Made by a program: the position numbers and the translations under genes
Part shown: in pieces, positions 1 through 64,000 of the stretch
Numbering within the stretch: the stretch's first letter is position 1
Layout: each line of letters starts with the position of its first letter
Assembly: GCF_007846095.1 (NCBI RefSeq)
Contig: NZ_VOEI01000001.1
Location: 62,001 to 126,000, forward strand
Origin: Mucilaginibacter achroorhodeus
GTDB taxonomy: Bacteria; Bacteroidota; Bacteroidia; Sphingobacteriales; Sphingobacteriaceae
Direction: 5' to 3'
DNA: 64,000 nt
The notes under the pieces: model-generated
Told to the model about the DNA's origin: nothing
The model's input: the letters and a program-made list of their open reading frames with translations, nothing else
Databases searched by the model: none

Positions 1-596
1 TTTGAAAAACCAATGCAATCAAATTTGAAATTGGTATTACCGGGTATATCATCTACCACACCTGCCACGGTAAAAGGCATACCTGACTTCGACATCATAT
101 TCACCGTTTTGTTGATGATGGTTTCGTGTTTCGGGAACAGCACCTCAGCGGTTTCCTTTGAGAGTAAAGTGGTAGGTAACTGACTGTCGGGCTTTAGGTT
201 AAAACCTTTAGGCTTTATACCTAATATTTTTGCAATAGAATAATCGGCACCGGCCCATTTCTTGATCAAAAATCTACCGTCGGATGTATAAAAAGGTATC
301 TGAAATAGCGCAGTATTTGTCCTGCCGACTTCCTCTATCTCCGGGCATTGGGCTTTTAAGGTAGCTGCTAATGGTGCCGGTGTGTAAGGCGATGGGCCAT
401 TGGGCAACTCGCGCTCTACTAAATAAACGCGCTTATAATTTTTGTTCCACTTATCGTAGCTGGTTTCATGATCTACGTACAGCGTTACAAATATGAATGC
501 GGCCAGACCTAAAGAAAGACCTAAGATGTTTAATAAGTTATACCATTTCGCTTTTAAAAAAGTGCGGAAGGCAATTTTAAAGTCTAAGTTATTCAT
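1..596 (-). CDS. ABC transporter permease, FtsX/MacB type (3' end cut by window)
   Basis: This is the N-terminal ~198 residues of an inner-membrane ABC permease of the FtsX/MacB_PCD kind; the rest lies left of the window. The ATG at 596 opens MNNLDFKIAFR, a typical Bacteroidota start for this family. A transmembrane helix at about residues 20-42 is followed by a periplasmic core region with a GVVDDIPGNTNF-like segment. Family members usually have about 790 residues and act in macrolide/peptide efflux or lipoprotein handling with a separate ATPase. No ATPase is visible here, so the substrate is unknown. Confidence 0.8.
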   Translation of the reverse strand, partial: MNNLDFKIAFRTFLKAKWYNLLNILGLSLGLAAFIFVTLYVDHETSYDKWNKNYKRVYLVERELPNGPSPYTPAPLAATLKAQCPEIEEVGRTNTALFQIPFYTSDGRFLIKKWAGADYSIAKILGIKPKGFNLKPDSQLPTTLLSKETAEVLFPKHETIINKTVNMMSKSGMPFTVAGVVDDIPGNTNFKFDCIGFS

Positions 597-668
597 GGCG
601 ATATCTGAATATCTCAAAATAATATTTTATTTTTAAAATTTAAACAAAATATTATTCCCTACACTACC

Positions 669-1097
669 TCAATCCTCTTTCACCATTTTGTAATGCTGAA
701 TACCCGCTTCTTCAAATTGCGGGCCCGAAGGCTTGAAGCCGAATTTTTCATACAAGCCTACCGCCTGCACTTGCGCGTGTAGATAAACATAGGTGGCATG
801 GGCAGGCAGATCTGCTAAAACAGCTTTTATCAAAGCCTGCCCTATACCGTAGCCACGGTATTTGTCCAGTACCGCAAAACGTTCTAATTTGTACCCTTTA
901 TCGGTTTTTCGATAACGGGCAGCGCCGGCAGGTTGGCCCTCAACAGTCGCCAGGAAGTGCGTAGCATCATCATTAAACTCGCTCTCCAGATCAGGTGGGC
1001 AATTTTGTCCGTCAACAAAAACTTCGCGCCTTATGGCAAATGCTTTTTCAAGATCAATTGGGTCACTTATGCGTTTTGCTTCTGTTTCTAACGGCAT
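669..1097 (-). CDS. GNAT family N-acetyltransferase
   Basis: A 142-residue single-domain GNAT acetyltransferase, predicted to move an acetyl group from acetyl-CoA to an amine. The acetyl-CoA binding motif A is seen as RGYGIG at residues 81-86, after the beta-strand LERFAVLDKY. The opening IRREVFVDGQ resembles the ElaA/YjcF-like subgroup. Its start overlaps the 3' end of the upstream low-affinity iron permease-family gene by 35 bp, so the two are probably co-transcribed. The substrate cannot be told from sequence. Confidence 0.85.
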   Translation of the reverse strand: MPLETEAKRISDPIDLEKAFAIRREVFVDGQNCPPDLESEFNDDATHFLATVEGQPAGAARYRKTDKGYKLERFAVLDKYRGYGIGQALIKAVLADLPAHATYVYLHAQVQAVGLYEKFGFKPSGPQFEEAGIQHYKMVKED

Positions 1098-1572
1098 TTT
1101 GATAATGCTTTTTGGTTTTCAGGCTGGTTATCTTTTCGTTGTGATTCTCCTCCGCAGCGTCTATCGAGTGCGTGCACGTGATATCATCATCTTGTCCCGC
1201 CAATTTAGCCAATTTCACATAAAATTTGGCTAACTGGTCAAGTTCAGTTTCGGTAAGATCCTCAATGTTCACCATACGGTTACTTGCTCCCTGGTGAGAT
1301 GCCAGCAACTCGTTCAGCTTTAAGTGTACCGCTTTTGAATCCTTATTCTGCGATTTCTGGATCAGGAATACCATTAAAAAGGTAATGATTGTTGTGCCTG
1401 TATTGATAACCAATTGCCATGTATCAGAGTATTTGAATACCGGCCCGGTTATGATCCAAATAATAATGACGGCTGTTGCGGCGATAAAAGCAGCAGAGCT
1501 ACCTGTAGCAATGGTTGCCCAGTTAGCAAATCTTTCAAAAAAGTTTTTGTTGCGGTGTTTTTGTATGGCCAT
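1063..1572 (-). CDS. Low-affinity iron permease family membrane protein
   Basis: A protein of about 169 residues with two hydrophobic helices at about residues 22-42 and 55-71, joined by a short loop, and a soluble helical tail with the segment EDLTETELDQLAKFYVKL. This matches the bacterial low-affinity iron permease family (PF04120), whose transport role in bacteria is not proven. I chose the ATG at 1572 (MAIQKHRNKN), because the reading frame further upstream opens only with TTG. The C-terminal ~30 residues are low-complexity and overlap the GNAT start by 35 bp. Confidence 0.75.
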   Translation of the reverse strand: MAIQKHRNKNFFERFANWATIATGSSAAFIAATAVIIIWIITGPVFKYSDTWQLVINTGTTIITFLMVFLIQKSQNKDSKAVHLKLNELLASHQGASNRMVNIEDLTETELDQLAKFYVKLAKLAGQDDDITCTHSIDAAEENHNEKITSLKTKKHYQNAVRNRSKTHK

Positions 1573-1603
1573 GATTTGTAGGGTATTTAGCCACAACTAA
1601 AAA

Positions 1604-1635
1604 AAAGCGCCAATGTTTTTCAACATTGGCGCTTT
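1604..1635 (-). terminator. Rho-independent terminator of fbaA
   Basis: A perfect 14-bp stem (1604-1617 with 1622-1635) closes a 4-nt loop. On the minus strand it is followed by a run of eight U from 1606 to 1599. It lies directly after the aldolase stop codon and separates fbaA from the iron permease-family gene. Confidence 0.85.
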
Positions 1636-1656
1636 AAACTCCTTTTAGCTATATTG

Positions 1657-2736
1657 TTACAATTTGCTATTCACATCAAGGCAGTTAAGGTCGGCAAAAG
1701 CATCTGTTAAGCGTTTAACAAAAGTTTCTTCGCCTTTACGCAACCATACGCGTGGATCGTAATATTTTTTGTTCGGAGAATCGTCGCCATCAGGGCTTCC
1801 AATCTGCGATTGCAGGTAAGCTTCCTTTGATTGATAGTAATCCTTAATACCTTCCCAGAAAGCCCATTGCATATCGGTATCGATATTCATTTTGATTGCA
1901 CCGTAAGAGATAGCTTCGCGAATCTCTTCCTGGCTTGAACCAGAACCACCATGGAAAACAAAGTTGATAGGTTTGTCGGCAGTAAGGTTATGTTTCTCTT
2001 TCAAAAACTCTTGTGAGTTGTGCAGGATAACCGGCATCAATTTAACATTACCCGGTTTGTATACACCGTGTACATTACCAAAGGCAGCCGCAACAGTAAA
2101 ACGGTGGCTAACTTTTGATAATTCTTCGTAAGCGTAAGCAACTTCTTCAGGCTGGGTGTAAAGGCGTGAGCTGTCAACATCAGAGTTGTCAACACCATCT
2201 TCTTCACCACCGGTTACACCAAGCTCTATCTCAACAGTCATGTCCATTTTAGCCATACGTTGTAAATATTTAGCCGAGATCTCGATGTTCTCTTCAATAG
2301 GCTCTTCAGAAAGGTCAAGCATGTGTGATGAGAACAATGGCTTGCCGGTTTCAGCAAAGAACTTTTCGCCGTGCTCTAATAAACCATCTATCCATGGCAA
2401 TAATTTTTTTGCGGCATGGTCTGTATGTAAAATAACCGCAACACCGTAGTGCTCGGCTAATAAATGCACGTGTTTAGCTGCAGATACAGCGCCCAAAATG
2501 CAGGCTTGCAGTTTTGAGTTATCTAATGATTTGCCTGCGTAAAACTGCGCACCACCGTTTGATAACTGAATAATTACAGGAGAATTAACTGCCTTGGCAG
2601 TTTCCATTACAGCGTTAACAGAGTTTGTACCAATTACGTTTACTGCAGGTAATGCAAACTGATGTTTTTTAGCTGCTTCAAATAGTTCCTGCACTTGATC
2701 GCCGTGCAGAACGCCTTTATAATTTTTTAAATCCAT
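1657..2736 (-). CDS. fbaA: Class II fructose-bisphosphate aldolase
   Basis: About 359 residues, the usual length for class IIA zinc-dependent aldolase, which cleaves fructose-1,6-bisphosphate to dihydroxyacetone phosphate and glyceraldehyde-3-phosphate in glycolysis. Visible family signatures are GVLHGDQVQELF at the start, the catalytic/zinc segment VILHTDHAAKKLLPW, the VEIELGVTGGEEDG zinc/phosphate segment, and the VFHGGSGS phosphate loop. An alternative ATG two codons earlier (2742) exists; MDLKNYKGVLHG fits the family start better. It is monocistronic, with its own terminator downstream and a divergent intergenic region shared with accD. Confidence 0.95.
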   Translation of the reverse strand: MDLKNYKGVLHGDQVQELFEAAKKHQFALPAVNVIGTNSVNAVMETAKAVNSPVIIQLSNGGAQFYAGKSLDNSKLQACILGAVSAAKHVHLLAEHYGVAVILHTDHAAKKLLPWIDGLLEHGEKFFAETGKPLFSSHMLDLSEEPIEENIEISAKYLQRMAKMDMTVEIELGVTGGEEDGVDNSDVDSSRLYTQPEEVAYAYEELSKVSHRFTVAAAFGNVHGVYKPGNVKLMPVILHNSQEFLKEKHNLTADKPINFVFHGGSGSSQEEIREAISYGAIKMNIDTDMQWAFWEGIKDYYQSKEAYLQSQIGSPDGDDSPNKKYYDPRVWLRKGEETFVKRLTDAFADLNCLDVNSKL

Positions 2737-3037
2737 GAGCATTTGTTTGGGCTTCGAAGTTATAAAAATTTAATGTTTTGCATAATTATTATCATCTATT
2801 TTTGATTTAATAAGCTGAAATATAAGCGAATTAGGTGCAATCAAAATAATGCTACCTGTTTAATAGGCATTCGTAGAAAGTTAATAGTGTAATATATACA
2901 ACAAGCCCGGTAGGTTACTGCCTGAAATACAACACTAAATGCTTTATAAACCGAAGCATAGTGTGCCGGTTAAATTTCTGCAATCAATTACAAGCTTTTT
3001 TTGTTTCTTTGCAGTTACTTTTAACCACTTTTAAGAT

Positions 3038-3919
3038 ATGGCTTGGTTTAAGCGCGAAATTAAAGGCATTATTACCACTACAGAGGAGAAGAAGGAAGCA
3101 CCGGACGGTATATGGAACAAGTGCCCAAATTGTAAAAAACCGCTTCACTACTCTGAACAAGTTGAAAACCAGTACGTTTGCCACTATTGCGGTTTTCACT
3201 TACGTATAGGCTCTAAAGAATACTTTTCGGTACTGTTTGATGAGAACCAGTTTACCGAACTATTTGCAGAACTTCATTCTGGCGACCCCTTAAATTTTAC
3301 CGACAGCAAAAAATACAGCGACAGGCTTAAAGAAACTCAAAGTAAAACCGGCCTTACCGATGCTATCCGTGCTGCCGTTGGCAAAATGAACGGACAGGAC
3401 ATTGTTATTGCCTGTATGGATTTTAACTTTATAGGCGGCTCAATGGGTTCTGTTGTGGGCGAAAAGATTGCCCGTTCTATCGATTACAGCATTGAGCACA
3501 AAGTGCCCTTCCTGATGATCTCAAAATCGGGCGGTGCACGTATGATGGAGGCTGCTTTCTCGCTGATGCAGATGGCTAAAACATCAGCAAAGCTGGCGTT
3601 GCTGGCACAAGCTAAAGTTCCGTACATATCTTTATTAACCGACCCTACAACAGGTGGTGTTACCGCATCGTATGCAATGCTTGGCGATATCAACATTGCT
3701 GAACCCGGCGCATTAATAGGTTTTGCCGGCCCACGCGTTATTAAAGAAACTATTAAGAAAGACCTGCCTAAAGGTTTTCAAACAGCAGAATTTGTATTAG
3801 AGCACGGTTTCCTTGATTTCATCGTTGACCGCAGGGAGATGAAAGAGAAATTAGCATCATTTCTTAAGATGCTTGCACCTTACGGAATTAAAGAAGAAGA
3901 ACCTGCTAAAGCTGAATAA
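3038..3919 (+). CDS. accD: Acetyl-CoA carboxylase carboxyltransferase subunit beta
   Basis: A 293-residue AccD that carries out the carboxyltransferase step of malonyl-CoA synthesis with AccA. The N-terminal four-cysteine zinc ribbon is intact at C29, C32, C48 and C51. The crotonase-like carboxyltransferase domain follows, with [12 protein letters not shown] and [16 protein letters not shown] motifs for acetyl-CoA binding. The length is normal. It is followed immediately by a strong terminator and stands alone in the window, as accD often does in Bacteroidota. Confidence 0.97.
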
Positions 3920-3939
3920 GCTTTGTTTAAAATATTGTG

Positions 3940-3967
3940 AAGGCCATCTGCGAGTATGGCCTTTTTT
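3940..3967 (+). terminator. Rho-independent terminator of accD
   Basis: An 8-bp stem (3940-3947 with 3956-3963) with an 8-nt loop runs into a T tract ending at 3967. It sits 20 nt after the accD stop. Confidence 0.85.
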
Positions 3968-3988
3968 GTTGGTTAAATTACTGGAGAA

Positions 3989-4414
3989 TTACTCACCCGG
4001 TCATCGCTTCGCTTGACCACCATCTCTTCGGTTTGCGAAAAGAGGGAATTGGGCTTATTCTAACTCTCTCTGCCTAACTGGTCGATGTTTAGCAACAGCG
4101 TACTTCGTCCCAAAATGGTGTAAGCTTTCAGCTTACGCAAGCAGGATGCTTGCTTTGTTTGTGGTCGAAGCTACAAGCTTCAACCAGTGAAGCTCTTACC
4201 CTCTTTGCGCAGCAGAGAGGTCGACCAGCATAGCGCAGTCGGGGTGAGTTACTCCGCCAACTGGTCGAAGTTTAGCAATAGCGTAACTTCGTCCCTAAGT
4301 TAAGCAAGCTTTCAGCTCACGCAAGCAGCATGCTTGCTTTGTTCAACCAGTGTAGCTCCTACCCTCTTTGCGCAGCAGAGAGGGTCGACCAGCGAAGCGT
4401 AGTCGGGGTGAGTT
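3989..4414. repeat. Structured intergenic repeat element with inverted ends and two internal tandem copies
   Basis: This 573-bp gap between accD and the [2Fe-2S] gene holds no gene. Two diverged direct copies (about 4076-4250 and 4259-4414) share the order AACTGGTCGA..., a short hairpin around AAGCTTTCAGCT, a GCAAGCA/TGCTTGC palindrome, a CTCTTTGCGCAGCAGAGAG segment, and the ending GTCGGGGTGAGTT. The left edge (about 3990-4046) is an imperfect inverted copy of the last ~53 bp, so the whole block has inverted ends of about 55 bp. This looks like a non-coding, MITE- or REP-like element; its family is not identified. Confidence 0.75.
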
Positions 4415-4492
4415 AACGATAAACCCATCAAATAAACCACTCTCAAAAACAAACCCGATATTTGTAAGTTGAATTACTAAAGTGAAATTAAT

Positions 4493-4741
4493 ATGGGCAA
4501 GTTCCCCGTTCCTGATAAAACGTTGTTTATATGTACCGGCAGCAAATGCGCTAAACGTGGCGGAAAAGACACTTATAAAGCAGCAAAGAGGTTTGCCAAA
4601 TACAGCGGACAGGATATAGAAGTGATACGTATAGAATGTACAGACCGGTGCGATTGGGCGCCGGTCTGTACTATATCTCCCGGCAATATCTGGCTAAAAG
4701 AGTATTCGGAGAAAGATGTTTTAAAACTGATGACCGATTAA
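4493..4741 (+). CDS. Thioredoxin-like [2Fe-2S] ferredoxin domain protein
   Basis: An 82-residue protein with the thioredoxin-like ferredoxin cysteine pattern: C14, C19, C49 and C53, with a further C59. This predicts one [2Fe-2S] cluster and an electron-transfer role in the cytoplasm. Its length equals one domain, like the NuoE C-terminal fold. Its stop codon directly abuts the stop codon of the convergent ferritin gene. That pairing recalls the bacterioferritin/Bfd partnership, although Bfd has a different fold, so a role in ferritin iron release is only a hypothesis. Confidence 0.85.
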   Translation: MGKFPVPDKTLFICTGSKCAKRGGKDTYKAAKRFAKYSGQDIEVIRIECTDRCDWAPVCTISPGNIWLKEYSEKDVLKLMTD

Positions 4742-5278
4742 TTAATCGGCTGCTTCGCTGTCGTATTTGATTTTACCAACATGGCGGTCAATTTCCCACG
4801 CACCGGTACCTTCAACACCAATAACTTCAAACAGCTCAAGCGCACGGCGGGCTTTGTATTCTTCCTCGCGTTGCTCTTTCAGAAACCAGTTTAAAAACTC
4901 ATTGGTTACATAATCCTGCTCGTTTAAGCAACGTGCGTAGATCTTCTTGATAGATTGCGTAACGCTTATCTCCTGGTCAAGCGCATCCTCAAATACCTCG
5001 CGGAATGAATTATACTCTTGTTTGATGCCTGTAACCTCCGGTGATACGGCATTACCGCCCATATCCAGAATGTATTTGTAAAACTTTAGCTGGTGATGGC
5101 GCTCTTCTTCTGCCTGCTTAAAAAAGTACTCTGAAGAATAATCAAAACCGTTACGGTTACACCATGAGGCCATGGCTAAATATATAGATGAAGACAATGC
5201 TTCTTTCCTTACTTGATGGTTTAAAAGCTCTTCTACTTCTGTAGAAAGAAGGCTTTTTACACGGATCAGATCTTTCAT
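4742..5278 (-). CDS. ftnA: Ferritin (non-heme, catalytic)
   Basis: A 178-residue four-helix ferritin that oxidises Fe2+ and stores it in a protein cage. All ferroxidase-centre ligands expected from E. coli FtnA are present at matching spacing: E26, Y33, E59, H62, E103 and Q136. There is no haem-ligand signature for bacterioferritin. It converges with the [2Fe-2S] gene with zero spacing; the junction is a 16-bp palindrome (4734-4749) made from both ends. It is probably regulated by iron or oxidative stress, but no clear operator was identified. Confidence 0.95.
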   Translation of the reverse strand: MKDLIRVKSLLSTEVEELLNHQVRKEALSSSIYLAMASWCNRNGFDYSSEYFFKQAEEERHHQLKFYKYILDMGGNAVSPEVTGIKQEYNSFREVFEDALDQEISVTQSIKKIYARCLNEQDYVTNEFLNWFLKEQREEEYKARRALELFEVIGVEGTGAWEIDRHVGKIKYDSEAAD

Positions 5279-5350
5279 ATTGTGTATTTAGATTATTGTT
5301 AAATTTTATAGTCAACAAGTGTGCCGACTTAAGCATTTAAACAATAATAC

Positions 5351-5364
5351 GGCTCATTTGAGCC
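5351..5364. promoter_or_regulatory. 14-bp palindrome upstream of ferritin
   Basis: GGCTCATTTGAGCC is a perfect inverted repeat with a 2-nt centre, 72 bp upstream of the ferritin start, in the 128-bp gap between ferritin and the gene at 5406-5774. It has no following T run, so an operator is as likely as a terminator. Which regulator would bind is unknown. Confidence 0.35.
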
Positions 5365-5405
5365 ATCCGTTCAAAATAAAAGCAATATGAATTCAGTCTA
5401 AATTA

Positions 5406-5774
5406 TTAAACAGCAGTGCGGTACAGCTTATCGTGAAGAATATTGTTCAGTTGCAACATTACAAATGTGCCCTGTAACAATTCTTTGAGCTCGATGATCT
5501 GCAGGAGTGTGAGGATATACGTATGGTCGCAAGCGCAAATGAAGATGATCTCAACATCCGGATCTTTTGATGAATCGAGGAGTTTAGCTTCGATATCAAT
5601 GTGGTAAACGGCTTTCTTAAGCTTTTGCAGACAACGGTAATCAAATTTGGCCACCTTACCGGCAAAATTAATGTACCAGCAAGTTTCGGAGTCGCACTGG
5701 TAAACTGTCCCTGCTTTGGTGCTGAACACATCTTCCCAAATCCCTGTTTGTGTTTCTGTAAGCGTTGTAACCAT
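5406..5774 (-). CDS. Conserved small cytoplasmic protein of unknown function
   Basis: About 122 residues starting at the ATG at 5774 (MVTTLTETQT); the frame upstream opens only with TTG. I do not recognise a defined function. It has no signal peptide or membrane helix. Three cysteines near the N-terminus and middle (in YQCDSETCWYINF and YRCLQKL) and a leucine-rich C-terminal helix are the main traits. It resembles small Bacteroidota-only DUF proteins, possibly DUF6686-like. It lies in the same direction as ferritin, 127 bp upstream of it, so a link to iron is possible but unproven. Confidence 0.65.
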   Translation of the reverse strand: MVTTLTETQTGIWEDVFSTKAGTVYQCDSETCWYINFAGKVAKFDYRCLQKLKKAVYHIDIEAKLLDSSKDPDVEIIFICACDHTYILTLLQIIELKELLQGTFVMLQLNNILHDKLYRTAV

Positions 5775-5868
5775 TTCTGACAACAAAAGTCACATTTATT
5801 TATAATTAATCCAAATAATGTTAATAATTATTTATAATGATTATTAACAAGGCTGCTACATTTACAAA

Positions 5869-6519
5869 ATGAAAATAAAGGCTTGCATTTTTGATCTCGA
5901 TGGTGTTCTTGTAGATACCGCTGTTTACCATTACAAAGCGTGGAAACGCCTTGCGAACGAATTGGGGTTCGACTTTACCGAACACCAGAACGAGCAACTA
6001 AAAGGTGTAAGCCGTATGGCCTCCCTTGATCTGATACTGGGCTGGGGTGGAATTAAAGGTATGTCTAACGAGCAAAAAATAGAACTCGCCGACCGCAAAA
6101 ATACCTGGTACACCGAGATGATCGGCGCAATGACACCTTCTGAAATATTGCCCGGCGTCAGAGATTTTGTTATTGCATGCCGCAATGCGGGGCTTAAAAC
6201 GGCTATAGGCTCGGCCAGTAAGAACACGCTTAATATATTGCAAAAATTAGATTTGCAATCTTTTTTTGATGCTGTGATTGATGGCAACAGCGTAAGCGCC
6301 CCAAAACCCGACCCTGAAGTATTCTTAAAAGGCGCTGAAGCCTTAGGCGTATCGCCAGCTGATTGTGTGGTATTTGAAGATGCCGTTGCGGGTATTGAAG
6401 CTGCCATAAATGGTGGCATGAAAACGGTAGGTATCGGCTCACCTGAGGTGCTAACTAAGGCAGAGAAGGTTGTGAGTGGCCTCGACAAGATCACAGTAGT
6501 AGAGTTGGACACGCTTTAA
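5869..6519 (+). CDS. pgmB: Beta-phosphoglucomutase (HAD superfamily)
   Basis: A 216-residue HAD protein, the normal length for beta-phosphoglucomutase, which interconverts beta-glucose-1-phosphate and glucose-6-phosphate in maltose/trehalose breakdown. The nucleophile and acid are D9 and D11 in FDLDGVLVDT. The cap-domain opening YHYKAWKRLANELG, the GVSRMASLDLIL substrate loop, the GSASKN motif II, and the KPDPEVFL...FEDAVAGIEAA acidic motifs all fit PgmB rather than general phosphatases. No maltose phosphorylase is seen nearby, so the metabolic partner lies elsewhere. Confidence 0.88.
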   Translation: MKIKACIFDLDGVLVDTAVYHYKAWKRLANELGFDFTEHQNEQLKGVSRMASLDLILGWGGIKGMSNEQKIELADRKNTWYTEMIGAMTPSEILPGVRDFVIACRNAGLKTAIGSASKNTLNILQKLDLQSFFDAVIDGNSVSAPKPDPEVFLKGAEALGVSPADCVVFEDAVAGIEAAINGGMKTVGIGSPEVLTKAEKVVSGLDKITVVELDTL

Positions 6520-6593
6520 CATAGAAATGCCTGCTACCCTCGCGGCGGCAGGTATTCACACACTCAAATTGAAACTCAAAATTTTTCACTGAA

Positions 6594-6956
6594 CTACCTG
6601 TTCAGTTTGGCACGCTCGCGGATGATAACTTTTACAGCGTGAGCCAAAAAGGTTTTCTGCTCTGCCGACAACAAGTTCACAAAACCGTCGCCATCAAAGC
6701 TGTACACCACATGGTTCTTACCATCATTTTCAGCCCTTAACTTCTTGCCATCCTCATCAAAGAAGAGATATCCCTTGTCTGAAATATGCGCCACACTTGT
6801 TGAATCGCGACTGAAAACCACACTTCCCGAAAATTTGATCTCCTGCTTATGATCTTCGCTTGTGTTGATGATGCGGGTTGTCCTACCTCTGTTACATCCA
6901 GCCATTGAAGCTAATGCGCCTATGGCTATAATCAAAAATCTTACTTGCCTGTTCAT
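6594..6956 (-). CDS. Putative small lipoprotein
   Basis: A 120-residue exported protein with an N-terminal hydrophobic stretch ending in the lipobox-like ASMAGC, giving a lipidated C21. The mature part is hydrophilic, with beta-rich segments (GSVVFSRDSTSVAHISDKGYLFFDEDGKKL). I do not recognise a family. It stands alone, convergent with pgmB. Confidence 0.65.
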   Translation of the reverse strand: MNRQVRFLIIAIGALASMAGCNRGRTTRIINTSEDHKQEIKFSGSVVFSRDSTSVAHISDKGYLFFDEDGKKLRAENDGKNHVVYSFDGDGFVNLLSAEQKTFLAHAVKVIIRERAKLNR

Positions 6957-7181
6957 TGTAATAAGTATTTACGCAAAAATAAACATTACATGGTATTATG
7001 CAATACATAGTACTATTATAATTTATAATATTTTTATTTACAGGTAATTAAATTTGACAGAATACAGTTTTGTATCGTTTTGGGCGTTGCCATCAATATG
7101 TAACAGAAACATTACAGTTCCTTACTTATTGCCACATATAATTATGATTATTATTATATACTTAACCAATCGGCTTAAATT

Positions 7182-8405
7182 ATGCCTCGAAAGCGATTAG
7201 TGCTGTTCGCCCTGTTTTTCTTACCTGTAGCTGCAATTCTTACGCAATGCTTAAGCAACAAGGAGATCGCTGCTACAGATCCGCGAGGTGAAGATTATAC
7301 GGGAGCCAAAACATGTATTAGCTGCCATAAAAATATCGATCAGTCATATATACATACGGCGCATTATCTCGCATCTTCCCTCCCTCCTGATAGTAGTGTT
7401 CATGGCAGTTTTTTTAAGGGAAATGATTCTGTGTACTATAATGATCATGCACACATCATGATGCAGAAAACAGACAGCGGGATGTACCAGGCAAGTTTTA
7501 TAAACGGACAGCAGGTAAACCGCGAACGAATTGACCTGGTAACAGGCGGCGTAAAAGGTGAGACGTATCTATACTGGAAAGAAAACGAATTATTTGAGCT
7601 ACCGGTCTCTTACGACAAAACCAAAAGCAAATGGATAGTAAGCCCCGGGTTTGATACAACCATAGCTAGTTATGATAGGATGGTTAATCTTAGATGCATG
7701 GAATGCCACGCATCTTACGCTAAAACAGAGCCGGGCAAAGTTGCCAGCTTTTCGGGCGAATCAGTTGGTTTTGATAAAAGCTCCGTAGTACTAAAAATAG
7801 ATTGCGAAAGATGCCATGGCCCCGGCAGGCAGCATGCCGAATATCAGTTTAGTAATCCGGACATAAAAACAGCGAAGTATATCACCCGTATTCAATCGCT
7901 TTCACAAACGCAGCAAACAGACCTTTGCGGCACCTGTCACTCGGGCACGCAAACTGATAATAGCCGTTCGATATTTGAATTTAAACCGGGTGATAAACTT
8001 GCCGACTTTAAGAAAAGGGCCGCCTCTGCAGGGCCGCCGGATTTAAAGCACCTGGATGTACACGGCGACCAGCTTGAAATGCTTAAAACGAGTAAGTGCT
8101 TTAGCGCATCCAAAATGAATTGCTCAAGCTGCCACGATCCGCATAAAAAACAGCACGACGAGGCTTTGTACTTTGCTGCAAAATGCGAAACCTGCCACAG
8201 CAACGCCAATCATAACCTTTGCAAAATGACAGGCAAAATCGATGCTGCTGTACTTCGCTCTAAATGTATAGATTGCCACATGCCATTATTGCCATCAAAA
8301 GCGATAGTGAACGAGCAGCAATCTGTGATGATACGCACCCATCACATCGGTGTATATCCTGATGAAACAAGCAAGATATTACAATATTTAAAGGCAAAAA
8401 AATAA
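7182..8405 (+). CDS. Seven-heme c-type cytochrome
   Basis: A 407-residue exported multiheme cytochrome with seven CxxCH motifs at C45, C172, C208, C249, C314, C335 and C362 (first cysteine of each). The N-terminus has a hydrophobic signal ending near C23, possibly a lipoprotein site although Gln at -1 is unusual. The layout resembles the cytochrome c554/NrfB-like multiheme fold used for periplasmic electron transfer. The stop codon is embedded in the left arm of a bidirectional terminator shared with the convergent haem-FG-GAP gene. The electron partner is not known; the haloperoxidase locus next door is a candidate context. Confidence 0.88.
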   Translation: MPRKRLVLFALFFLPVAAILTQCLSNKEIAATDPRGEDYTGAKTCISCHKNIDQSYIHTAHYLASSLPPDSSVHGSFFKGNDSVYYNDHAHIMMQKTDSGMYQASFINGQQVNRERIDLVTGGVKGETYLYWKENELFELPVSYDKTKSKWIVSPGFDTTIASYDRMVNLRCMECHASYAKTEPGKVASFSGESVGFDKSSVVLKIDCERCHGPGRQHAEYQFSNPDIKTAKYITRIQSLSQTQQTDLCGTCHSGTQTDNSRSIFEFKPGDKLADFKKRAASAGPPDLKHLDVHGDQLEMLKTSKCFSASKMNCSSCHDPHKKQHDEALYFAAKCETCHSNANHNLCKMTGKIDAAVLRSKCIDCHMPLLPSKAIVNEQQSVMIRTHHIGVYPDETSKILQYLKAKK

Positions 8406-8428
8406 GCGCCGGGTAACCGGCGCTTATT
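8401..8428. terminator. Bidirectional terminator shared by two convergent cytochrome genes
   Basis: A 12-bp perfect stem (8401-8412 with 8417-8428) closes a GTAA loop. The TAA stop of the seven-heme gene (8403-8405) lies inside the left arm. A run of A before it gives a strong U tract on the minus strand, so it best terminates the haloperoxidase operon, while also serving the plus strand. Confidence 0.85.
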
Positions 8429-8449
8429 TGATATTGGATAGTCTAAAGA

Positions 8450-9988
8450 CTATTTCTTAAAATTATTCTGCAACACAATGAACGGTAAATGTTCATTCCA
8501 GGTTGGTGCAAAATTAGGCTGAAACATAAATCCGCTGGCGTAATTGCCTAATAATATATCCGGTTTACCGTCTTTATTAATATCCGTTACATCCATGCTC
8601 ATCCAACGGCCATATTGGCTTACGGGCGCGCTGTGTGGCTTAAACTGCATTGGTTTTTGTTGCTCAAAATAGATAAACTCCTCTGCGGGCTTTTCTTTCA
8701 TATCGGCAAAGAATGCGATAGTGGCAATGTCAATATCGCCATCACCGTCAAAATCGGTTGCCACAGCTTTAGTTGCACCATTTATCGGGTAAAACCATTG
8801 TTGCTCAAATTTGAAGTCACCTTTGTTTTTGTAGATGTATAGGCCGTGATAGGGTTTTAAAATGCGGGAGTCATGGAAATTGTAGCCGCAGGTGTATATC
8901 AGATCAAGGTTACCATCATGGTCAAGGTCGGTCAACTGGAAACTGGTAGATCCATTCACCGGTGGGAACTGGAGTAGCTCTTTTGTCGTAAATCCGCCCT
9001 TTTGATCATTCAGATACAAAGCTAATCCTTCGTTACCAATGCCATAAAGCACCATCAGATCGGGCCAGCCATCTTTGTTAAAATCCTGTGCTATGGCTTG
9101 TACCGCACCTGCCCTATCAGCAATAGTTGTCTGCTTTAGTGGTTTATCGTTTGCATCAGTCTTTAGCAAGTAAACACCACCTTTTTTGAAACCCTCACCG
9201 CATACTACAATCTCATCTTTGCCATCCTTATCAAAATCAGCACTGATGGTTTGTACGGGTCTCGGCATGTCACCGGCAATGTCAAAAGTCTTGTTGCCGC
9301 CATTTAATTTAAAACCCTGTATACGTCCGTTTGGGTAATCGACATGATCTATGCGACCAACTGCAGATATAACGGCTGTACCATTATTTTGCAGTTGTAT
9401 ATCCGTAGCACCCGATGAAAGCGTAGTGAGTACTTTGGGTTTAAACTCGGTATCCCACTCGGTTAAATTAGAAGCCACCAGGTCACTGGTGTAGATCTTC
9501 CCCGTAGCAGGATCACCTTTAATGGTGGTTGTAAAAGATACATCTGTAACCTCATTTGGCTTACGTAAAGTAAAGCCTGCCCAATCGCTACTTAATGCAA
9601 CCGGCGCCTGAGCGGGTTTTAGCTCTGCAGGTGCAATTTTGTTATAGTAATCAACTATCGCCTGCCAGTGTACTAAAGAGATCCCACCTGTATCTGTCGG
9701 CTTTTTAAAAAAATCGCTGCCGTAGGTAGATATCTTAAGGTAATCAGCCATTACAGGCAGGGCATGCATACGCCATACATCTTTAGTAAGCGCGTTAGCT
9801 GGCACCAGGGCATGGCAATTTGTACAGTACTGCTGGGTAAGGTACTTACCATCTGCAACAACATCGCCCGTAAGCTTATAACTGGCGGCAGTTTTTGGCT
9901 TACAGCCTTCGATCCCCGCACTTATTGATAGCAGCACCAAACCTGTTAGCAACGCACTTACGATAAAAGAATTACGTTTTAAACTCAT
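8450..9988 (-). CDS. Lipoprotein with one c-type heme and FG-GAP/VCBS repeats
   Basis: A 512-residue exported protein. The lipobox-like GIEGC gives C29. A mono-heme cytochrome region follows, with CTNCH at C55-H59 and a possible methionine ligand near M80. The rest (about residues 150-510) is FG-GAP/VCBS repeats with Asp-rich calcium loops such as DFDKDGKDE, DFNKDGWPD, DLDHDGNLD, DFDGDGDID and DINKDGKPD, forming a predicted beta-propeller. It is the last gene of the operon, 14 bp after the haloperoxidase. Haem plus propeller suggests a surface redox module; the function is inferred only. Confidence 0.85.
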   Translation of the reverse strand: MSLKRNSFIVSALLTGLVLLSISAGIEGCKPKTAASYKLTGDVVADGKYLTQQYCTNCHALVPANALTKDVWRMHALPVMADYLKISTYGSDFFKKPTDTGGISLVHWQAIVDYYNKIAPAELKPAQAPVALSSDWAGFTLRKPNEVTDVSFTTTIKGDPATGKIYTSDLVASNLTEWDTEFKPKVLTTLSSGATDIQLQNNGTAVISAVGRIDHVDYPNGRIQGFKLNGGNKTFDIAGDMPRPVQTISADFDKDGKDEIVVCGEGFKKGGVYLLKTDANDKPLKQTTIADRAGAVQAIAQDFNKDGWPDLMVLYGIGNEGLALYLNDQKGGFTTKELLQFPPVNGSTSFQLTDLDHDGNLDLIYTCGYNFHDSRILKPYHGLYIYKNKGDFKFEQQWFYPINGATKAVATDFDGDGDIDIATIAFFADMKEKPAEEFIYFEQQKPMQFKPHSAPVSQYGRWMSMDVTDINKDGKPDILLGNYASGFMFQPNFAPTWNEHLPFIVLQNNFKK

Positions 9989-10002
9989 ATACCTCTCCCT
10001 AA

Positions 10003-11328
10003 TTAATTCTCTAACTTAAGCGTATTCCAAATATAATTTCCAATTTCCCTACCCTGCTTAGCCGCCGCATCAACACTAAATTTATAGTGTATACCGCCAT
10101 AATACCTGCTTATAGATGTTTCATCACAAGCCTGGTAAAATGATTTAAAGTGCCTTTGCATGCCTATGTATCGCAGATCGCTGGTATCCTGATATTCAAA
10201 ATTATCACCAAACAGATGAGTTAAAACCACTGCTGATGCGGCACTAATGTCGCTATGCCCGCTCGGATATTCAGGGAACGGAGGTGTTTGCAGCAGCGGC
10301 AGCCATTTAGGGTCTATTTTATCATTTATCACCGTAACCGGCCTTATGTACTCCGTGGTGTATTTAACCTGCCAGCCGCAAATAAAAGCATCGTAAAGGG
10401 CAATGGCTGTCATGGCATAAGCCTGGGCGGTTTTGGCAGCATCCGCCTTTGATTTTTTGCAGGCTATGGCGGTAATACCTATCCAGTGGCCGCCGGGGGT
10501 TATCTTTTTATTTACGAACATCATGTGCCCGTTGTGCTGTATCACAAATGGGTTATCATCCCAAAACTTAGCGATCTCTACCTGTTCTTTAGTTAGCTTT
10601 TTGCTTTGTTCGTAAACATGAAGGTTTTGCTTAAAGTACGTGCTGTTTTTATCCTCGCTGTAAGGCGGTGGCGGCGGCAAAGGAAAATCCGAAGACGATT
10701 TTACTACGAAAGTTTCCATGGTTCCCCAGCAAAACTCTACCCCATCAAGATAATCGGGAGCGGTTGGGCGCCATTTGCCGTTATCACGGCTCCCTAAAAA
10801 GCGTGGTTTGCCTCTTGTTTTGGCGTAATTGTCAAATTTTGCCCTTGCTAAAACAGCCTTACCAATGGTATCCCCAAATGCTAACGAGCGATTAAAGGTC
10901 TCCTCATCAAGATTATCCTTATACATGGCAAAAACCTTGTCTTCGTATCGCTTCAATGTATCAACCGAGAAAGTAACCTTATGGGCAACGGTGAAAAGCG
11001 CCCTGGTAGCAGCAAGAGCGTAGTTATACTTTAGCCCTTTTTGCGGGACAGGCATAGTTTTAAATCCCTTGAGCTGGTTGGCTATAGAATTGTATTTTGG
11101 ATTTTGGAACCTCATGGCCTCGTAAGCTGCCAGCGTTGTGTATCCATAAATGCGGCTGGCAACCGGCGGGCTAAAAGCATCATATATGATAACCTGGGTT
11201 AGCTGGTCAACATTCTCGTGTAAAACATCGGTATCGCTTTTCAGCTTTATCTTTTGTTTGTGGTTACAGCCGGCAATAATTAAACTTATCGTAAAAGCAG
11301 CGACTAAAACCTTCAGGCTCCTCATCAT
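10003..11328 (-). CDS. Vanadium-dependent haloperoxidase / PAP2-type lipoprotein
   Basis: A 441-residue lipoprotein (LIIAGC, C21) of the vanadium haloperoxidase/PAP2 phosphatase superfamily. The three oxyanion-binding motifs are present in order: K322-x6-R329-P330, P355-S-G-H358, and S407-R408-x5-H414. The long all-helical N-terminal part and GGIHYKF context resemble bacterial haloperoxidases more than short membrane PAP2 enzymes, and there are no internal membrane helices. Either halide oxidation with H2O2 or phosphomonoester hydrolysis is possible. It sits between two FG-GAP proteins with 13-14 bp gaps, in an operon downstream of SusC/SusD. Confidence 0.88.
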   Translation of the reverse strand: MMRSLKVLVAAFTISLIIAGCNHKQKIKLKSDTDVLHENVDQLTQVIIYDAFSPPVASRIYGYTTLAAYEAMRFQNPKYNSIANQLKGFKTMPVPQKGLKYNYALAATRALFTVAHKVTFSVDTLKRYEDKVFAMYKDNLDEETFNRSLAFGDTIGKAVLARAKFDNYAKTRGKPRFLGSRDNGKWRPTAPDYLDGVEFCWGTMETFVVKSSSDFPLPPPPPYSEDKNSTYFKQNLHVYEQSKKLTKEQVEIAKFWDDNPFVIQHNGHMMFVNKKITPGGHWIGITAIACKKSKADAAKTAQAYAMTAIALYDAFICGWQVKYTTEYIRPVTVINDKIDPKWLPLLQTPPFPEYPSGHSDISAASAVVLTHLFGDNFEYQDTSDLRYIGMQRHFKSFYQACDETSISRYYGGIHYKFSVDAAAKQGREIGNYIWNTLKLEN

Positions 11329-11341
11329 TATGCGTTGTAAA

Positions 11342-14300
11342 TTAATTTAAGGGTATAGTTCTCGTTTGGCCCTTATTATTGGTTACCGTAACAGCGGCCA
11401 TTGTATCGTCAATATTAAAAAATCTGCCCGATTGTGACAAGAACGACCCACCATTATAAAACTCCTGCTTAGCTAATTTTCCGTTTTTATATTTGATTGT
11501 AGCATACATATCCATAGGTTGTAGCGCTACGGCATTAGGAGATTTTTTAAGTTGAAATACTTTTAAAGGGCCTTTGTGCTGGCTGGCGGCTAACAAGTAA
11601 TTGCCGTTGGCACCGCGTAGCTTAACCAAACCCTTACCATCACCCGGTATATAAATGCCGCTTTGCATAATGCTTAACGGTTTAAACCCACCTTTACCAT
11701 CGCCCTTAAGCATTAAGCCGTTAAAGGCATCGTAGCGGCCGTTGCTAATGTCAGATCCGTAATCGTTACCGTTAAGTATCACATCTAAGTTGCCATCATG
11801 ATCGAAATCGTCGATCACCATACCTGCAAGTTGCGACATCTGGGCCTCAATTGGCAATGTCATTAATGTGAACTTACCATGCCCATCGTTACGCAAATAA
11901 CCAGATCTTAGATCGTTAGCCTTTAAACGGATTGCGCCTTTACGCATCTCCGGCGTAATAACACTATCCATGGTTGCTACCGCAAAGCTTTTATAGTTTT
12001 GGAACTTAACCCGCATGCTGATCATCTGCTTAACAATGTCATCACGCGTATGCGCCGGGAACTCCTGTAGCTTGCCTTCTTTGTCCCTTAAAAACAGCGA
12101 TGGGAAAGCGTCATAGCTATCATTATTATCAAAATCCTTTGCAGTTATGTACATCGGGTACTGGTCCGTTGCGCGGTAGAATGTATTTAGGCCCGTATTA
12201 CCTACGATGTAATCAATGTCGCCATCATGGTCAAAATCACCACCGGCTATGGTGTTCCACCATCCCAGGTTATTCTCAACCCCGGTAGAAGCGGTCATAT
12301 TCTTAAACACCCCATGATCATTTTTAAGAAAGGTAAGCGGCATCCATTCACCGGTTATGATCAGATCGGGCCATCCGTCGTTGTCATAATCCGTAAACGA
12401 CGCGTCACAAACCAAACCCAATTTATTTAAACTTTTGGCTACGGTTGGCGTAGCATCAACAAATTTAATCTGCCCTTTTGTGCTCTCGTTCTTCAACACA
12501 AGGCTCGATACCGGTTTAGGATAGGCCCACGGCTCAACCCTGCCGGATACGAAAAGATCAAGCGATCCGTTTTTGTCAAAGTCGACTGCCTTTACACATA
12601 GCTTGCTGGTAAAATTTGCAGGCAGGGCGTTGGGCTGTAAGGCAAAGTTTCCTTTACCGTCATTAGCATAAATCCTATCCTGGTAAGCCTTTGAATTTGG
12701 CTCCTGCTCGTAGCCGCCGCTTGCTATATACAGATCAAGGTCGCCATCGCCGTCGGCATCAAACAAAAGCATGCCCTCATCTTTAAATTGCACAGTGGTA
12801 GAGGCAGGCTCCAAAGCACGTTGGTTAAAGGTGCCGTTGGCTTGCTGCAAAAATAGCTGAGCAGGATATTTTGAGGTACCGCCAACAACCATATCATCAA
12901 AGCCATTGCCGTCAATATCACCTACCGCAATTGCAGGCGTATACTCACTAAATTTGTGCGGAAGCAATTTCTGAACATTAAAGTCAATGTAATCATCATC
13001 CTGATGTTTATAGTTGATGCCTAAGGCTTTGGTTACTTCAGCAAAAAGAGATCGATCGTTTACGCCGCCAATTTTAAAGATATAAGGGGTTTTAGCATTC
13101 TTAATGTTCACCGTAAGCGTTTGGTCGGCTTTAACGTTGGCCAGCGTTTGTTGCAAGCCATTCTGCCATTTAATAACTACCGAGTCAACCTTAGCTACTT
13201 TGCCCAAACCAAAATGGGCTATGTTTTGAATGGTTGATAAATAGCCTCTGAATGGCGTATTCTCATAAACCTGGTGTTTACCGTTGTTGTAATAAATATC
13301 TGCCCAGGCGCCTATGCCATCCCTATTTTGAGCAGAGCCTTCAAATTTAATTTGGAGGTAATGGTTATTGTCTTTATCCTTATCACGCGATGTATTACGA
13401 TACACAAATGCCTCATCATCAATATTATTGATGATCATATCCATTGCGCCATCATTATCCAGGTCGGCATAAGCACAGCCATTAGAAAACGATGCTATGT
13501 CCATGCCCCAGGTTTTGGTAACATCTTCAAACTGCAATTTACCGTCGTTACGAAAAGCGTAATTAGGGATCTTTACAATCGGTATCTGATTTAAAACCTG
13601 CTTTTTTGATGCCAGTGCAAACGACTCGTTTCTGAAAGCAATAAAATCATGGTCGGTAACATCTCTTGGGTAACCGTTGGTAACTACGATGTCCCTGAAG
13701 CCATCGTTATCAAAATCGGTTATCATAGGCCCCCAGCTCCAATCTGTTTGGGCTACGCCACTCATAAATGCAATCTCGCTGAATGCAGGAGCACCTACCG
13801 AATCATTTTGACCCAAACGCGGACCCTGGTTTAGCTGAAGGGTATTATGATTATACTGATACTGATAGCCGTAAAAGTCAAAGTTTTGGTATAACTGGTA
13901 AGTTGTGCCGGGCATAAACATCTTTTTCCGATAGTTATCCTCGGGGTCCATATCCAGTTCAAAAACGTCCGCGAGGCCATCATTATTGATGTCCTGTATA
14001 TCCTGCCCCATGGCGCTGGTAGCGGTATGTTTAAAATATTCCTGCGAGCGATCGGTAAAAGTACCGTCGTGATTGTTAATGTACAGGATGTTATTAGGTA
14101 GGAAATCGTTGGTTACATAAATGTCTTTCCAACCATCCCTGTTAATGTCTACTGTTGAAGTTGCATGCCCATATCCCTCGATCAGGATACCGGCTTCTTT
14201 TGAAACATCCTTGTAAACTGGATGCTTTAGTACAGGATCATAATCGTTCCTGAAAAGTTTACCCGTGCTGCGGGCCGAGCCATCCTTGATCAATGGCCTA

Positions 14301-14911
14301 AACTGGCTGGTATTGTCAGTAGATTGCGCTTCATTAACGGTGAGGTACATATCCAGATCACCGTCATTATCATAATCGAAAAACGAAGCCATTGTGGAGT
14401 GTACGTTGATCTTTAAGCCGTACTCCTCTGCAGATTCTTTAAAGTGAGGGACACCATCTTTGTCAGGTCCCTGATTAATGTATAGTAAATTTGTGCGTTT
14501 GTTCGCATCGTTTAAAAGAGTATTACATACGTAGATATCTTTTAAGCCATCATTGTTGATATCAACAACGGCAACACCCCTGCCCCAGCCGCCTTTGCCT
14601 CCAACGCCTGCCTTATCTGTTACATCATCAAATTTAAAATCACCTTTATTGATGTACAGCTTGTTTGGTACTGCATTACCAATAAAATAAATATCCTGTA
14701 AGCCATCATTGTTGAAATCGCCTAAACCAACACCGCCGCCATTATAAATATTTAATTTATCTAACGGATTTATACTGTCGTTCTCTACAATAAGATTGTT
14801 GAATTTTATACCGGATTGAGAGGATGATATACGTTCAAAAAGTGTTGCCTTTTTACACGCGGTAACCGATAAAGCAATAGCTATTACAAGTAAGTATCTT
14901 AGGGAAGTCAT
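11342..14911 (-). CDS. Giant FG-GAP/VCBS lipoprotein with ASPIC/UnbV domain (CRTAC1 family)
   Basis: A 1189-residue lipoprotein (SVTAC, C19). Many FG-GAP/VCBS calcium loops are visible, for example at residues 65-73, 117-125, 179-187, 255-263, 307-315, 399-407 and 483-491, then again after residue 650. Between them at about 517-603 is an ASPIC/UnbV domain (HYLQIKFEGS...GIGAWADIYY...HFGLGKVAKVDSVVIKW). Such proteins are thought to form surface beta-propellers for binding ligands, but no activity is proven. It lies 81 bp after susD across a hairpin, and 13 bp before the haloperoxidase. Confidence 0.88.
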   Translation of the reverse strand: MTSLRYLLVIAIALSVTACKKATLFERISSSQSGIKFNNLIVENDSINPLDKLNIYNGGGVGLGDFNNDGLQDIYFIGNAVPNKLYINKGDFKFDDVTDKAGVGGKGGWGRGVAVVDINNDGLKDIYVCNTLLNDANKRTNLLYINQGPDKDGVPHFKESAEEYGLKINVHSTMASFFDYDNDGDLDMYLTVNEAQSTDNTSQFRPLIKDGSARSTGKLFRNDYDPVLKHPVYKDVSKEAGILIEGYGHATSTVDINRDGWKDIYVTNDFLPNNILYINNHDGTFTDRSQEYFKHTATSAMGQDIQDINNDGLADVFELDMDPEDNYRKKMFMPGTTYQLYQNFDFYGYQYQYNHNTLQLNQGPRLGQNDSVGAPAFSEIAFMSGVAQTDWSWGPMITDFDNDGFRDIVVTNGYPRDVTDHDFIAFRNESFALASKKQVLNQIPIVKIPNYAFRNDGKLQFEDVTKTWGMDIASFSNGCAYADLDNDGAMDMIINNIDDEAFVYRNTSRDKDKDNNHYLQIKFEGSAQNRDGIGAWADIYYNNGKHQVYENTPFRGYLSTIQNIAHFGLGKVAKVDSVVIKWQNGLQQTLANVKADQTLTVNIKNAKTPYIFKIGGVNDRSLFAEVTKALGINYKHQDDDYIDFNVQKLLPHKFSEYTPAIAVGDIDGNGFDDMVVGGTSKYPAQLFLQQANGTFNQRALEPASTTVQFKDEGMLLFDADGDGDLDLYIASGGYEQEPNSKAYQDRIYANDGKGNFALQPNALPANFTSKLCVKAVDFDKNGSLDLFVSGRVEPWAYPKPVSSLVLKNESTKGQIKFVDATPTVAKSLNKLGLVCDASFTDYDNDGWPDLIITGEWMPLTFLKNDHGVFKNMTASTGVENNLGWWNTIAGGDFDHDGDIDYIVGNTGLNTFYRATDQYPMYITAKDFDNNDSYDAFPSLFLRDKEGKLQEFPAHTRDDIVKQMISMRVKFQNYKSFAVATMDSVITPEMRKGAIRLKANDLRSGYLRNDGHGKFTLMTLPIEAQMSQLAGMVIDDFDHDGNLDVILNGNDYGSDISNGRYDAFNGLMLKGDGKGGFKPLSIMQSGIYIPGDGKGLVKLRGANGNYLLAASQHKGPLKVFQLKKSPNAVALQPMDMYATIKYKNGKLAKQEFYNGGSFLSQSGRFFNIDDTMAAVTVTNNKGQTRTIPLN

Positions 14912-14938
14912 AACGGGTTATGAACAAATATATTCAAA

Positions 14939-14975
14939 AAAAAGAGGGAAAGACGATACATCTTCCCCTCTTTTT
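14939..14975 (-). terminator. Terminator/attenuator between susD and the FG-GAP gene
   Basis: A 15-bp stem with one mismatch (14939-14953 with 14961-14975) and a 7-nt loop, followed on the minus strand by a U run. It sits 18 bp after the susD stop and 28 bp before the FG-GAP gene start. It may end the susCD message or only reduce read-through into the three downstream genes, a common arrangement in Sus-type operons. Confidence 0.75.
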
Positions 14976-14992
14976 AAACTATTTGTAAGCTA

Positions 14993-16828
14993 TTAGTAGC
15001 CTGGGTTTTGTTTCAGAGTACCTTTAGATAAGTCGATCTGAGTTTGTGGGATCGGGTAAAGTTCATTCTTGTTAGCAGTGAACTTCGCAACCTTCATAAC
15101 CGCTGAAGTGAATGAATCACCAAAGTCGCGGGTATTTTTCAGGAACTTCTCAATTTCTGATGACATAAAGCCTGTTGCAGGGCCGCCGTTAACAGCATCC
15201 CAACGAGAAAGGTCAAAGAAACGATGTCCTTCCATACCCAACTCAAGTTTACGCTCAAAGTATACTGCTTTACGAGCATAAGCCTGCCCGTTTGTTACAA
15301 ATTGATTAGTATATAAACCAACTTTGTAGTTAGCAGCAAACTGGCTGTTATCAACAATTGGTTTGGTAGCATCACCGTTGGTATAACCGGTTAACTTACC
15401 TTTAACCCAACCGCTTTGATCAGCAGCACGAGCACGAACAAGGTTCACATAAGTTTGCGCATTTGCAAGTTCGTTAGCTTCTACCGCACACTCTGCAGCC
15501 CATAGCAATACATCAGCGTACCTGATAGCATTGTAGCTGTTTGATGTTGCCTGATTAGCAGCCCAACCGCCGTAGCTGTCAGAAGTTGTTGCTTGTGCAG
15601 CTTTGTAGTAAACGTTTTTAATTGGCAGGTACGGACCACCGTTTGGCTGGTCGCGGGCCCATGCAGCACCCGGGCAAATACCCCAGTCTAAGTATGGTAT
15701 ACCACGACGGCCAACTGACCAGTCTAACCTTGCATCTAACAATTCATCGCCAGGAGTAAATACTGTACCAGCAGGAACAGCCTGGTCGTTTTTGATATAA
15801 CCGTTTTGGTAAGTATCGATCAACGGTAAACCGTTTGCATCTACTTTAAACGAGTTTACAAAATCAAATGTAGGCTGGAAGAAACCGCAGCAACCGGCAG
15901 GGCCGCCTGATGGGAAGTTTAATACGCTACCAGCGTTACCATTTAAACCGTTTGCACCATCATTTACAGACGTTTGCACCACAAACACACCCTCAGGGCC
16001 GTTTTTGGTTGACGGGTTAAAGTTGTTTGCATAAGCGCCTAAAGCATATTTTGCACCAGAAGAGGTAACGCCGTTAGCAATTACATCTTTTAATATGGTG
16101 TACGCAGCAGAATATTTATGATCAAACATCAGGGTTTTAGCTTCAAATGCAAGCGCTGCCCATTTGTTAGCACGACCGATCTGAGACTGTGTAGCAGGAA
16201 GATCTGCTGCGGCTGCTGCAAAATCTGCCTCTATTTTATCCCAAATTGGGCCACTGTTTGGCACGTTGTAGTTGTTAGCCGCGTAAGTGATGGTCTCATC
16301 AACATAAGGAATGTTTTTCCAAAGTTTGGCAGCCTCCAGGTGAAAAAATCCACGCAGGAAACGTGCTTCAGCGATGTATTGCTTCTTTTGATCATCAGAA
16401 ACAGAACCATCTTTAACCTGTGGCAACAACCTTAGCACGTCGTTTGCGCGCTGTACACCAGCATAGCATACGCGCCATTTATCGTTCAGGTAATCGTTTG
16501 CGCCTGTAGCGCTAAATGCTTCAAGGTTAGCAGCAGCCGGCTGGTCACCGGGGTTTGAACCTTTAAATGCATCACCCGCAACAACGCTACCATACACCCA
16601 GTTATCGGTACCGGTTTCCCATGGGCTACCTGCCTGGCCGTCAAACACGCCATCTACTACAGAATATGCACCAATAAGGACACCGTCAACACCTGTGCGG
16701 GTTGCAATCACTTCCGGAATCAGCGAGCCTATCGGCGCCTGATCCAGATATTTTTTACAAGAGTAAGTTAAACCGACCAGCAGAAGCGTGCCCGGGATAA
16801 TTACCTTTAGTTTAAAGCTTGTTTTCAT
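14993..16828 (-). CDS. SusD/RagB-family outer-membrane substrate-binding lipoprotein
   Basis: A 611-residue surface lipoprotein (LTYSC, C24) that captures substrate and delivers it to the SusC channel. The N-terminal KKYLDQAPIGSL segment is a standard SusD opening. Helical TPR-like regions (EARFLRGFFHLEAAKLW; YNAIRYADVLLWAAECAVE) and the C-terminal ERKLELGMEGHRFFDLSRW and NELYPIPQTQIDLS segments are typical. The family member length is normal. It lies 32 bp after susC. The ligand cannot be read from sequence; the flanking GH3 gene hints at a glycan or glycoside. Confidence 0.95.
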   Translation of the reverse strand: MKTSFKLKVIIPGTLLLVGLTYSCKKYLDQAPIGSLIPEVIATRTGVDGVLIGAYSVVDGVFDGQAGSPWETGTDNWVYGSVVAGDAFKGSNPGDQPAAANLEAFSATGANDYLNDKWRVCYAGVQRANDVLRLLPQVKDGSVSDDQKKQYIAEARFLRGFFHLEAAKLWKNIPYVDETITYAANNYNVPNSGPIWDKIEADFAAAAADLPATQSQIGRANKWAALAFEAKTLMFDHKYSAAYTILKDVIANGVTSSGAKYALGAYANNFNPSTKNGPEGVFVVQTSVNDGANGLNGNAGSVLNFPSGGPAGCCGFFQPTFDFVNSFKVDANGLPLIDTYQNGYIKNDQAVPAGTVFTPGDELLDARLDWSVGRRGIPYLDWGICPGAAWARDQPNGGPYLPIKNVYYKAAQATTSDSYGGWAANQATSNSYNAIRYADVLLWAAECAVEANELANAQTYVNLVRARAADQSGWVKGKLTGYTNGDATKPIVDNSQFAANYKVGLYTNQFVTNGQAYARKAVYFERKLELGMEGHRFFDLSRWDAVNGGPATGFMSSEIEKFLKNTRDFGDSFTSAVMKVAKFTANKNELYPIPQTQIDLSKGTLKQNPGY

Positions 16829-16860
16829 AACTATTATCTTATATCTTCTGTTAGTTATTA

Positions 16861-19800
16861 TTAGAAAGTTACGTTTACACCAAAAATAAACCTGCGCTCG
16901 TTATTTGGATAGTTACCCAAATCAATACCAGGGCTGTTACGGTCAACAGACTGCAACTCCGGATCAAGGCCACTATATTTAGTAGCAGTGAACAGGTTAG
17001 TACCCTGTACATACGCACGCAATTTTTCAAGGCCAATTTTCTTGATTATAGAAGGCTCAAAAGTGTAACCTACTTGAACTGACCTCAATTTAAGGAATGA
17101 ACCGCTTTCAACATAGTATGAGCTGATCGCATCAGAGGTACTGAAGCTTGTGGTTTTTTCTAAAATTGGAGCTTTAGGATTGGTGTTGGTTGGTGTCCAA
17201 GAGTTGTTTAACAGGTCTAAACTTTTGTTACCGGTTTGTGAACCGTAGAAGTTAGTCCAGTATTTGATGGTGTTGTATATATCAGCACCATGCGAACCAT
17301 AGAACACTGCACCTAAATCAAACTTTTTGTAGCTAAGATTTAAGTTTACACCATAAGTGAAATCCGGCAGTGGGCTACCGATCTTTGTACGGTCAGCATC
17401 AGTGATGCGGCCATCACCATTGGTATCCTGGTAACGGAAACGGCCAGGAGCTGCATCTGTTTGATAAACAGGAGTTGATCCGAAAAGATCCGGTTTTTGC
17501 TGAGCGTTAAGCGCATCAATTTGAGCCTGGTTATTCCAATAACCAATCACTTTATAACCGTAGAAGTCGCCGATGCTGCCACCTACCTGGTTGTAAACTA
17601 CGTTACCATTACGTATACCGGTAGTGTAGAATGGTGCACCAAGTTCGGTGATCTTATTGTTAAGCGTTGTGATGTTAGCGCCAATTGAATAGGTAAACCC
17701 ACCTGAAGCACCGTGGTAGTTAGCGCTGATATCAAAACCTTTGTTAACTACTGTACCGAAGTTAACAGCAGGGATAGCAGCATCCAAACCACCTACAGTT
17801 GCAGGAAGAGGTACATTTACCAAAAGATTGCTAATGGTTTTTCTGTAATACTCAACTGTAAAATCGAAATGGTTAAGGATAGACATATCGAAACCTACGT
17901 TGAATATTTTGTCGGTTTCCCAAGTTGTGTTAGGGTTACCCAATGAGTTTGAGAAATAACCGGGAACTACTGAACTTGATGAACCGGTAATAGGGTATGA
18001 AGAACCACCTGCACTACCGCCAAACGCAGCATAAGCACTATTTTGACCAACGTTTGCGTTGTAACCAAGAGTACCGTAGCTACCACGGATCTTCAAGTCA
18101 TTTAACCATGCATTACCTTTAAGGAATTCCTCTTGCGATGCTCTCCATGCTAATGAAACCGCAGGGAATGTACCCCATTTTTGGCCTGAAGCAAATAGTG
18201 AGCTACCATCACGACGGATAGTTGCACCTAAAATATATTTATCGTCATAGGTATAATCTAAACGACCGAAGAATGACATGATCCTGTTAAGAGGTGTATT
18301 GTTTGCGCCAAACGAGCTGTTTGCTGTGGTTTGTCCAGACTGACCATTGGTGATGTTTGCGTAGAATGGATCAAGTGAGAACAGGTTTTTTGCAGTTGCG
18401 TTAATGTTACGACCGGTAAAACCTCTTTGCTCAAAACCACCCAATAAACTGATATTGTGTTTGCCAAATACTTCCTTGTATGCAATGGTGTTACTCCAGT
18501 TAAAGTTAGTTGCATATAAAGCACCTTCATTATAGCTATTGTTACCGCCATGCGCTTCACCACTATCATACTGGCGATAGCCAATGTTGTAATAATAACG
18601 GTTATAAATGTCTGCACTGTAAGCTGTACGCGCTGTAAAGTGCTTCAAGAAATCAGCCTCAGCAAAAACGGTACCTTGAATACCGTACTCATTAGTATGA
18701 GTTGTAGTTTGGCGCTGTTGAATACCCACAGGGTTTAAAGCGTTACCTAAAGCAGCCGGACCAGCGTAAGTACCACCAAGGTTACCTGCAATATCATATA
18801 CAGGGATAATTGGAAGCGTACGGTACGTTTCAGAAATTGGGTTACCTTCGTTTTGGTTACCACCGTTACCTAAACCACCGCCACCATTAGGTGAAGTAGC
18901 ATAATAGAAACTTAGGTTCTCTCCTAAACGGATGTGATCTTTTACGTTAAAGGTTGTGTTAACACGGGCCTGGTAACGTTTAAAGTATGTATTAATAAGT
19001 GTACCTTGTTGGTTAGTGTAACCAAATGATAAGAAATATGAGCTTTTATCGCTTGCCGCGCTTGCACTTAATGAGTGCTGTTGGATTGGAGCAGCTTTAA
19101 AGATCTCGTGGAACCAATCTGTACCTGCTCCTCTAACAAATTTCTGGATCAGGTAATCTTTAGCCGGGTCATTATCTAAGTGATAGTTTGGTAAAAAGTT
19201 ACCTGCTTGTGCCTGGTTAAATACACCCTTAGAACCCGCGCCTGATTGATAACCGTAATCGTAAAATTTACCATTGTTGCCTTTCATCAGGTCGTTGTCA
19301 GGGTCAACTTTTGCAACTAATTGCTCGTACTGGTCTGCATTAAGCAAGTTGAAAACATTGCCACTTAAAGGCTGGGTAGTACCGTAGAAAGCATCGTAAG
19401 AAATTGACGCTTTGCCTTGTTTACCTTTTTTAGTTGTAACCACTACAACACCGTTACCACCGCTCACACCGTAGATAGCAGCTGCACCAGCATCCTTCAA
19501 TACAGAGATAGACTCTATATCACTAGGATTGATGTTAGAGATGCTTCCGGTTTGCAAACCGTCAACAACATAAAGCGGTGAAGAGTTACCGAAGTTACTT
19601 ATACCACGGATACTTACCTGTGCACCCGCACCAGGGGCACCTTGTGTAATCACGTTAACACCGGCCGCCTGGCCCTGTAACATAGTTTCGGCACTTACAG
19701 TTGGTACCGATTTAGCTGCAGTAACGTTAACCGTTGTAACAGAACCAGAGATGTCCTTTTTACGCTGAGCGGTATAACCTGTTACTACAACCTCGTTTAA

Positions 19801-20118
19801 AGTATTGTTAGCAGACCTTAAAGTAACGTTAACAACGTCGCTTTGGCCTACTGTTACTTCCTGAGTGGTGTAACCCAGGTAAGTAAACACAAGCACATCG
19901 CCCGGCTTTACAGATATACTGTAATTACCGTTTACATCTGTTTGTGTACCTGTGGTAGTACCCTTTAACAATACAGAGGCGCCAACTACCGGCAACTTGT
20001 CGTCGCTGCCAATAACCTTACCTGTGTGCTTTGTTTGAGCTGTAACTACCAGCGAAGATACCATGCATGCCAGTAGCAAGCACAATGCTCTCCCTTTGCG
20101 GAGTAAACTTTTAAACAT
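16861..20118 (-). CDS. SusC/RagA-family TonB-linked outer-membrane transporter
   Basis: A 1085-residue TonB-dependent OM receptor. A signal peptide ends near VVTAQ (residue 28). A carboxypeptidase-D regulatory-like domain follows at about 33-105 (GKVIGSDDKLPVVGASVLLKG), then the family junction NEVVVTGYTAQRKKDISGS, a plug domain (VSIRGISNFGNSSPLYVVDG; DIESISVLKDAGAAAIYG), and a 22-strand barrel to the terminal NVTF. There is no N-terminal STN domain, so it is not an anti-sigma-signalling type. It heads the operon with susD. The 5' region is unusually long and contains a candidate Nudix-regulator operator. Confidence 0.96.
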   Translation of the reverse strand: MFKSLLRKGRALCLLLACMVSSLVVTAQTKHTGKVIGSDDKLPVVGASVLLKGTTTGTQTDVNGNYSISVKPGDVLVFTYLGYTTQEVTVGQSDVVNVTLRSANNTLNEVVVTGYTAQRKKDISGSVTTVNVTAAKSVPTVSAETMLQGQAAGVNVITQGAPGAGAQVSIRGISNFGNSSPLYVVDGLQTGSISNINPSDIESISVLKDAGAAAIYGVSGGNGVVVVTTKKGKQGKASISYDAFYGTTQPLSGNVFNLLNADQYEQLVAKVDPDNDLMKGNNGKFYDYGYQSGAGSKGVFNQAQAGNFLPNYHLDNDPAKDYLIQKFVRGAGTDWFHEIFKAAPIQQHSLSASAASDKSSYFLSFGYTNQQGTLINTYFKRYQARVNTTFNVKDHIRLGENLSFYYATSPNGGGGLGNGGNQNEGNPISETYRTLPIIPVYDIAGNLGGTYAGPAALGNALNPVGIQQRQTTTHTNEYGIQGTVFAEADFLKHFTARTAYSADIYNRYYYNIGYRQYDSGEAHGGNNSYNEGALYATNFNWSNTIAYKEVFGKHNISLLGGFEQRGFTGRNINATAKNLFSLDPFYANITNGQSGQTTANSSFGANNTPLNRIMSFFGRLDYTYDDKYILGATIRRDGSSLFASGQKWGTFPAVSLAWRASQEEFLKGNAWLNDLKIRGSYGTLGYNANVGQNSAYAAFGGSAGGSSYPITGSSSSVVPGYFSNSLGNPNTTWETDKIFNVGFDMSILNHFDFTVEYYRKTISNLLVNVPLPATVGGLDAAIPAVNFGTVVNKGFDISANYHGASGGFTYSIGANITTLNNKITELGAPFYTTGIRNGNVVYNQVGGSIGDFYGYKVIGYWNNQAQIDALNAQQKPDLFGSTPVYQTDAAPGRFRYQDTNGDGRITDADRTKIGSPLPDFTYGVNLNLSYKKFDLGAVFYGSHGADIYNTIKYWTNFYGSQTGNKSLDLLNNSWTPTNTNPKAPILEKTTSFSTSDAISSYYVESGSFLKLRSVQVGYTFEPSIIKKIGLEKLRAYVQGTNLFTATKYSGLDPELQSVDRNSPGIDLGNYPNNERRFIFGVNVTF

Positions 20119-20854
20119 GAGATTGAGATTTAGTTGATTAATATATTTGATTTAAGACCTTATTCTTGGTGAGATATAGGAACATGGCCGTACCTGCACG
20201 TTCGCCGTCGTGCGGTGGTAGCATACAATAAGCTTAGAGAAGTTCTTTTTTCAGGGTAAAAGCCTAAGCCTTCGGTTTTGAGATATGAAAAAAGAAAATG
20301 TAAAAGTTTAATCATGTATTTACACTATCCTATTAAAATGTTCCTACTAAAACCAGGATATGGAAGCGGCTGATGTTGCCTCACTTTAATATCTGGTTAA
20401 TTTGTTTTTGGGCTTATTTAAAAAGAACCCGGTTTATATTGGCATTTATCTAATATAACTAAGGTGTATACGCTACACAAGATTTATATCAGAATTATAA
20501 ATTATTCATAAATGCAATCAATTAATTAATAAAATATCAGCATATCTCCTGCCGCTTATATTTTTATTAAAAAAAAGGCAATTTTTGTATCTAAATAATA
20601 AGCTCATTTACAGCGTTAAAAGTGCTAATTATCCACAATTACCAACACTTTAAGGGATATAATAGATTTCCCGGCCCAGCAAAACGCTGCATTTAAAAAC
20701 TTCGCGATTTTTTTTAAGAAGTCTGACCCGCCGGATGTATAAGATGTTAACGAATTATTAAATTTTAAAGTGGTTAATAATGTCTAAACGACATTTACTT
20801 GTACAAAATACACGAAGTCGATTTTTCTTGCACTGTAAAAGGTTTGTATAAACA
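20119..20854. other. Long gene-free region upstream of susC
   Basis: About 740 bp with no convincing gene, very AT-rich in its distal half. It holds a perfect GTGTA-N5-TACAC palindrome at 20464-20478 and a one-mismatch version at 20799-20813. Near susC there is a 9-bp inverted repeat (CTTTTTTCA at about 20247 with TGAAAAAAG near 20285) and a GC-rich hairpin (GCACG...CGTGC near 20196-20213). A long regulated leader for susC is plausible. I could not place a promoter with confidence. Confidence 0.55.
20464..20478. promoter_or_regulatory. Candidate operator upstream of susC (GTGTA-N5-TACAC)
   Basis: The perfect palindrome GTGTATACGCTACAC lies 346 bp upstream of the susC start. Flanks are shared with the second perfect site at 23341-23355: AAG before and AA after. 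By composition, one perfect match is expected about 0.06 times in a 64-kb sequence, so two matches in adjacent intergenic regions of one locus are unlikely to be chance. The likely binder is the Nudix-winged-helix protein at 23409. Confidence 0.6.
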
Positions 20855-20887
20855 AAAACAGCTTTTGCATTGTGCAAAAGCTGTTTT
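20855..20887 (-). terminator. Rho-independent terminator of the GH3 gene
   Basis: A perfect 15-bp stem (20855-20869 with 20873-20887) with a 3-nt loop and a U-rich tail on the minus strand, 30 bp after the GH3 stop. It insulates bglX from the susC leader. Confidence 0.85.
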
Positions 20888-20916
20888 AATGACAGTTTAT
20901 TTAATTTATTTATAAG

Positions 20917-23226
20917 CTATTTCATCCAATTAACAGTAGCAGATTCGGTAATATCAGAGTTGGTACCTACTTCGATAATGAACTTGCCCGGCTCCCAGTC
21001 ATACCTCAGATCGCTATTAAAGAACTTCAATTTGTCGGGCGTTATCGTAAAGCTTACATCTTTCTTTTGGCCTACCTGAAGCGTGATCTTTTTGAAATCT
21101 TTAAGCTCCTTTACCGGCCTGCTGATGCTGGCCTCCGGATCGCCTATATATAATTGCACAGTTTCCTCTCCTGTATAAGAACCCGTATTAGAAACCGTAA
21201 CCGTTGCGGTAAGTGTTTCGTTGCCTTTAAGGTTGGTTTTGCTGAGCTTTAAATTACTATACTGGAATTTCGTGTAGCTTAAGCCATAGCCAAATGGATA
21301 AAGCGGTGAGTTATCAATATCGAGGTAATTAGATTTAAACTTTGTTGGACCGTTAGTGTAAGGGCGGCCGGTATTTAAGTGGTTATAATATAACGGTATC
21401 TGCCCTACGCTGCGCGGAAATGTTGTGGTTAACTTTCCTGAAGGGTTATAGTTACCAAACAATACGTTAGCAATAGCATTACCGGCTTCGGTGCCCGGCG
21501 CCCATACATCTAATATAGCGGTTGCATTATCATTTTCCCATTGCAGGGTAAGCGGGCGCCCATTAAATAGCACCAACACCATAGGCTTATGTAGTTTTGC
21601 AAGTTCCCTGAGCATTTTTTGTTGACTTTCGGGTATGCTGATATCAGACCGGCTTGATGACTCACCGCTCATACTTTGCGACTCTCCTACTACAGCCACG
21701 ATGATATCGGACCTCTTTGCCGCTTTAACAGCATCCTCGATCATATCTTCAGGCGACTCCTTATCTAAGGAAACCATGCCCGGGCCAAAGTTTAAACGTT
21801 TGATAAAAGTTGTATCATCAGTAATGTTGCTGCCTTTGGCGTAATTGATCTTTACCTTATCGCCAACCACACGCTCAATGCCCTCCATCACGCTTACCGA
21901 TTTTTCCCATTCGCCACCGATAACCCAGGTGCCCAGCATATCGCGTTTGTTGTTTGCCAAGGGGCCAACCAAAGCTATGCTGCCACCGCTTTTCTTTAGC
22001 GGCAATATCTGGTTATCATTTTTTAGCAGTACAAAAGAATGCTCCGCAGCCGAACGGGCCGCAACACGGTTAGCAACCGTCATGATATCACTTTTCTCTC
22101 TCGCGGCATCAAGCGATTTGTATGGATTATCGAACAAGCCTAATTTATATTTAGCTTCCAGTATCAAACGGCAGGCCCTGTCAATATCGGCCATGTCTAC
22201 TTTTTTCTCTTGTAATGATTTCTTAAGTGTTTTTAAGTAACCTTCGCCTACCATGTCCATATCTAAACCGGCATTAATAGCACGGGCTGATACCGTTTTA
22301 AGGTCGCCGAGGCCGTGATTGGTAACCTCGTTAAGTGAGGTATAATCTGAAACCACGAAACCTTTAAAGCCCCATTGCTTGCGAAGCAGATCTGTAAGCA
22401 GCCATTTATTAACGGTTGAGGGCACACCATCCACCACGTTAAATGAACTCATGATACTGCCAACACCGGCATCAACGGCCGCTTTGTAAGGCGGCAGGTA
22501 ATAGTTATACATTGCCAGGCGGCTCATGTCAACCGTGTTGTATTCGCGGCCAGCCTCCGCAGCACCATAAAGTGCGAAGTGCTTTACGCAAGCCATAACA
22601 GCATCTGTATTTTTTAGGCTGGTGCCCTGGTAGCCATGCACCATAGCTGCAGCAATGCGACCGCCCAGGTATGGGTCTTCGCCGCTACCTTCCGAAATAC
22701 GGCCCCAGCGTGCATCACGAGCAATATCAACCATTGGAGAAAACACCCAGTTCAAACCTTCGGCAGTTGCCTCTTTCGCGGCAATACGTGCAGATTGTTT
22801 GATGAGATCAAGATCCCACGTAGCAGACATACCCAGTGGTATGGGGAATATGGTACGGTGACCGTGGATAACATCCAAACCAAATATCAAAGGTATATGC
22901 AGGCGAGACCCTTTAACGGCAGCCTCCTGCATTTTACGAACTTCGGCAACACCGTATAAACCGAAGATGCCGCCAATGGTGCCGTTCTTAACGCCATCGC
23001 CGATACCGTTATTAGTAACCGAGCCCGTGATGGCCATACCGCCGGTAACCAGGTTAAGCTGACCTATTTTTTCATCGACCGTCATTTTCTTCATCAGGCC
23101 GGTTACATAGGCGTTCATCTTTGCAGTTTCTGCAGCAGTTTGTGCATTTACATTTATACTGCAAACGCTCATTAATAAAGCAGCACCTATAAATGCTGCA
23201 CTGTTACGGGTAAATTTTTTTTTCAT
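20917..23226 (-). CDS. bglX: Glycoside hydrolase family 3 beta-glucosidase, periplasmic
   Basis: A 769-residue GH3 enzyme, the usual BglX length, that releases terminal beta-D-glucose (or related sugar) from oligosaccharides or glycosides. The signal peptide ends near NVNA-Q (residue 28). The GH3 N-terminal barrel shows DVIHGHRTIFPIPLG, GRISEGSGEDPYLGG and KHFALYGAAEAGREYN; the nucleophile is D294 in GFVVSDYTS. The C-terminal GH3 domain and a fibronectin type III-like domain complete it. It is divergent from the Nudix regulator and upstream of susCD, so it probably processes what SusCD imports. Confidence 0.95.
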   Translation of the reverse strand: MKKKFTRNSAAFIGAALLMSVCSINVNAQTAAETAKMNAYVTGLMKKMTVDEKIGQLNLVTGGMAITGSVTNNGIGDGVKNGTIGGIFGLYGVAEVRKMQEAAVKGSRLHIPLIFGLDVIHGHRTIFPIPLGMSATWDLDLIKQSARIAAKEATAEGLNWVFSPMVDIARDARWGRISEGSGEDPYLGGRIAAAMVHGYQGTSLKNTDAVMACVKHFALYGAAEAGREYNTVDMSRLAMYNYYLPPYKAAVDAGVGSIMSSFNVVDGVPSTVNKWLLTDLLRKQWGFKGFVVSDYTSLNEVTNHGLGDLKTVSARAINAGLDMDMVGEGYLKTLKKSLQEKKVDMADIDRACRLILEAKYKLGLFDNPYKSLDAAREKSDIMTVANRVAARSAAEHSFVLLKNDNQILPLKKSGGSIALVGPLANNKRDMLGTWVIGGEWEKSVSVMEGIERVVGDKVKINYAKGSNITDDTTFIKRLNFGPGMVSLDKESPEDMIEDAVKAAKRSDIIVAVVGESQSMSGESSSRSDISIPESQQKMLRELAKLHKPMVLVLFNGRPLTLQWENDNATAILDVWAPGTEAGNAIANVLFGNYNPSGKLTTTFPRSVGQIPLYYNHLNTGRPYTNGPTKFKSNYLDIDNSPLYPFGYGLSYTKFQYSNLKLSKTNLKGNETLTATVTVSNTGSYTGEETVQLYIGDPEASISRPVKELKDFKKITLQVGQKKDVSFTITPDKLKFFNSDLRYDWEPGKFIIEVGTNSDITESATVNWMK

Positions 23227-23340
23227 CTATAAACAGCTTAAATACGGTAAAAGCCAACATTATTCAAATGTTAACCTATCTTTATAAAATAACTGTAAAA
23301 CTTATTACTATAATTGGCTATAGAATTTACGCCCGGAAAG

Positions 23341-23355
23341 GTGTAAATAGTACAC
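23341..23355. promoter_or_regulatory. Candidate operator between GH3 and Nudix-regulator genes (GTGTA-N5-TACAC)
   Basis: The perfect palindrome GTGTAAATAGTACAC lies 115 bp upstream of the GH3 start and 54 bp upstream of the regulator start, in the only promoter region for both divergent genes. It shares extended flanks with the site at 20464. This placement fits autoregulation plus control of bglX. Confidence 0.6.
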
Positions 23356-23408
23356 AATTGTAGATATTAAAATCAAACAATCAAAGTTTTTTATATAATA
23401 CCCCTTAA

Positions 23409-24146
23409 ATGTTAACAAAGGAGCAGTTAGACGATCATTGGGAAAAGATATACTTAAATCATATATCTATTGACTGCGTTGTGTTTGGTTTTCATGAAGG
23501 CCAGCTCAAAGTTTTGATGCTTAAAAGCAATAATGAAGAAGCCTGGTACCTGCCGGGCGGTTTTGTACTTAAAGAAGAACCTATTGAAGAAGCAGCAAAC
23601 CGAATATTAAAGGAGCGCACCGGCATTGATGAGGTTTTTCTCCGCCAGTTTCATGTTTTTGGCGATCCGGACAGGTCAAAGTTTCATAATGAGATCTATA
23701 AGGATAACAGCTTCTTTAATCAACGTTTTATTTCCATAGGTTACTATGCCTTGGTCGACTTTGTTGATGTTACTCCAATGCCCGATGCTTTTTCTGAACT
23801 ATGCACATGGCGCGATCTTGATGATCTGCCTGCTTTCCAGTTAGACCACGAGCATATCTTCCGTACTGCTTTGGATACCCTCAGGCTGCAGCTTAACTAC
23901 CAGCCTATAGGCTACAGCCTGATGCCGCAGCAGTTTACCATGCCAGAGCTGCAAAAACTCTACGAGACCATACTGGATAAAAAGCTCGACCGCCGTAATT
24001 TTCAGCGCCGGATACTTGGTTTTGGTATTCTTAATAAACTGGAAGAGACACGAAAAGGTGGCGCTCATAAAGCCCCTTACCTATACTCTTTTAACCTCGA
24101 AAACTACCGCGCAGCGCTTAAAGAGGGCCTGCAGGGAGGCTGGTAA
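23409..24146 (+). CDS. Nudix-domain transcriptional regulator with C-terminal winged helix (NrtR/AraR type)
   Basis: A 245-residue cytoplasmic regulator. Residues about 18-150 form a Nudix fold and about 165-235 a winged helix (TMPELQKLYETIL...RRNFQRRILGFGIL). The Nudix box starts normally (G51, E57, R65) but the REUxEE core reads RILKER, so two of the expected catalytic glutamates are lost; this supports sugar or nucleotide sensing rather than hydrolysis. Related Bacteroidota proteins such as Bacteroides AraR control sugar-use genes. Here the regulator is divergent from bglX, with a candidate palindromic operator between them and a second one upstream of susC. Confidence 0.9.
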   Translation: MLTKEQLDDHWEKIYLNHISIDCVVFGFHEGQLKVLMLKSNNEEAWYLPGGFVLKEEPIEEAANRILKERTGIDEVFLRQFHVFGDPDRSKFHNEIYKDNSFFNQRFISIGYYALVDFVDVTPMPDAFSELCTWRDLDDLPAFQLDHEHIFRTALDTLRLQLNYQPIGYSLMPQQFTMPELQKLYETILDKKLDRRNFQRRILGFGILNKLEETRKGGAHKAPYLYSFNLENYRAALKEGLQGGW

Positions 24147-24204
24147 ATTAGGTCATCCGGGCTTTTTTGGCTATCTTAAGCCCGTTTGCTAACCTAATTC
24201 TACT

Positions 24205-25065
24205 ATGAAAATTAAAAATGTACTGGTTGACACCGTCTTACTCGTTTGTGCAATATTCTCTGCCGGCTTTGGCCTAAAGGGATTCCTTTTATCAAGTCAC
24301 TTTATTGATGGCGGGGTTACCGGTATATCAATGTTGATGGCCGATATTACGAAAACACCGCTATCAGTACTTATCTTTATCATCAACATACCTTTTTTAA
24401 TACTTGGCTACCGCAAACTGGGTTTAAAGTTTGCTGTTAAAAGCGCGGCTGCAATTGCAGGTCTATCGCTGTGCTTAGCTTTCGTTCATTTCCCTGATGT
24501 TACGCATGATAAATTGCTTACTGCAGTATTCGGCGGGGTATTTATTGGTGCAGGTATAGGTATGGCTATACGTGGTGGTGCCGTTTTAGATGGCACGGAG
24601 ATAGCTGCCCTACTGGTAAGTAAACGTGCACAGATAGTCCGCGTGAGCGATGTGATCCTTATCCTTAACGTAGTCATATTTGTTGTCGCCGTATTTACCC
24701 TCGGTGTTGAATCGGGTTTGTATTCGATCCTTACCTATTTGTCCGCTTCTAAAATGATCGACTTTATCCTTAACGGTTTGGAGCAATACACGGGCATGAC
24801 GGTGGTATCAACCAAAGGCGAAGAAATACGCGTTGCCATTACCCAAAGCCTGGGCCGTGGGGTTACTGTATACCAGGGTAAAAGCGGTTATGGCAAAGAT
24901 GGCCATATTAATTCTCCTCGCGAGATCATCTTCACCGTGGCTACCCGTCTGGAGGTGCCGCTTTTGAAACGTGAGATACTAAAGATAGATCCTGCTGCCT
25001 TTATTGTCCAAACCAGTGTTGACGATACCACGGGTGGTTTACTGAAGAAGAAGAGCGGGCATTAA
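24205..25065 (+). CDS. YitT family membrane protein (DUF161/DUF2179)
   Basis: A 286-residue inner-membrane protein with five or six hydrophobic helices in the first ~190 residues (for example VLLVCAIFSAGFGLKGFLL, SVLIFIINIPFLILGY, VFGGVFIGAGIGMAI). A soluble C-terminal DUF2179 domain follows (YTGMTVVSTKGEEIRVAITQ...REIIFTVATRLEVPLLKREI). The family is widespread in Firmicutes and Bacteroidota and its function is unknown. It follows the Nudix regulator on the same strand after 58 bp and could be co-transcribed with it. Confidence 0.9.
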   Translation: MKIKNVLVDTVLLVCAIFSAGFGLKGFLLSSHFIDGGVTGISMLMADITKTPLSVLIFIINIPFLILGYRKLGLKFAVKSAAAIAGLSLCLAFVHFPDVTHDKLLTAVFGGVFIGAGIGMAIRGGAVLDGTEIAALLVSKRAQIVRVSDVILILNVVIFVVAVFTLGVESGLYSILTYLSASKMIDFILNGLEQYTGMTVVSTKGEEIRVAITQSLGRGVTVYQGKSGYGKDGHINSPREIIFTVATRLEVPLLKREILKIDPAAFIVQTSVDDTTGGLLKKKSGH

Positions 25066-25126
25066 GCCCCCGGTTCCCTAAAGGGGAATTAGGAAATTCT
25101 TTCACGTTGCGGCCTTAATTAGGAAT

Positions 25127-25156
25127 TTAAAACAATTGCTTTTTCAATTGTTTTAA
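25127..25156 (+). terminator. Hairpin after the YitT gene
   Basis: A perfect 12-bp AT-rich stem (25127-25138 with 25145-25156) around a CTTTTT loop. No U run follows, so termination is uncertain. It lies in a 135-bp gap bordered by short C/G-rich inverted segments of a type scattered in these genomes. Confidence 0.45.
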
Positions 25157-25200
25157 AAAAGCTCCTCCTCCAGGGGGTTGGAGGGGCTAAAACCAATTAC

Positions 25201-25938
25201 ATGCCCGAAGGTCCAAGCATATTGATCTTAAAAGAACTGGTACAGCAATTTAAACATAAAACTGTTGCCGAAGCTACCTGTAATAATAAATCTTTAGACG
25301 CTTCACTGCTGGTAGATAAACGCATCATAGACTTTAAAAGCTGGGGCAAGCACTTTTTAATATGCTTCCCTAAGTTTACGGTGCGCATACACATGATGAT
25401 GTTTGGCACCTACCGCATCAATACACACACTGCTAAGCCGCCCCGGTTAGGTTTGCGTTTTACTGACGATACCGAGCTTAACTTTTATGCCTGCCAGCTG
25501 CAATTGATCACGGAACCGTTGGACAAGGCGTACGACTGGCAAGCCGACATCATGAGCGACCACTGGAGCAGCCGCAAAGCCATCAAAAAGATGAAAGCTG
25601 ACCCTGATCTGCTTGTCTGCGATGCGCTGATGGACCAGCACATATTCTCGGGTGTTGGCAACATCATCAAAAACGAAGCGTTATTTAACGCCCGCATCCA
25701 TCCGGAGAGTTTGGTAAGCGCCTTGCCACCAAAAAAGCTTACAGAAATGATCAACGAAGCAGTGAAATACAGCTTCCAATTTCTGGAGCAGAAACAGGCA
25801 GGAACATTAAAGAAAAACTGGAAGGCTTACCATAAGAAAGAATGCCCGCGTAACCACGTGCCAATTATCCGCAAAGACACCGGCAAATCGCACCGCACAA
25901 GTTTTTATTGCGAGGTGTGCCAGAAGCTGTATAAGTAA
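25201..25938 (+). CDS. Fpg/Nei-family DNA glycosylase (endonuclease VIII-like)
   Basis: A 245-residue base-excision repair enzyme that removes oxidised bases and nicks the abasic site. The essential N-terminal Pro-Glu is present (MPEGPS; P2, E3). A lysine loop lies in SWGKHFLI, and the helix-two-turn-helix carries DQHIFSGVGNIIKNEALF. The C-terminal zinc finger is intact but has the form C215-x3-H219...C237-x2-C240, with histidine in place of the second cysteine of classic Fpg. This divergent finger and the MPEGPS start fit a Bacteroidota Nei-like subgroup. The exact lesion preference is unknown. Confidence 0.9.
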   Translation: MPEGPSILILKELVQQFKHKTVAEATCNNKSLDASLLVDKRIIDFKSWGKHFLICFPKFTVRIHMMMFGTYRINTHTAKPPRLGLRFTDDTELNFYACQLQLITEPLDKAYDWQADIMSDHWSSRKAIKKMKADPDLLVCDALMDQHIFSGVGNIIKNEALFNARIHPESLVSALPPKKLTEMINEAVKYSFQFLEQKQAGTLKKNWKAYHKKECPRNHVPIIRKDTGKSHRTSFYCEVCQKLYK

Positions 25939-25949
25939 AGTTATCAATT

Positions 25950-26037
25950 AGCGTCATGGCGAGGTACGAAGCAATCTATTTGCTATACAGAGGCGCTTTG
26001 CAAGTTGGGAGATTGCTTCGCATCTCGCAACGACGCT
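25950..26037. repeat. Intergenic inverted repeat, 28-bp arms
   Basis: The arms 25950-25977 and 26010-26037 pair over 28 bp with four mismatches around a 32-nt spacer. The core contains CGAAGCAATCT and its complement. It lies between convergent genes and could act as a bidirectional terminator-like stem. A shorter relative of one arm occurs at 45107-45135. Confidence 0.75.
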
Positions 26038-26061
26038 TTAATAAGGATGTTGTTGGTCACT

Positions 26062-27078
26062 TTACCCCAACCATCTACCAAACTCATAAAACTTAGTGAT
26101 CTTGATTCCTATCTTACTACCTACCGGATGCTTACGCAGGTTATAGTTATAAACGCGAAGGATTACTTGATTTCGTTCTACAATAAGTTCCTCGTAAAAG
26201 CCACGGTAGAGCACTTGCTTAACCAACCACTTTGAACCCATTGACATGGAAGACGCTATCTGTACATGTTCGGCGTATATCACTACCGTACCTCTTTTTG
26301 ATTTTATGCCACAGGTTTTAGCCTGGTTAGCCGTCATCTCACTGCAGCTTGCCAATATCCTGGCTGTGTATAAAAGTTTAGGCGTTTCATAGAGCTTTTC
26401 TGGCGAACCATGCTCTACAATCTCACCCTCTTTTATAACGATCAGTTCATCCGCCATGGAAAGCAGCTCTGCAGGGTCATGCGATACAAGAACAACAGTT
26501 ACTCCCCATTCCTTTACAATCTGGCGTATATCGTGCTGCAAGCCTTCGCGGTAATTGGCGTCAACCTGATTAAAGGGCTCATCAAGCATTAATACTTCCG
26601 GGCGGTTTATCAGCGCTCTTGCAATGGTTACCCGTTGCTTTTCCCCGCCGCTCAGCTTGCCGAATGGTTGGTCACGCAGATCGTCAATACCTAACAGGTT
26701 TAATGCTTGTGTTATCTTTTGTATCTTGTAATTAACATCTTCTGCGGGTAGTGACCTGCCCAGATTATCCCACACCGTTGCGGCTGTATCCATATCGGCA
26801 TTGTCTTGGCTTACCATGGTTATCTTGCCGTGCTCGGGCTGTAGATTAGTAGTCCTTGCAGGCAATGGCTGACCATGAAAAAATACGTCGCCTGAATCTG
26901 GCTTCATGTGGCCGGATAGCAATTTAAGGAGCGATGTTTTCCCGCTGCCACTCTCACCTACTATACCTGTGATCTTGCCTTTGGGTATAAAAACAGTAAC
27001 ATTATTTACGCCTGAAGATTTATCGCCAAAAAAATTTTTGGTCACCGTAATGGTCTCCAGTATCAATTCATCTTTCAT
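26062..27078 (-). CDS. Orphan ABC transporter ATP-binding protein
   Basis: About 338 residues from the ATG at 27078 (MKDELILETI); the frame further upstream begins only with TTG. The nucleotide-binding domain is complete: Walker A GESGSGKTS at 41-49, signature LSGGEKQRV at 142-150, Walker B VLMLDE at 162-167, and H200. The C-terminal ~100 residues are an extra domain of unknown type. No permease gene is adjacent, so the transported substrate is unknown. Confidence 0.85.
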   Translation of the reverse strand: MKDELILETITVTKNFFGDKSSGVNNVTVFIPKGKITGIVGESGSGKTSLLKLLSGHMKPDSGDVFFHGQPLPARTTNLQPEHGKITMVSQDNADMDTAATVWDNLGRSLPAEDVNYKIQKITQALNLLGIDDLRDQPFGKLSGGEKQRVTIARALINRPEVLMLDEPFNQVDANYREGLQHDIRQIVKEWGVTVVLVSHDPAELLSMADELIVIKEGEIVEHGSPEKLYETPKLLYTARILASCSEMTANQAKTCGIKSKRGTVVIYAEHVQIASSMSMGSKWLVKQVLYRGFYEELIVERNQVILRVYNYNLRKHPVGSKIGIKITKFYEFGRWLG

Positions 27079-27294
27079 TATATACGACTTGCGACGAGGG
27101 ATTATCGTATCAAACCTAATGTATAAATCGGTGTCTGGCAAAAAAAAATAGATTTAATGAGGCTGGATTACACCTAAAGACCTACAATAGGTAGCGACTG
27201 AAAATCGACGTTGACCATAGGTTATCTGTAGTTGAATTAAAACAAATTCCCTTAAAAAATCATTCACAAATTGAACCTTTAAATCCAACAAATC

Positions 27295-27507
27295 ATGAAC
27301 AGGACTTTAGGAATAATTTTGATAGTGGTTGGCGCAGTTATGCTGATATGGACAGGCTTTACTTATACCAAAAAGGAAAAGATAATTGATGCGGGGCCAA
27401 TACAGGTATCAGCCGATAGGGAGAAGACGGTAAACTGGCCACCATACTTAGGCGGCATTTTGCTGGTTGGCGGCATTGTGATAGTGGCAACCTCTAAAAA
27501 AGCCTAA
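27295..27507 (+). CDS. Small two-helix membrane protein
   Basis: A 70-residue protein with two hydrophobic helices (about residues 4-23 and 50-66) joined by a short charged loop (KKEKIIDAGPIQVSADREK). It resembles DUF3185-like small membrane proteins of Bacteroidota, with unknown function. It is followed 22 bp later by the YdeI-like gene on the same strand. Confidence 0.7.
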   Translation: MNRTLGIILIVVGAVMLIWTGFTYTKKEKIIDAGPIQVSADREKTVNWPPYLGGILLVGGIVIVATSKKA

Positions 27508-27529
27508 AGCATTACTGTATATTAGCAGT

Positions 27530-28087
27530 ATGCAGCCCTTATTTTTTGAAACACCCGCTAAATTAAGAGAATGGCTTGAGCAGCACGCAGAGACCGAAAA
27601 GGAACTGCTGGTGGGTTTCTACAAAACAGGCTCCGGCTTGCCCAGCATAACCTGGCCGCAATCTGTTGATGAAGCCTTGTGTTTCGGCTGGATAGATGGC
27701 GTGCGAAGATCCATAGATGATAAAAGCTATTCCATACGGTTTACGCCGCGTAAGCCCGGCAGTATATGGAGCGCTGTTAACATTAAAAAGATTGAAGAAC
27801 TTACCGACAAGGGGTTGATGAAACCGGCCGGAGTAGCAGCTTTTGAAAAGCGAAGGGAAGACCGCTCTGCAATTTACGCATTTGAAAACGAGGAGAAAAA
27901 ATTACTACCTGCTTATAAAAAGCTCTTTAAAGCCAATAAGGCCGCGTGGAAATTTTTTGAGGCCCAGGCACCATGGTATCGAAAGGTTTCTCTGCACAGG
28001 GTGATGAGCGCTAAGCAAGAAAAAACGCAACTGAGCCGTTTGCAAAAGCTAATAGAATACAGTGAAAAAGGTGAGCGGATGCCATAA
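27530..28087 (+). CDS. YdeI/OmpD-associated family protein
   Basis: A 185-residue cytoplasmic protein of the YdeI family. The signature ITWPQSVDEALCFGWIDG and the IRFTPRKPGSIWSAVNI segment identify it, and the lysine-rich C-terminus (RKVSLHRVMSAKQEKTQLSRL) is usual. Some relatives affect resistance to stress or bacteriocins, but the molecular role is not defined. A possible hairpin at 28104-28131 lies downstream, without a T run. Confidence 0.85.
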   Translation: MQPLFFETPAKLREWLEQHAETEKELLVGFYKTGSGLPSITWPQSVDEALCFGWIDGVRRSIDDKSYSIRFTPRKPGSIWSAVNIKKIEELTDKGLMKPAGVAAFEKRREDRSAIYAFENEEKKLLPAYKKLFKANKAAWKFFEAQAPWYRKVSLHRVMSAKQEKTQLSRLQKLIEYSEKGERMP

Positions 28088-28222
28088 GAAAAAAATACTG
28101 TTATCCCGGTTTGTTAGCTACCAAGCCGGGACCCACACCGTAAAAAACTAAACCTGTCATAGCCGTAATTTGTGTGTGATACCACCCTTTGGCCACGGGT
28201 GGCACGACAGTTTATCTTTATG

Positions 28223-28582
28223 CTAAACAAGCTTTCCGTTATCTATAGCCTGCTGCAAAACCGCTACTTTAAACTTTGGCTTGTAACAATAGCCAGTTAC
28301 CTTTTTAACCCATTTATGCTTGTAGCCGAACATGGCTTTTATCATACGCACCCTTGTTGAACCTTTCGGGTAACCGTATTTATACCAGCTGAACTTTGAC
28401 TTATCTACCTTGAAATGTTCTGCAAACTCCGAAAGAAAAAGATCTATCTCGATGTCGTAAATGTCGAGATCGAGATCCAGGCTGGTGTCGGCTTTTATCA
28501 TTGATGTATCAACCGGCACAACCTTGTACCTTCGGCAATAATCAACAATAAAATCCTTTAATTGAGGGGATAGATGGTTCAT
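28223..28582 (-). CDS. DUF1493-like small protein
   Basis: About 119 residues from the ATG at 28582 (MNHLSPQLKDF); the upstream frame begins with GTG. The pattern of an acidic DLDLDIYDIEIDLFLSEFAEHFKVDKSKFSWYKYGYP region matches DUF1493, a small family sometimes compared with acyl carrier-like proteins. There is no signal peptide. The C-terminal part is lysine/tyrosine-rich. Function is unknown. Confidence 0.65.
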   Translation of the reverse strand: MNHLSPQLKDFIVDYCRRYKVVPVDTSMIKADTSLDLDLDIYDIEIDLFLSEFAEHFKVDKSKFSWYKYGYPKGSTRVRMIKAMFGYKHKWVKKVTGYCYKPKFKVAVLQQAIDNGKLV

Positions 28583-28695
28583 ACAATGCCTTAATAGTTC
28601 TGATATAAAGGACACCGATATTTTACCGGCGTTGCATTTAAAGATAATAAATCATCGTAATTGCCTGCAAACGCCTTATTAAAATGGAGAGTAGC

Positions 28696-29205
28696 CTATA
28701 AAGACTTTTCCAGCTTGTACATCTCTAAAGGTTCTTTAGCTACGCCGTTATGCTCGGGTATGGTAAAGGAGATCACTTCGCCTGTTTTGGCGTAGCCACG
28801 CCTTTCATAAAAGGCAATCAATTCCTCGCGTTTGGTTATAACGGTCATAGTCATACAATTTAAACCATGTTCCCGGCCAAAATCTTCTGCGGCTTGCAGC
28901 AATTGTTTACCTAAACCCTTAGCCTGCAAAGTTGGTGATACGGTAAGCATACCGAGATAAAGCTTTTCGCCACGCTTTTGCAAAAACACACAACCGGTGA
29001 TTCTTCCATTGTCATCAGTATTTTTTAACATGGTAACAGCCGGGCCATTTAGTTCCTCGGTAAGGCTGCCGATGTCTGTGCGGGTTCCGTCAATCAGGTC
29101 TGCCTCAGTTGTCCAGCCTTGTTTGGCGCCTTCGCCGCGATAAGCAGAGTTTACCAGATCAACCAGTTCAGGAATATCAGAAGATTTTGCAGGAGTTATA
29201 GCCAT
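28696..29205 (-). CDS. GNAT family N-acetyltransferase
   Basis: A 169-residue GNAT enzyme. The acetyl-CoA site is in MLTVSPTLQAKGLGKQLLQAAEDFG, and the C-terminal ITKREELIAFYERRGYAKTGEV strand-helix is typical. The opening ITPAKSSDIPELVDLVNSAYRG is that of general amino-acid or small-molecule acetyltransferases. It lies 44 bp before the cupin gene on the same strand. Confidence 0.88.
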   Translation of the reverse strand: MAITPAKSSDIPELVDLVNSAYRGEGAKQGWTTEADLIDGTRTDIGSLTEELNGPAVTMLKNTDDNGRITGCVFLQKRGEKLYLGMLTVSPTLQAKGLGKQLLQAAEDFGREHGLNCMTMTVITKREELIAFYERRGYAKTGEVISFTIPEHNGVAKEPLEMYKLEKSL

Positions 29206-29249
29206 GCAGCAAATGTATCGAATAGCTCACAAATGTTAAAGTGCTGCGC

Positions 29250-29585
29250 TTACAGGTTTTTATAATCCTCGCGTACAGGGGTAAAAACATCTATCAGTTT
29301 ACAATCTGTAATGGCTAAGCCGCTATGCGGTGCATTTGATGGTATGACCGCAAACATACCCGGGTCAAGTATTTGTGCGGTACCGTTCACCGTTAGCTGA
29401 AATTTTCCTTCAATAACGAAAGATAGTTGCTCGTGCATGTGGTTATGTGTACCCAACGCACAGCCCGCCGCAACCTCTATAAAGTTGATAGTATTGCTAT
29501 CGGTGTGTATCAGTTTAGAGAAAAAGCCCGGAGCGATCTCTCTCGTAGTGATGTCTGCAAAATGCCTGAAAATGTCGTTATCCAT
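29250..29585 (-). CDS. Cupin-domain protein
   Basis: A 111-residue single-cupin protein with the metal-binding motif GTHNHMHEQLSFVIEGKFQL (two His plus Glu) and the second motif AVIPSNAPHSGLA. Such proteins may be small dioxygenases, isomerases or metal-dependent sensors; the substrate is unknown. It follows the metallophosphoesterase gene with a 6-bp gap, so the pair forms an operon. Confidence 0.88.
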   Translation of the reverse strand: MDNDIFRHFADITTREIAPGFFSKLIHTDSNTINFIEVAAGCALGTHNHMHEQLSFVIEGKFQLTVNGTAQILDPGMFAVIPSNAPHSGLAITDCKLIDVFTPVREDYKNL

Positions 29586-29591
29586 AGCCGG

Positions 29592-30842
29592 TTAAGCTCT
29601 TTTCTTTTTTAGTGTGATCACTGTTATCTCAGGCCAGATACCTAACCTGCCTGAAAAGGCCAGGAAGCCAAAGCCGCGGTTAACATACAAATGCCTGTTG
29701 TTTTGTTTGATAAGACCAGCCCAATCCAGGTAACGATATTGCACCGGGCTCCAGCGGAAACCTGCAGTTTCTACCCCAAACTGCGCACCGTGTGTATGGC
29801 CGGATAACGTTAGGTGAACATCAGTTTTATAATAACGTACCTTCTCCTCCCAATGGGTGGGATCGTGAGAGAGTAGTACTTTAAATGCTTTATCATCTAC
29901 GCCTTGCAGGGCTTTATCAAGATCTCCTTTTTGTATAAAGCCACGTCCCCAGTTTTGTACACCTATGAGTGATATTTTCTGGCCGTTCTTTTCCAGCTCA
30001 ACGTTCTCATCCAGTAAAAGGCGATAGCCCAACTCTGCGTGATGGCGCTTCAATTTTTCAAGATTATAGCGCTTTGCCTGTTCGCTCTCCCATTGTATGT
30101 AATCTCCATAATCATGGTTACCCAATATCGAAAATTGCCCGTATGGTGCTTTCAACTGCTTAAAATTATCAATATACTGCTCAATTTCCCAGGCAGCATT
30201 GTTAACCAGATCGCCGGTAAAGACAAACAGGTCAGATTTTTGAGCATTGGCCAGGTCTATGCCTTTTTGCATTGCCTCTACATTATCAAAACTGCCCGAG
30301 TGGATATCGGATAGTTGGGTGATGGTAAATCCGTCAAATGCCTCAGGCAATTCATCGTAGTAAATGGTATGCTTATGCACCTTATAATCGTATTTACCAC
30401 GTATCATGGCATAAAAGAAAGATGCAAATGGTATAGCTGCCAGCAATACCGCTATCTCACTTATAAACTTTCGCCGCTGCGGAAAATACGGCTCGCCTTG
30501 ATCATGCTTCCCAACTAATCCCGTTATAAAGCGCCCAAGATCGCCAAGTGACAATACTATACAAAACACCAATTTGGTAACGAAGAACGTAAGGAAAAGG
30601 CTTAACATCCACTCATGAAACGGCGTCATTCCTTTTGCAGAGTTAAAGCTGTTGATGCCAACCAGAAACACAACGGTGACGGCTACCGAGATAAGCAAAA
30701 AGCCCCATGGTAACGCTTGCCTGGCAAAGCGCGATTGCCAATCGGCAGTTAAGGTACGCAGGCCATTAAAAACGTACCAATCCATTAAGAACGCTATAGC
30801 CGATGTGATAAGGAAAAAATTGAATAAACCGCCTCTTTGCAT
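29592..30842 (-). CDS. Membrane-anchored metallophosphoesterase (YkuE-like)
   Basis: A 416-residue protein with four N-terminal membrane helices (about 6-24, 46-63, 79-100 and 128-146) and a calcineurin-like phosphoesterase domain. Metal ligands are visible in LSDIHSG (D179, H181), FTGDLV (D211), GNHDYG (N242, H243) and SGHTHG near residue 350. Relatives hydrolyse UDP-2,3-diacylglucosamine or other phosphoesters at the membrane. The cupin gene follows after 6 bp. Confidence 0.9.
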   Translation of the reverse strand: MQRGGLFNFFLITSAIAFLMDWYVFNGLRTLTADWQSRFARQALPWGFLLISVAVTVVFLVGINSFNSAKGMTPFHEWMLSLFLTFFVTKLVFCIVLSLGDLGRFITGLVGKHDQGEPYFPQRRKFISEIAVLLAAIPFASFFYAMIRGKYDYKVHKHTIYYDELPEAFDGFTITQLSDIHSGSFDNVEAMQKGIDLANAQKSDLFVFTGDLVNNAAWEIEQYIDNFKQLKAPYGQFSILGNHDYGDYIQWESEQAKRYNLEKLKRHHAELGYRLLLDENVELEKNGQKISLIGVQNWGRGFIQKGDLDKALQGVDDKAFKVLLSHDPTHWEEKVRYYKTDVHLTLSGHTHGAQFGVETAGFRWSPVQYRYLDWAGLIKQNNRHLYVNRGFGFLAFSGRLGIWPEITVITLKKKRA

Positions 30843-30967
30843 AAAATTAGATAGCTTAAGATTGCAAGATATAAAAGGATAGGTAATTGATTTGTAAAAA
30901 CACCTGTTACGTTTTGCGTTAACAATAACCTTAAGAAGGAGGCATTGTTTGATAACCGGCTTAAAAC

Positions 30968-31002
30968 AAAAGCTCCCGTTGCATTTCGCAGCGGGAGCTT
31001 TT
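30968..31002 (-). terminator. Terminator of the His/Arg/Tyr-rich protein gene
   Basis: A 15-bp stem with one G-U pair (30968-30982 with 30988-31002) and a 5-nt loop, just after the stop at 31007. A-rich sequence on its left gives a U-rich tail on the minus strand. Confidence 0.8.
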
Positions 31003-31006
31003 ATTA

Positions 31007-31291
31007 TTAATATCGCCTTACATGTATCGGGCCACGGGCGCGGTAATGATGATGGTAATATGATCGCCTCGGTGCAAAAACCGGGCGGTAATAACGGCGG
31101 TGGTAACGGCGCTCTACCACTACTACACGGCGTGGCGGGCGGTGATATACAGGGCGGTTAACATAAACCGGCTGCTCATAAACCACAGGCGCCGGCGTAC
31201 CTATTTGTGCCGAAATTGACACCTGTGCATCCGCAGTACTAAAACTAAATAGTGCTATTGCCGCAACGGCGACCATCTTTAAGTATTTCAT
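31007..31291 (-). CDS. Small secreted Tyr/Arg/His-rich protein
   Basis: A 94-residue protein with a clear signal peptide (to about residue 22, TADAQ). The mature part is strongly basic and aromatic, with repeated RRYHRRYYRP- and YYHHHYRAR-like clusters and proline-rich segments. Such low-complexity proteins are common in Sphingobacteriaceae and have no known function. The next upstream gene encodes a short lipoprotein with similar Tyr/Arg/His composition. Confidence 0.75.
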   Translation of the reverse strand: MKYLKMVAVAAIALFSFSTADAQVSISAQIGTPAPVVYEQPVYVNRPVYHRPPRRVVVVERRYHRRYYRPVFAPRRSYYHHHYRARGPIHVRRY

Positions 31292-31332
31292 AATTGTTTC
31301 GTATTTAGGGTTGATAGAATGTACTTGTTAGA

Positions 31333-31497
31333 TTAATAGTTACGATAGTAGCCGTGGTCGCGATAATAACGGTCGTGATACCTGTCATAATGATACCTGC
31401 CGTAACGACGGTTATTATAATTGTCTACTGTACAACTTGAGAATAATGCGGTACCTAACACCAGTACGGCCATTATTTTTATGATGCTCTTTTTCAT
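31333..31497 (-). CDS. Short lipoprotein, Tyr/Arg/His-rich
   Basis: About 54 residues from the ATG at 31497 (MKKSIIKIMA); the upstream frame begins with GTG. The lipobox GTALFSSC predicts a lipidated cysteine near residue 22, followed by a tail with YGRYHYDRYHDRYYRDHG. It pairs with the neighbouring secreted protein of similar composition, 41 bp downstream. Function is unknown. Confidence 0.65.
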   Translation of the reverse strand: MKKSIIKIMAVLVLGTALFSSCTVDNYNNRRYGRYHYDRYHDRYYRDHGYYRNY

Positions 31498-31629
31498 TTT
31501 TAATATCTCCTTCACTTTGCTTTTTAATAGCGCATTGTTTAAATATTAAACTGCGCAAAGCTTTCCAAGTTTAATGCCGCAGGGCTCGCATAACTAACTT
31601 GTTACAATCAAATGAAGATATGCCAATGA

Positions 31630-32280
31630 TCAGGATTGTCTTTTCCGCCCTGTAATTCGCTGTGCTATAAAGGCGTACAGCATACAAAACAACCAAAAAA
31701 CAACAACCAAAACGGCGATATTGAGTGCAACCTGCGGGTACCCAAATTTACCGGCGTCCAAAAAGAAGTAAGGGTATTTGGTTGTTAAAGCACCACGAAC
31801 AAGAATATAGATGATGTAAAAAAGCGGATAAATAAGCCAGCTGAACGTGCCCCTATAAGTGATACCTGCTTTAGGAGATATAGCAGCCCAAAAGATGAGA
31901 TACAAGACCGGGTTTACCACATGCAGTAGTTCATCTGCCACACGCGCCCATCCAACAGGATGAAAGGTAGATCGCAAAACAAGATTATATACAAGCGATA
32001 CAATTGTTATACAAACCGCAACGGCACTCAGCACTCCCGCACGGGTAAACCATTTACCATTAAAGCCTGACAACGCAACACAGCCGGTGCACAATGCAAC
32101 CAATAAATTGCTTTGTATGGTAAAATAGCTAAAGTACTCTAACAGGAAGCCACCCAATGTACGCTCTCTGTCTGCATAGCCAGGTAGGGACATGCTTAGC
32201 TGAAGTACAATAGCTGCAATGCACAACAATGATATAATAGCGCAAAATGCGCGCGTACCGGAACTTATCTGCTTTAACAT
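31630..32280 (-). CDS. Pr6Pr family membrane protein
   Basis: A 216-residue protein with about six hydrophobic helices. The conserved elements FSYFTIQSNLLVAL, LLHVVNPVLYLIFW and FSWLIYPLFYIIYILVRG are typical of Pr6Pr/FAR-17a-like membrane proteins. Function in bacteria is unknown. Confidence 0.85.
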   Translation of the reverse strand: MLKQISSGTRAFCAIISLLCIAAIVLQLSMSLPGYADRERTLGGFLLEYFSYFTIQSNLLVALCTGCVALSGFNGKWFTRAGVLSAVAVCITIVSLVYNLVLRSTFHPVGWARVADELLHVVNPVLYLIFWAAISPKAGITYRGTFSWLIYPLFYIIYILVRGALTTKYPYFFLDAGKFGYPQVALNIAVLVVVFWLFCMLYAFIAQRITGRKRQS

Positions 32281-32394
32281 AAAGCTTTAACCAAAATGCC
32301 GTAAAAATGATTGTAAGTATAATTGTTACACATAATTTTTCTACAAGCTGATCCCTATACAATTACTAACGTATATTTACACAAACCAATAACC

Positions 32395-32847
32395 ATGCGT
32401 ATTTCTCTACCCAAATTACTGGCCGGTGTAGCCGTTTGTATGTTCATGTTTGTTTGCCCTGCTGCGAAAGCACAGGCAACGTTTAATCATATAGCCCTTT
32501 GCTCAAAAGATCTGAAAAAGAGCAACGAGTTTTATACCACCGTTTTAAATCTCAAAATTATCCCGAATCCATTTAAGGATACCGTGCATACCTGGTACAG
32601 CATTGCACCCAATATTGCCATGCACGTAATACAAAGCAATTGCGCAACTACTAAGGTTATAGCAGATCATATTTGTTTCAGCGTATCATCGGTACCCAAA
32701 TTTGCTGAGATGCTCAAAGCAAAAAACATTTCCTATTGCAACTGGAAACAAGTGCCGGGCCAGATAGAACATCGTATTGATGGCGTGTCTCAGCTTTACA
32801 TCCAGGATCCGGACGGCTACTGGATCGAGATAAATGACGCTAAATAG
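32395..32847 (+). CDS. Exported VOC (glyoxalase-like) protein
   Basis: About 150 residues from the ATG at 32395 (MRISLPKLLA). A signal peptide ends near PAAKAQA, unusual for VOC proteins, which are mostly cytosolic. The domain is complete: FNHIALCSKDLKKSNEFYTTVL opens it, with ADHICFSVSSVPKF and the QLYIQDPDGYWIEI end. H and E residues for a metal site are present in NHIAL and WIEI. Substrate unknown; an exported metal-dependent lyase or dioxygenase is possible. Confidence 0.85.
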   Translation: MRISLPKLLAGVAVCMFMFVCPAAKAQATFNHIALCSKDLKKSNEFYTTVLNLKIIPNPFKDTVHTWYSIAPNIAMHVIQSNCATTKVIADHICFSVSSVPKFAEMLKAKNISYCNWKQVPGQIEHRIDGVSQLYIQDPDGYWIEINDAK

Positions 32848-32956
32848 CATACTGCTTTAATTCTAACAGTTTCATCAGGCAACAATTTCGCCCGCAAACC
32901 TTATTATTATATTTTAACAGACGTGTTATGATATAACGAATTTGCGCGTCTCGTGG

Positions 32957-33172
32957 ATGAAATTATGCCAGATGAAGGGGTTTATCAACATACCTGTAAC
33001 TTTCTGTTGCAAAAACTGCAAGCAATGCGGCGCAAGGCCCATAGTTGCATGGGTTGATACCATAAGGTACGTTGTAAAATGCCCTGTCGATAACTCTCAT
33101 TACCAGACTAAGCCGGGTATTATTGATATAGATGATTGGAATTTCCACAACTCATCTTTATATGGTGATTAA
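32957..33172 (+). CDS. Putative small zinc-ribbon protein
   Basis: About 71 residues from the ATG at 32957; ATG at 32972 is an alternative, and a TTG at 32942 extends the frame. It holds clustered cysteines (TFCCKNCKQCGARPI) and a later KCPVDNSHYQTK, which could form a zinc ribbon, and a C-terminal IIDIDDWN. The protein-like composition and spacing support a real gene, but I recognise no family. Confidence 0.5.
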   Translation: MKLCQMKGFINIPVTFCCKNCKQCGARPIVAWVDTIRYVVKCPVDNSHYQTKPGIIDIDDWNFHNSSLYGD

Positions 33173-33257
33173 CAGCTAATTCTCTAATTAGTTGCCACTG
33201 GCTTTAAACCATACGCGCCACTCATGGTCACACAAACAGAAATAACAACCTGTTACC

Positions 33258-33410
33258 ATGAAAAAAGCAATTGACACTATACTCACCGATATAAACAACG
33301 TATTTGTAAAAGGCGATTCAAACAAAGTAGAGCAGGCAAGAATGTTCTTGCTGCTGGCTTTACCTGTCATGTCGTTATTGTACATATTTGGTCAGTTTCC
33401 TATTTATTGA
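33258..33410 (+). CDS. Putative 50-residue membrane peptide
   Basis: A short frame (ATG 33258, stop TGA 33408-33410) encoding MKKAIDTILTDINNVF, a charged middle, and a C-terminal hydrophobic helix MFLLLALPVMSLLYIFG. It fills a 285-bp gap between the zinc-ribbon gene and the HAD gene in the same direction. The amphipathic-then-hydrophobic layout suggests a small membrane protein, but no homology is claimed. Confidence 0.45.
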   Translation: MKKAIDTILTDINNVFVKGDSNKVEQARMFLLLALPVMSLLYIFGQFPIY

Positions 33411-33432
33411 TCGGGTGCACTCAAAATAATTC

Positions 33433-33440
33433 TATTTTTG
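33433..33440 (+). promoter_or_regulatory. Candidate -7 element TATTTTTG for the HAD gene
   Basis: TATTTTTG matches the Bacteroidota -7 consensus TAnnTTTG and lies 16 bp upstream of the HAD start. No clear -33 TTTG was found at the expected distance. Confidence 0.35.
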
Positions 33441-33455
33441 CGGCACAAACCCGAT

Positions 33456-34100
33456 ATGGAAAACTTAAAAGGAAAATTCGACAGCATTATATTTGATCTG
33501 GATGGCACACTTTGGGACAGTACAGAAACCATCAGTCGTGCATGGCAAACGGCCCTGGACCGGGCTCCTTTTATGGCAGGCGAGGTGATGAGCCGTGAGC
33601 GGGTAAGATCTATCACCGGGATGACCTACGATGCCATTTTCCAAAAGTTATTCCCATCGCTTAGCGTTGAACAACGCAGCCAGGTACAACAACTTTGCTC
33701 AGTTGCCGAGTTGGATATCCTGCACAAACAAGGCGGCGAGCTTTATCCAAACCTTGCGGATACGTTAACTTACTTAGGCCAATTATACAAGCTTTATATT
33801 GTAAGTAACTGCCAGAGCGGCTATATCGAATTGTTTTTAGATCTGCATAACATGCACCCGCATTTTCTTGCCCATCAATGTTTTGGCACCAAAGGAAACC
33901 CTAAGGCAGATAACATAAAAGACATTGTGAATGATCATAACCTGCAAGCACCTGTTTATATAGGTGATACTATGGGCGATTATGACGCTGCTGCAAAAGC
34001 CGGCGTTCCCTTCATTTTTGCGGCCTATGGTTTTGGGGCCGTTGAAACAGGTATGGTTGCAACTATCAACAAATTTGAGGAACTAAAAGAAATATTATAA
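33456..34100 (+). CDS. HAD-family hydrolase (phosphatase, PGPase-like)
   Basis: About 214 residues from the ATG at 33456; the upstream frame begins with TTG. Motif I FDLDGTLWDS gives nucleophile D14 and D16. Motif II VSNCQSGY, the lysine in KGNPKADNI, and the acidic motif YIGDTMGDYDAA follow. The cap and length suggest a phosphoglycolate phosphatase-like member, but the substrate is uncertain. Confidence 0.85.
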   Translation: MENLKGKFDSIIFDLDGTLWDSTETISRAWQTALDRAPFMAGEVMSRERVRSITGMTYDAIFQKLFPSLSVEQRSQVQQLCSVAELDILHKQGGELYPNLADTLTYLGQLYKLYIVSNCQSGYIELFLDLHNMHPHFLAHQCFGTKGNPKADNIKDIVNDHNLQAPVYIGDTMGDYDAAAKAGVPFIFAAYGFGAVETGMVATINKFEELKEIL

Positions 34101-34153
34101 TCAAACTTTTAGGCAATAAGTAGGGTTTAAAATTTAAACTACTGTTGCTAAAA

Positions 34154-34813
34154 ATGAATATTTCTAAATTCTTGCATTCGTGCCTGGTGTTTGAAGATAA
34201 GGGGTATAAGATCTTATTCGACCCCGGTAAGTTTACTTTTGCAGAGGGATTAATTAAACCGGATAGCTTTGCTGATGTTAATGCGATAATCATCACTCAT
34301 ATTCACCCCGATCATCTTGATGTAGATAACCTTAAAAAGATAGTTGCGAGCAGCCAAGCCCGCGTTTACACCAATGATGAAGTGGGCGAAGCATTGGCGA
34401 AAGAAGATATACCCTTCAACATCATCAAAGAAGGCACATTTGACCTGGGGCCGTTTAAATTACATGCCTTCCCCGTGCAACACGAACCATTGCTGGATAA
34501 CTCGATACCTCAAATGACCGGCTTTATCATCAACGATAAAGTTTTGCACCCGGTTGATTCAATGGAGACTAAACTCACCGAATTCAGAGATATTGAAGTA
34601 CTTATCATGGTTACCATGTCCCCCTTTGCCAACGAACTGCGTATAGCAGGCTTTGCAGACCGAGTGAGGCCTAAAAGGATACTGCCTGTACACGATGGCT
34701 ACGCTAAAGAATTCTTTCTGAAGCAGCGTTATGAAAACTACAGAAAACATTTTGAGAGATCAGGTATTGAGTTTCACCAGATCATTGAGATAGGCGATGG
34801 CATAAGCGTTTGA
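34154..34813 (+). CDS. MBL-fold metallohydrolase
   Basis: About 219 residues from the ATG at 34154. The metal site HIHPDHLD (H49, H51, D53, H54), PVQHEP and the later PVHDGY are present. This resembles UlaG-like or YycJ-like small beta-lactamase-fold hydrolases. It follows the HAD gene by 53 bp on the same strand. The substrate is unknown. Confidence 0.88.
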   Translation: MNISKFLHSCLVFEDKGYKILFDPGKFTFAEGLIKPDSFADVNAIIITHIHPDHLDVDNLKKIVASSQARVYTNDEVGEALAKEDIPFNIIKEGTFDLGPFKLHAFPVQHEPLLDNSIPQMTGFIINDKVLHPVDSMETKLTEFRDIEVLIMVTMSPFANELRIAGFADRVRPKRILPVHDGYAKEFFLKQRYENYRKHFERSGIEFHQIIEIGDGISV

Positions 34814-34861
34814 CATATTCTAAGCACTTTTAGCAATCTCTGGTTAACTAATCTCCGATCA

Positions 34862-36061
34862 CTAAACAACCTTATCTTCTTTATCGAAATTCTCCATTAC
34901 CAATACGGCAGCACCTATCAGCTCGGCATCAAAGCCTAATGAAGAAATTAAAAGCTCCGTGCCGGATGATAGTCTTGGGATACAATATTTGTGCAAAGCC
35001 TGTTGTATTGGAGCCATCAGGATCTTACCAACCTTTGCTCCCCGGCCGCTCAACACAATATTAGCAGGGTTCATGATATGGATCAGTATAGCCAGCGCCT
35101 TGCCAATTTTATAACCGGCTTCGGTAAGCAACTCAATGGCAAATTGGTCGCCTTGATTAGCGGCTTCCATTAAAGCATCCCCTATCAGTTTCGATTGGCC
35201 ATCCTGCAACTGCAGACTGGTAACCCGGCCCTTCTTTATCCCCTTTTCAGCCTTCTTTGCCACAACCAGCATCGATGCTTCCGCCTCCAGGCAGCCACGT
35301 TTGCCACATACACAAAGCTCGCCATCGTCAGATAACGGTATATGACTTAACTCGCCTGCAAAGCCGTTGTAGCCTCTGAATATTTTGCCATCGATGATCA
35401 TGCCTAAACCTATACCCCAGCCCAGGTTTATTACCATCACCTCTTGCTGAGAGCGGGCAATACCAAACTTTTGCTCGGCCAGTGCAATTAAGCTCGAGTC
35501 GTTATCTATGTAAGTAGTGATGCCTGTAGCGCGCTCTATGTATTTGCTCAGGCTTTCGCCGCCGGCATCAAGGTAGGTATAGTTGATACCTTCAATGGCG
35601 TTGATAAAGCCGGGCATGCCTATGCCTATACCTGCAATTTTATCTTTAGCTACACCGGTTTGAGCTATATATTTTTTTAGGTGGTTTATCAGTTGGGAAA
35701 GTGCTTCATCATTATTATGAAGCTTTAACTCAACCGTAGCCATATCGGCAATTGGGCTGTTGTTGAGATCAAGCATTTGTATCCTTGCCGATAGCTGGTC
35801 CATCGCTACGGCTAATATGAACATAGCATTGGCATTGATAGCGTACATCAGCGGGCGGCGTCCACCGCTTGATGGCGCATAACCCTGTTCAACCACAAAG
35901 CCCTCTTTTATCAATTCATTGATTGCCTTGGCTATAGACGGGATACTTTTATCAAAAAGCTGGCTTAAACCGGCACAAGACATTGCTTTATCAAAATACA
36001 ACCTTTTAATGATCATATTTTTTAGCCAGCTACTTTTAACACCGGTACTCTTAACTTCCAT
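34862..36061 (-). CDS. ROK family transcriptional regulator
   Basis: About 399 residues from the ATG at 36061 (MEVKSTGVKSS). The N-terminal winged helix (LYFDKAMSCAGLSQLFDKSIPSIAKAINELIKEGFV...GGRRP) is NagC/Mlc-like. The ROK domain has IGIGMPG, DNDSSLIALAEQKFG, NLGWGIGLGMI, and the zinc motif CVCGKRGCLE. It lacks a clear kinase-only layout, so it is a sugar-responsive repressor or activator. It is divergent from the TonB receptor at 36290. A 16-bp palindrome at 36085-36100 lies just upstream of its start, supporting this start over the earlier ATG and TTG codons. Confidence 0.9.
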   Translation of the reverse strand: MEVKSTGVKSSWLKNMIIKRLYFDKAMSCAGLSQLFDKSIPSIAKAINELIKEGFVVEQGYAPSSGGRRPLMYAINANAMFILAVAMDQLSARIQMLDLNNSPIADMATVELKLHNNDEALSQLINHLKKYIAQTGVAKDKIAGIGIGMPGFINAIEGINYTYLDAGGESLSKYIERATGITTYIDNDSSLIALAEQKFGIARSQQEVMVINLGWGIGLGMIIDGKIFRGYNGFAGELSHIPLSDDGELCVCGKRGCLEAEASMLVVAKKAEKGIKKGRVTSLQLQDGQSKLIGDALMEAANQGDQFAIELLTEAGYKIGKALAILIHIMNPANIVLSGRGAKVGKILMAPIQQALHKYCIPRLSSGTELLISSLGFDAELIGAAVLVMENFDKEDKVV

Positions 36062-36084
36062 GGGATAATTCGTATACTTTAAAT

Positions 36085-36100
36085 AGTTTCTGTAGAAACT
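36085..36100. promoter_or_regulatory. Palindrome AGTTTC-TGTA-GAAACT, candidate ROK operator
   Basis: A perfect 6-bp inverted repeat with a 4-nt centre, 24 bp upstream of the ROK gene start and 190 bp upstream of the TonB receptor. A further hairpin (AAAGTCACC with GGTGGCTTT, 36173-36197) lies nearer the receptor. Autoregulation is inferred. Confidence 0.4.
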
Positions 36101-36289
36101 GCTGTTTAAAATTAGCATTTTTTCAGAACACAGCAATAAGTGATAAAACTTTTTAAATTATGCAAAAAAGCAAAAGTCACCCTTGGTAGGTGGCTTTATA
36201 GTGATGGAAGATGTCTAATTTGACAACAAGTTTTGGCATTTCCACATTAAAGGGACATTTCTTTATCTTCGCCGCTTTACTGGATCTTC

Positions 36290-38539
36290 ATGAGGAAAGT
36301 TTTACTGCTTTTGATCTTCTCATTATCTATTACGCACCTGTTCGCGCAGGGAAAAATATCCGGCCTTGTCATTGACAGTGCAACACGTATCCCGATTAGC
36401 AATTTGGTGGTCAAGCTTGACAACGGCCAGGCAGATGTTACAGATGAAGCCGGCAGGTTTTTCTTTAAGAACGCACAGGGCCAGAAGCTGATTCTTAGTG
36501 CAGTAGGATACAGAAAACAGATCGTAGATCTGTCAGCATCACGAAATAATATTACCATAGTGATGGCAACTCAGCAAACTCAATTGCAAGACGTAACGAT
36601 CACGACGCATACTTTTAACCCGTACAAAGCAATCAGTGAAATGGATATCAAACTCCGCGGCGTGTCTAACTCTCAGGAAGTTTTGCGGATAGTGCCGGGC
36701 TTGTTTATCGGGCAGCATCAGGGCGGAGGAAAAGCTGAACAAATATTTTTGCGGGGTTTTGATAACGACCATGGCACAGACATCAACATGAGCGTGGATG
36801 GCATGCCTATTAATATGGTGTCACAGGCACACGGACAAGGGTATGCCGATAGCCACTTCATTATCCCCGAAACAATAGAGAGTACTACCTATAAAAAAGG
36901 CATGTATGATGCCGATAAAGGTGATCTTGCTGTAACAGGTTGGGTAAATTTCAACACTGCAAATGCAATTAGCGGCAATACCATTAAAGCAGAAGCCGGG
37001 CAATTTGATACGTATCGTTTATTAGGCATGGTTAATTTATTAAACGATAATGCTAAAGTGAAAGGACAATCCTGGTACGCTGCTTCAGAATATCGTTACA
37101 GCAACAGTTATTTTGACAATCCACAGCATTTTAACCGCTTTAATTTTTTCACCAAATATCATGGGCGCTTAAATGCCAATAATATACTTACACTTAGCGC
37201 TTCAACCATGTACAGTAAATGGAAGGCATCGGGCCAAATACCGGAGAGCGCGGTAGATGAGGGCATCATCGGTTTTTACGGTGCTATAGACCCAAACGAA
37301 GGCGGCTTAACCTCGCGCACTAACGTAAACGCCCAATTACTTACTACACTGGGAAACAATGATCTGCTAAAGAATCAACTTTATTACTCCCGTTATAAAT
37401 TTGATCTGCATACCAACTTCACTTTTTATCTTGTTGATACCGTTAATGGTGATGAGATACGTCAACGGGAGGCGCGTAACTTATTTGGCTATAACGGGAG
37501 TTATCTGCACGAAAGCTATATTGGTGGCACCAAGCTTACCTCAGAATTTGGAATTAACGCACGTTTGGACGCTACAAAAGGTTCAGAACTTTCACATACG
37601 GTAAATAACTTTACACTGCTTGATCCCCTAAAGCTGGGCAACATTACTGAAACAAGTGCAGGCGCGTATCTAAGCGAAACATTTCAATTCACACCTAAAT
37701 TCAGTTTAAACGCCGGATTGCGGTTTGATCAATTCTTTTACCGTTACAACAACAAATTACCAAGTGATAGTACACTTAATGGGGCGGGTATTTATAAAGC
37801 CACCAATAACATAATTAGCCCTAAAATAAACTTCTATTATCAGGCTACTGATAAAGCCCAGTTCTACTTGTTTTTAGGCAAAGGATTCCATTCAAATGAC
37901 ACACGGGTTGTAGTAACCGAAAAGGGACTGCAAACCCTGCCTGCCGCTTACGGAGCGGATTTAGGCAGCATTATAAAGCCAACCAAAAATCTGCTTTTTA
38001 ATGCAGCAATATGGTATAGTTACCTGCAAAAAGAATTTGTTTATGCCGGCGACGGCGGTTCAGTTGAATTTAGCGGAAGAACCCGGCGTGTGGGTATTGA
38101 TCTGTCCGGTCGTTATCAACCTCTATCATCTGTTTACCTTGATGCAGATATTAACTACGCCCATGGCCGTGCTATCGATGACCCCGCCGGGCAAAACTAT
38201 ATTCCGTTGGCCCCGGTGTGGAGCAGCACAGGTGGTGTAACCTACATATTTAGAGATGGCTTTAACGGTAGTTTGCGTTACCGGTGGCTGGGCAACAGGG
38301 CGGCCAATGAGGATTATAGCTTAAAGGCTGAAGGCTACTTTGTTAACGATCTTGTTCTCAATTACACCAAACGCAGGTATGAGATCGGGATTACGATAAA
38401 CAACCTGTTCAACGTAAAATGGAAAGAGACCCAGTTTGAGACAGAGACCCGCTTAAAAGGCCAGATGCCGATAAATAACATAGCCTTTACGCCCGGCACT
38501 AAGTTTTTTGCGGTAGCCCATTTAAGCTATAATTTCTGA
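36290..38539 (+). CDS. TonB-dependent outer-membrane receptor
   Basis: A 749-residue receptor. A signal peptide ends near LFAQ (residue 19), and a carboxypeptidase-regulatory-like domain covers about 20-95. Then come a plug (EVLRIVPGLFIGQHQGGGKAEQIFLRGFDNDHGTD...TTYKKGMYDADKGDLAVTGWVNF) and a 22-strand barrel ending in HLSYNF with a C-terminal Phe. It differs from SusC in length and lacks a SusD partner. Import of a siderophore, cobalamin, metal or sugar is possible; the substrate is unknown. It is divergent from the ROK regulator. Confidence 0.93.
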   Translation: MRKVLLLLIFSLSITHLFAQGKISGLVIDSATRIPISNLVVKLDNGQADVTDEAGRFFFKNAQGQKLILSAVGYRKQIVDLSASRNNITIVMATQQTQLQDVTITTHTFNPYKAISEMDIKLRGVSNSQEVLRIVPGLFIGQHQGGGKAEQIFLRGFDNDHGTDINMSVDGMPINMVSQAHGQGYADSHFIIPETIESTTYKKGMYDADKGDLAVTGWVNFNTANAISGNTIKAEAGQFDTYRLLGMVNLLNDNAKVKGQSWYAASEYRYSNSYFDNPQHFNRFNFFTKYHGRLNANNILTLSASTMYSKWKASGQIPESAVDEGIIGFYGAIDPNEGGLTSRTNVNAQLLTTLGNNDLLKNQLYYSRYKFDLHTNFTFYLVDTVNGDEIRQREARNLFGYNGSYLHESYIGGTKLTSEFGINARLDATKGSELSHTVNNFTLLDPLKLGNITETSAGAYLSETFQFTPKFSLNAGLRFDQFFYRYNNKLPSDSTLNGAGIYKATNNIISPKINFYYQATDKAQFYLFLGKGFHSNDTRVVVTEKGLQTLPAAYGADLGSIIKPTKNLLFNAAIWYSYLQKEFVYAGDGGSVEFSGRTRRVGIDLSGRYQPLSSVYLDADINYAHGRAIDDPAGQNYIPLAPVWSSTGGVTYIFRDGFNGSLRYRWLGNRAANEDYSLKAEGYFVNDLVLNYTKRRYEIGITINNLFNVKWKETQFETETRLKGQMPINNIAFTPGTKFFAVAHLSYNF

Positions 38540-38615
38540 TTGGAAATAAACCCATCTGTCTTGCAACCTCTAACGTTCGATTTGATAGCTGGCTGAGGCA
38601 TATATTCGCATTATG

Positions 38616-39122
38616 CTAATTGCCTGCATCCATACGCATTTGCAGCAGGTAAGGCTTAAAGCCAAACTTTTCGTAGGCCTTTATTGCCGGAGCGTTCTCG
38701 CTGTATACCTCCAGTCGCAGTTCAGATACATTGCGAGATTTGGCCCAATCTTTTAACGCATCAATTACCAACCTATTGATTCCTTTACCCCTGTACTCCG
38801 GCAGCACATACATAAAACCCAGGTAAGCCTCGTGCGAATGACGTAGATACGGTTTCGACTCGTTGATGCGGGCATAACCGCTGGCGATAACCTCTCCGTT
38901 TAATTCTGCTACAACCAGGTATGAATCCGATGAGGTGAGCAGCCAATCCAGATCATAATATTGTTGCGGACCGGGTTTCATCTCCGGCGTAAAAGTACGC
39001 TCTGCTTCCACCACCCCCTGCTCAAAACGCAACAGGACGGGTTTGTCCGTAAGTGTAGCTTTACGGATGATCGGGGAATCATTTTCTTTGTAGGCAGCAG
39101 GTGTCCATTCGGTGCGGATCAT
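38616..39122 (-). CDS. GNAT family N-acetyltransferase
   Basis: A 168-residue GNAT. The acetyl-CoA motif is in YVLPEYRGKGINRLVIDALKDWA, and LRLEVYSENAPAIKAYEKFGFKPYLLQMRM is the typical end. The opening with IIRKATLTDKPVLLRFEQGVVEAERTF is usual for the family. Substrate unknown. It stands alone between the TonB receptor and the DUF2147 cluster. Confidence 0.88.
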   Translation of the reverse strand: MIRTEWTPAAYKENDSPIIRKATLTDKPVLLRFEQGVVEAERTFTPEMKPGPQQYYDLDWLLTSSDSYLVVAELNGEVIASGYARINESKPYLRHSHEAYLGFMYVLPEYRGKGINRLVIDALKDWAKSRNVSELRLEVYSENAPAIKAYEKFGFKPYLLQMRMDAGN

Positions 39123-39225
39123 AGTTGCTAATTTAAAGGATAAACGGTAAAGTAAAATTTATTAGTGCATTCAAACAATCCCCGCCTAAACTGTTATTGC
39201 TTAAATCTCTATAATTGCAATTACT

Positions 39226-39678
39226 ATGCGTTTACTTTCCGTTTTAATCCTGATTGTGTTATGTTCTTTCAGATCTGTCCTTGTTGATGAGGTGAGCGAT
39301 GCCAACCGCATCTGTGGCAAATGGGAATCGAGCGGAAAAGACCTGGTTGTTGAGGTATATCCTTACAAAAACACCTTTAGGGCTAAAATGATACGCTTTA
39401 CCGGCGGCGTTACCAAAGACAAACCTATGGAAAATATAACCGATAAAAAAAACCCTGATCCGGCATTACGCAACCGCAAAGTTTTAGGCCTTGATGTAGT
39501 TGAAGGGCTTATTTACAACCCTAAAACAAAATCATGGGAAGGCGGCCACATTTATGAAGTGCAAAGCGGTAAATACTGGAGCGCTGCGGCTACTTTAGAT
39601 GGCGATAACACTTTGAAAGTTAAAGGGTATTGGAAAGTTAAACTACTCGGGAAAACCATGACCTTTCATAGAATTTAA
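39226..39678 (+). CDS. DUF2147 family exported protein, copy 1
   Basis: A 150-residue protein with a signal peptide (to about SFRSVLVDE) and one DUF2147 domain: ICGKWESSGKDLVVEVYP opens it and KGYWKVKLLGKTMTFHRI ends it. DUF2147 is a lipocalin-like beta-barrel family of unknown role in the periplasm. It is the first of three tandem paralogues on one strand and the most diverged of the three, since it lacks the VIYDAKHGRxWNS motif. Confidence 0.85.
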   Translation: MRLLSVLILIVLCSFRSVLVDEVSDANRICGKWESSGKDLVVEVYPYKNTFRAKMIRFTGGVTKDKPMENITDKKNPDPALRNRKVLGLDVVEGLIYNPKTKSWEGGHIYEVQSGKYWSAAATLDGDNTLKVKGYWKVKLLGKTMTFHRI

Positions 39679-39734
39679 GCTTAACCTTAATTGGCATTGC
39701 TATTGCCTTTATAGTACGTACTAAAGACAATACC

Positions 39735-40193
39735 ATGACAAAACGCTTTTTATCGATTTTTTGCATCATAATGTTGTACAGCAGTACAAATTATAGTACA
39801 CCAAACAACAAAGCAGTAGAAGATATGGTGTGCGGGAAATGGCAACTGGTTGACGACGCGCTTACAGTGCAGGTCTATCGGGAGGGTTCTGAATTTAGGG
39901 CAAAGATCATCTCGTTTGATGACCACGATGATACCAAACCGATGGATTACTGGACAGATGACCTTAATCCAAACCCCGCTCTGCGCAGCCGCAAAATTTT
40001 GGGTATGAATGTGGTAGAAAAGCTTACTTACAACCCAACAACCAACACTTGGGAAGACGGCGTTATATACGATGCCAAACACGGCCGCCATTGGAACTCC
40101 TCAGCTTATTTGACAAAGGAGGGCTTTCTAAAAGTTAAAGGTTATTGGCACGTTAAATTTATCGGTAAAACCCTGACTTTTAAGAGAGTATAG
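39735..40193 (+). CDS. DUF2147 family exported protein, copy 2
   Basis: A 152-residue exported DUF2147 protein, 56 bp after copy 1. Shared motifs are VCGKWQLVDDALTVQVYR, NPNPALRSRKILGMNVVEKL, NTWEDGVIYDAKHGRHW and KGYWHVKFIGKTLTFKRV. It is clearly closer to copy 3 than to copy 1. Confidence 0.85.
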   Translation: MTKRFLSIFCIIMLYSSTNYSTPNNKAVEDMVCGKWQLVDDALTVQVYREGSEFRAKIISFDDHDDTKPMDYWTDDLNPNPALRSRKILGMNVVEKLTYNPTTNTWEDGVIYDAKHGRHWNSSAYLTKEGFLKVKGYWHVKFIGKTLTFKRV

Positions 40194-40284
40194 TCAATAA
40201 ATCAAGAAATTTTTTTTCTTAAAAGTTTGGATTGTAACATTCTTGTTTCATATATTTATGTCACATCAATGTCATCCAATAATT

Positions 40285-40737
40285 ATGTTGAAGATCTTCC
40301 AAATTTCGTTAATCACAGTACTGCTTACTGGGTTAACTTGTACCGCAGGCAATGTGCACAGCGATGAGGTAATTTGTGGTAAATGGATTTCAGAGGACAA
40401 AGATCTGATTATTCAAGTCTCGAAAGATAACCTTGAATATCATGCAAAAATAGTTTGGTTTGATGACCGTGACGAAAGTATGCAGCTTGATGACCACTTT
40501 GACAGGCTGAACCCAGACCCAACACTACGTAACCGTAAGATCGTTGGGATGGAGGTTTTGGAAAAACTTCAATACGCTCCTAACACTAATACGTGGGAAA
40601 ACGGTGTTATTTATGATGCCAAACATGGCCGCCTCTGGAACTCATGTGCTTACATTAACAGCAAAGGCGAGTTGAAGGTTAAAGGCTATTGGCACTTCAA
40701 ATTTATTGGCAAAACGCTCACCTTTAAAAGGGTATAA
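40285..40737 (+). CDS. DUF2147 family exported protein, copy 3
   Basis: 150 residues from the ATG at 40285 (MLKIFQISLI); this start gives a length equal to its paralogues, and an ATG at 40258 and a TTG at 40243 are alternatives. The signal peptide ends near VHSDE. Motifs ICGKWISEDKDLIIQVSK, NPDPTLRNRKIVGMEVLEKL, NTWENGVIYDAKHGRLW and the same last residues as copy 2 (FIGKTLTFKRV) are present. Confidence 0.85.
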   Translation: MLKIFQISLITVLLTGLTCTAGNVHSDEVICGKWISEDKDLIIQVSKDNLEYHAKIVWFDDRDESMQLDDHFDRLNPDPTLRNRKIVGMEVLEKLQYAPNTNTWENGVIYDAKHGRLWNSCAYINSKGELKVKGYWHFKFIGKTLTFKRV

Positions 40738-40741
40738 AAAA

Positions 40742-40768
40742 ACGGCGCCTTTTTTAAAAAAGCGCCGT
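40742..40768. terminator. Bidirectional terminator between DUF2147 cluster and yceI
   Basis: A 7-bp GC stem (40742-40748 with 40762-40768) encloses a TTTTTT/AAAAAA inner stem with one bulged C. It sits between the DUF2147 copy 3 stop and the convergent YceI gene and can serve both strands. Confidence 0.7.
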
Positions 40769-40791
40769 CATTATATAAATTAATCAAAAAC

Positions 40792-41364
40792 TTATTGTTT
40801 CATGAACTCGCCATTAGCAACAAGTTCAACTTCGTCGCTAAGCATTGGCGAGCCGTATTTGCTGCCAAAGCCAAAATCAGAACGTTTGATAGTACCGGTG
40901 ATCTTGAAACCTGCATCAGGGCCTTTGGTCATTGGGTTAGTAATGGTACCGCGGTAAACTACATCTAAAGTTACCGGTTTGGTCACGCCATGTAAGGTTA
41001 AGTTACCGGTAACTTTGTATTTGTTAGTACCGTTTGGCTTAACTGAAGTGCTAACGAAGTTTAACGTTGGGAATTTTTCAACATCAAAAAACTCAGCACC
41101 TTTAAGGTGGCCATCACGCCTTTCGTTGTCTGTATCAACTGTAGCAGTTTTTGCAGAGAAAGTATATTTCGCATCGCTGAAATCAGGTTTTGCGGCAACG
41201 ATAGTTGCATCAAAATCTTTGAATTTGCCATCAACATCAGACACTGCTAAGTGAGTGATAGAGAATTTTACTTGTGAGTGCGCCTTGTCAACCGTCCAGG
41301 TGCTTTGCGCAGATACAGCCGTTGCTAAAAAAGCAACAGTGATTAGGGTGAAGATCTTTTTCAT
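40792..41364 (-). CDS. YceI family periplasmic lipid-binding protein
   Basis: A 190-residue protein with a signal peptide (to VSAQS) and a lipocalin-like YceI domain (WTVDKAHSQVKFSITHLAVSDVDGKFKDFDATI...GNLTLHGVTKPVTLDVVY...IKRSDFGFGSKYGSPMLSDEVEL). YceI proteins bind isoprenoid lipids and respond to stress or pH in other bacteria. It is monocistronic, with a bidirectional terminator at its 3' end. Confidence 0.93.
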   Translation of the reverse strand: MKKIFTLITVAFLATAVSAQSTWTVDKAHSQVKFSITHLAVSDVDGKFKDFDATIVAAKPDFSDAKYTFSAKTATVDTDNERRDGHLKGAEFFDVEKFPTLNFVSTSVKPNGTNKYKVTGNLTLHGVTKPVTLDVVYRGTITNPMTKGPDAGFKITGTIKRSDFGFGSKYGSPMLSDEVELVANGEFMKQ

Positions 41365-41454
41365 TTTGTTTTTTCTGAGTTTAATTGAGACAAATGTATA
41401 AAAGGTTTTTATAAAAGATGTTTAAACATCCTTTTTTTAAATGTGTATGACAAT

Positions 41455-42267
41455 TCAATGCTGAGAGAAAAACTCATCAACCCGCTTGTTAAACGCTGCA
41501 GCATGTTCTACCAAGGTACCATGGCCCGAGTTTTTCACTATCCAAAGCTTTGAGCCTTTGATGTTTTTCTGAATGTAGCGGGTGTGGCTATCGCTTATCA
41601 CGTCATGGTCGCCGGCAATGATAAAGGCCGGACAGTTTATTTTGTGCAGATCTGCTGCGGTTAGGTTAGGCTGCTCCCAATCAAGCAGGAACATTTTCCA
41701 GCGATTTTTATCTGCTGTGGTTTTCCATACGCGGTTCTTGTTTTCCTCGTAATATTTTTTGCCGCTCGCCCAGCCCTTTGGGTCGGCAAATGAGCTGGCA
41801 TCAGGGGTAACGTTGGCACCGGTTGCAGCGAATGCTATAACTTTATTGGGGTGATGTATAGCCATCATAATGGCATTGATACCACCATCACTCCATCCTA
41901 AAACATAGGCTTTTTGGATATGCATCAGATCGAGCAGTGCGGCAAAATCGTCAGCCATTTGCTCAAAGCTGATCTTTGGGTTTGGATCAACAGACTTGCC
42001 TTGCGAACGACTATCGACCAAAATAACCCTGTGCTTCTTAGCAAAATAGGCTACATTCTCGCTAAAAGCGCTCATATCTCCGCCATTGCCATGGGTCATC
42101 AGTAGTGGTTTACCCTGGCCGTACTCTTCTACATAAAGTTTGATGCCATTAACCTGGTAATACTTACCAGCGGCGGGGTTGCTGCCATAAGGTATTTTTT
42201 GGCCGTAGCCTAACACAGCTAATAATTGCGGGATAATGCCCATTAGTAAAAAACGTTTAAGGCGCAT
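41455..42267 (-). CDS. Exported alpha/beta hydrolase
   Basis: A 270-residue alpha/beta-fold hydrolase with an N-terminal hydrophobic signal (to about GYGQK). The nucleophile elbow GWSDGG gives S126, with the HGNGG oxyanion region, D in AGDHDVISD, and H in NSGHGTLVEH. Family relatives are esterases or haloalkane dehalogenase-like enzymes. The substrate is unknown. Confidence 0.88.
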   Translation of the reverse strand: MRLKRFLLMGIIPQLLAVLGYGQKIPYGSNPAAGKYYQVNGIKLYVEEYGQGKPLLMTHGNGGDMSAFSENVAYFAKKHRVILVDSRSQGKSVDPNPKISFEQMADDFAALLDLMHIQKAYVLGWSDGGINAIMMAIHHPNKVIAFAATGANVTPDASSFADPKGWASGKKYYEENKNRVWKTTADKNRWKMFLLDWEQPNLTAADLHKINCPAFIIAGDHDVISDSHTRYIQKNIKGSKLWIVKNSGHGTLVEHAAAFNKRVDEFFSQH

Positions 42268-42403
42268 GACTTTTTTTGTGAAAGATAATGATATTCCTTA
42301 TTTGCAAAAAGCCCTTATGAGTGTTCACGTTTACAACAATGAACACCGTGAACGCTTGTGAACGCTGACATTATTTTGTCAGGAAAAATTTATAAAAACA
42401 TTG

Positions 42404-43510
42404 TTACCCTATTTTCTCCCACTTTCCGCTATCAAGGCTGCGGTAAATGGCATCTATTACCTTCATATCCTTTTCGCCTTCTTCGCCGGGTACACGGCTG
42501 GTTTTATTGAGGCGCACGCAGGTGGCAAAGTCGTCCATCTGGGCAGCCTGCTGGTTTATGTTTGGCAGGTTCATAGGCTTGCCGTTAATATGGCCGTCGA
42601 TACCATCATAACCGTATGCGGGTTCTATATCAAACTTGCCTTTCTCGGTTGTTACTCTTAAATAGCCCCAATTATTGTTATAGCTTGATTTGCCGGTCAC
42701 CTTTTGCCCGCCCGGAAATTTTAGTTCCCAAAAAACGGTTTCATCTACCTCTTTAAATAACTCAGGTTTTGTTTTTTCCTGAGTGGCTTTAACGGCTATG
42801 GGTTCCTGGCCCAAAGTGTATCTGGCGGCTTGTATGGCATAAATGCCCATATCCATTAAACCTCCGCCACCGGCCAGGGCTTTTTTTAAGCGCCATGCGT
42901 TAGGGTCGCCGGTGTAAACAAAACCGTTGCCCGTGTCAATTACGGTTACCTTTCCTAACACATTCTTTTGGCCAAGGCGCATGGCTTCCATGTTATGCGG
43001 TTCAAAATGCAAACGGTAGCCAATTGAAAGCAACCGGTTGGCTTTTTTGCAAGCGGCGATCATTTCACGGCAATCTGCAGCATTTAGCGCCATCGGTTTC
43101 TCGCATATTACATGCTTGCCCGCCCTGGCGGCGCGTATGGTGTACTCTTTATGCATAGATACCGGCAGCACAACGTAAACAATATCGATGTCCGGATTTT
43201 TCGCTATCTCATCAAAATTTTGATAGTTATAAATGTTCTTTTGCGGAATGTTATATTTTTTTGACCATTCTTCGGCCTTTGAAGGTGTACCGGTAACAAT
43301 GCCTGCCAGGTAGCAATTTTGCGTTTGCTGAAGCGCCGGGGCCAGTTGTCCGCCTCCGTACCCACCCAAGCCCACCAAAGCGATGCCCAGTTTTTTAACC
43401 GGTGATGCACCGGCAGCAGCTAACAACGCCGGACTGATGACCAGCGCCCCCGCCATTATGGAACCATTACGTATAAAATCTCTTCTTGATGTGTTTACTC
43501 CTGGTTTCAT
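42404..43510 (-). CDS. Tat-exported Gfo/Idh/MocA family oxidoreductase
   Basis: A 368-residue NAD(P)-dependent oxidoreductase. The N-terminus carries a twin-arginine signal (TSRRDFIRNGS, then a hydrophobic stretch). The Rossmann domain shows GIALVGLGGYGG, and the EKP motif is ICEKPMALNAADC; the C-terminal domain includes GGGGLMDMGIYAIQAARY with catalytic-type D/H region. Exported members act on sugars, such as glucose-fructose oxidoreductase or N-acetylgalactosaminidase-like enzymes. It lies 26 bp after the amidase gene and may share its operon. Confidence 0.9.
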   Translation of the reverse strand: MKPGVNTSRRDFIRNGSIMAGALVISPALLAAAGASPVKKLGIALVGLGGYGGGQLAPALQQTQNCYLAGIVTGTPSKAEEWSKKYNIPQKNIYNYQNFDEIAKNPDIDIVYVVLPVSMHKEYTIRAARAGKHVICEKPMALNAADCREMIAACKKANRLLSIGYRLHFEPHNMEAMRLGQKNVLGKVTVIDTGNGFVYTGDPNAWRLKKALAGGGGLMDMGIYAIQAARYTLGQEPIAVKATQEKTKPELFKEVDETVFWELKFPGGQKVTGKSSYNNNWGYLRVTTEKGKFDIEPAYGYDGIDGHINGKPMNLPNINQQAAQMDDFATCVRLNKTSRVPGEEGEKDMKVIDAIYRSLDSGKWEKIG

Positions 43511-43536
43511 AATGCTTTTGTTTTAATGTTTATCGT

Positions 43537-44355
43537 TTAATCAAACCCTTTTTTGTATTGCTTTACCGCGTTTACAATGGAGCGGGCAATGGCATTTTGT
43601 CCTTCGGCAGAATTGAGGTATTTTTCATCAGCCGGATTGTTAATAAAGCCTGTTTCTAAAAGCAAGCCCGGCATCCCACTTTGTTGTAAAACTAATACTC
43701 CCTGTTCTTTAACTCCCAAACTGCGGCGGCCATCTTTCTCTTTGATCTGCGTATTTAAAAGGTTACCAAAGTGGATACTCTGTTTCCTGTAGCGCTGTTG
43801 AAAAGCACTCATGATAATGGCATTTACTGCAGCATCCTCGCTATAACCGTTATATTTCTTTTTATAATCCTTCTCAATAAATATAGAAGCATTCTCGCGC
43901 AGTGCCTCCATTTGCTCCTGCTTACGATGGTAACCATAAACCAGTAATAAAACGCCGCGGTGGGTACCTTTTTTCTCCGGCGATGAGTTACAGTGTATAG
44001 ATATAAACAAATTTGCATGGTTATCGTTTGCGATATCTGCACGTTTATGTAGTTCAATAAACTTATCGGTACTGCGGGTCATGATCACATCAACGGCCGG
44101 CATCTCATCATTAAGCATATTTTTAAGCCTCTTCCCTATTTCAAGCGCCACAGTTTTTTCTTTTGAAAAAGTACCATGCGAACCAGGGTCTTTGCCGCCA
44201 TGGCCGGGATCGATTACAATGGTTTTAAATTTATAAGTGGAGTGCGCAGTTTCGGCAGTTTTTTTGCTTTTGCCTTGAGCAGCGACATACTGATCATTTA
44301 CGATTAATAAAAATGCAATAAAAGCGAAGGTTGTTGTTAAGTGCCTGTTTAACAT
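43537..44355 (-). CDS. N-acetylmuramoyl-L-alanine amidase (Amidase_3)
   Basis: A 272-residue secreted zinc amidase that cleaves the amide bond between muramic acid and the stem peptide. The signal peptide ends near YVAAQG. Zinc ligands are in VIDPGHGGKDPG, the glutamate in FSKEKTVALEIG, the histidine in LFISIHCNSS, and the last glutamate in LLETGFINNPADEKYL. It is an AmiC-like cell-separation enzyme, without an extra SPOR or LysM domain. The downstream Gfo/Idh gene follows after 26 bp. Confidence 0.92.
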   Translation of the reverse strand: MLNRHLTTTFAFIAFLLIVNDQYVAAQGKSKKTAETAHSTYKFKTIVIDPGHGGKDPGSHGTFSKEKTVALEIGKRLKNMLNDEMPAVDVIMTRSTDKFIELHKRADIANDNHANLFISIHCNSSPEKKGTHRGVLLLVYGYHRKQEQMEALRENASIFIEKDYKKKYNGYSEDAAVNAIIMSAFQQRYRKQSIHFGNLLNTQIKEKDGRRSLGVKEQGVLVLQQSGMPGLLLETGFINNPADEKYLNSAEGQNAIARSIVNAVKQYKKGFD

Positions 44356-44528
44356 GCCGCAAAGGTATACGGATTAAACTAAAACAAGTGGTTATTTGTG
44401 AAATTGCTAATAGTGAAAATGCGCAATAGTTAATTTTTTTATAAACAATTGCAACCCCGGGTTAAACGCTTCCGTAATAAATAAAACTAAGCAACCTGTC
44501 ACTGAAATTGATTTGAAGGGGTATTTTT

Positions 44529-44861
44529 ATGAACGACTATTTTACATCACCGACAGCGATTTTTTTCTACTTCTTAGTGGCAGGCTCAACATTGGTTTAT
44601 TTTATACTACTGTTTGATAAAAAGAACAGGCAAAAGTTAAGTAAGATTTTGGTAGAGGCGCAAGGCACCCAACCTATGCTGATGAAAAAAGCTGCAGAAC
44701 ATAAAATGCGCGCGTTGAAGGCAGCCGTGAATGATCGCCGGTTTGACCACAGCCAGGTTGAGAAACAGTTGGATAAGCTTGTTGCAGATTACGATAAAGG
44801 CCTTATTTCTTTACCCGATTACTGCCATAGTTTGAACCACCTTATCGCCATGACGGCGTAA
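44529..44861 (+). CDS. Small membrane-anchored protein of unknown function
   Basis: A 110-residue protein with one N-terminal membrane helix (about 9-28, AIFFYFLVAGSTLVYFILLF) followed by a cytosolic helical tail rich in Lys and Asp (EKQLDKLVADYDKGLISLPDYCHSLNHL). The tail resembles a SHOCT-like short helical module, but I do not claim a family. No partner is adjacent. Confidence 0.65.
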   Translation: MNDYFTSPTAIFFYFLVAGSTLVYFILLFDKKNRQKLSKILVEAQGTQPMLMKKAAEHKMRALKAAVNDRRFDHSQVEKQLDKLVADYDKGLISLPDYCHSLNHLIAMTA

Positions 44862-45189
44862 GTTAGCGTTAGAGATTTGTGATCAGAGATCAGGTTTTAG
44901 AGATCTTGAAAGAATAGCGGAACTTAACGACACCAAAAAATCGGCCTTCGTTAAAGGCGGCAAGCATATGCACTGCTGTAGGAGAGACTTAAAAACATTT
45001 TGCGGCAGCCGCGACTTTTCTCTGGTTACTATCTTTGAGAGAAAAGAAAGTAACATCCACTGATGATAACTTACTTCACTTACATTCTTTACGGAGAACT
45101 ACCTATGAGATTGCCGCGCTATCGCTCGCAATGACATGGTGTTAGAAAAAATTATAATTCCTATTTCTTTTCTTTGTTTGTTTGCATAG
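44862..45189. other. Gene-free region with a partial intergenic repeat
   Basis: This 328-bp gap before mnmD holds no gene. It contains a short remnant of the inverted-repeat family seen at 25950 (45107-45135), and repeats of GATCAGAGATCAG near 44880. No promoter was placed with confidence. I see nothing else coding. Confidence 0.5.
45107..45135. repeat. Partial copy of the 25950-26037 intergenic repeat
   Basis: The segment begins GAGATTGC, contains CTCGCAATGACA, and matches one arm of the repeat at 25950-26037 with several changes. The other arm is not seen, so it looks like a decayed copy. Confidence 0.5.
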
Positions 45190-45882
45190 ATGAACAAAGA
45201 AAATACTCACCTCACCATAGTAACTACGGCCGATGGTTCGAAAACCATACACAACGCGATAGTTGGCGAAAACTACCATTCTAAGCATGGCGCATTACAG
45301 GAAAGCCAGCATGTTTTCCTTAAATCGGGATTGCAACATTTCCTGGATAAAAATCCTTCGGGCGAGGTGTCTGTATTAGAAGTTGGTTTCGGCACGGGGT
45401 TAAATTTCTTGCTCACTGCCGATTACTGTTCAGAACAAAATATCAAGCTCCGTTATACCGGCATAGAGGCCTATCCGCTTACGCCTGACATGATAGCCGA
45501 AACGGGCTATGAAAATTTTGTGGCACCGGCTACCTGGGAAAATTTCATAAGCGATTATCCGGCAGCTTTGGCCGCCCCAAGTCAACTTTTGGAAAACATT
45601 GAACTGGAGATAGCAGTAACACAATTGACGAATTTTTCATCAGGTAAAACTTTTGATGTGATCTACTTTGACGCCTTTGCTGCTATCCACCAGCCCGAAA
45701 TGTGGACGGATGAGGCTATAGCGCATACTTTTAAATTTTTAAAGCCGGGCGGCGTGTTTGTTACCTATGCCATAACCGGCAATTTAAAGCGAAGCGTCAA
45801 AGCATTAGGATTAAAGGTGGAGAAAGCGCCCGGCGCACCCGGCAAACGCGAGATGCTCCGCGCTGTCGCGAGTGTGCAGTAG
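45190..45882 (+). CDS. mnmD: tRNA U34 5-methylaminomethyl-2-thiouridine methyltransferase, MnmD-type
   Basis: A 230-residue SAM-dependent methyltransferase matching the N-terminal half of MnmC. It adds the last methyl group on the wobble uridine of tRNAs for Lys, Glu and Gln. SAM motif I is LEVGFGTGLNFLLTADYC, and the catalytic region is IYFDAFAAIHQPEMWTDEA. It lacks the oxidase half found in full MnmC. The N-terminal GENYHSKHGALQESQHVFLKSGL segment is family-typical. Confidence 0.9.
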   Translation: MNKENTHLTIVTTADGSKTIHNAIVGENYHSKHGALQESQHVFLKSGLQHFLDKNPSGEVSVLEVGFGTGLNFLLTADYCSEQNIKLRYTGIEAYPLTPDMIAETGYENFVAPATWENFISDYPAALAAPSQLLENIELEIAVTQLTNFSSGKTFDVIYFDAFAAIHQPEMWTDEAIAHTFKFLKPGGVFVTYAITGNLKRSVKALGLKVEKAPGAPGKREMLRAVASVQ

Positions 45883-46042
45883 CCAGTGAGCAGTTTTCAG
45901 CTTTGTTTGGTTAGCTGTGGAGGGTACGCTACACACGTCCTTCTCCGCAACTAACTATTAGTGAGCTGTAACTCCACTTCGTTATACTTTATTACCAGTC
46001 ACTATCTGCAAACTACTCACTGATAACTGCCAACTGAATAAG

Positions 46043-46050
46043 TATCTTTG
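46043..46050 (+). promoter_or_regulatory. Candidate -7 element TATCTTTG upstream of mazG
   Basis: TATCTTTG matches TAnnTTTG exactly and ends 17 bp upstream of the mazG ATG. No good -33 element is seen. Confidence 0.4.
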
Positions 46051-46067
46051 TGTAAACACAAAATATT

Positions 46068-46871
46068 ATGGCTTTAACAGCACCAGTTGCATCACATAAC
46101 CCAAGCGGCGCATTTGAGCGCCTGCTTACCATCATGGACGACCTGCGCACCAATTGCCCCTGGGACAAGAAACAAACCCTGGAGAGCCTGCGCCACCTCA
46201 CCATAGAGGAGACTTACGAACTATCAGACGCCATCCTGGCCGCCGACATGACGGAGATAAAAAAAGAGCTTGGCGATATTATGCTGCACATGGTTTTCTA
46301 TGCAAGGATCGCGTCTGAAACCAAAGACTTTGATATTACCGATGTGTTGAACAGCATTTGCGATAAACTGATAAACCGCCATCCGCATATTTACAGCGAT
46401 ACGCATGTGAACGATGAGGCAGACGTTAAACGCAACTGGGAACAGATAAAGCTAAAGGAAGGCAATAAATCGGTTTTGGGTGGTGTACCGGCATCGTTAC
46501 CTGCGCTGGTAAAGGCATCGCGCATACAGGAAAAAGCGCGTGGCGTAGGCTTCGACTGGGAAAATAAAGACCAGGTTTGGGATAAGGTTGAAGAAGAACT
46601 GCAGGAATTTAAAGACGAATTTAACACTGCTGACGAAACCCTTATAGATAAAGAAAAGGCCGAAGGTGAGTTTGGCGACCTGCTGTTCTCACTCATCAAT
46701 TACGCACGCTTCATCAATATCAACCCTGAAGATGCCCTTGAAAAAACCAACCGTAAATTCATTAAACGCTTTCAATATCTCGAAGAAAAAGCCCGCGAGC
46801 ATGGCAAGAACCTGCACGATATGAACCTTGCCGAAATGGACGTTTTTTGGGAAGAGGCAAAAAAAGTTTAA
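46068..46871 (+). CDS. mazG: Nucleoside triphosphate pyrophosphohydrolase MazG
   Basis: A 267-residue full-length MazG that hydrolyses (d)NTPs to NMP and PPi, and cleans damaged nucleotides. Two MazG domains are seen: NCPWDKKQTLESLRHLTIEETYELSDAI with EIKKELGDIMLHMVFYARIA, then the second with VEEELQEFKDEF and EGEFGDLLFSLINYARF. The EExx and ExxD metal residues are intact in both. Confidence 0.95.
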   Translation: MALTAPVASHNPSGAFERLLTIMDDLRTNCPWDKKQTLESLRHLTIEETYELSDAILAADMTEIKKELGDIMLHMVFYARIASETKDFDITDVLNSICDKLINRHPHIYSDTHVNDEADVKRNWEQIKLKEGNKSVLGGVPASLPALVKASRIQEKARGVGFDWENKDQVWDKVEEELQEFKDEFNTADETLIDKEKAEGEFGDLLFSLINYARFININPEDALEKTNRKFIKRFQYLEEKAREHGKNLHDMNLAEMDVFWEEAKKV

Positions 46872-46936
46872 ACGTTTGTTTTTTGTTGTAGCGTTTTCAA
46901 TTTCAATAACGTAATCCAATTTGTAAATCAGTTCAT

Positions 46937-47395
46937 ATGAAAAGATTAAGATACTTGATACCAGTTTTACTGGGTGTGGCCTTAACATCAAGCTGTTTAA
47001 AGGGTAATGATCAACCTGTTACTCCTAACCCTGAAGGTGCTTTCAGCGGCGAGTTCAGGCTGATAAGCAGGAAGCCGGGACAAACAAAAATTGATACTGC
47101 TAAATGCAACATCTCATTGTCGTTAACACAAGCAACGGCATCTTACTCGGTTGGCGGCGACACTTCGAAGATTCATGCAGCCAGCAAAGGTTTATATGGC
47201 ATAAACGGACAAGGCATCGGCTTTGCCGATAAATCGGTACCTGCAACTTTAGCCACTACTAATGCGCCCATCATTAACGGCAAGGCACATTTACATGGCA
47301 CTTATTTATTTGTTTATAACGGCAGCGTTTTACAGATGAAAACCATTATTGGCGATTCGCTGGCATTTGAATACGATCTTAAAAAGATAAACTAA
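46937..47395 (+). CDS. Putative lipoprotein
   Basis: A 152-residue lipoprotein (GVALTSSC, C20). The mature part is beta-rich and contains GEFRLISRKPGQTKIDTAK and KAHLHGTYLFVYNGSVLQMKTI. I do not recognise a family; it resembles lipocalin-like Bacteroidota lipoproteins. It lies 65 bp after mazG and 108 bp before the sigma factor gene, all on one strand. Confidence 0.7.
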   Translation: MKRLRYLIPVLLGVALTSSCLKGNDQPVTPNPEGAFSGEFRLISRKPGQTKIDTAKCNISLSLTQATASYSVGGDTSKIHAASKGLYGINGQGIGFADKSVPATLATTNAPIINGKAHLHGTYLFVYNGSVLQMKTIIGDSLAFEYDLKKIN

Positions 47396-47503
47396 GCTAT
47401 ACATAGCGTACATAACTGCTATTGCACTATTTTTTGAGGCGGCTGTAACGTTTGGGAATTGGAGGCGTACTGTATATTGGCAACTAAGCAGTGTTACAAT
47501 TAA

Positions 47504-48058
47504 ATGCATTTACTTCACCGCATTACTGAGGAAGAGATCGTCAGTAAATGTAAATCTGGCAGTATTAAACACCAGGAGCTCTTATACAAGCAGTTCTATG
47601 GCTACGCTATGGGTGTAAGTATGCGATATAGCCTAAACGAAGACGATGCATTAGAGGTAGTGAACGATGCTTTTATAAAGATATTTAATAACATAACAAC
47701 CTATAATACTGATAAACCTTTTAGGGCCTGGCTGCGCACCATTGTGGTAAACACAGCAATTGACAGGCGGCGTAAGGAGCTAAGGCACCAGGCCAATACA
47801 GATATTGAAGATGCTTACGAGGTTGGCCATAACGCCACCGCTGTTGAAAGCCTAAATGCACAGGATATATTAAAGCTGATGAAGCAATTGCCGCAGATAC
47901 AGCTTACAATTTTTAACATGTACGAAATAGATGGATATAACCATGATGAGATAGGGCAGATATTAAATTTGCCGGCAAGCTCGTCACGGGTGTACCTGAG
48001 CAGGGCGAAGGAAAAGCTCAGGCATCTTTTAACAATCGAATCACGTAACCATGGATGA
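47504..48058 (+). CDS. ECF RNA polymerase sigma factor
   Basis: A 184-residue ECF sigma factor. Region 2 is at about 20-90 (LYKQFYGYAMGVSMRYSLNEDDALEVVNDAFIKIFNNI...FRAWLRTIVVNTAIDRRR), and region 4 at about 125-180 (LPQIQLTIFNMYEIDGYNHDEIGQILNLPASSSRVYLSRAKEKLR). Its 3' end overlaps the next gene by 8 bp, so the two are translationally linked. That partner looks like an anti-sigma-type envelope sensor. Confidence 0.93.
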   Translation: MHLLHRITEEEIVSKCKSGSIKHQELLYKQFYGYAMGVSMRYSLNEDDALEVVNDAFIKIFNNITTYNTDKPFRAWLRTIVVNTAIDRRRKELRHQANTDIEDAYEVGHNATAVESLNAQDILKLMKQLPQIQLTIFNMYEIDGYNHDEIGQILNLPASSSRVYLSRAKEKLRHLLTIESRNHG

Positions 48059-49454
48059 GCAGTTTGACGACAACAGACTAACCAACCGCATACGGGAAGT
48101 GTTCGATAACTACGAGCACCCGTCTGCAGATCATGGTTGGGAACAATTCAGGAAAAAATACCCTGCTGAGGGTAAAGACCGCAAAGTAGCCATGCTTTGG
48201 TGGAGCAGTGCTGCAGCAATAATTTTGCTGATGCTTGGCGTTGGCCTTTGGTTTAAAGGACAGGATAAAACACCGCAAAATAATATCGTTTTAAAACCTG
48301 CTGCTAAACCACTTGAAAAAGATTCGTCAACAAATCTTGTTCAGCCCAACCAAACACCTGCAATGGCAAGCACAGAAACACCGACGGATACAGCTGTTAA
48401 AAAGCCTTACCAAAGTTCGTATGTGCATTCCTTAGCTGCGGGGCCGGTTATGGCTTATCAAGTGAGGCATTATAAGGAAGCTTCAACGTTATCTAATGCA
48501 GAACAGCCTGTTAAAGCTACTGAACCCGAAAATAACCAGGCTAACAATACGCCTGTAAAGGATAACGGTATTGTATATACAACTACTCCAATCGATACGG
48601 TTAAGGCGCAACAGGTACAGCAGCCGCAGCTTTCACAAACAACCAAACCGACGGAGAGTGCAACCCAACAACCGCAGCAAACCACTATCGCGGCCAATAA
48701 CAATACTAAGCGATCAGGCACCATCATGGATATGTTTGAGCGTGAAAAAGGCACGCAAACCGCACAAAGGCAACCAACAGATAAGGGAGATAAAAAAGTT
48801 ACTTTCAGCGTATTTGCTACCACCTATTTCAATTACGCCGAAGGCAGTACCAACCAGGTTAATGCAGGCGCAGGCTTTGCGTCTGATTTCAGGCTGACTA
48901 AAAAGCTTAAGCTATCAACAGGTGTAGCATTGGCGCAAAACTCGCTTAACTACGGCTCTGCCAATACTGCGCCGCAGGCAGCATTTGCTGTGGCTGCTAA
49001 GGCCCCTGTATTAAGGCAAGGAGGTTTCTTCGCCATGTCTGCAGCTTTGCCGGTATTCCGCAATTACAATGTGAGTATGCTGGGTATTGATGTACCTATA
49101 AACTTGAAATATGAATTCAATCCGGATAAAACAGATGCTTTTATCTCTGCTGGTTTAAGCTCTGGAACCTTCTTTAATGAGAATTATACTTACCGTTATA
49201 CTTACAGTAATGGAACTGTGTCTAACGCAGCAGATGCAGGGCAAGACCAAAGCCAGTCGGTACGCGGCAACAGTAATTTCTATTTTGGCAGGCTGCTCAA
49301 CCTATCATTCGGTATAGGTTACCCGATAGGTACCAACAGGCTGATAGTTGAGCCATTTGTAAAATATCCGCTCGGAGGTTTAGGTGCGCAGGATATTCGG
49401 TTTGGATCGGGCGGTGTCAACTTGAAGTTCAGCTTCAAAGGCGGCAGGAGATAA
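48051..49454 (+). CDS. Inner-membrane-anchored protein with C-terminal OM beta-barrel (probable sigma partner)
   Basis: A 467-residue protein. Residues 1-47 are cytosolic and helical (RIREVFDNYEHPSADHGWEQF), residues ~48-68 are one membrane helix, and ~70-235 a Pro/Gln/Thr-rich linker. Residues ~245-467 form an outer-membrane-type beta-barrel with many alternating strands. It overlaps the ECF sigma factor by 8 bp. The N-terminal segment has the position of an anti-sigma domain, so the protein could link sigma activity to the outer membrane across the periplasm. That topology is an inference; similar N-terminal-anchor barrel proteins are common in this family. Confidence 0.8.
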   Translation: MDEQFDDNRLTNRIREVFDNYEHPSADHGWEQFRKKYPAEGKDRKVAMLWWSSAAAIILLMLGVGLWFKGQDKTPQNNIVLKPAAKPLEKDSSTNLVQPNQTPAMASTETPTDTAVKKPYQSSYVHSLAAGPVMAYQVRHYKEASTLSNAEQPVKATEPENNQANNTPVKDNGIVYTTTPIDTVKAQQVQQPQLSQTTKPTESATQQPQQTTIAANNNTKRSGTIMDMFEREKGTQTAQRQPTDKGDKKVTFSVFATTYFNYAEGSTNQVNAGAGFASDFRLTKKLKLSTGVALAQNSLNYGSANTAPQAAFAVAAKAPVLRQGGFFAMSAALPVFRNYNVSMLGIDVPINLKYEFNPDKTDAFISAGLSSGTFFNENYTYRYTYSNGTVSNAADAGQDQSQSVRGNSNFYFGRLLNLSFGIGYPIGTNRLIVEPFVKYPLGGLGAQDIRFGSGGVNLKFSFKGGRR

Positions 49455-49502
49455 GTATAGATAAAGGGTATTTTCGCTATTTTAGAGCGCACTGCATTTT
49501 TA

Positions 49503-49510
49503 TATATTTG
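49503..49510 (+). promoter_or_regulatory. Candidate -7 element TATATTTG upstream of the OM barrel gene
   Basis: TATATTTG fits TAnnTTTG and ends 16 bp before the start codon at 49527. Confidence 0.4.
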
Positions 49511-49526
49511 CGCACTAACTTATCAC

Positions 49527-50225
49527 ATGAAAAGAATTTTATCATCACTCGTATTGTCCTTTTTTTATCTGACAACCCTTGCTCAACAAACAGAATTTTC
49601 CTTTGGTGCTTACAGAACGCTGATGCATTTCTCCGGATCTGGGTCCGCTGGTACAACATCAGTTAGTAGCACCCCTTTTAACCGCCTTGCTAACCCATAT
49701 GGTACAAAAAACGGTAGCAGCTTCGGCTTCTTTATACAAGTCCAGGTAATAAATAAACATAACTTTATTGCAGGTTTACAAGCAGGTACCGATCAATTAA
49801 GAAGCAAGATACAGGTAACAAGATATACAACATCAGCCAGTTGGGATACATATTATGCAAACGGCATAGTAAATCAGGATAATCAATACATAAATGCCAA
49901 TCCTTATGTTGGTTATAGATTTACTTTCGGCAAAATGAGTTTAGATGCTTTAGTAGGTGCGGAGGCCGGTTTTCAGTTGGTTTCAAACATCGAAGGCTTT
50001 GTTAAAAATGAAAATGGACAACAGTATAAAGTTGAATACAGGTTCGATAACCTAAAAACGGATATACGTGCTAAGGCAGGATTTGCTGTGCATTATGATA
50101 GGATCAGCTTAAATGCAAGCTACGCCCATGGCTTTACTGACCACGGCGATGGAACATCGGTTGCCGGTCCACGAGGTGCTTATACCAACGTTTTCAGGTT
50201 TGGAGTAGGCTTCAAAGTATTTTAA
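49527..50225 (+). CDS. Outer-membrane beta-barrel protein
   Basis: A 232-residue porin-like protein. The signal peptide ends near LAQQT, and the mature part is made of alternating strands (FGFFIQVQVINKHNFIAGLQAG, NPYVGYRFTFGKMSLDALVGAEAGFQL, AKAGFAVHYDRISLNASYAHGF) ending GFKVF with a terminal Phe. This is the outer-membrane barrel family of about 8 strands. It lies on the same strand as the sigma gene pair and may belong to its regulon, though it has its own promoter motif. Confidence 0.85.
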   Translation: MKRILSSLVLSFFYLTTLAQQTEFSFGAYRTLMHFSGSGSAGTTSVSSTPFNRLANPYGTKNGSSFGFFIQVQVINKHNFIAGLQAGTDQLRSKIQVTRYTTSASWDTYYANGIVNQDNQYINANPYVGYRFTFGKMSLDALVGAEAGFQLVSNIEGFVKNENGQQYKVEYRFDNLKTDIRAKAGFAVHYDRISLNASYAHGFTDHGDGTSVAGPRGAYTNVFRFGVGFKVF

Positions 50226-50226
50226 A

Positions 50227-51447
50227 TCACTTAAACCGTATTGCCTTAACCGGTGTAATGCGTGTAACCAGCGTTGATGGGATGATCAACACCAGCAGGC
50301 AAATAACCAATGTACCCGCATTAAGCAGAATCACATCCATCCACCGCAATTGTATAGGGATGAACGTCATGTAGTAAGACGATTGGTCGAGCTTTAAGAA
50401 ATGGGTACTTTCCTGGAAAAGTGCCAAACCAACGCCGAACGCATTGCCCAGGAGCAAACCCAAACCTATCAACCAGGCAGCATTATGTAAAAACACTTTT
50501 TGAATAAGCCAGTTTGATGCACCCATGGCCTTAAACATACCTATCATTGATGTACGCTCCAATATCATGATGAGTAGGGCAGATATCATATTGATCACTG
50601 CCACAATAGTCATCAATACCAGCATCACCACGGTGTTAACATCAAGCATGTTCAGCCACTCAAATATGGTTGGATAGTTGTCTAAAACAGTGTAAGATTT
50701 AAGCGTGATAGGTATGCGACTCTCAACGGCTTCTGCAGCAACGGCAATGTCGCCAAAATTCTTAAGTCGAACTTCGTAACCGCCAATCTCCCCTTTTGTC
50801 CAGTTATTAAGGCGGCGCACCAGGTTAAGATCCCCTATCACGAAGGTTTTATCTACTTCCTCTACCCCTACATCAAATACGCCCACAATTTTCAGTTTAC
50901 GCTTGCGCACGGGCTCCTGCACAAAATACATCCACAAGTCGTCGCCTGCTTTAAGTTTGAGGCGATTGGCGGTAGTTTGCGAAATCATGATCTGTTTCAT
51001 CGCTTCGGCAGAGTCTGCAAAGTTCATCACCTTGCCGGCCACCAGGTTACTTTTTAAAAAATTCCAGTTGTAGGTGCTATCTACACCTTTTAAGATAACG
51101 CCTTCTATCTCGTTATTTGCTTTGATGATGCCGGGTTTGGTTGCGTAAGCGTGCACATCGCTAACCAGATCAACCGACTTGATACCCTTTACGTATAAAG
51201 CGCTATCAACAAATGCCGACCGCTCATAAGATACATTGTTGTCAGTTTTAACCACTTGCATATCGCCTGCAAAACCCCTAACCTTTTCCCGTATTTCTTG
51301 TTTAAAACCACGGATAATCGCAATAGAAAGTATCATTACACCAAGGCCCAGCATAATGCCGATAATGGCAATACGCACAATGAGCTTTGAGAATGTGCGT
51401 TTACTTTTAAAAGTTATGCGGTTTGATATAAATGCGGCGAAATTCAA
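50227..51447 (-). CDS. LolC/LolE-type ABC transporter permease
   Basis: A 406-residue FtsX-family permease with one N-terminal and three C-terminal membrane helices (about 25-47, 280-305, 325-350 and 370-395). It also has a periplasmic MacB_PCD-like domain between them. The opening NFAAFISNRITFKSKRTFSK...VRIAIIGI is the LolC/E N-terminus. It appears to use a TTG start at 51447; no ATG exists upstream in frame, and the first internal Met would remove the first helix region. The likely role is extraction of lipoproteins from the inner membrane, with the ATPase elsewhere. Confidence 0.88.
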   Translation of the reverse strand: MNFAAFISNRITFKSKRTFSKLIVRIAIIGIMLGLGVMILSIAIIRGFKQEIREKVRGFAGDMQVVKTDNNVSYERSAFVDSALYVKGIKSVDLVSDVHAYATKPGIIKANNEIEGVILKGVDSTYNWNFLKSNLVAGKVMNFADSAEAMKQIMISQTTANRLKLKAGDDLWMYFVQEPVRKRKLKIVGVFDVGVEEVDKTFVIGDLNLVRRLNNWTKGEIGGYEVRLKNFGDIAVAAEAVESRIPITLKSYTVLDNYPTIFEWLNMLDVNTVVMLVLMTIVAVINMISALLIMILERTSMIGMFKAMGASNWLIQKVFLHNAAWLIGLGLLLGNAFGVGLALFQESTHFLKLDQSSYYMTFIPIQLRWMDVILLNAGTLVICLLVLIIPSTLVTRITPVKAIRFK

Positions 51448-51504
51448 TGTAGAATGTTTTTGTACCTTCGCAAAGATGCGTTTTTACACGTAACATACTG
51501 CCAT

Positions 51505-51512
51505 TAAATTTG
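51505..51512 (+). promoter_or_regulatory. Candidate -7 element TAAATTTG upstream of namZ
   Basis: TAAATTTG fits the TAnnTTTG consensus and ends 15 bp before the namZ start codon. Confidence 0.4.
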
Positions 51513-51527
51513 CTTTAAAAATCAGCT

Positions 51528-52769
51528 ATGAAAGGCATAAAAATATACACGCTCCTGATAACTGCTACCATGCTCACCTGCAGTTGCGACGATTTTGCAC
51601 AGGTAAAAAATACCCCCGGCAAAAGCGAAGCAACAAGCGTTAAAAAGATTACCTACCCCATACTACCCGCGGCCGACCGTACCGAGCTTTACCTGCCCTA
51701 TTTGAAAGGCCGTAAGGTAGGTATGCTTATCAACCAGACATCCATTATCGGCAGCAATAAAAAACCGCTGATAGACAGCCTGATCAAATTAGGTGTAGAT
51801 GTAAAAAAGATCTACGGTCCCGAACATGGCTTTAGGGGTAACGCAAGCGATGGCGCTACGGTTAGTTCTACAAAAGACCCGGTTACAGGTCTGCCCGCTA
51901 TATCCCTGTATGGCAAACACTTTAAGCCAACCAAGGAAGACCTTGCCGGTATTGACCTGATAATATTTGATGTACAGGATGTGGGTACTCGCTTTTACAC
52001 CTACATCTCTACCCTGCATTATGTGATGGAGGCCTGCGCCGAAAACAATATCGAATTGATGATTTTAGACCGGCCAAACCCAAACGGAGTTTACGTTGAC
52101 GGCCCGATATTAGACACAGCAAAATTCAGATCGTTTGTAGGCATGCACCCGATCCCCATTCTCCATGGAATGACGATTGCCGAATATGCCCAGATGATAA
52201 ATGGCGAGGGCTGGTTGAAAAACAAAGTACAGTGCAAGCTAAAAATAGTTAAGGCAGGCAACTATAACCGCAACATGGATTACACATTACCTGTAAATCC
52301 GTCGCCTAATTTAAACACACAGCAATCCATTTTACTTTATCCGCATATTTGCTTTTTTGAGGGTACAAAGCTAAGCCTCGGCCGTGGCACATTATTCCCG
52401 TTCCAGGTAATAGGCAGCCCAAAACTGAAGGATAAATATGATTTTTCATTTAAGCCTGTGAGCATACCCGGCATGAGCGATAACCCGCCATTAAAAGATA
52501 CTGTTTGCTACGGCCTCGACCTCAAAAATTACAATATGCAAACCATCCGCAAAAGCGGAAAACTTAACTTGGCCTGGATAATTGATATGTACAAGATCTA
52601 CCCGGATAAAGAGCATTTCTTCACGGCCTACTTTAATAAGTTGGCCGGCAATGCCGAGCTGAGAAAGCAGATAACCGATGGGAAGACCGAAGCGGAGATA
52701 CGCCAAACCTGGGAGCCTGGTTTAATTAAATTTAAAGCTACACGCAGTAAATACTTACTATACAACTAA
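51528..52769 (+). CDS. namZ: Exo-beta-N-acetylmuramidase NamZ (DUF1343, GH171-type)
   Basis: A 413-residue lipoprotein or exported protein (MLTCSC, C18/C20) with a DUF1343 domain. The family includes NamZ, which releases terminal N-acetylmuramic acid from peptidoglycan fragments during cell-wall recycling. Conserved segments are KIYGPEHGFRGNASDGATV, LIIFDVQDVGTRFYTYISTLHYVMEA, LDRPNPNGVYVDGPIL and LSLGRGTLFPFQVIG. The length is normal. The catalytic glutamate region (GPEHG) is intact. fmt follows 17 bp later on the same strand. Confidence 0.88.
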   Translation: MKGIKIYTLLITATMLTCSCDDFAQVKNTPGKSEATSVKKITYPILPAADRTELYLPYLKGRKVGMLINQTSIIGSNKKPLIDSLIKLGVDVKKIYGPEHGFRGNASDGATVSSTKDPVTGLPAISLYGKHFKPTKEDLAGIDLIIFDVQDVGTRFYTYISTLHYVMEACAENNIELMILDRPNPNGVYVDGPILDTAKFRSFVGMHPIPILHGMTIAEYAQMINGEGWLKNKVQCKLKIVKAGNYNRNMDYTLPVNPSPNLNTQQSILLYPHICFFEGTKLSLGRGTLFPFQVIGSPKLKDKYDFSFKPVSIPGMSDNPPLKDTVCYGLDLKNYNMQTIRKSGKLNLAWIIDMYKIYPDKEHFFTAYFNKLAGNAELRKQITDGKTEAEIRQTWEPGLIKFKATRSKYLLYN

Positions 52770-52786
52770 GCCAAACACTACTTGAT

Positions 52787-53704
52787 ATGAGAATTGTTTT
52801 TATGGGCACACCTGCCTTCGCCGTTGCTTCCTTAGATGCTTTACTTACCGCTGGCTGTGATCTTGTTGGCGTGGTTACAGCTCCAGATAAACCTGCAGGC
52901 CGCGGACAAAAGGTAAGCGAATCTGCTGTGAAACAATATGCGGTAGCCAACGGCTTAAAAGTGTTGCAGCCCGAAAAACTGAAAAGCTCTGAATTTATTG
53001 CAGACTTAAAAACACTGAAAGCTGACTTGCAGGTAGTAGTAGCCTTTAGGATGCTGCCAGAGGTGGTTTGGAATATGCCGCCTAAAGGCACCATAAATCT
53101 GCACGCTTCATTGTTACCGCAATACCGAGGTGCGGCACCAATCAACTGGGTAATCATCAACGGCGAAAAAGAAACCGGGGTAACTACTTTTTTTCTGAAA
53201 CATGACATAGATACCGGTGATGTGCTATTTACCGAAAAGGTAACGCTTACCGGCTCTGAAACAGCAGGCGAACTGCATGATCGGCTCATGAATAAAGGCG
53301 CAGGCTTATTGGTAAAAACTGTTAAAGCGGTTGAAAGTAACAAGTACAACGAGCATCCACAAGAGCAATTGGCGGCAGGTATTGATCTGAAACATGCCCC
53401 TAAGATTTTCAAAGATGATTGCCGGATAGATTTTAACCAACCGGCAGAGCAGGTGTATAATCTTATCCGTGGCTTAAGTCCATCGCCGGTAGCATATACC
53501 ATGTTAAACGATAAAGTGCTGAAGATCTACAATGCCAGCTATGAACAAGGTGAGCCGGGTATATCGGCAGGCGGCTTTGTCACCAATCATAAAAACAACT
53601 TAAAATTTGCCACCAAAGATGGTTTCATCAGCGTAACCGATGTACAACTCGAGGGCAAAAAGCGAATGAGCATTGAGGAGTTTTTACGTGGTGTGAGGTT
53701 GTAG
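52787..53704 (+). CDS. fmt: Methionyl-tRNA formyltransferase
   Basis: A 305-residue Fmt that formylates initiator Met-tRNA using 10-formyl-THF. The N-terminal domain has IVFMGTPAFAVASLDAL, VVTAPDKPAGRGQKV, the catalytic ASLLPQYRGAAPINW, and GVTTFFLKHDIDTGDVL; the C-terminal OB-like domain ends EEFLRGVRL. The IS200-like gene begins 3 bp after its stop. Confidence 0.95.
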   Translation: MRIVFMGTPAFAVASLDALLTAGCDLVGVVTAPDKPAGRGQKVSESAVKQYAVANGLKVLQPEKLKSSEFIADLKTLKADLQVVVAFRMLPEVVWNMPPKGTINLHASLLPQYRGAAPINWVIINGEKETGVTTFFLKHDIDTGDVLFTEKVTLTGSETAGELHDRLMNKGAGLLVKTVKAVESNKYNEHPQEQLAAGIDLKHAPKIFKDDCRIDFNQPAEQVYNLIRGLSPSPVAYTMLNDKVLKIYNASYEQGEPGISAGGFVTNHKNNLKFATKDGFISVTDVQLEGKKRMSIEEFLRGVRL

Positions 53705-53707
53705 GTT

Positions 53708-54169
53708 ATGAGTAATACTTACTCACAGCTTTACATCCATATCGTATTTGCCGTTAAAAATCGACATGCTCTATTAAGCGATGCATGGGCAGAACGTTTA
53801 AGATTGTACATTACTGCAACAGTACAGAATAACGGGCATAAAATGCTTTGCATCAATCACATGCCAGATCATGTTCACATGCTTATCGGTCTAAATCCGG
53901 CGCAATCAATTTCTGATTTGATGCGATTGGTAAAAGGTGATTCGTCCGAATGGATCAACAAAGAAAGATTGACATCTTCTAAGTTTCAATGGCAGGAAGG
54001 CTACGGCGCTTTCAGCTATAGTAAATCACAAATAGACAATGTAGTTAAATACATTATCAATCAGCAGGAACATCATAAAAAGGTTACTTTCTTAGAGGAA
54101 TACATTAAGCTGCTTGACAACTTTGGTGTATCTTACGATGAGCGATATATCTTTAAGGAGCCTATTTAA
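53708..54169 (+). CDS. IS200/REP-associated (RAYT-like) single-domain Y1 transposase
   Basis: A 153-residue HUH-type Y1 transposase. The HUH motif is H55-V-H57 (PDHVHMLIG), and the catalytic tyrosine is Y115 in VVKYIINQQ. The core IHIVFAVKNRHALL and WQEGYGAFSYSKSQID regions are typical of IS200/RAYT proteins. No tnpB or clear IS ends were seen. It begins 3 bp after fmt and is followed at once by a dense array of palindromic repeats, as in RAYT-REP pairs. The gene looks intact rather than decayed. Confidence 0.88.
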   Translation: MSNTYSQLYIHIVFAVKNRHALLSDAWAERLRLYITATVQNNGHKMLCINHMPDHVHMLIGLNPAQSISDLMRLVKGDSSEWINKERLTSSKFQWQEGYGAFSYSKSQIDNVVKYIINQQEHHKKVTFLEEYIKLLDNFGVSYDERYIFKEPI

Positions 54170-54805
54170 TTCTTTAGGGGTAGCTCCTATGGAGCAAAAA
54201 TTCACTTCGGTATTTCTCTACAAAGCGGTAGCCTCTAACGAGGCATTCACGAAACGCTATATTGATTTGAATATAAAAGTTACCAACCCATAGGAACAAC
54301 AGCTTTGTAATTTCTACAAAAGGATAATCAATAACGAGGCAACCCGGAAATTTTATATTGATTTGAAAAGACGAAAGTCCCCATCCCTTAGGAACAACCG
54401 CTTTATGATTTTCTACAAAAGGGTATTCAATAACGAGACAACCCTGAAATTCTACATTGACTTGAAAAAGACGAAAGTCCCTGTCCCATAGGGACTACCG
54501 CTTTGTAGAATCATAAGTAAAATATTTTTTTGTCCCGTAGGGACTACCCAACGATGGCTATGCCTTAACTTTCAACTTACTCACCCTGTAAATAAACACA
54601 AACATCAGCGACGTGGCTGAAAAAGACAAAGTCCCTGTCCCATAGTGATAACCGCTTTGTAATTTTCTACAAAAGGGTAATCAATAACGAGACAACCCTG
54701 AAATTCTAAATTTTGAAAAAGACAGTCCCTATCCCATAGGGACAACGGCTTTGTTGCTACAAACAACCAAGCTTTTTTTGTCCCGTAGGGACTATCCAAC
54801 AGCTG
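54170..54805. repeat. Array of ~95-bp palindromic repeats beside the RAYT-like gene
   Basis: Between the transposase and the CREST gene lie about four ~95-bp units (starting near 54177, 54272, 54366 and 54620) plus two partial copies near 54467 and 54715. Each has a short inverted motif (forms of GTCCCATAGGGAC or CCATAGGAAC), a CTTTGTA...CTACAAAAGG segment and an AATAACGAGRCAACCCTGAAATT core. A second recurring piece is TTTTTGTCCCGTAGGGACTA. The array is imperfect, and no unique spacers exist between units. Confidence 0.8.
54558..54617 (-). pseudogene. Duplicated diverged 3' end of the CREST-type gene
   Basis: The last 20 codons of the downstream gene (54806-54865) recur here at about 86-87% identity. 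Reading the minus strand gives [13 protein letters not shown] followed by KVKA and a stop. Of six changed codons, four are synonymous (ACA/ACG, TCA/TCG, CTT/CTG, TAT/TAC). This suggests that the fragment came from another functional allele rather than decaying after duplication. Confidence 0.65.
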
Positions 54806-55480
54806 CTATGGCTTAACGAGCAACTTACTCACCCTATAAATAAACACAAACATAAGTGATGTGGCTATTGCCCCAAACGTATGCCACAAAAAGTGGGTAC
54901 CAATGCTTAACGAGGTGTATTTGTCATACACTCTGAAACCTATTGCGAAACCAAATGATATGAGCGCGGCAAAAACCAGCCAACTGTTTTGCCAGCGCGT
55001 TTTCCAAAGCAACAACATCAGTGGTAAAACTATCATGAGCACCATAATGGTGTAGTTTAGGCTGATCGTTAACTGAATATCGTATTTTGGTAAAAACCGC
55101 CTGATACCGAAGGTTAGCCCAAGAAAAACCACGAGTGCTATTATGCCTATATAATTTTTCCCGCTGAATTTTATCCAAAAATATACGCTTGAGATAAGAC
55201 ACAGTATGGCAATCGGTAGCCAATCCATCATAATGAAAACCGGCCAGCGCCGCAAGCCATGGTAGGTGGTACTTCCAATGCAGCCAATGAGAAGTAACCA
55301 GGTAGCCACACTTAAAAAAGCATATCGCCTGTCAAATCCTTTCAATTTTATCAACCAATAAATACCCGGTATTAAAAACAGGGCTGACGATACCATGTTA
55401 AAAGGTTCCGGGAAAAAGTGGTGGAGATCGGTCTCGGTATATATCAATCCTCCATCCGGCGGGTGTATTTGCATGGGCAT
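54806..55480 (-). CDS. CREST-superfamily membrane hydrolase (ceramidase-like)
   Basis: A 224-residue membrane protein with about seven hydrophobic helices. The CREST zinc-hydrolase pattern is seen: S70 and H74 in STTYHGL, D86 in MMDWLP, and H196-x3-H200 in [10 protein letters not shown]. Alkaline ceramidases, PAQR receptors and related enzymes share it. Bacteroidota make sphingolipids, so ceramide hydrolysis is plausible but unproven. A second copy of its 3' end is found 248 bp away inside the repeat array. Confidence 0.75.
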
Positions 55481-55578
55481 TTTACAACTGTTATGGTTAT
55501 CAATTTAACGTCATAAAGTACAAACTGTTCGGCGATAAAATATTAATAACCGTACTTTTACATTCCAGTAATAAGGCA

Positions 55579-56376
55579 ATGACAGAACAAAATCAACGCA
55601 TTTCAGCATTAAAGCAACAGATAGCGCCGCTACGCCAGCAATTGATCAATCACCCGTTGTATGACCACATTAACACGCTTGATGAATTGCATCTTTTTAT
55701 GCAGCACCACGTTTTTGCGGTTTGGGATTTTATGTCGTTGTTAAAAGTTCTGCAACGTAACCTTACCTGCACTACCCTGCCCTGGATGCCGGTTGGTAAC
55801 GCCAATACACGTTACCTCATCAACGAAATTGTCACCGGCGAAGAAAGCGATGTTGACCAGCACGGCAACCGTACCAGCCATTTTGAGCTGTACCTGAATG
55901 CCATGCAGCAAGCCGGCTCAAATGCAGCTGGCATCGTATCGTTGTTTAAGGAATTAAGCATGCAGGCCGATATTAAAAAAGCGTTGAAAAGTGCTGATAT
56001 GCCGGAAGCTGCGCGAATGTTTATTGAACATACTTTTGACGTGGTAAACAATGCCCAAAGTTATTTACAGGCTGCCGTATTTACTTTCGGCAGGGAAGAC
56101 CTGATCCCGGGTATATTCACCAGCATTGTAAAAAAGCTGAATAGTGAAACCGCAGGCAAGCTTGATATTTTTGTGTACTACCTGGAGCGCCACATTGAGG
56201 TTGACGGCGACCATCACTCTAACCTTGCCTATGAAATGACCGCCGAACTTTGCGGTACCGACGACACCAAATGGCAGGAAGCAACCATTGCTGTTGAGCA
56301 GGCCCTGCAAGCCCGCATTAACCTTTGGAATGGCATACTGGAAGGTATAAAAGCCAGTGTTGTGGAAACTATCTAA
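55579..56376 (+). CDS. DUF3050 family protein (heme oxygenase-like fold)
   Basis: A 265-residue cytosolic protein matching DUF3050. Family features are [62 protein letters not shown] and the C-terminal [23 protein letters not shown]. The fold is a predicted heme-oxygenase-like di-metal or amine-oxidase helical bundle with conserved His and Glu. The function is unknown. Confidence 0.88.
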
Positions 56377-56741
56377 ACTAAAAGAATAATCTTAACCCTA
56401 TTTCTTTTCTCCACTCCGTCAGCAAAAAAGCTTCGGGCGAAATCGGGCAGAAAGATGGTGGCCTGTGCGCGGTAAGGGCATAGCAATACTTGCCTGAAGC
56501 TATGGCTATGTGCGAACGAAGTGGCGGGAAGATTTTGCAGCCCGTGGTTCTGCCCGATTTGCGCGGGAGAGGCTGTGAGCGCAAAGAAGCATCTTTGCTG
56601 ACTTGATCTTTTGCTTCTTTTGTATCAAGACAAAAGAAGTAGCCTCTGCGGCGATGAGCAGACTGACATTAATTTACAGCACAATCTTAGCGTGTGAGAT
56701 GCCGAAATAAATTCGGCATGACGATTTCCGCCCCTTCTTTC
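56377..56741. repeat. Gene-free region holding inverted intergenic repeats
   Basis: No gene is seen in 365 bp. A 13-bp perfect inverted repeat (56440-56452 with 56548-56560; AAATCGGGCAGAA and its complement) encloses about 95 bp. A second hairpin ATGCCGAA-N5-TTCGGCAT lies at 56699-56719, just 22 bp before the aminotransferase stop, and may terminate it. An ACAAAAGAAG/CTTCTTTTGT pair lies near 56610-56640. Confidence 0.55.
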
Positions 56742-57575
56742 TTACAACTTATTCAATTCATCAATCAGCGCTTTACTGATGCGGTTAAAATAGCGTTTAA
56801 CGCCGTAGCCCATTACCCATTGTATCCCTTTGGTTGCATTGGTTAGGAAAACTTCGTCAGCCTCGTTCAATATCTCTGCATTGATCTGTGCTTCCATTAC
56901 CGGGATGTTATTGTCCCGCGCAAGTTGTATCACTACCCGGCGCATTACGCCCTCAACGCAGCCTTCGCTTAAAGCGGGTGTGTATAAGTGGCTTTGATAC
57001 CATACAAATATGTTTGAGCTGCCAGCCTCGCATAAATTGCTACTATCGTTAAGCAGAAAAATATCATCCAAACGGTTCTGTTGTTTAAATAGCCCGGCCA
57101 TTACGTAGAGCAGCGAATTACATGTTTTGATGTTAGACAAGTAGTTAAAAGGCTTCTTCAACTCGCTGTAAACATCCATTATCAGGCCTTTATCGTTTAA
57201 GTAATAGCGTGGCTCATCCAGAGGTTGGATCTCCAGGCAATAGGCCATTTTGTTTTGCGATGGCGTATACAAGCCTTCAGCATCACGGAAAACTGTTAAA
57301 CGTGCACGACCATGTTTTATCTTATTACGGCGCGCGAGCTCATGTACTTTCTCTTTCAAGAACCAGGTGTCCGCTTGCGAATAGCCATCTATTTTTAGGG
57401 CCTTCATGCCCTTTTGTAAACGATCTGCATGCAGCTCAGGGAAGTTGAGCTTACCCTTCATGACACGCATACTTTCGAAAAGACCGTCGCCGTATCTAAA
57501 AGAGCGGTTAGCAACTGTAAACAACTTACTGTCCTCGGGTATCAATTCTCCGTTAAAATTTATCAAAACCGGCAT
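56742..57575 (-). CDS. Class IV aminotransferase (PabC/BCAT-like)
   Basis: About 277 residues from the ATG at 57575 (MPVLINFNGE); the upstream frame begins with TTG. It is a PLP enzyme with the catalytic lysine in YLSNIKTCNSL (about K150) and the conserved LCEAGSSNIFVW and LTNATKGIQWV regions. SFRYGDGLFESMRV is the family opening. It may act as aminodeoxychorismate lyase, D-amino acid or branched-chain aminotransferase; sequence alone does not separate these. Confidence 0.88.
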   Translation of the reverse strand: MPVLINFNGELIPEDSKLFTVANRSFRYGDGLFESMRVMKGKLNFPELHADRLQKGMKALKIDGYSQADTWFLKEKVHELARRNKIKHGRARLTVFRDAEGLYTPSQNKMAYCLEIQPLDEPRYYLNDKGLIMDVYSELKKPFNYLSNIKTCNSLLYVMAGLFKQQNRLDDIFLLNDSSNLCEAGSSNIFVWYQSHLYTPALSEGCVEGVMRRVVIQLARDNNIPVMEAQINAEILNEADEVFLTNATKGIQWVMGYGVKRYFNRISKALIDELNKL

Positions 57576-57707
57576 AGGTACTCGGGTTGCGGAATTAGAA
57601 CTGTTTGACAACTTTATTTATATGAACACTTTTTAACAGAAAAAATTACTTCTCGTGGGAATATTTGCTTTCAGAAACGGCTGATTTTATCTTTTGTTCG
57701 CACCGTG

Positions 57708-58745
57708 TTAAACTTCTTTTTCAGCACCTGCATATTTGCGCCATTTCTCCAGCACACCCTCAAAATCGGCAGGTAGGGGTGCTTCAAAATAGATGTTCGT
57801 TTTTTTCGACGGATGCACAAACCCAAGCGACTGCGCGTGCAATGCCTGCCTCGGCATTACCTCAAAACAGTTGTCTACAAACTGGCGGTATTTATTAAAC
57901 ACTGTTCCTTTCAGTATTTTGTCGCCGCCATACATGGCATCACTAAACAGCGGGTGGCCAATGTGTTTCATATGCGCACGGATCTGGTGGGTGCGGCCGG
58001 TTTCCAGTTTGCATTCTATCAGCGTAACATACCCCATACGCTCTAAAACCTTGTAATGCGTTACTGCCCATTTACCTTTCTCAGGATCATCATAGATAGA
58101 CATTACGCGCCTATCGTTAATGCTGCGGCCAATATAACCGGTTACTGTGCCGTCTTCGGCAATGTCGCCCCATACCAGCGCCAGGTAGCGGCGGTTGATG
58201 GTATGGTCAAAAAACTGCTTGGCCAGGTAGTTCATACTGCGCTCGTTCTTGCTGATGAGCAGCAAGCCGCTGGTATCTTTATCAATGCGGTGTACCAGCC
58301 CGGGGCGGCCATCATTACCCGGTAAAGTAGGCAGTTGCTGAAAGTGGTAGACCAAACCGTTTACCAACGTACCGGTGTAGTTGTTATACCCAGGATGCAC
58401 CACTAACCCGGCAGGTTTATTTACAACCAGTACATCGTCATCCTCGTAAATAATATCTAAAGGAATATTCTCCGGATAAACTTCCGTATCGCGGGGCGGA
58501 TGTGGTAATACCACGGAAATTATATCGCCGGGTTTTACCTTATAGCTGGCTTTGATTGGTTTATCATTAACCAACACGTTATCAGCCTCAATAGCGGTTT
58601 GTATACGGTTGCGCGATGCATTTTCAACACGGTGCATCAAAAATTTATCAATACGCAGTAACGATTGCCCTTTATCAACCACAATACGCAGGTGTTCGTA
58701 CAGGTCCTGCTCCTCACTATCAATAATCAGGTTATCGTCCGTCAT
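57708..58745 (-). CDS. rluD: RluA-family 23S rRNA pseudouridine synthase (RluD-like)
   Basis: A 345-residue pseudouridine synthase with an N-terminal S4 domain (about 28-80, LLRIDKFLMHRVENASRNRIQ) and a catalytic domain. D155 in VHRIDKDTSGLLLISK is the catalytic aspartate. Later motifs are TGRTHQIRAHMKHIGHPLFSD and RQALHAQSLGF. It most resembles RluD, which modifies 23S rRNA helix 69. It is divergent from the deaminase gene. Confidence 0.9.
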   Translation of the reverse strand: MTDDNLIIDSEEQDLYEHLRIVVDKGQSLLRIDKFLMHRVENASRNRIQTAIEADNVLVNDKPIKASYKVKPGDIISVVLPHPPRDTEVYPENIPLDIIYEDDDVLVVNKPAGLVVHPGYNNYTGTLVNGLVYHFQQLPTLPGNDGRPGLVHRIDKDTSGLLLISKNERSMNYLAKQFFDHTINRRYLALVWGDIAEDGTVTGYIGRSINDRRVMSIYDDPEKGKWAVTHYKVLERMGYVTLIECKLETGRTHQIRAHMKHIGHPLFSDAMYGGDKILKGTVFNKYRQFVDNCFEVMPRQALHAQSLGFVHPSKKTNIYFEAPLPADFEGVLEKWRKYAGAEKEV

Positions 58746-58778
58746 GCGGCAAAAGTAAGGTAAATCAGGATAACTTTA

Positions 58779-58786
58779 TAAGTTTG
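58779..58786 (+). promoter_or_regulatory. Candidate -7 element TAAGTTTG upstream of the ACC deaminase-like gene
   Basis: TAAGTTTG matches TAnnTTTG and ends only 4 bp before the start codon at 58791, so the transcript would be leaderless or nearly so. Confidence 0.35.
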
Positions 58787-58790
58787 CAGT

Positions 58791-59684
58791 ATGGATATCA
58801 GCCTGGATATATATAGCCCCGTGCAGCCACTGCATAACCAGCTTTTTGCGGATAAGGGGCTGCAGGTTTATATCAAACGGGATGATCTGATACACCCAAT
58901 CATATCCGGCAATAAGTGGCGCAAGCTTAAATACACCCTACAAGAGGCGAACAGGCAGTGTAAAAGCCATCTGGTCACATTTGGCGGGGCTTATTCGAAC
59001 CATTTAATGGCTACGGCAACCGCCGCCGCTAAGTTTGGCTTTAAAGCCACGGGCTTTGTAAGAGGTGAAGAAGTGAGTAACGATACTCTTTTTATGTGCC
59101 GCCTGCACGGCATGGAACTCATTTTTACTGATAGAGACAGCTACCGCGGTAAGCAGGCTTTGTTTGGTAAACATTTTATGGATGATCTCGATGCTTTCTT
59201 CATAGATGAAGGTGGAGCCTCAACAGAAGGTGCCCAGGGCGTTGCCGAACTGATAGACGAGTTACCTGAAACCTACCACCATATTTTTTGCGCCTGCGGT
59301 ACAGGAACAACCGCAGCAGGCATTATAAATGGCTTAACCACTCATAGGCTGCCAACAATTTTCAATGGCGTACCGGCCTTAAAAGGCGGCGATTTCTTAA
59401 AAGAAGATATCGACAGGATGCTAACCTCTTTTGCTGATTACCTCATGCATACCGATTACCATTTTGGCGGCTACGGCAAAACCACGCCGGAACTGATCGA
59501 ATTCATCAAAAAATTTATTGCAGAGACCGGCATCCTGATAGACCCTGTGTACACAGGCAAAATGCTTTACGCTTTATATGATCTGGCATCTAAAGACTAC
59601 TTTTCTCCGGGCAGCAAAATATTGACTATCCACACCGGTGGTGTTTGGGGTTTGCTGGGGATGAAGGAGAAGTTTGGGTTTTAA
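58791..59684 (+). CDS. 1-aminocyclopropane-1-carboxylate deaminase / D-cysteine desulfhydrase family PLP enzyme
   Basis: A 297-residue PLP enzyme of fold type II. The catalytic lysine is in PIISGNKWRKLKY (K42), with TFGGAYSNHLMATA, CACGTGTTAAGI and TIHTGGVWGLLG for PLP phosphate binding. Members deaminate ACC or break down D-cysteine; the choice depends on residues that cannot be judged safely here. No neighbour supports one role. Confidence 0.88.
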   Translation: MDISLDIYSPVQPLHNQLFADKGLQVYIKRDDLIHPIISGNKWRKLKYTLQEANRQCKSHLVTFGGAYSNHLMATATAAAKFGFKATGFVRGEEVSNDTLFMCRLHGMELIFTDRDSYRGKQALFGKHFMDDLDAFFIDEGGASTEGAQGVAELIDELPETYHHIFCACGTGTTAAGIINGLTTHRLPTIFNGVPALKGGDFLKEDIDRMLTSFADYLMHTDYHFGGYGKTTPELIEFIKKFIAETGILIDPVYTGKMLYALYDLASKDYFSPGSKILTIHTGGVWGLLGMKEKFGF

Positions 59685-59737
59685 AGATTAAAAACTCCCT
59701 CCTTTTGGAGGCAATTGCGCAGGCTGTAATATTTTTT

Positions 59738-60277
59738 TTAATACTTCAGCTTGATCTTCCTTGCTAAACGGTACATCACCCATAGCGGAGTAACATAAAA
59801 CAGCTTACTATCATCGTTAAAAGATTGCTCTTTGCCTTCTATTTTGCCGCCTATGTACTGGCCCACTAACGATAACATCAAAACCCCTACGCTTATTAAG
59901 CCTAAAGGCGGACCACCGGCTTTTTCCCAAGTCTCAAACTGAATAATGAGATAGCTAAATCCAAACATCAGGAACAGCATCAGATACGATAGCATTGGCG
60001 ACTGCTTAAGGTAGTAATAAACCGCAACGGCGATAACAAAAGACGCCCAATTAAAGTAACCCTGGTACGCCTTTAAAAAGCCGATCTCAGGAAAAGGCAT
60101 TGCCCATGCCATACCCAATATCCCTAACACCATCAGCGGAACGCAAATATAATGCAGCAGCAGGTTGGTAGGGTTTTGATGACTGGCATCCAATCGGGCA
60201 AAAATGAGTTCAACGGGGCGCAGGTCTTCCTGCTTTGGTTTGGCGGGGGTAGAATATTTGTGGTGCTGTTTACCCAT
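59738..60277 (-). CDS. DUF962 / Mpo1-like membrane protein
   Basis: A 179-residue membrane protein with about four hydrophobic helices. SHQNPTNLLLHYICVPLMVLG is the family motif of DUF962/YGL010w, whose yeast member Mpo1 takes part in alpha-oxidation of 2-hydroxy fatty acids. GGKIEGKEQSFNDDSKLFYVTPLWVM ends it. That chemistry would suit a sphingolipid-making Bacteroidota, but this is an inference. Confidence 0.85.
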   Translation of the reverse strand: MGKQHHKYSTPAKPKQEDLRPVELIFARLDASHQNPTNLLLHYICVPLMVLGILGMAWAMPFPEIGFLKAYQGYFNWASFVIAVAVYYYLKQSPMLSYLMLFLMFGFSYLIIQFETWEKAGGPPLGLISVGVLMLSLVGQYIGGKIEGKEQSFNDDSKLFYVTPLWVMYRLARKIKLKY

Positions 60278-60290
60278 GTTTTAAAAACAA

Positions 60291-60320
60291 AAAAGCCCTC
60301 CCCGTTTACAGAGAGGGCTT
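60291..60320 (-). terminator. Terminator of rny
   Basis: An 8-bp stem (60293-60300 with 60313-60320) with a 12-nt loop and an A-rich left flank that gives a U tract on the minus strand, directly after the rny stop. Confidence 0.75.
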
Positions 60321-60337
60321 GTGCAAAGCTATTAAAA

Positions 60338-61903
60338 TTATTTTGCGAATGCCACTGAACGGGTCTCGCGGATAACGGTAACCTTTATCTGACCTGGGTA
60401 GGTCATTTCGGTTTGGATGCGGTTTGAAATATCAGCTGCCAATACTTCTGACTGTGCATCTGATATCTTCTCGCTCTCTACCACAACGCGCAGCTCGCGG
60501 CCTGCCTGTATAGCAAATGTTTTTTCTACACCAGGGTATGATAAAGCTAAGTCCTCAAGCTCCTTTAAGCGCTTGATGTAACTTTCTACCACCTCGCGGC
60601 GTGCACCCGGCCTTGCGCCTGAGATAGCGTCACAAACCTGAATGATAGGTGATAACATAGACGTCATCTCTACCTCATCATGGTGAGCACCAATGGCGTT
60701 GCAAACTTCAGGGTGTTCTTTATATTTTTCGGCCAACTGCATACCCAAAATTGCGTGAGGAAGTTCAGGATTGTCATCCGGCACTTTACCAATATCGTGT
60801 AACAAACCAGCGCGTTTTGCCAGTTTCACGTTAAGGCCTAATTCTGCCGCCATGGTAGCACAGAAGTTAGCCACCTCGCGCGAATGCTGCAACAGGTTTT
60901 GCCCGTATGATGAACGGTAACGCATACGGCCAACCATACGGATCAGCTCAGGGTGAAGGCCGTTAATACCTAAGTCGATAACAGTACGCTCGCCGATCTC
61001 TACAATTTCTTCTTCTATTTGCTTTTTGGTTTTGGCAACCACTTCCTCAATACGTGCCGGGTGGATACGTCCGTCCGTCACCAAACGGTGCATAGCCAAA
61101 CGGGCAATCTCGCGACGAACCGGATCAAAGCCCGAAAGGATAATAGCCTCAGGTGTATCGTCAACAATGATCTCAATACCGGTAGCAGCCTCAAGCGCAC
61201 GAATGTTTCTACCCTCGCGACCTATGATACGGCCTTTTATCTCATCATTCTCGATGTTGAAGATAGATACCGTATTCTCGATGGCGGCCTCCGTAGCTGT
61301 ACGCTGTATGGTTTGAATTACTATCTTTTTAGCCTCTTTATTAGCAGTAAGTTTAGCTTCGTCAACAATATCTTTAATCTGCGCCATTGCCTTGCTGCGC
61401 GCTTCCTCGCGCAGGTTATCAACCAATTGGTTTTTGGCATCTTCCGCGCTTAAACCTGCAATGGTTTCCAATTGAGCTACGTGCTGATTCTTAAGATGTT
61501 CAACCTCTTCCTGCTTCTTTACAACAATATCAGTTTGGGTTTCCAACTTTTTGCGAATACCATCCAACTCAGTCTCCTTACGATTAAGGTTTTCCAGTTT
61601 TTGGTTGTACGATTGTTCTTTTTGTTTGATGCCATTCTCGCGCTGGTTAAGCGTATTGTTTTTGGCATTCACTTCCTGTTCGTGCTCGGCTTTCAACTGC
61701 AGGAACTTCTCTTTTGCTTCTAACAAACGGTTCTTTTTCAAGATCTCCGCATTGTTCTCAGCATCCTTCAATATTTTCTTTACCTTATTTTGGGCTGCTA
61801 CTTCCTGGTCTTTAAACAATTTGCGCAGCAGGAAACGCCCTATGACGATCCCTGTGGGGACACCGCACAGCACCCCTATAATTACATATAATACACTGTT
61901 CAT
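60338..61903 (-). CDS. rny: Ribonuclease Y
   Basis: A 521-residue membrane-anchored endoribonuclease that starts mRNA decay. The N-terminal helix ([21 protein letters not shown]) anchors it, residues ~30-190 form a coiled coil, then come a KH domain ([37 protein letters not shown]) and an HD domain ([10 protein letters not shown] with the HD pair). The length is normal. It follows a likely 6S RNA and zapA, a gene order known in Bacteroidota. Confidence 0.96.
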
Positions 61904-61924
61904 TCTTTTTTAAGGTTATAAAAT

Positions 61925-62097
61925 AAAAAAACCGCAACTAAACTTCTAAGTGTTCATGTATTGTTAAAACTTCTTGTCGGATGTGTCGGATCACGGGTTA
62001 CCGTTAAAATACACGATCAACGCATGCCTCCTTTTTGATCCGGAGATATTGAAGCGTTAAGTTTTTAATAGTGAAAACTTAAAATTTAACTGCGGTT
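61925..62097 (-). ncRNA. ssrS: Probable 6S RNA
   Basis: In the gap between zapA and rny, a closing stem of 13 bp with two G-U pairs joins 62085-62097 to 61930-61942. A run of six U follows on the minus strand (61930-61925). The enclosed ~170 nt include a large AU-rich unpaired region and a hairpin with GATCAA/TTGATC. The length, a long rod closed by end pairing, a 3' U run, and location next to zapA match 6S RNA, which inhibits RNA polymerase in stationary phase. The exact 5' end is not fixed; a TAcTTTTG-like element at 62132-62139 could be its promoter. Confidence 0.7.
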
Positions 62098-62146
62098 AAA
62101 TCTTAAAATGCTCGTATGCTAAGTCAAAAATCAAAAGTAAAAATTC

Positions 62147-62163
62147 AAAGCCTGCGTGGCTTT
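62147..62163 (-). terminator. Probable terminator of zapA
   Basis: A 6-bp stem (62147-62152 with 62158-62163) with a 5-nt loop and a U-rich tail on the minus strand, between zapA and the 6S RNA. Confidence 0.5.
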
Positions 62164-62202
62164 TGACTTTAAACTCTATACTCTTAACTTAAAAAAAGAA
62201 CG

Positions 62203-62496
62203 TTATTGTTTAGAAAAAAAGTTGTTTAGCAAATGATCTAACTGATAAACCTTTTCGGCAACCTCGGTATCTTCCGTGCTTACCTTTTTATCTGCTTTTA
62301 ACGATGATGTTGCGTAATGCAGCACACACATTGATAAAAGATCCTGTTTATCCCTTACCGCATAATTTTCCTGGTATTCTTTTATACGGTCGTTAATCAG
62401 CTTTGCTGCCCTTCTAATAATCTCTTCCTCTTCCATGTTTACCTTTAGCGGGTAAACTCTGTCAGCAATATTTATTTTTATTGAGATTTCTCCCAT
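62203..62496 (-). CDS. zapA: Cell division protein ZapA
   Basis: A 97-residue FtsZ-associated protein. The opening EISIKINIADRVYPLKVNMEEEEIIRRAAKLINDRI is the ZapA beta-strand/helix start, followed by a C-terminal coiled coil (AEKVYQLDHLLNNFFS). It bundles FtsZ filaments at the division ring. The upstream gene (62518) encodes a coiled-coil protein, 21 bp away, so the two are co-transcribed. Confidence 0.9.
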   Translation of the reverse strand: MGEISIKINIADRVYPLKVNMEEEEIIRRAAKLINDRIKEYQENYAVRDKQDLLSMCVLHYATSSLKADKKVSTEDTEVAEKVYQLDHLLNNFFSKQ

Positions 62497-62517
62497 TTGA
62501 GCTTTTCACTTTCTGTA

Positions 62518-62805
62518 TTACTTTTTAAGCAACACAATACACTTATCTATTTCCTGCACAAAGTCGTTAATTTTTTGCTTAATGTCAACACTTTTTTCAT
62601 TTGTTTCTGAAAACGACTTTGCCAACTTCAATACACGAAGCTTCTCCTCCAGTTCTTTGGTCTTGTTGGTACTGGCCTTAAGGGCAACATTCAACGCTTC
62701 GCTCTCCAGCTTAAGGAGATCATTCTCCTCCTGCAAGGCAGCGCAAAGCTCTATCAGCCTTTCAGTTTTTTCTACTACGTTACTTAGTTGGTCAGCTATG
62801 TTCAT
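62518..62805 (-). CDS. Coiled-coil protein, likely ZapA partner
   Basis: A 95-residue all-helical protein with long heptad-rich segments (NVVEKTERLIELCAALQEEN; KELEEKLRVLKLAK). No signal or catalytic motif is seen. Its place between pheT and zapA is typical in Bacteroidota, and its shape resembles ZapB, which bridges ZapA and the nucleoid. A division role is inferred. Confidence 0.7.
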   Translation of the reverse strand: MNIADQLSNVVEKTERLIELCAALQEENDLLKLESEALNVALKASTNKTKELEEKLRVLKLAKSFSETNEKSVDIKQKINDFVQEIDKCIVLLKK

Positions 62806-62806
62806 T

Positions 62807-62838
62807 AAAGATTAGAGATCAAAGATTAGAGATTAGTT
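62807..62838. repeat. Left inverted end of the four-helix-bundle cassette
   Basis: The 32-bp left arm matches the right arm (63242-63273) in inverted form at 26 of 32 positions, including a perfect 15-bp inner run. It begins one base after the start codon of the coiled-coil gene. Confidence 0.75.
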
Positions 62839-62844
62839 GCCTGG

Positions 62845-63222
62845 TTAATTTGCTTTTGATAATAATGATTGATTTCTCAAATATTTGATATAACCATTTA
62901 TCATCTTTATGCACTCCTCACAATCTTCTTTGTACTTATTAAACGTTTCTTCCTTAATATAATTTTCATCGAGCGCTATCACTAAATGGTCTATGGTTTC
63001 TATCGCTGAGCCACGGGCATTAAGCAAAAATTTAGATGAATCTGCAAAATGATACCTACCATGGCCCTCAGCGATATTATTACCTATCGACCTCGAAGAT
63101 CTAACAATCTGATCAGTCAATCTATATTTTTCTTCCGAGGGAAAAGACTTGGTTAATACTGAAACGTTATTCCTTAACATTCTCGATTTTTTCCAGACTT
63201 CAAGGTCGGTGAATGACTTCAT
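62845..63222 (-). CDS. Four-helix bundle protein (S23/intervening-sequence type)
   Basis: About 125 residues from the ATG at 63222 (MKSFTDLEVWKKSR); the upstream frame begins with TTG. It belongs to the 23S rRNA intervening-sequence or avd-like four-helix bundle family: FTDLEVWKKSRMLRNNV, LTDQIVRSSRSIGNNIAEGHGR and KFLLNARGSAIETIDHL are diagnostic. The function is unknown; in diversity-generating retroelements a relative, Avd, aids the reverse transcriptase. Here it sits alone inside inverted ends between pheT and the zap genes. Confidence 0.85.
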   Translation of the reverse strand: MKSFTDLEVWKKSRMLRNNVSVLTKSFPSEEKYRLTDQIVRSSRSIGNNIAEGHGRYHFADSSKFLLNARGSAIETIDHLVIALDENYIKEETFNKYKEDCEECIKMINGYIKYLRNQSLLSKAN

Positions 63223-63241
63223 AGCTATTAACAATTAAATT

Positions 63242-63273
63242 AACTAATCTCTAATCGCCAATCTCTAACCTCT
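63242..63273. repeat. Right inverted end of the four-helix-bundle cassette
   Basis: The 32-bp right arm, inverted relative to 62807-62838 with six mismatches. Its last two bases overlap the pheT stop codon (63272-63274). The two arms enclose a 467-bp cassette. Confidence 0.75.
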
Positions 63274-64000
63274 ATTTCCTTATCTCCGCTCCTACTTCTT
63301 TGCCTAAATTATAAATAATTTTCTGCATGATGGCGTCGATGGCTTTGTCAGTCAAAGTTTTTTCAGTGTCTTGCAGAATAAAGCTTAACGCATAAGATTT
63401 TTTACCGGCCGGTAACTTGTCGCCCTGGTAAACGTCGAACACACTGATCTCTTTCAGGAGCTTTTTATCCGCACGTTGGGCGATCTGTTTTAATTGACCA
63501 AACGTTACTGCTGTATCAACCAACATGCTTAGATCGCGGCGCACGGCAGGAAATTTAGATACTTCCTGGTAAACTATAACGTTCTTGCGCACCGCATTCA
63601 ATACAACATCGAAGTTGAAATCGGCGTAGAAAACTTCTTTATCCAGGTCAACTTTCTTCAGCGCATCTTTTGCAACCGCACCAAATTTAACCAGTTGTTT
63701 GCCATTAAGCGTATATTGGAGGCCATAAGCCAGCTTGCTGCAGGTAGCATCTTCAACCGAGTAATCAGTGATCTTTAGGCGTTGCAAAATACCATCAACA
63801 ATAGCCTTAAGGTTATAAAACGATACCTGCGTTTGCTTTTGGTTCCACTGCTCGGCGGTATCGTTACCTGTAATAAATATTGAAAAACGCTGGTTCTCAA
63901 CGTATTTATCCTCTTTGATTGAATAAACCTTTCCAAACTCGTAGAACTTTAAGTCGGGGCTTTTGCGGTTTTGGTTGTAGGCGATAGCTTCCAGACCAGA
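63272..64000 (-). CDS. pheT: Phenylalanyl-tRNA synthetase subunit beta, C-terminal part
   Basis: The frame is open to the window edge and covers the last ~243 residues of PheT. Residues after SGLEAIAYNQNRKSPDLKF are the last part of the catalytic-like core, followed by the FDX-ACB anticodon-binding domain (VYQEVSKFPAVRRDLSMLV... to EVGAEIRK). It charges tRNA-Phe together with PheS. The start lies outside the window. Confidence 0.93.
   Translation of the reverse strand, partial: SGLEAIAYNQNRKSPDLKFYEFGKVYSIKEDKYVENQRFSIFITGNDTAEQWNQKQTQVSFYNLKAIVDGILQRLKITDYSVEDATCSKLAYGLQYTLNGKQLVKFGAVAKDALKKVDLDKEVFYADFNFDVVLNAVRKNVIVYQEVSKFPAVRRDLSMLVDTAVTFGQLKQIAQRADKKLLKEISVFDVYQGDKLPAGKKSYALSFILQDTEKTLTDKAIDAIMQKIIYNLGKEVGAEIRK

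Follow-up and report, generated by a model that had tools for sequence, protein, structure and literature searches.

Two conserved AraR-type palindromes probably link a Nudix-winged-helix regulator to bglX and a susC operon in Mucilaginibacter

A gene encoding a 245-aa Nudix-winged-helix regulator of the NrtR/AraR family (positions 23409-24146, plus strand; assigned from domain matches, a PDB match and a tree) is located in the window, i.e. the whole 64,000-nt stretch of DNA that was analysed. It is flanked by a YitT-family gene on one side and, on the other side, by a series of genes encoded on the minus strand. These are: bglX, encoding a GH3 beta-glucosidase (20917-23226; NCBIfam NF011678, scoring 961.1 bits where the cut-off is 666), susC for a TonB-linked outer-membrane transporter (16861-20118; TIGR04056), susD (14993-16828; PF07980), a gene for an FG-GAP/ASPIC-UnbV repeat protein (11342-14911; PF13517 and PF07593), a gene for a PAP2-superfamily protein (10003-11328; PF01569, 13-nt gap to the preceding gene) and a second FG-GAP repeat gene (8450-9988; PF13517, 14-nt gap). 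The five genes from susC onwards are spaced 13 to about 80 nt apart and appear to form one operon, transcribed as one unit, in which the ASPIC and PAP2 genes would be the third and fourth and the second FG-GAP gene probably the last.

Two perfect copies of the palindrome GTGTA-N5-TACAC are present at this locus, GTGTATACGCTACAC at 20464-20478 (ending 346 bp before the susC ATG) and GTGTAAATAGTACAC at 23341-23355 (upstream of bglX), and both are putative AraR-type operators, to which no strand is assigned. The first-pass annotation had described them as the only perfect pair in the window, with about 0.06 matches per 64 kb expected by chance. The scan of all 64,000 nt bore this out, and six distinct perfect sites in the 4,277,435 bases of the genome (four for a reversed control pattern) correspond to 0.06-0.09 per 64 kb; two copies within 3 kb are unusual, because the genome total is only six and that of the control four. 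The flanks AAG and AA, which the same annotation had noted as common to both sites, are indeed present in the window, but AAG is not conserved in relatives. To the right of the bglX site the flank AATTGTA is mostly conserved in relatives, because the predicted bglX -7 box lies there.

With up to two mismatches allowed, the window contained 35 matches, compared with an expectation of 24.0 (sd 5.0; 35 was reached by one of 100 shuffles), which is a mild excess. There was no genome-wide enrichment of one-mismatch sites (112 versus 121 for the reversed control), and a wide regulon built on such sites was ruled out on this count. The one-mismatch site TTGTACAAAATACAC near the 3' end of bglX (20799-20813) was considered as a third operator and rejected, since, with the pattern used, a similar site was found in only one relative (L008). 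The four further perfect genomic copies lie directly upstream of an MFS transporter gene (L003), 34 bp upstream of the pyruvate kinase gene (L004), in the stem of a terminator-like hairpin recognized by eye (L005) and between a TetR-like gene (named by eye) and another ORF (L006).

Of 149 Mucilaginibacter genomes, 107 contain an ortholog or near relative of the regulator (E-value of 1e-60 or better). Among 300 genomes of the order, 46 gave a match at an E-value of 1e-85; 43 of these are from Mucilaginibacter, and 10 of the 11 loci found for named relatives also belong to this genus. From the 107 genomes with a match at 1e-60, 46 distinct ones were hand-picked for long flanks; these correspond to 52 loci minus duplicates (L007, L011, L013, L015 and L017, judged by matching coordinates) and minus L016 (Leeuwenhoekiella, 52% identical), which lacks the core and was left out of the 46-genome count. 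A comparison of the two intergenic regions in relatives, as proposed in the first-pass annotation, revealed that both sites are kept. The core GTGT-N7-ACAC occurs upstream of susC in 43/43 loci with susC in reach (perfect in 41) and upstream of the adjacent bglX in 40/41 (perfect in 30), the exception being L084, where bglX adjoins the regulator and yet the core is absent on the bglX side. The susC-side core begins 325-379 nt before the susC ATG; its spacers take 14 different forms and the half-sites are constant. In the remaining three genomes (L008, L074 and L082) susC is absent from the stretch read, and in L074 it is the ASPIC gene that is preceded by a perfect site, at a distance of about 305 nt. 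Within the 582,255 bases of these 46 genomes' loci, the susC and bglX promoter positions account for every one of the 74 perfect copies and for 87 of the 91 copies of the core.

In five loci (L085 and L087-L090) bglX does not adjoin the regulator, which faces susC, and susC-proximal cores lie between the two, 318-388 nt upstream of the regulator; in three of these (L085, L087 and L088) paired cores about 70 bp apart were found. None of the five has a core within 130 nt of the regulator start, an asymmetric core in L090 lying at 136 nt, just past this cut. In genome G045, bglX retains a perfect site without an adjacent regulator, and the regulator is absent from this genome at 1e-60, which fits either another binder or a recent loss. 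In genome G020, bglX lies about 560 kb from the regulator and an imperfect core ends 41 nt before its ATG. Together, these cases indicate that the bglX-side site tracks bglX better than the regulator. The local regulon predicted in the first-pass annotation (bglX, susCD and the regulator itself) thus stands in part: a link between the adjacent regulator and both bglX and the susC operon is backed by operator conservation and by the family-type operator GTGT-N7-ACAC, while self-control is not, as the site follows bglX, and autoregulation is possible.

Both palindromes stand in near-fixed register with promoter-like boxes, for which patterns were written after inspecting the alignments and counted afterwards. 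The -33 element is TTTG. On the susC strand, the operator is placed between the putative -33 element CTTG (20478-20481, minus strand; its last G common with the operator; 43/43 loci) and the putative -7 element TATATTAG (20450-20457, minus strand), which reads TANNTTAG in 43/43 loci, at a distance fixed in all of them; the -7 consensus is TAnnTTTG, according to the available part of PMC9723704. Along the strand of bglX, 18-21 nt separate a TTTG-like box from a TAnn(A/T)TTG box that shares the first G of the operator in 37 of 40 loci, and the other three bglX sites fail this pattern. In the window, the corresponding putative elements are TTTG at 23382-23385 (minus strand; identified from the alignment), 19 nt before the -7 element, and TACAATTG at 23355-23362 (minus strand), whose last base is common with the operator. 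Such a placement over predicted promoters is what a repressor would need. The susC leader (minus strand) contains two further strongly conserved blocks, at 20119-20160 (immediately before the ATG) and 20295-20315 (about 180 nt upstream), for which neither an Rfam match nor a predicted structure was obtained, and which by eye are absent before 11 other susC-like genes.

The regulator matches PF00293 (NUDIX), PF21906 and PF19368, all above cut-off (NrtR_WHD and AraR_C), and its best PDB match (E-value of 4.6e-40) is AraR of Bacteroides thetaiotaomicron (BtAraR, BT0354; PDB 5bs6, 5dd4, 5ddg and 5deq), which likewise combines Nudix and winged-helix domains. The operator co-crystallised with BtAraR reads GTGTTACTTTTACAC (PMC4666351, Table 2). 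Because the core equals this crystallised operator and AraR is the best PDB match, the palindrome pair is probably a pair of AraR-type operators, acting by repression under the local regulator. As described in the available sections of PMC4666351, Lys179, Asn181 and Lys184 of AraR contact bases and Arg180 intercalates, and base contacts together with minor-groove contacts define GTGT, according to the authors. Every local ortholog in the alignment (51 rows, 46 genomes) retains the intercalating Arg180 as well as Asn181, and R179, R184, H204 and K205 replace Lys179, Lys184, Lys204 and Arg205 of the DNA-contact set, the changes K179R, K184R and R205K being conservative. Of the residues that contact arabinose, Arg86 and His131 are kept in the local orthologs, whereas Arg34 is replaced in every one aligned (by S, T, V, M and others). 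Therefore, arabinose is unlikely to be the ligand, and the regulator is not filed as AraR. Our guess is another sugar or sugar derivative, with glucose freed by BglX as the simplest candidate. The Nudix catalytic box is degenerate by eye, reading GFVLKEEPIEEAANRILKERTGI against GX5EX7REUXEEXGU, with two of the REUXEE glutamates replaced.

The local regulator falls in a clade other than that of BtAraR, although both share the operator GTGT-N7-ACAC and Arg180/Asn181. In the published excerpts available to us, the BtAraR regulon includes glycoside hydrolases and susCD, as does the one predicted here, and araM has tandem sites, unlike the local promoters, which mostly carry one site each. The araMPRDAB linkage is likewise not encountered, as no arabinose genes are adjacent. 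XylR of Bacteroides (BT0791), as far as the excerpt describing it goes, belongs to the same NrtR family and is also sugar-linked; two paralogs of the genome studied here (L020 and L021) group with BtAraR, apart from the local regulator, and one of them may be the XylR counterpart. The available part of PMC12125979 concerns an unrelated XylR, and that of PMC3840689 yielded nothing on the GTGTA-N5-TACAC motif. NrtR proteins (ADP-ribose-responsive NAD repressors) have Nudix and NrtR_WHD domains as well; in contrast to them, the local regulator is linked to sugar genes and scores 107.5 on the NCBIfam NtrR model, far below its 400-bit cut-off.

We consider it likely, with good confidence, that both palindromes are AraR-type operators of the adjacent regulator, which would repress the bglX and susC promoters until a ligand binds. 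This proposal builds on features seen directly in the sequence, namely both sites, the fact that relatives conserve them, their position relative to promoter-like boxes and the retained DNA-contact residues. In the proposed mechanism, a dimer of the regulator would bind both palindromes and, without ligand, keep both promoters, which would be of the sigma-A type, repressed. The operator of bglX begins with the final base of the -7 box and, when bound, would overlie the transcription start, and that of susC would occupy the stretch from the -33 box to the -7 box. Binding of a sugar or a derivative of one to the catalytically degenerate Nudix domain would release the regulator from the DNA, and the GH3 enzyme and the susC-susD-ASPIC-PAP2-FG-GAP operon would then be switched on together.

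The most serious competitor for the role of binder is another Nudix regulator encoded in this genome (L018:1447-2142, minus strand), which adjoins pfkA. A homolog of this paralog is present in 58 of 61 genomes, its helix DKRNFRK equals that of AraR, and Arg34, Arg86 and His131 are also kept. In all 30 loci of the genus (the best 30 matches of 61 genomes) the core adjoins the paralog on its pfkA side. An automatic count gave 26/30, with the sites of L110 and L111 outside its cut and L093 and L107 unparsed, and listing every core gave 30/30. Upstream of the pyruvate kinase gene (pyk), the core is found in 29 of 30 loci, again the best 30 of 61 genomes (in this genome at L004:1501-1515); because of this sampling, both sets of loci are near relatives. 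There are no other cores in the pyk loci and only one further in the 30 paralog loci (L116). Outside the genus, four loci of the same family (L249-L252) carry a perfect GTGTA-N5-TACAC on the pfkA side. The presence of the core at the pfkA and pyk loci makes the motif a code shared within the regulator family, and therefore cross-talk or binding by the paralog is possible. The first-pass annotation had treated the motif as specific to the local regulator, which can no longer be upheld; its concern that the motif might be widespread at unrelated places applies only in the sense that it is shared within one sugar-regulator family, as otherwise it is rare.

Binding of the sites mainly or jointly by the pfkA-linked paralog, with bglX and susCD as outposts of a central-metabolism regulon, would agree with the cores at the paralog and at pyk, the perfect pfkA-side sites, the wide occurrence of the paralog, its AraR-like helix and the bglX of G045, which keeps its site without the local regulator. 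We nevertheless regard it as unlikely, although it is the strongest of the alternatives. The paralog is near-ubiquitous, yet, away from the regulator, the core is missing upstream of all 28 bglX-like genes (at most 60% identity; drawn from the best 30, with 39/45 genomes having a bglX-like match) and from all 14 stretches read at ASPIC-type operons (the listed matches with an identity of 61% or more, partial ones excluded; L170 ends about 490 nt upstream of its gene), a point weakened by the fact that those genes are mostly paralogs and not true orthologs. In one of the 28 bglX-like loci (L242) a core lies downstream of the gene. Full symmetry of the site, moreover, was observed in 41/43 susC-side and 30/40 bglX-side sites against only 2/30 at pfkA and 8/29 at pyk, which suggests a different preference at the local and at the pfkA/pyk sites.

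The near paralogs of the local regulator also bear on the identity of the binder. Six hand-picked ones (L183-L188, about 45-52% identical) group with the local regulators in one clade (100/100); their recognition helices are changed (HRGNF, NRGNF, DISNF and LRPAF), and no core was found near any of the six (44.5 kb). Altered helices accompanied by the lack of a core would fit the local protein as the reader of the site. A phylum search gave 28 further family loci, of which 16 contain a core and 12 do not, and at least one of these 12 (L253) has a DKRNF helix; the correlation between helix and core is hence not a law of the Nudix-winged-helix family. The near paralog L187 adjoins a GH3-like gene.

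Regulators of other families activate susCD operons, and by this analogy, with nothing more direct in its favour, the local regulator could be an activator, or dual-acting, at both sites. This appears improbable, since the operators overlap the predicted core promoters, between the -33 and -7 boxes at susC and on the -7 box at bglX, and since sugar lowers the DNA binding of AraR, as stated in the accessible part of PMC4666351. A chance pair, or RNA hairpins in place of protein sites, is hardly credible despite a background of about four perfect sites per genome, the terminator-like stem at L005 and the pairing of the palindrome arms by RNAalifold, because conservation at two promoters in 46 genomes with changing spacers in our view refutes the former, and against the latter stand the lack of an Rfam match at E-values up to 1 and an alignment fold giving, beyond the palindrome, just a single hairpin of 4 bp at the beginning of the susC coding region, the susC-side site moreover preceding the predicted transcription start.

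Repression by the adjacent regulator would make the local pair look like an already known kind of control, i.e. an AraR-type operator under a sugar-sensing repressor. For Mucilaginibacter, it offers a testable repressor-operator pair for a glycan-uptake operon under a putative one-component sugar sensor. Other clades of the regulator family, among them one tied to pfkA and pyruvate kinase, have the AraR operator code as well. This pfkA/pyk branch is the more surprising part and possibly a glycolysis branch of the family, with the pfkA-linked paralog as a candidate glycolysis regulator; a literature search covering titles and the starts of abstracts turned up no description of glycolysis being controlled by a Nudix regulator. 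We tentatively suggest, without expecting it to be the likelier outcome, that several Nudix paralogs within a single Bacteroidetes cell read one GTGT-N7-ACAC code and that the pfkA-linked one is a dedicated regulator of glycolysis (pfkA and pyruvate kinase). If this is true, polysaccharide uptake (bglX and susCD) and central glycolysis would be wired together through shared operators.

Some further sites were observed with the relaxed pattern GTGT-N6-TACAC, which gave 28 matches genome-wide on both strands (13+15) versus 21 for the control (10+11), the intergenic ones including L189, L194, L198, L202 and L204. Core sites lie closely upstream of GH3-like (L189), sugar-isomerase-like (L194) and TonB-receptor-like (L204) genes, all named by eye. 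The site L202:1501-1515, located between genes before an ORF that by eye is antiporter-like, reads GTGTTACTTTTACAC and is identical to the operator core of the AraR co-crystal.
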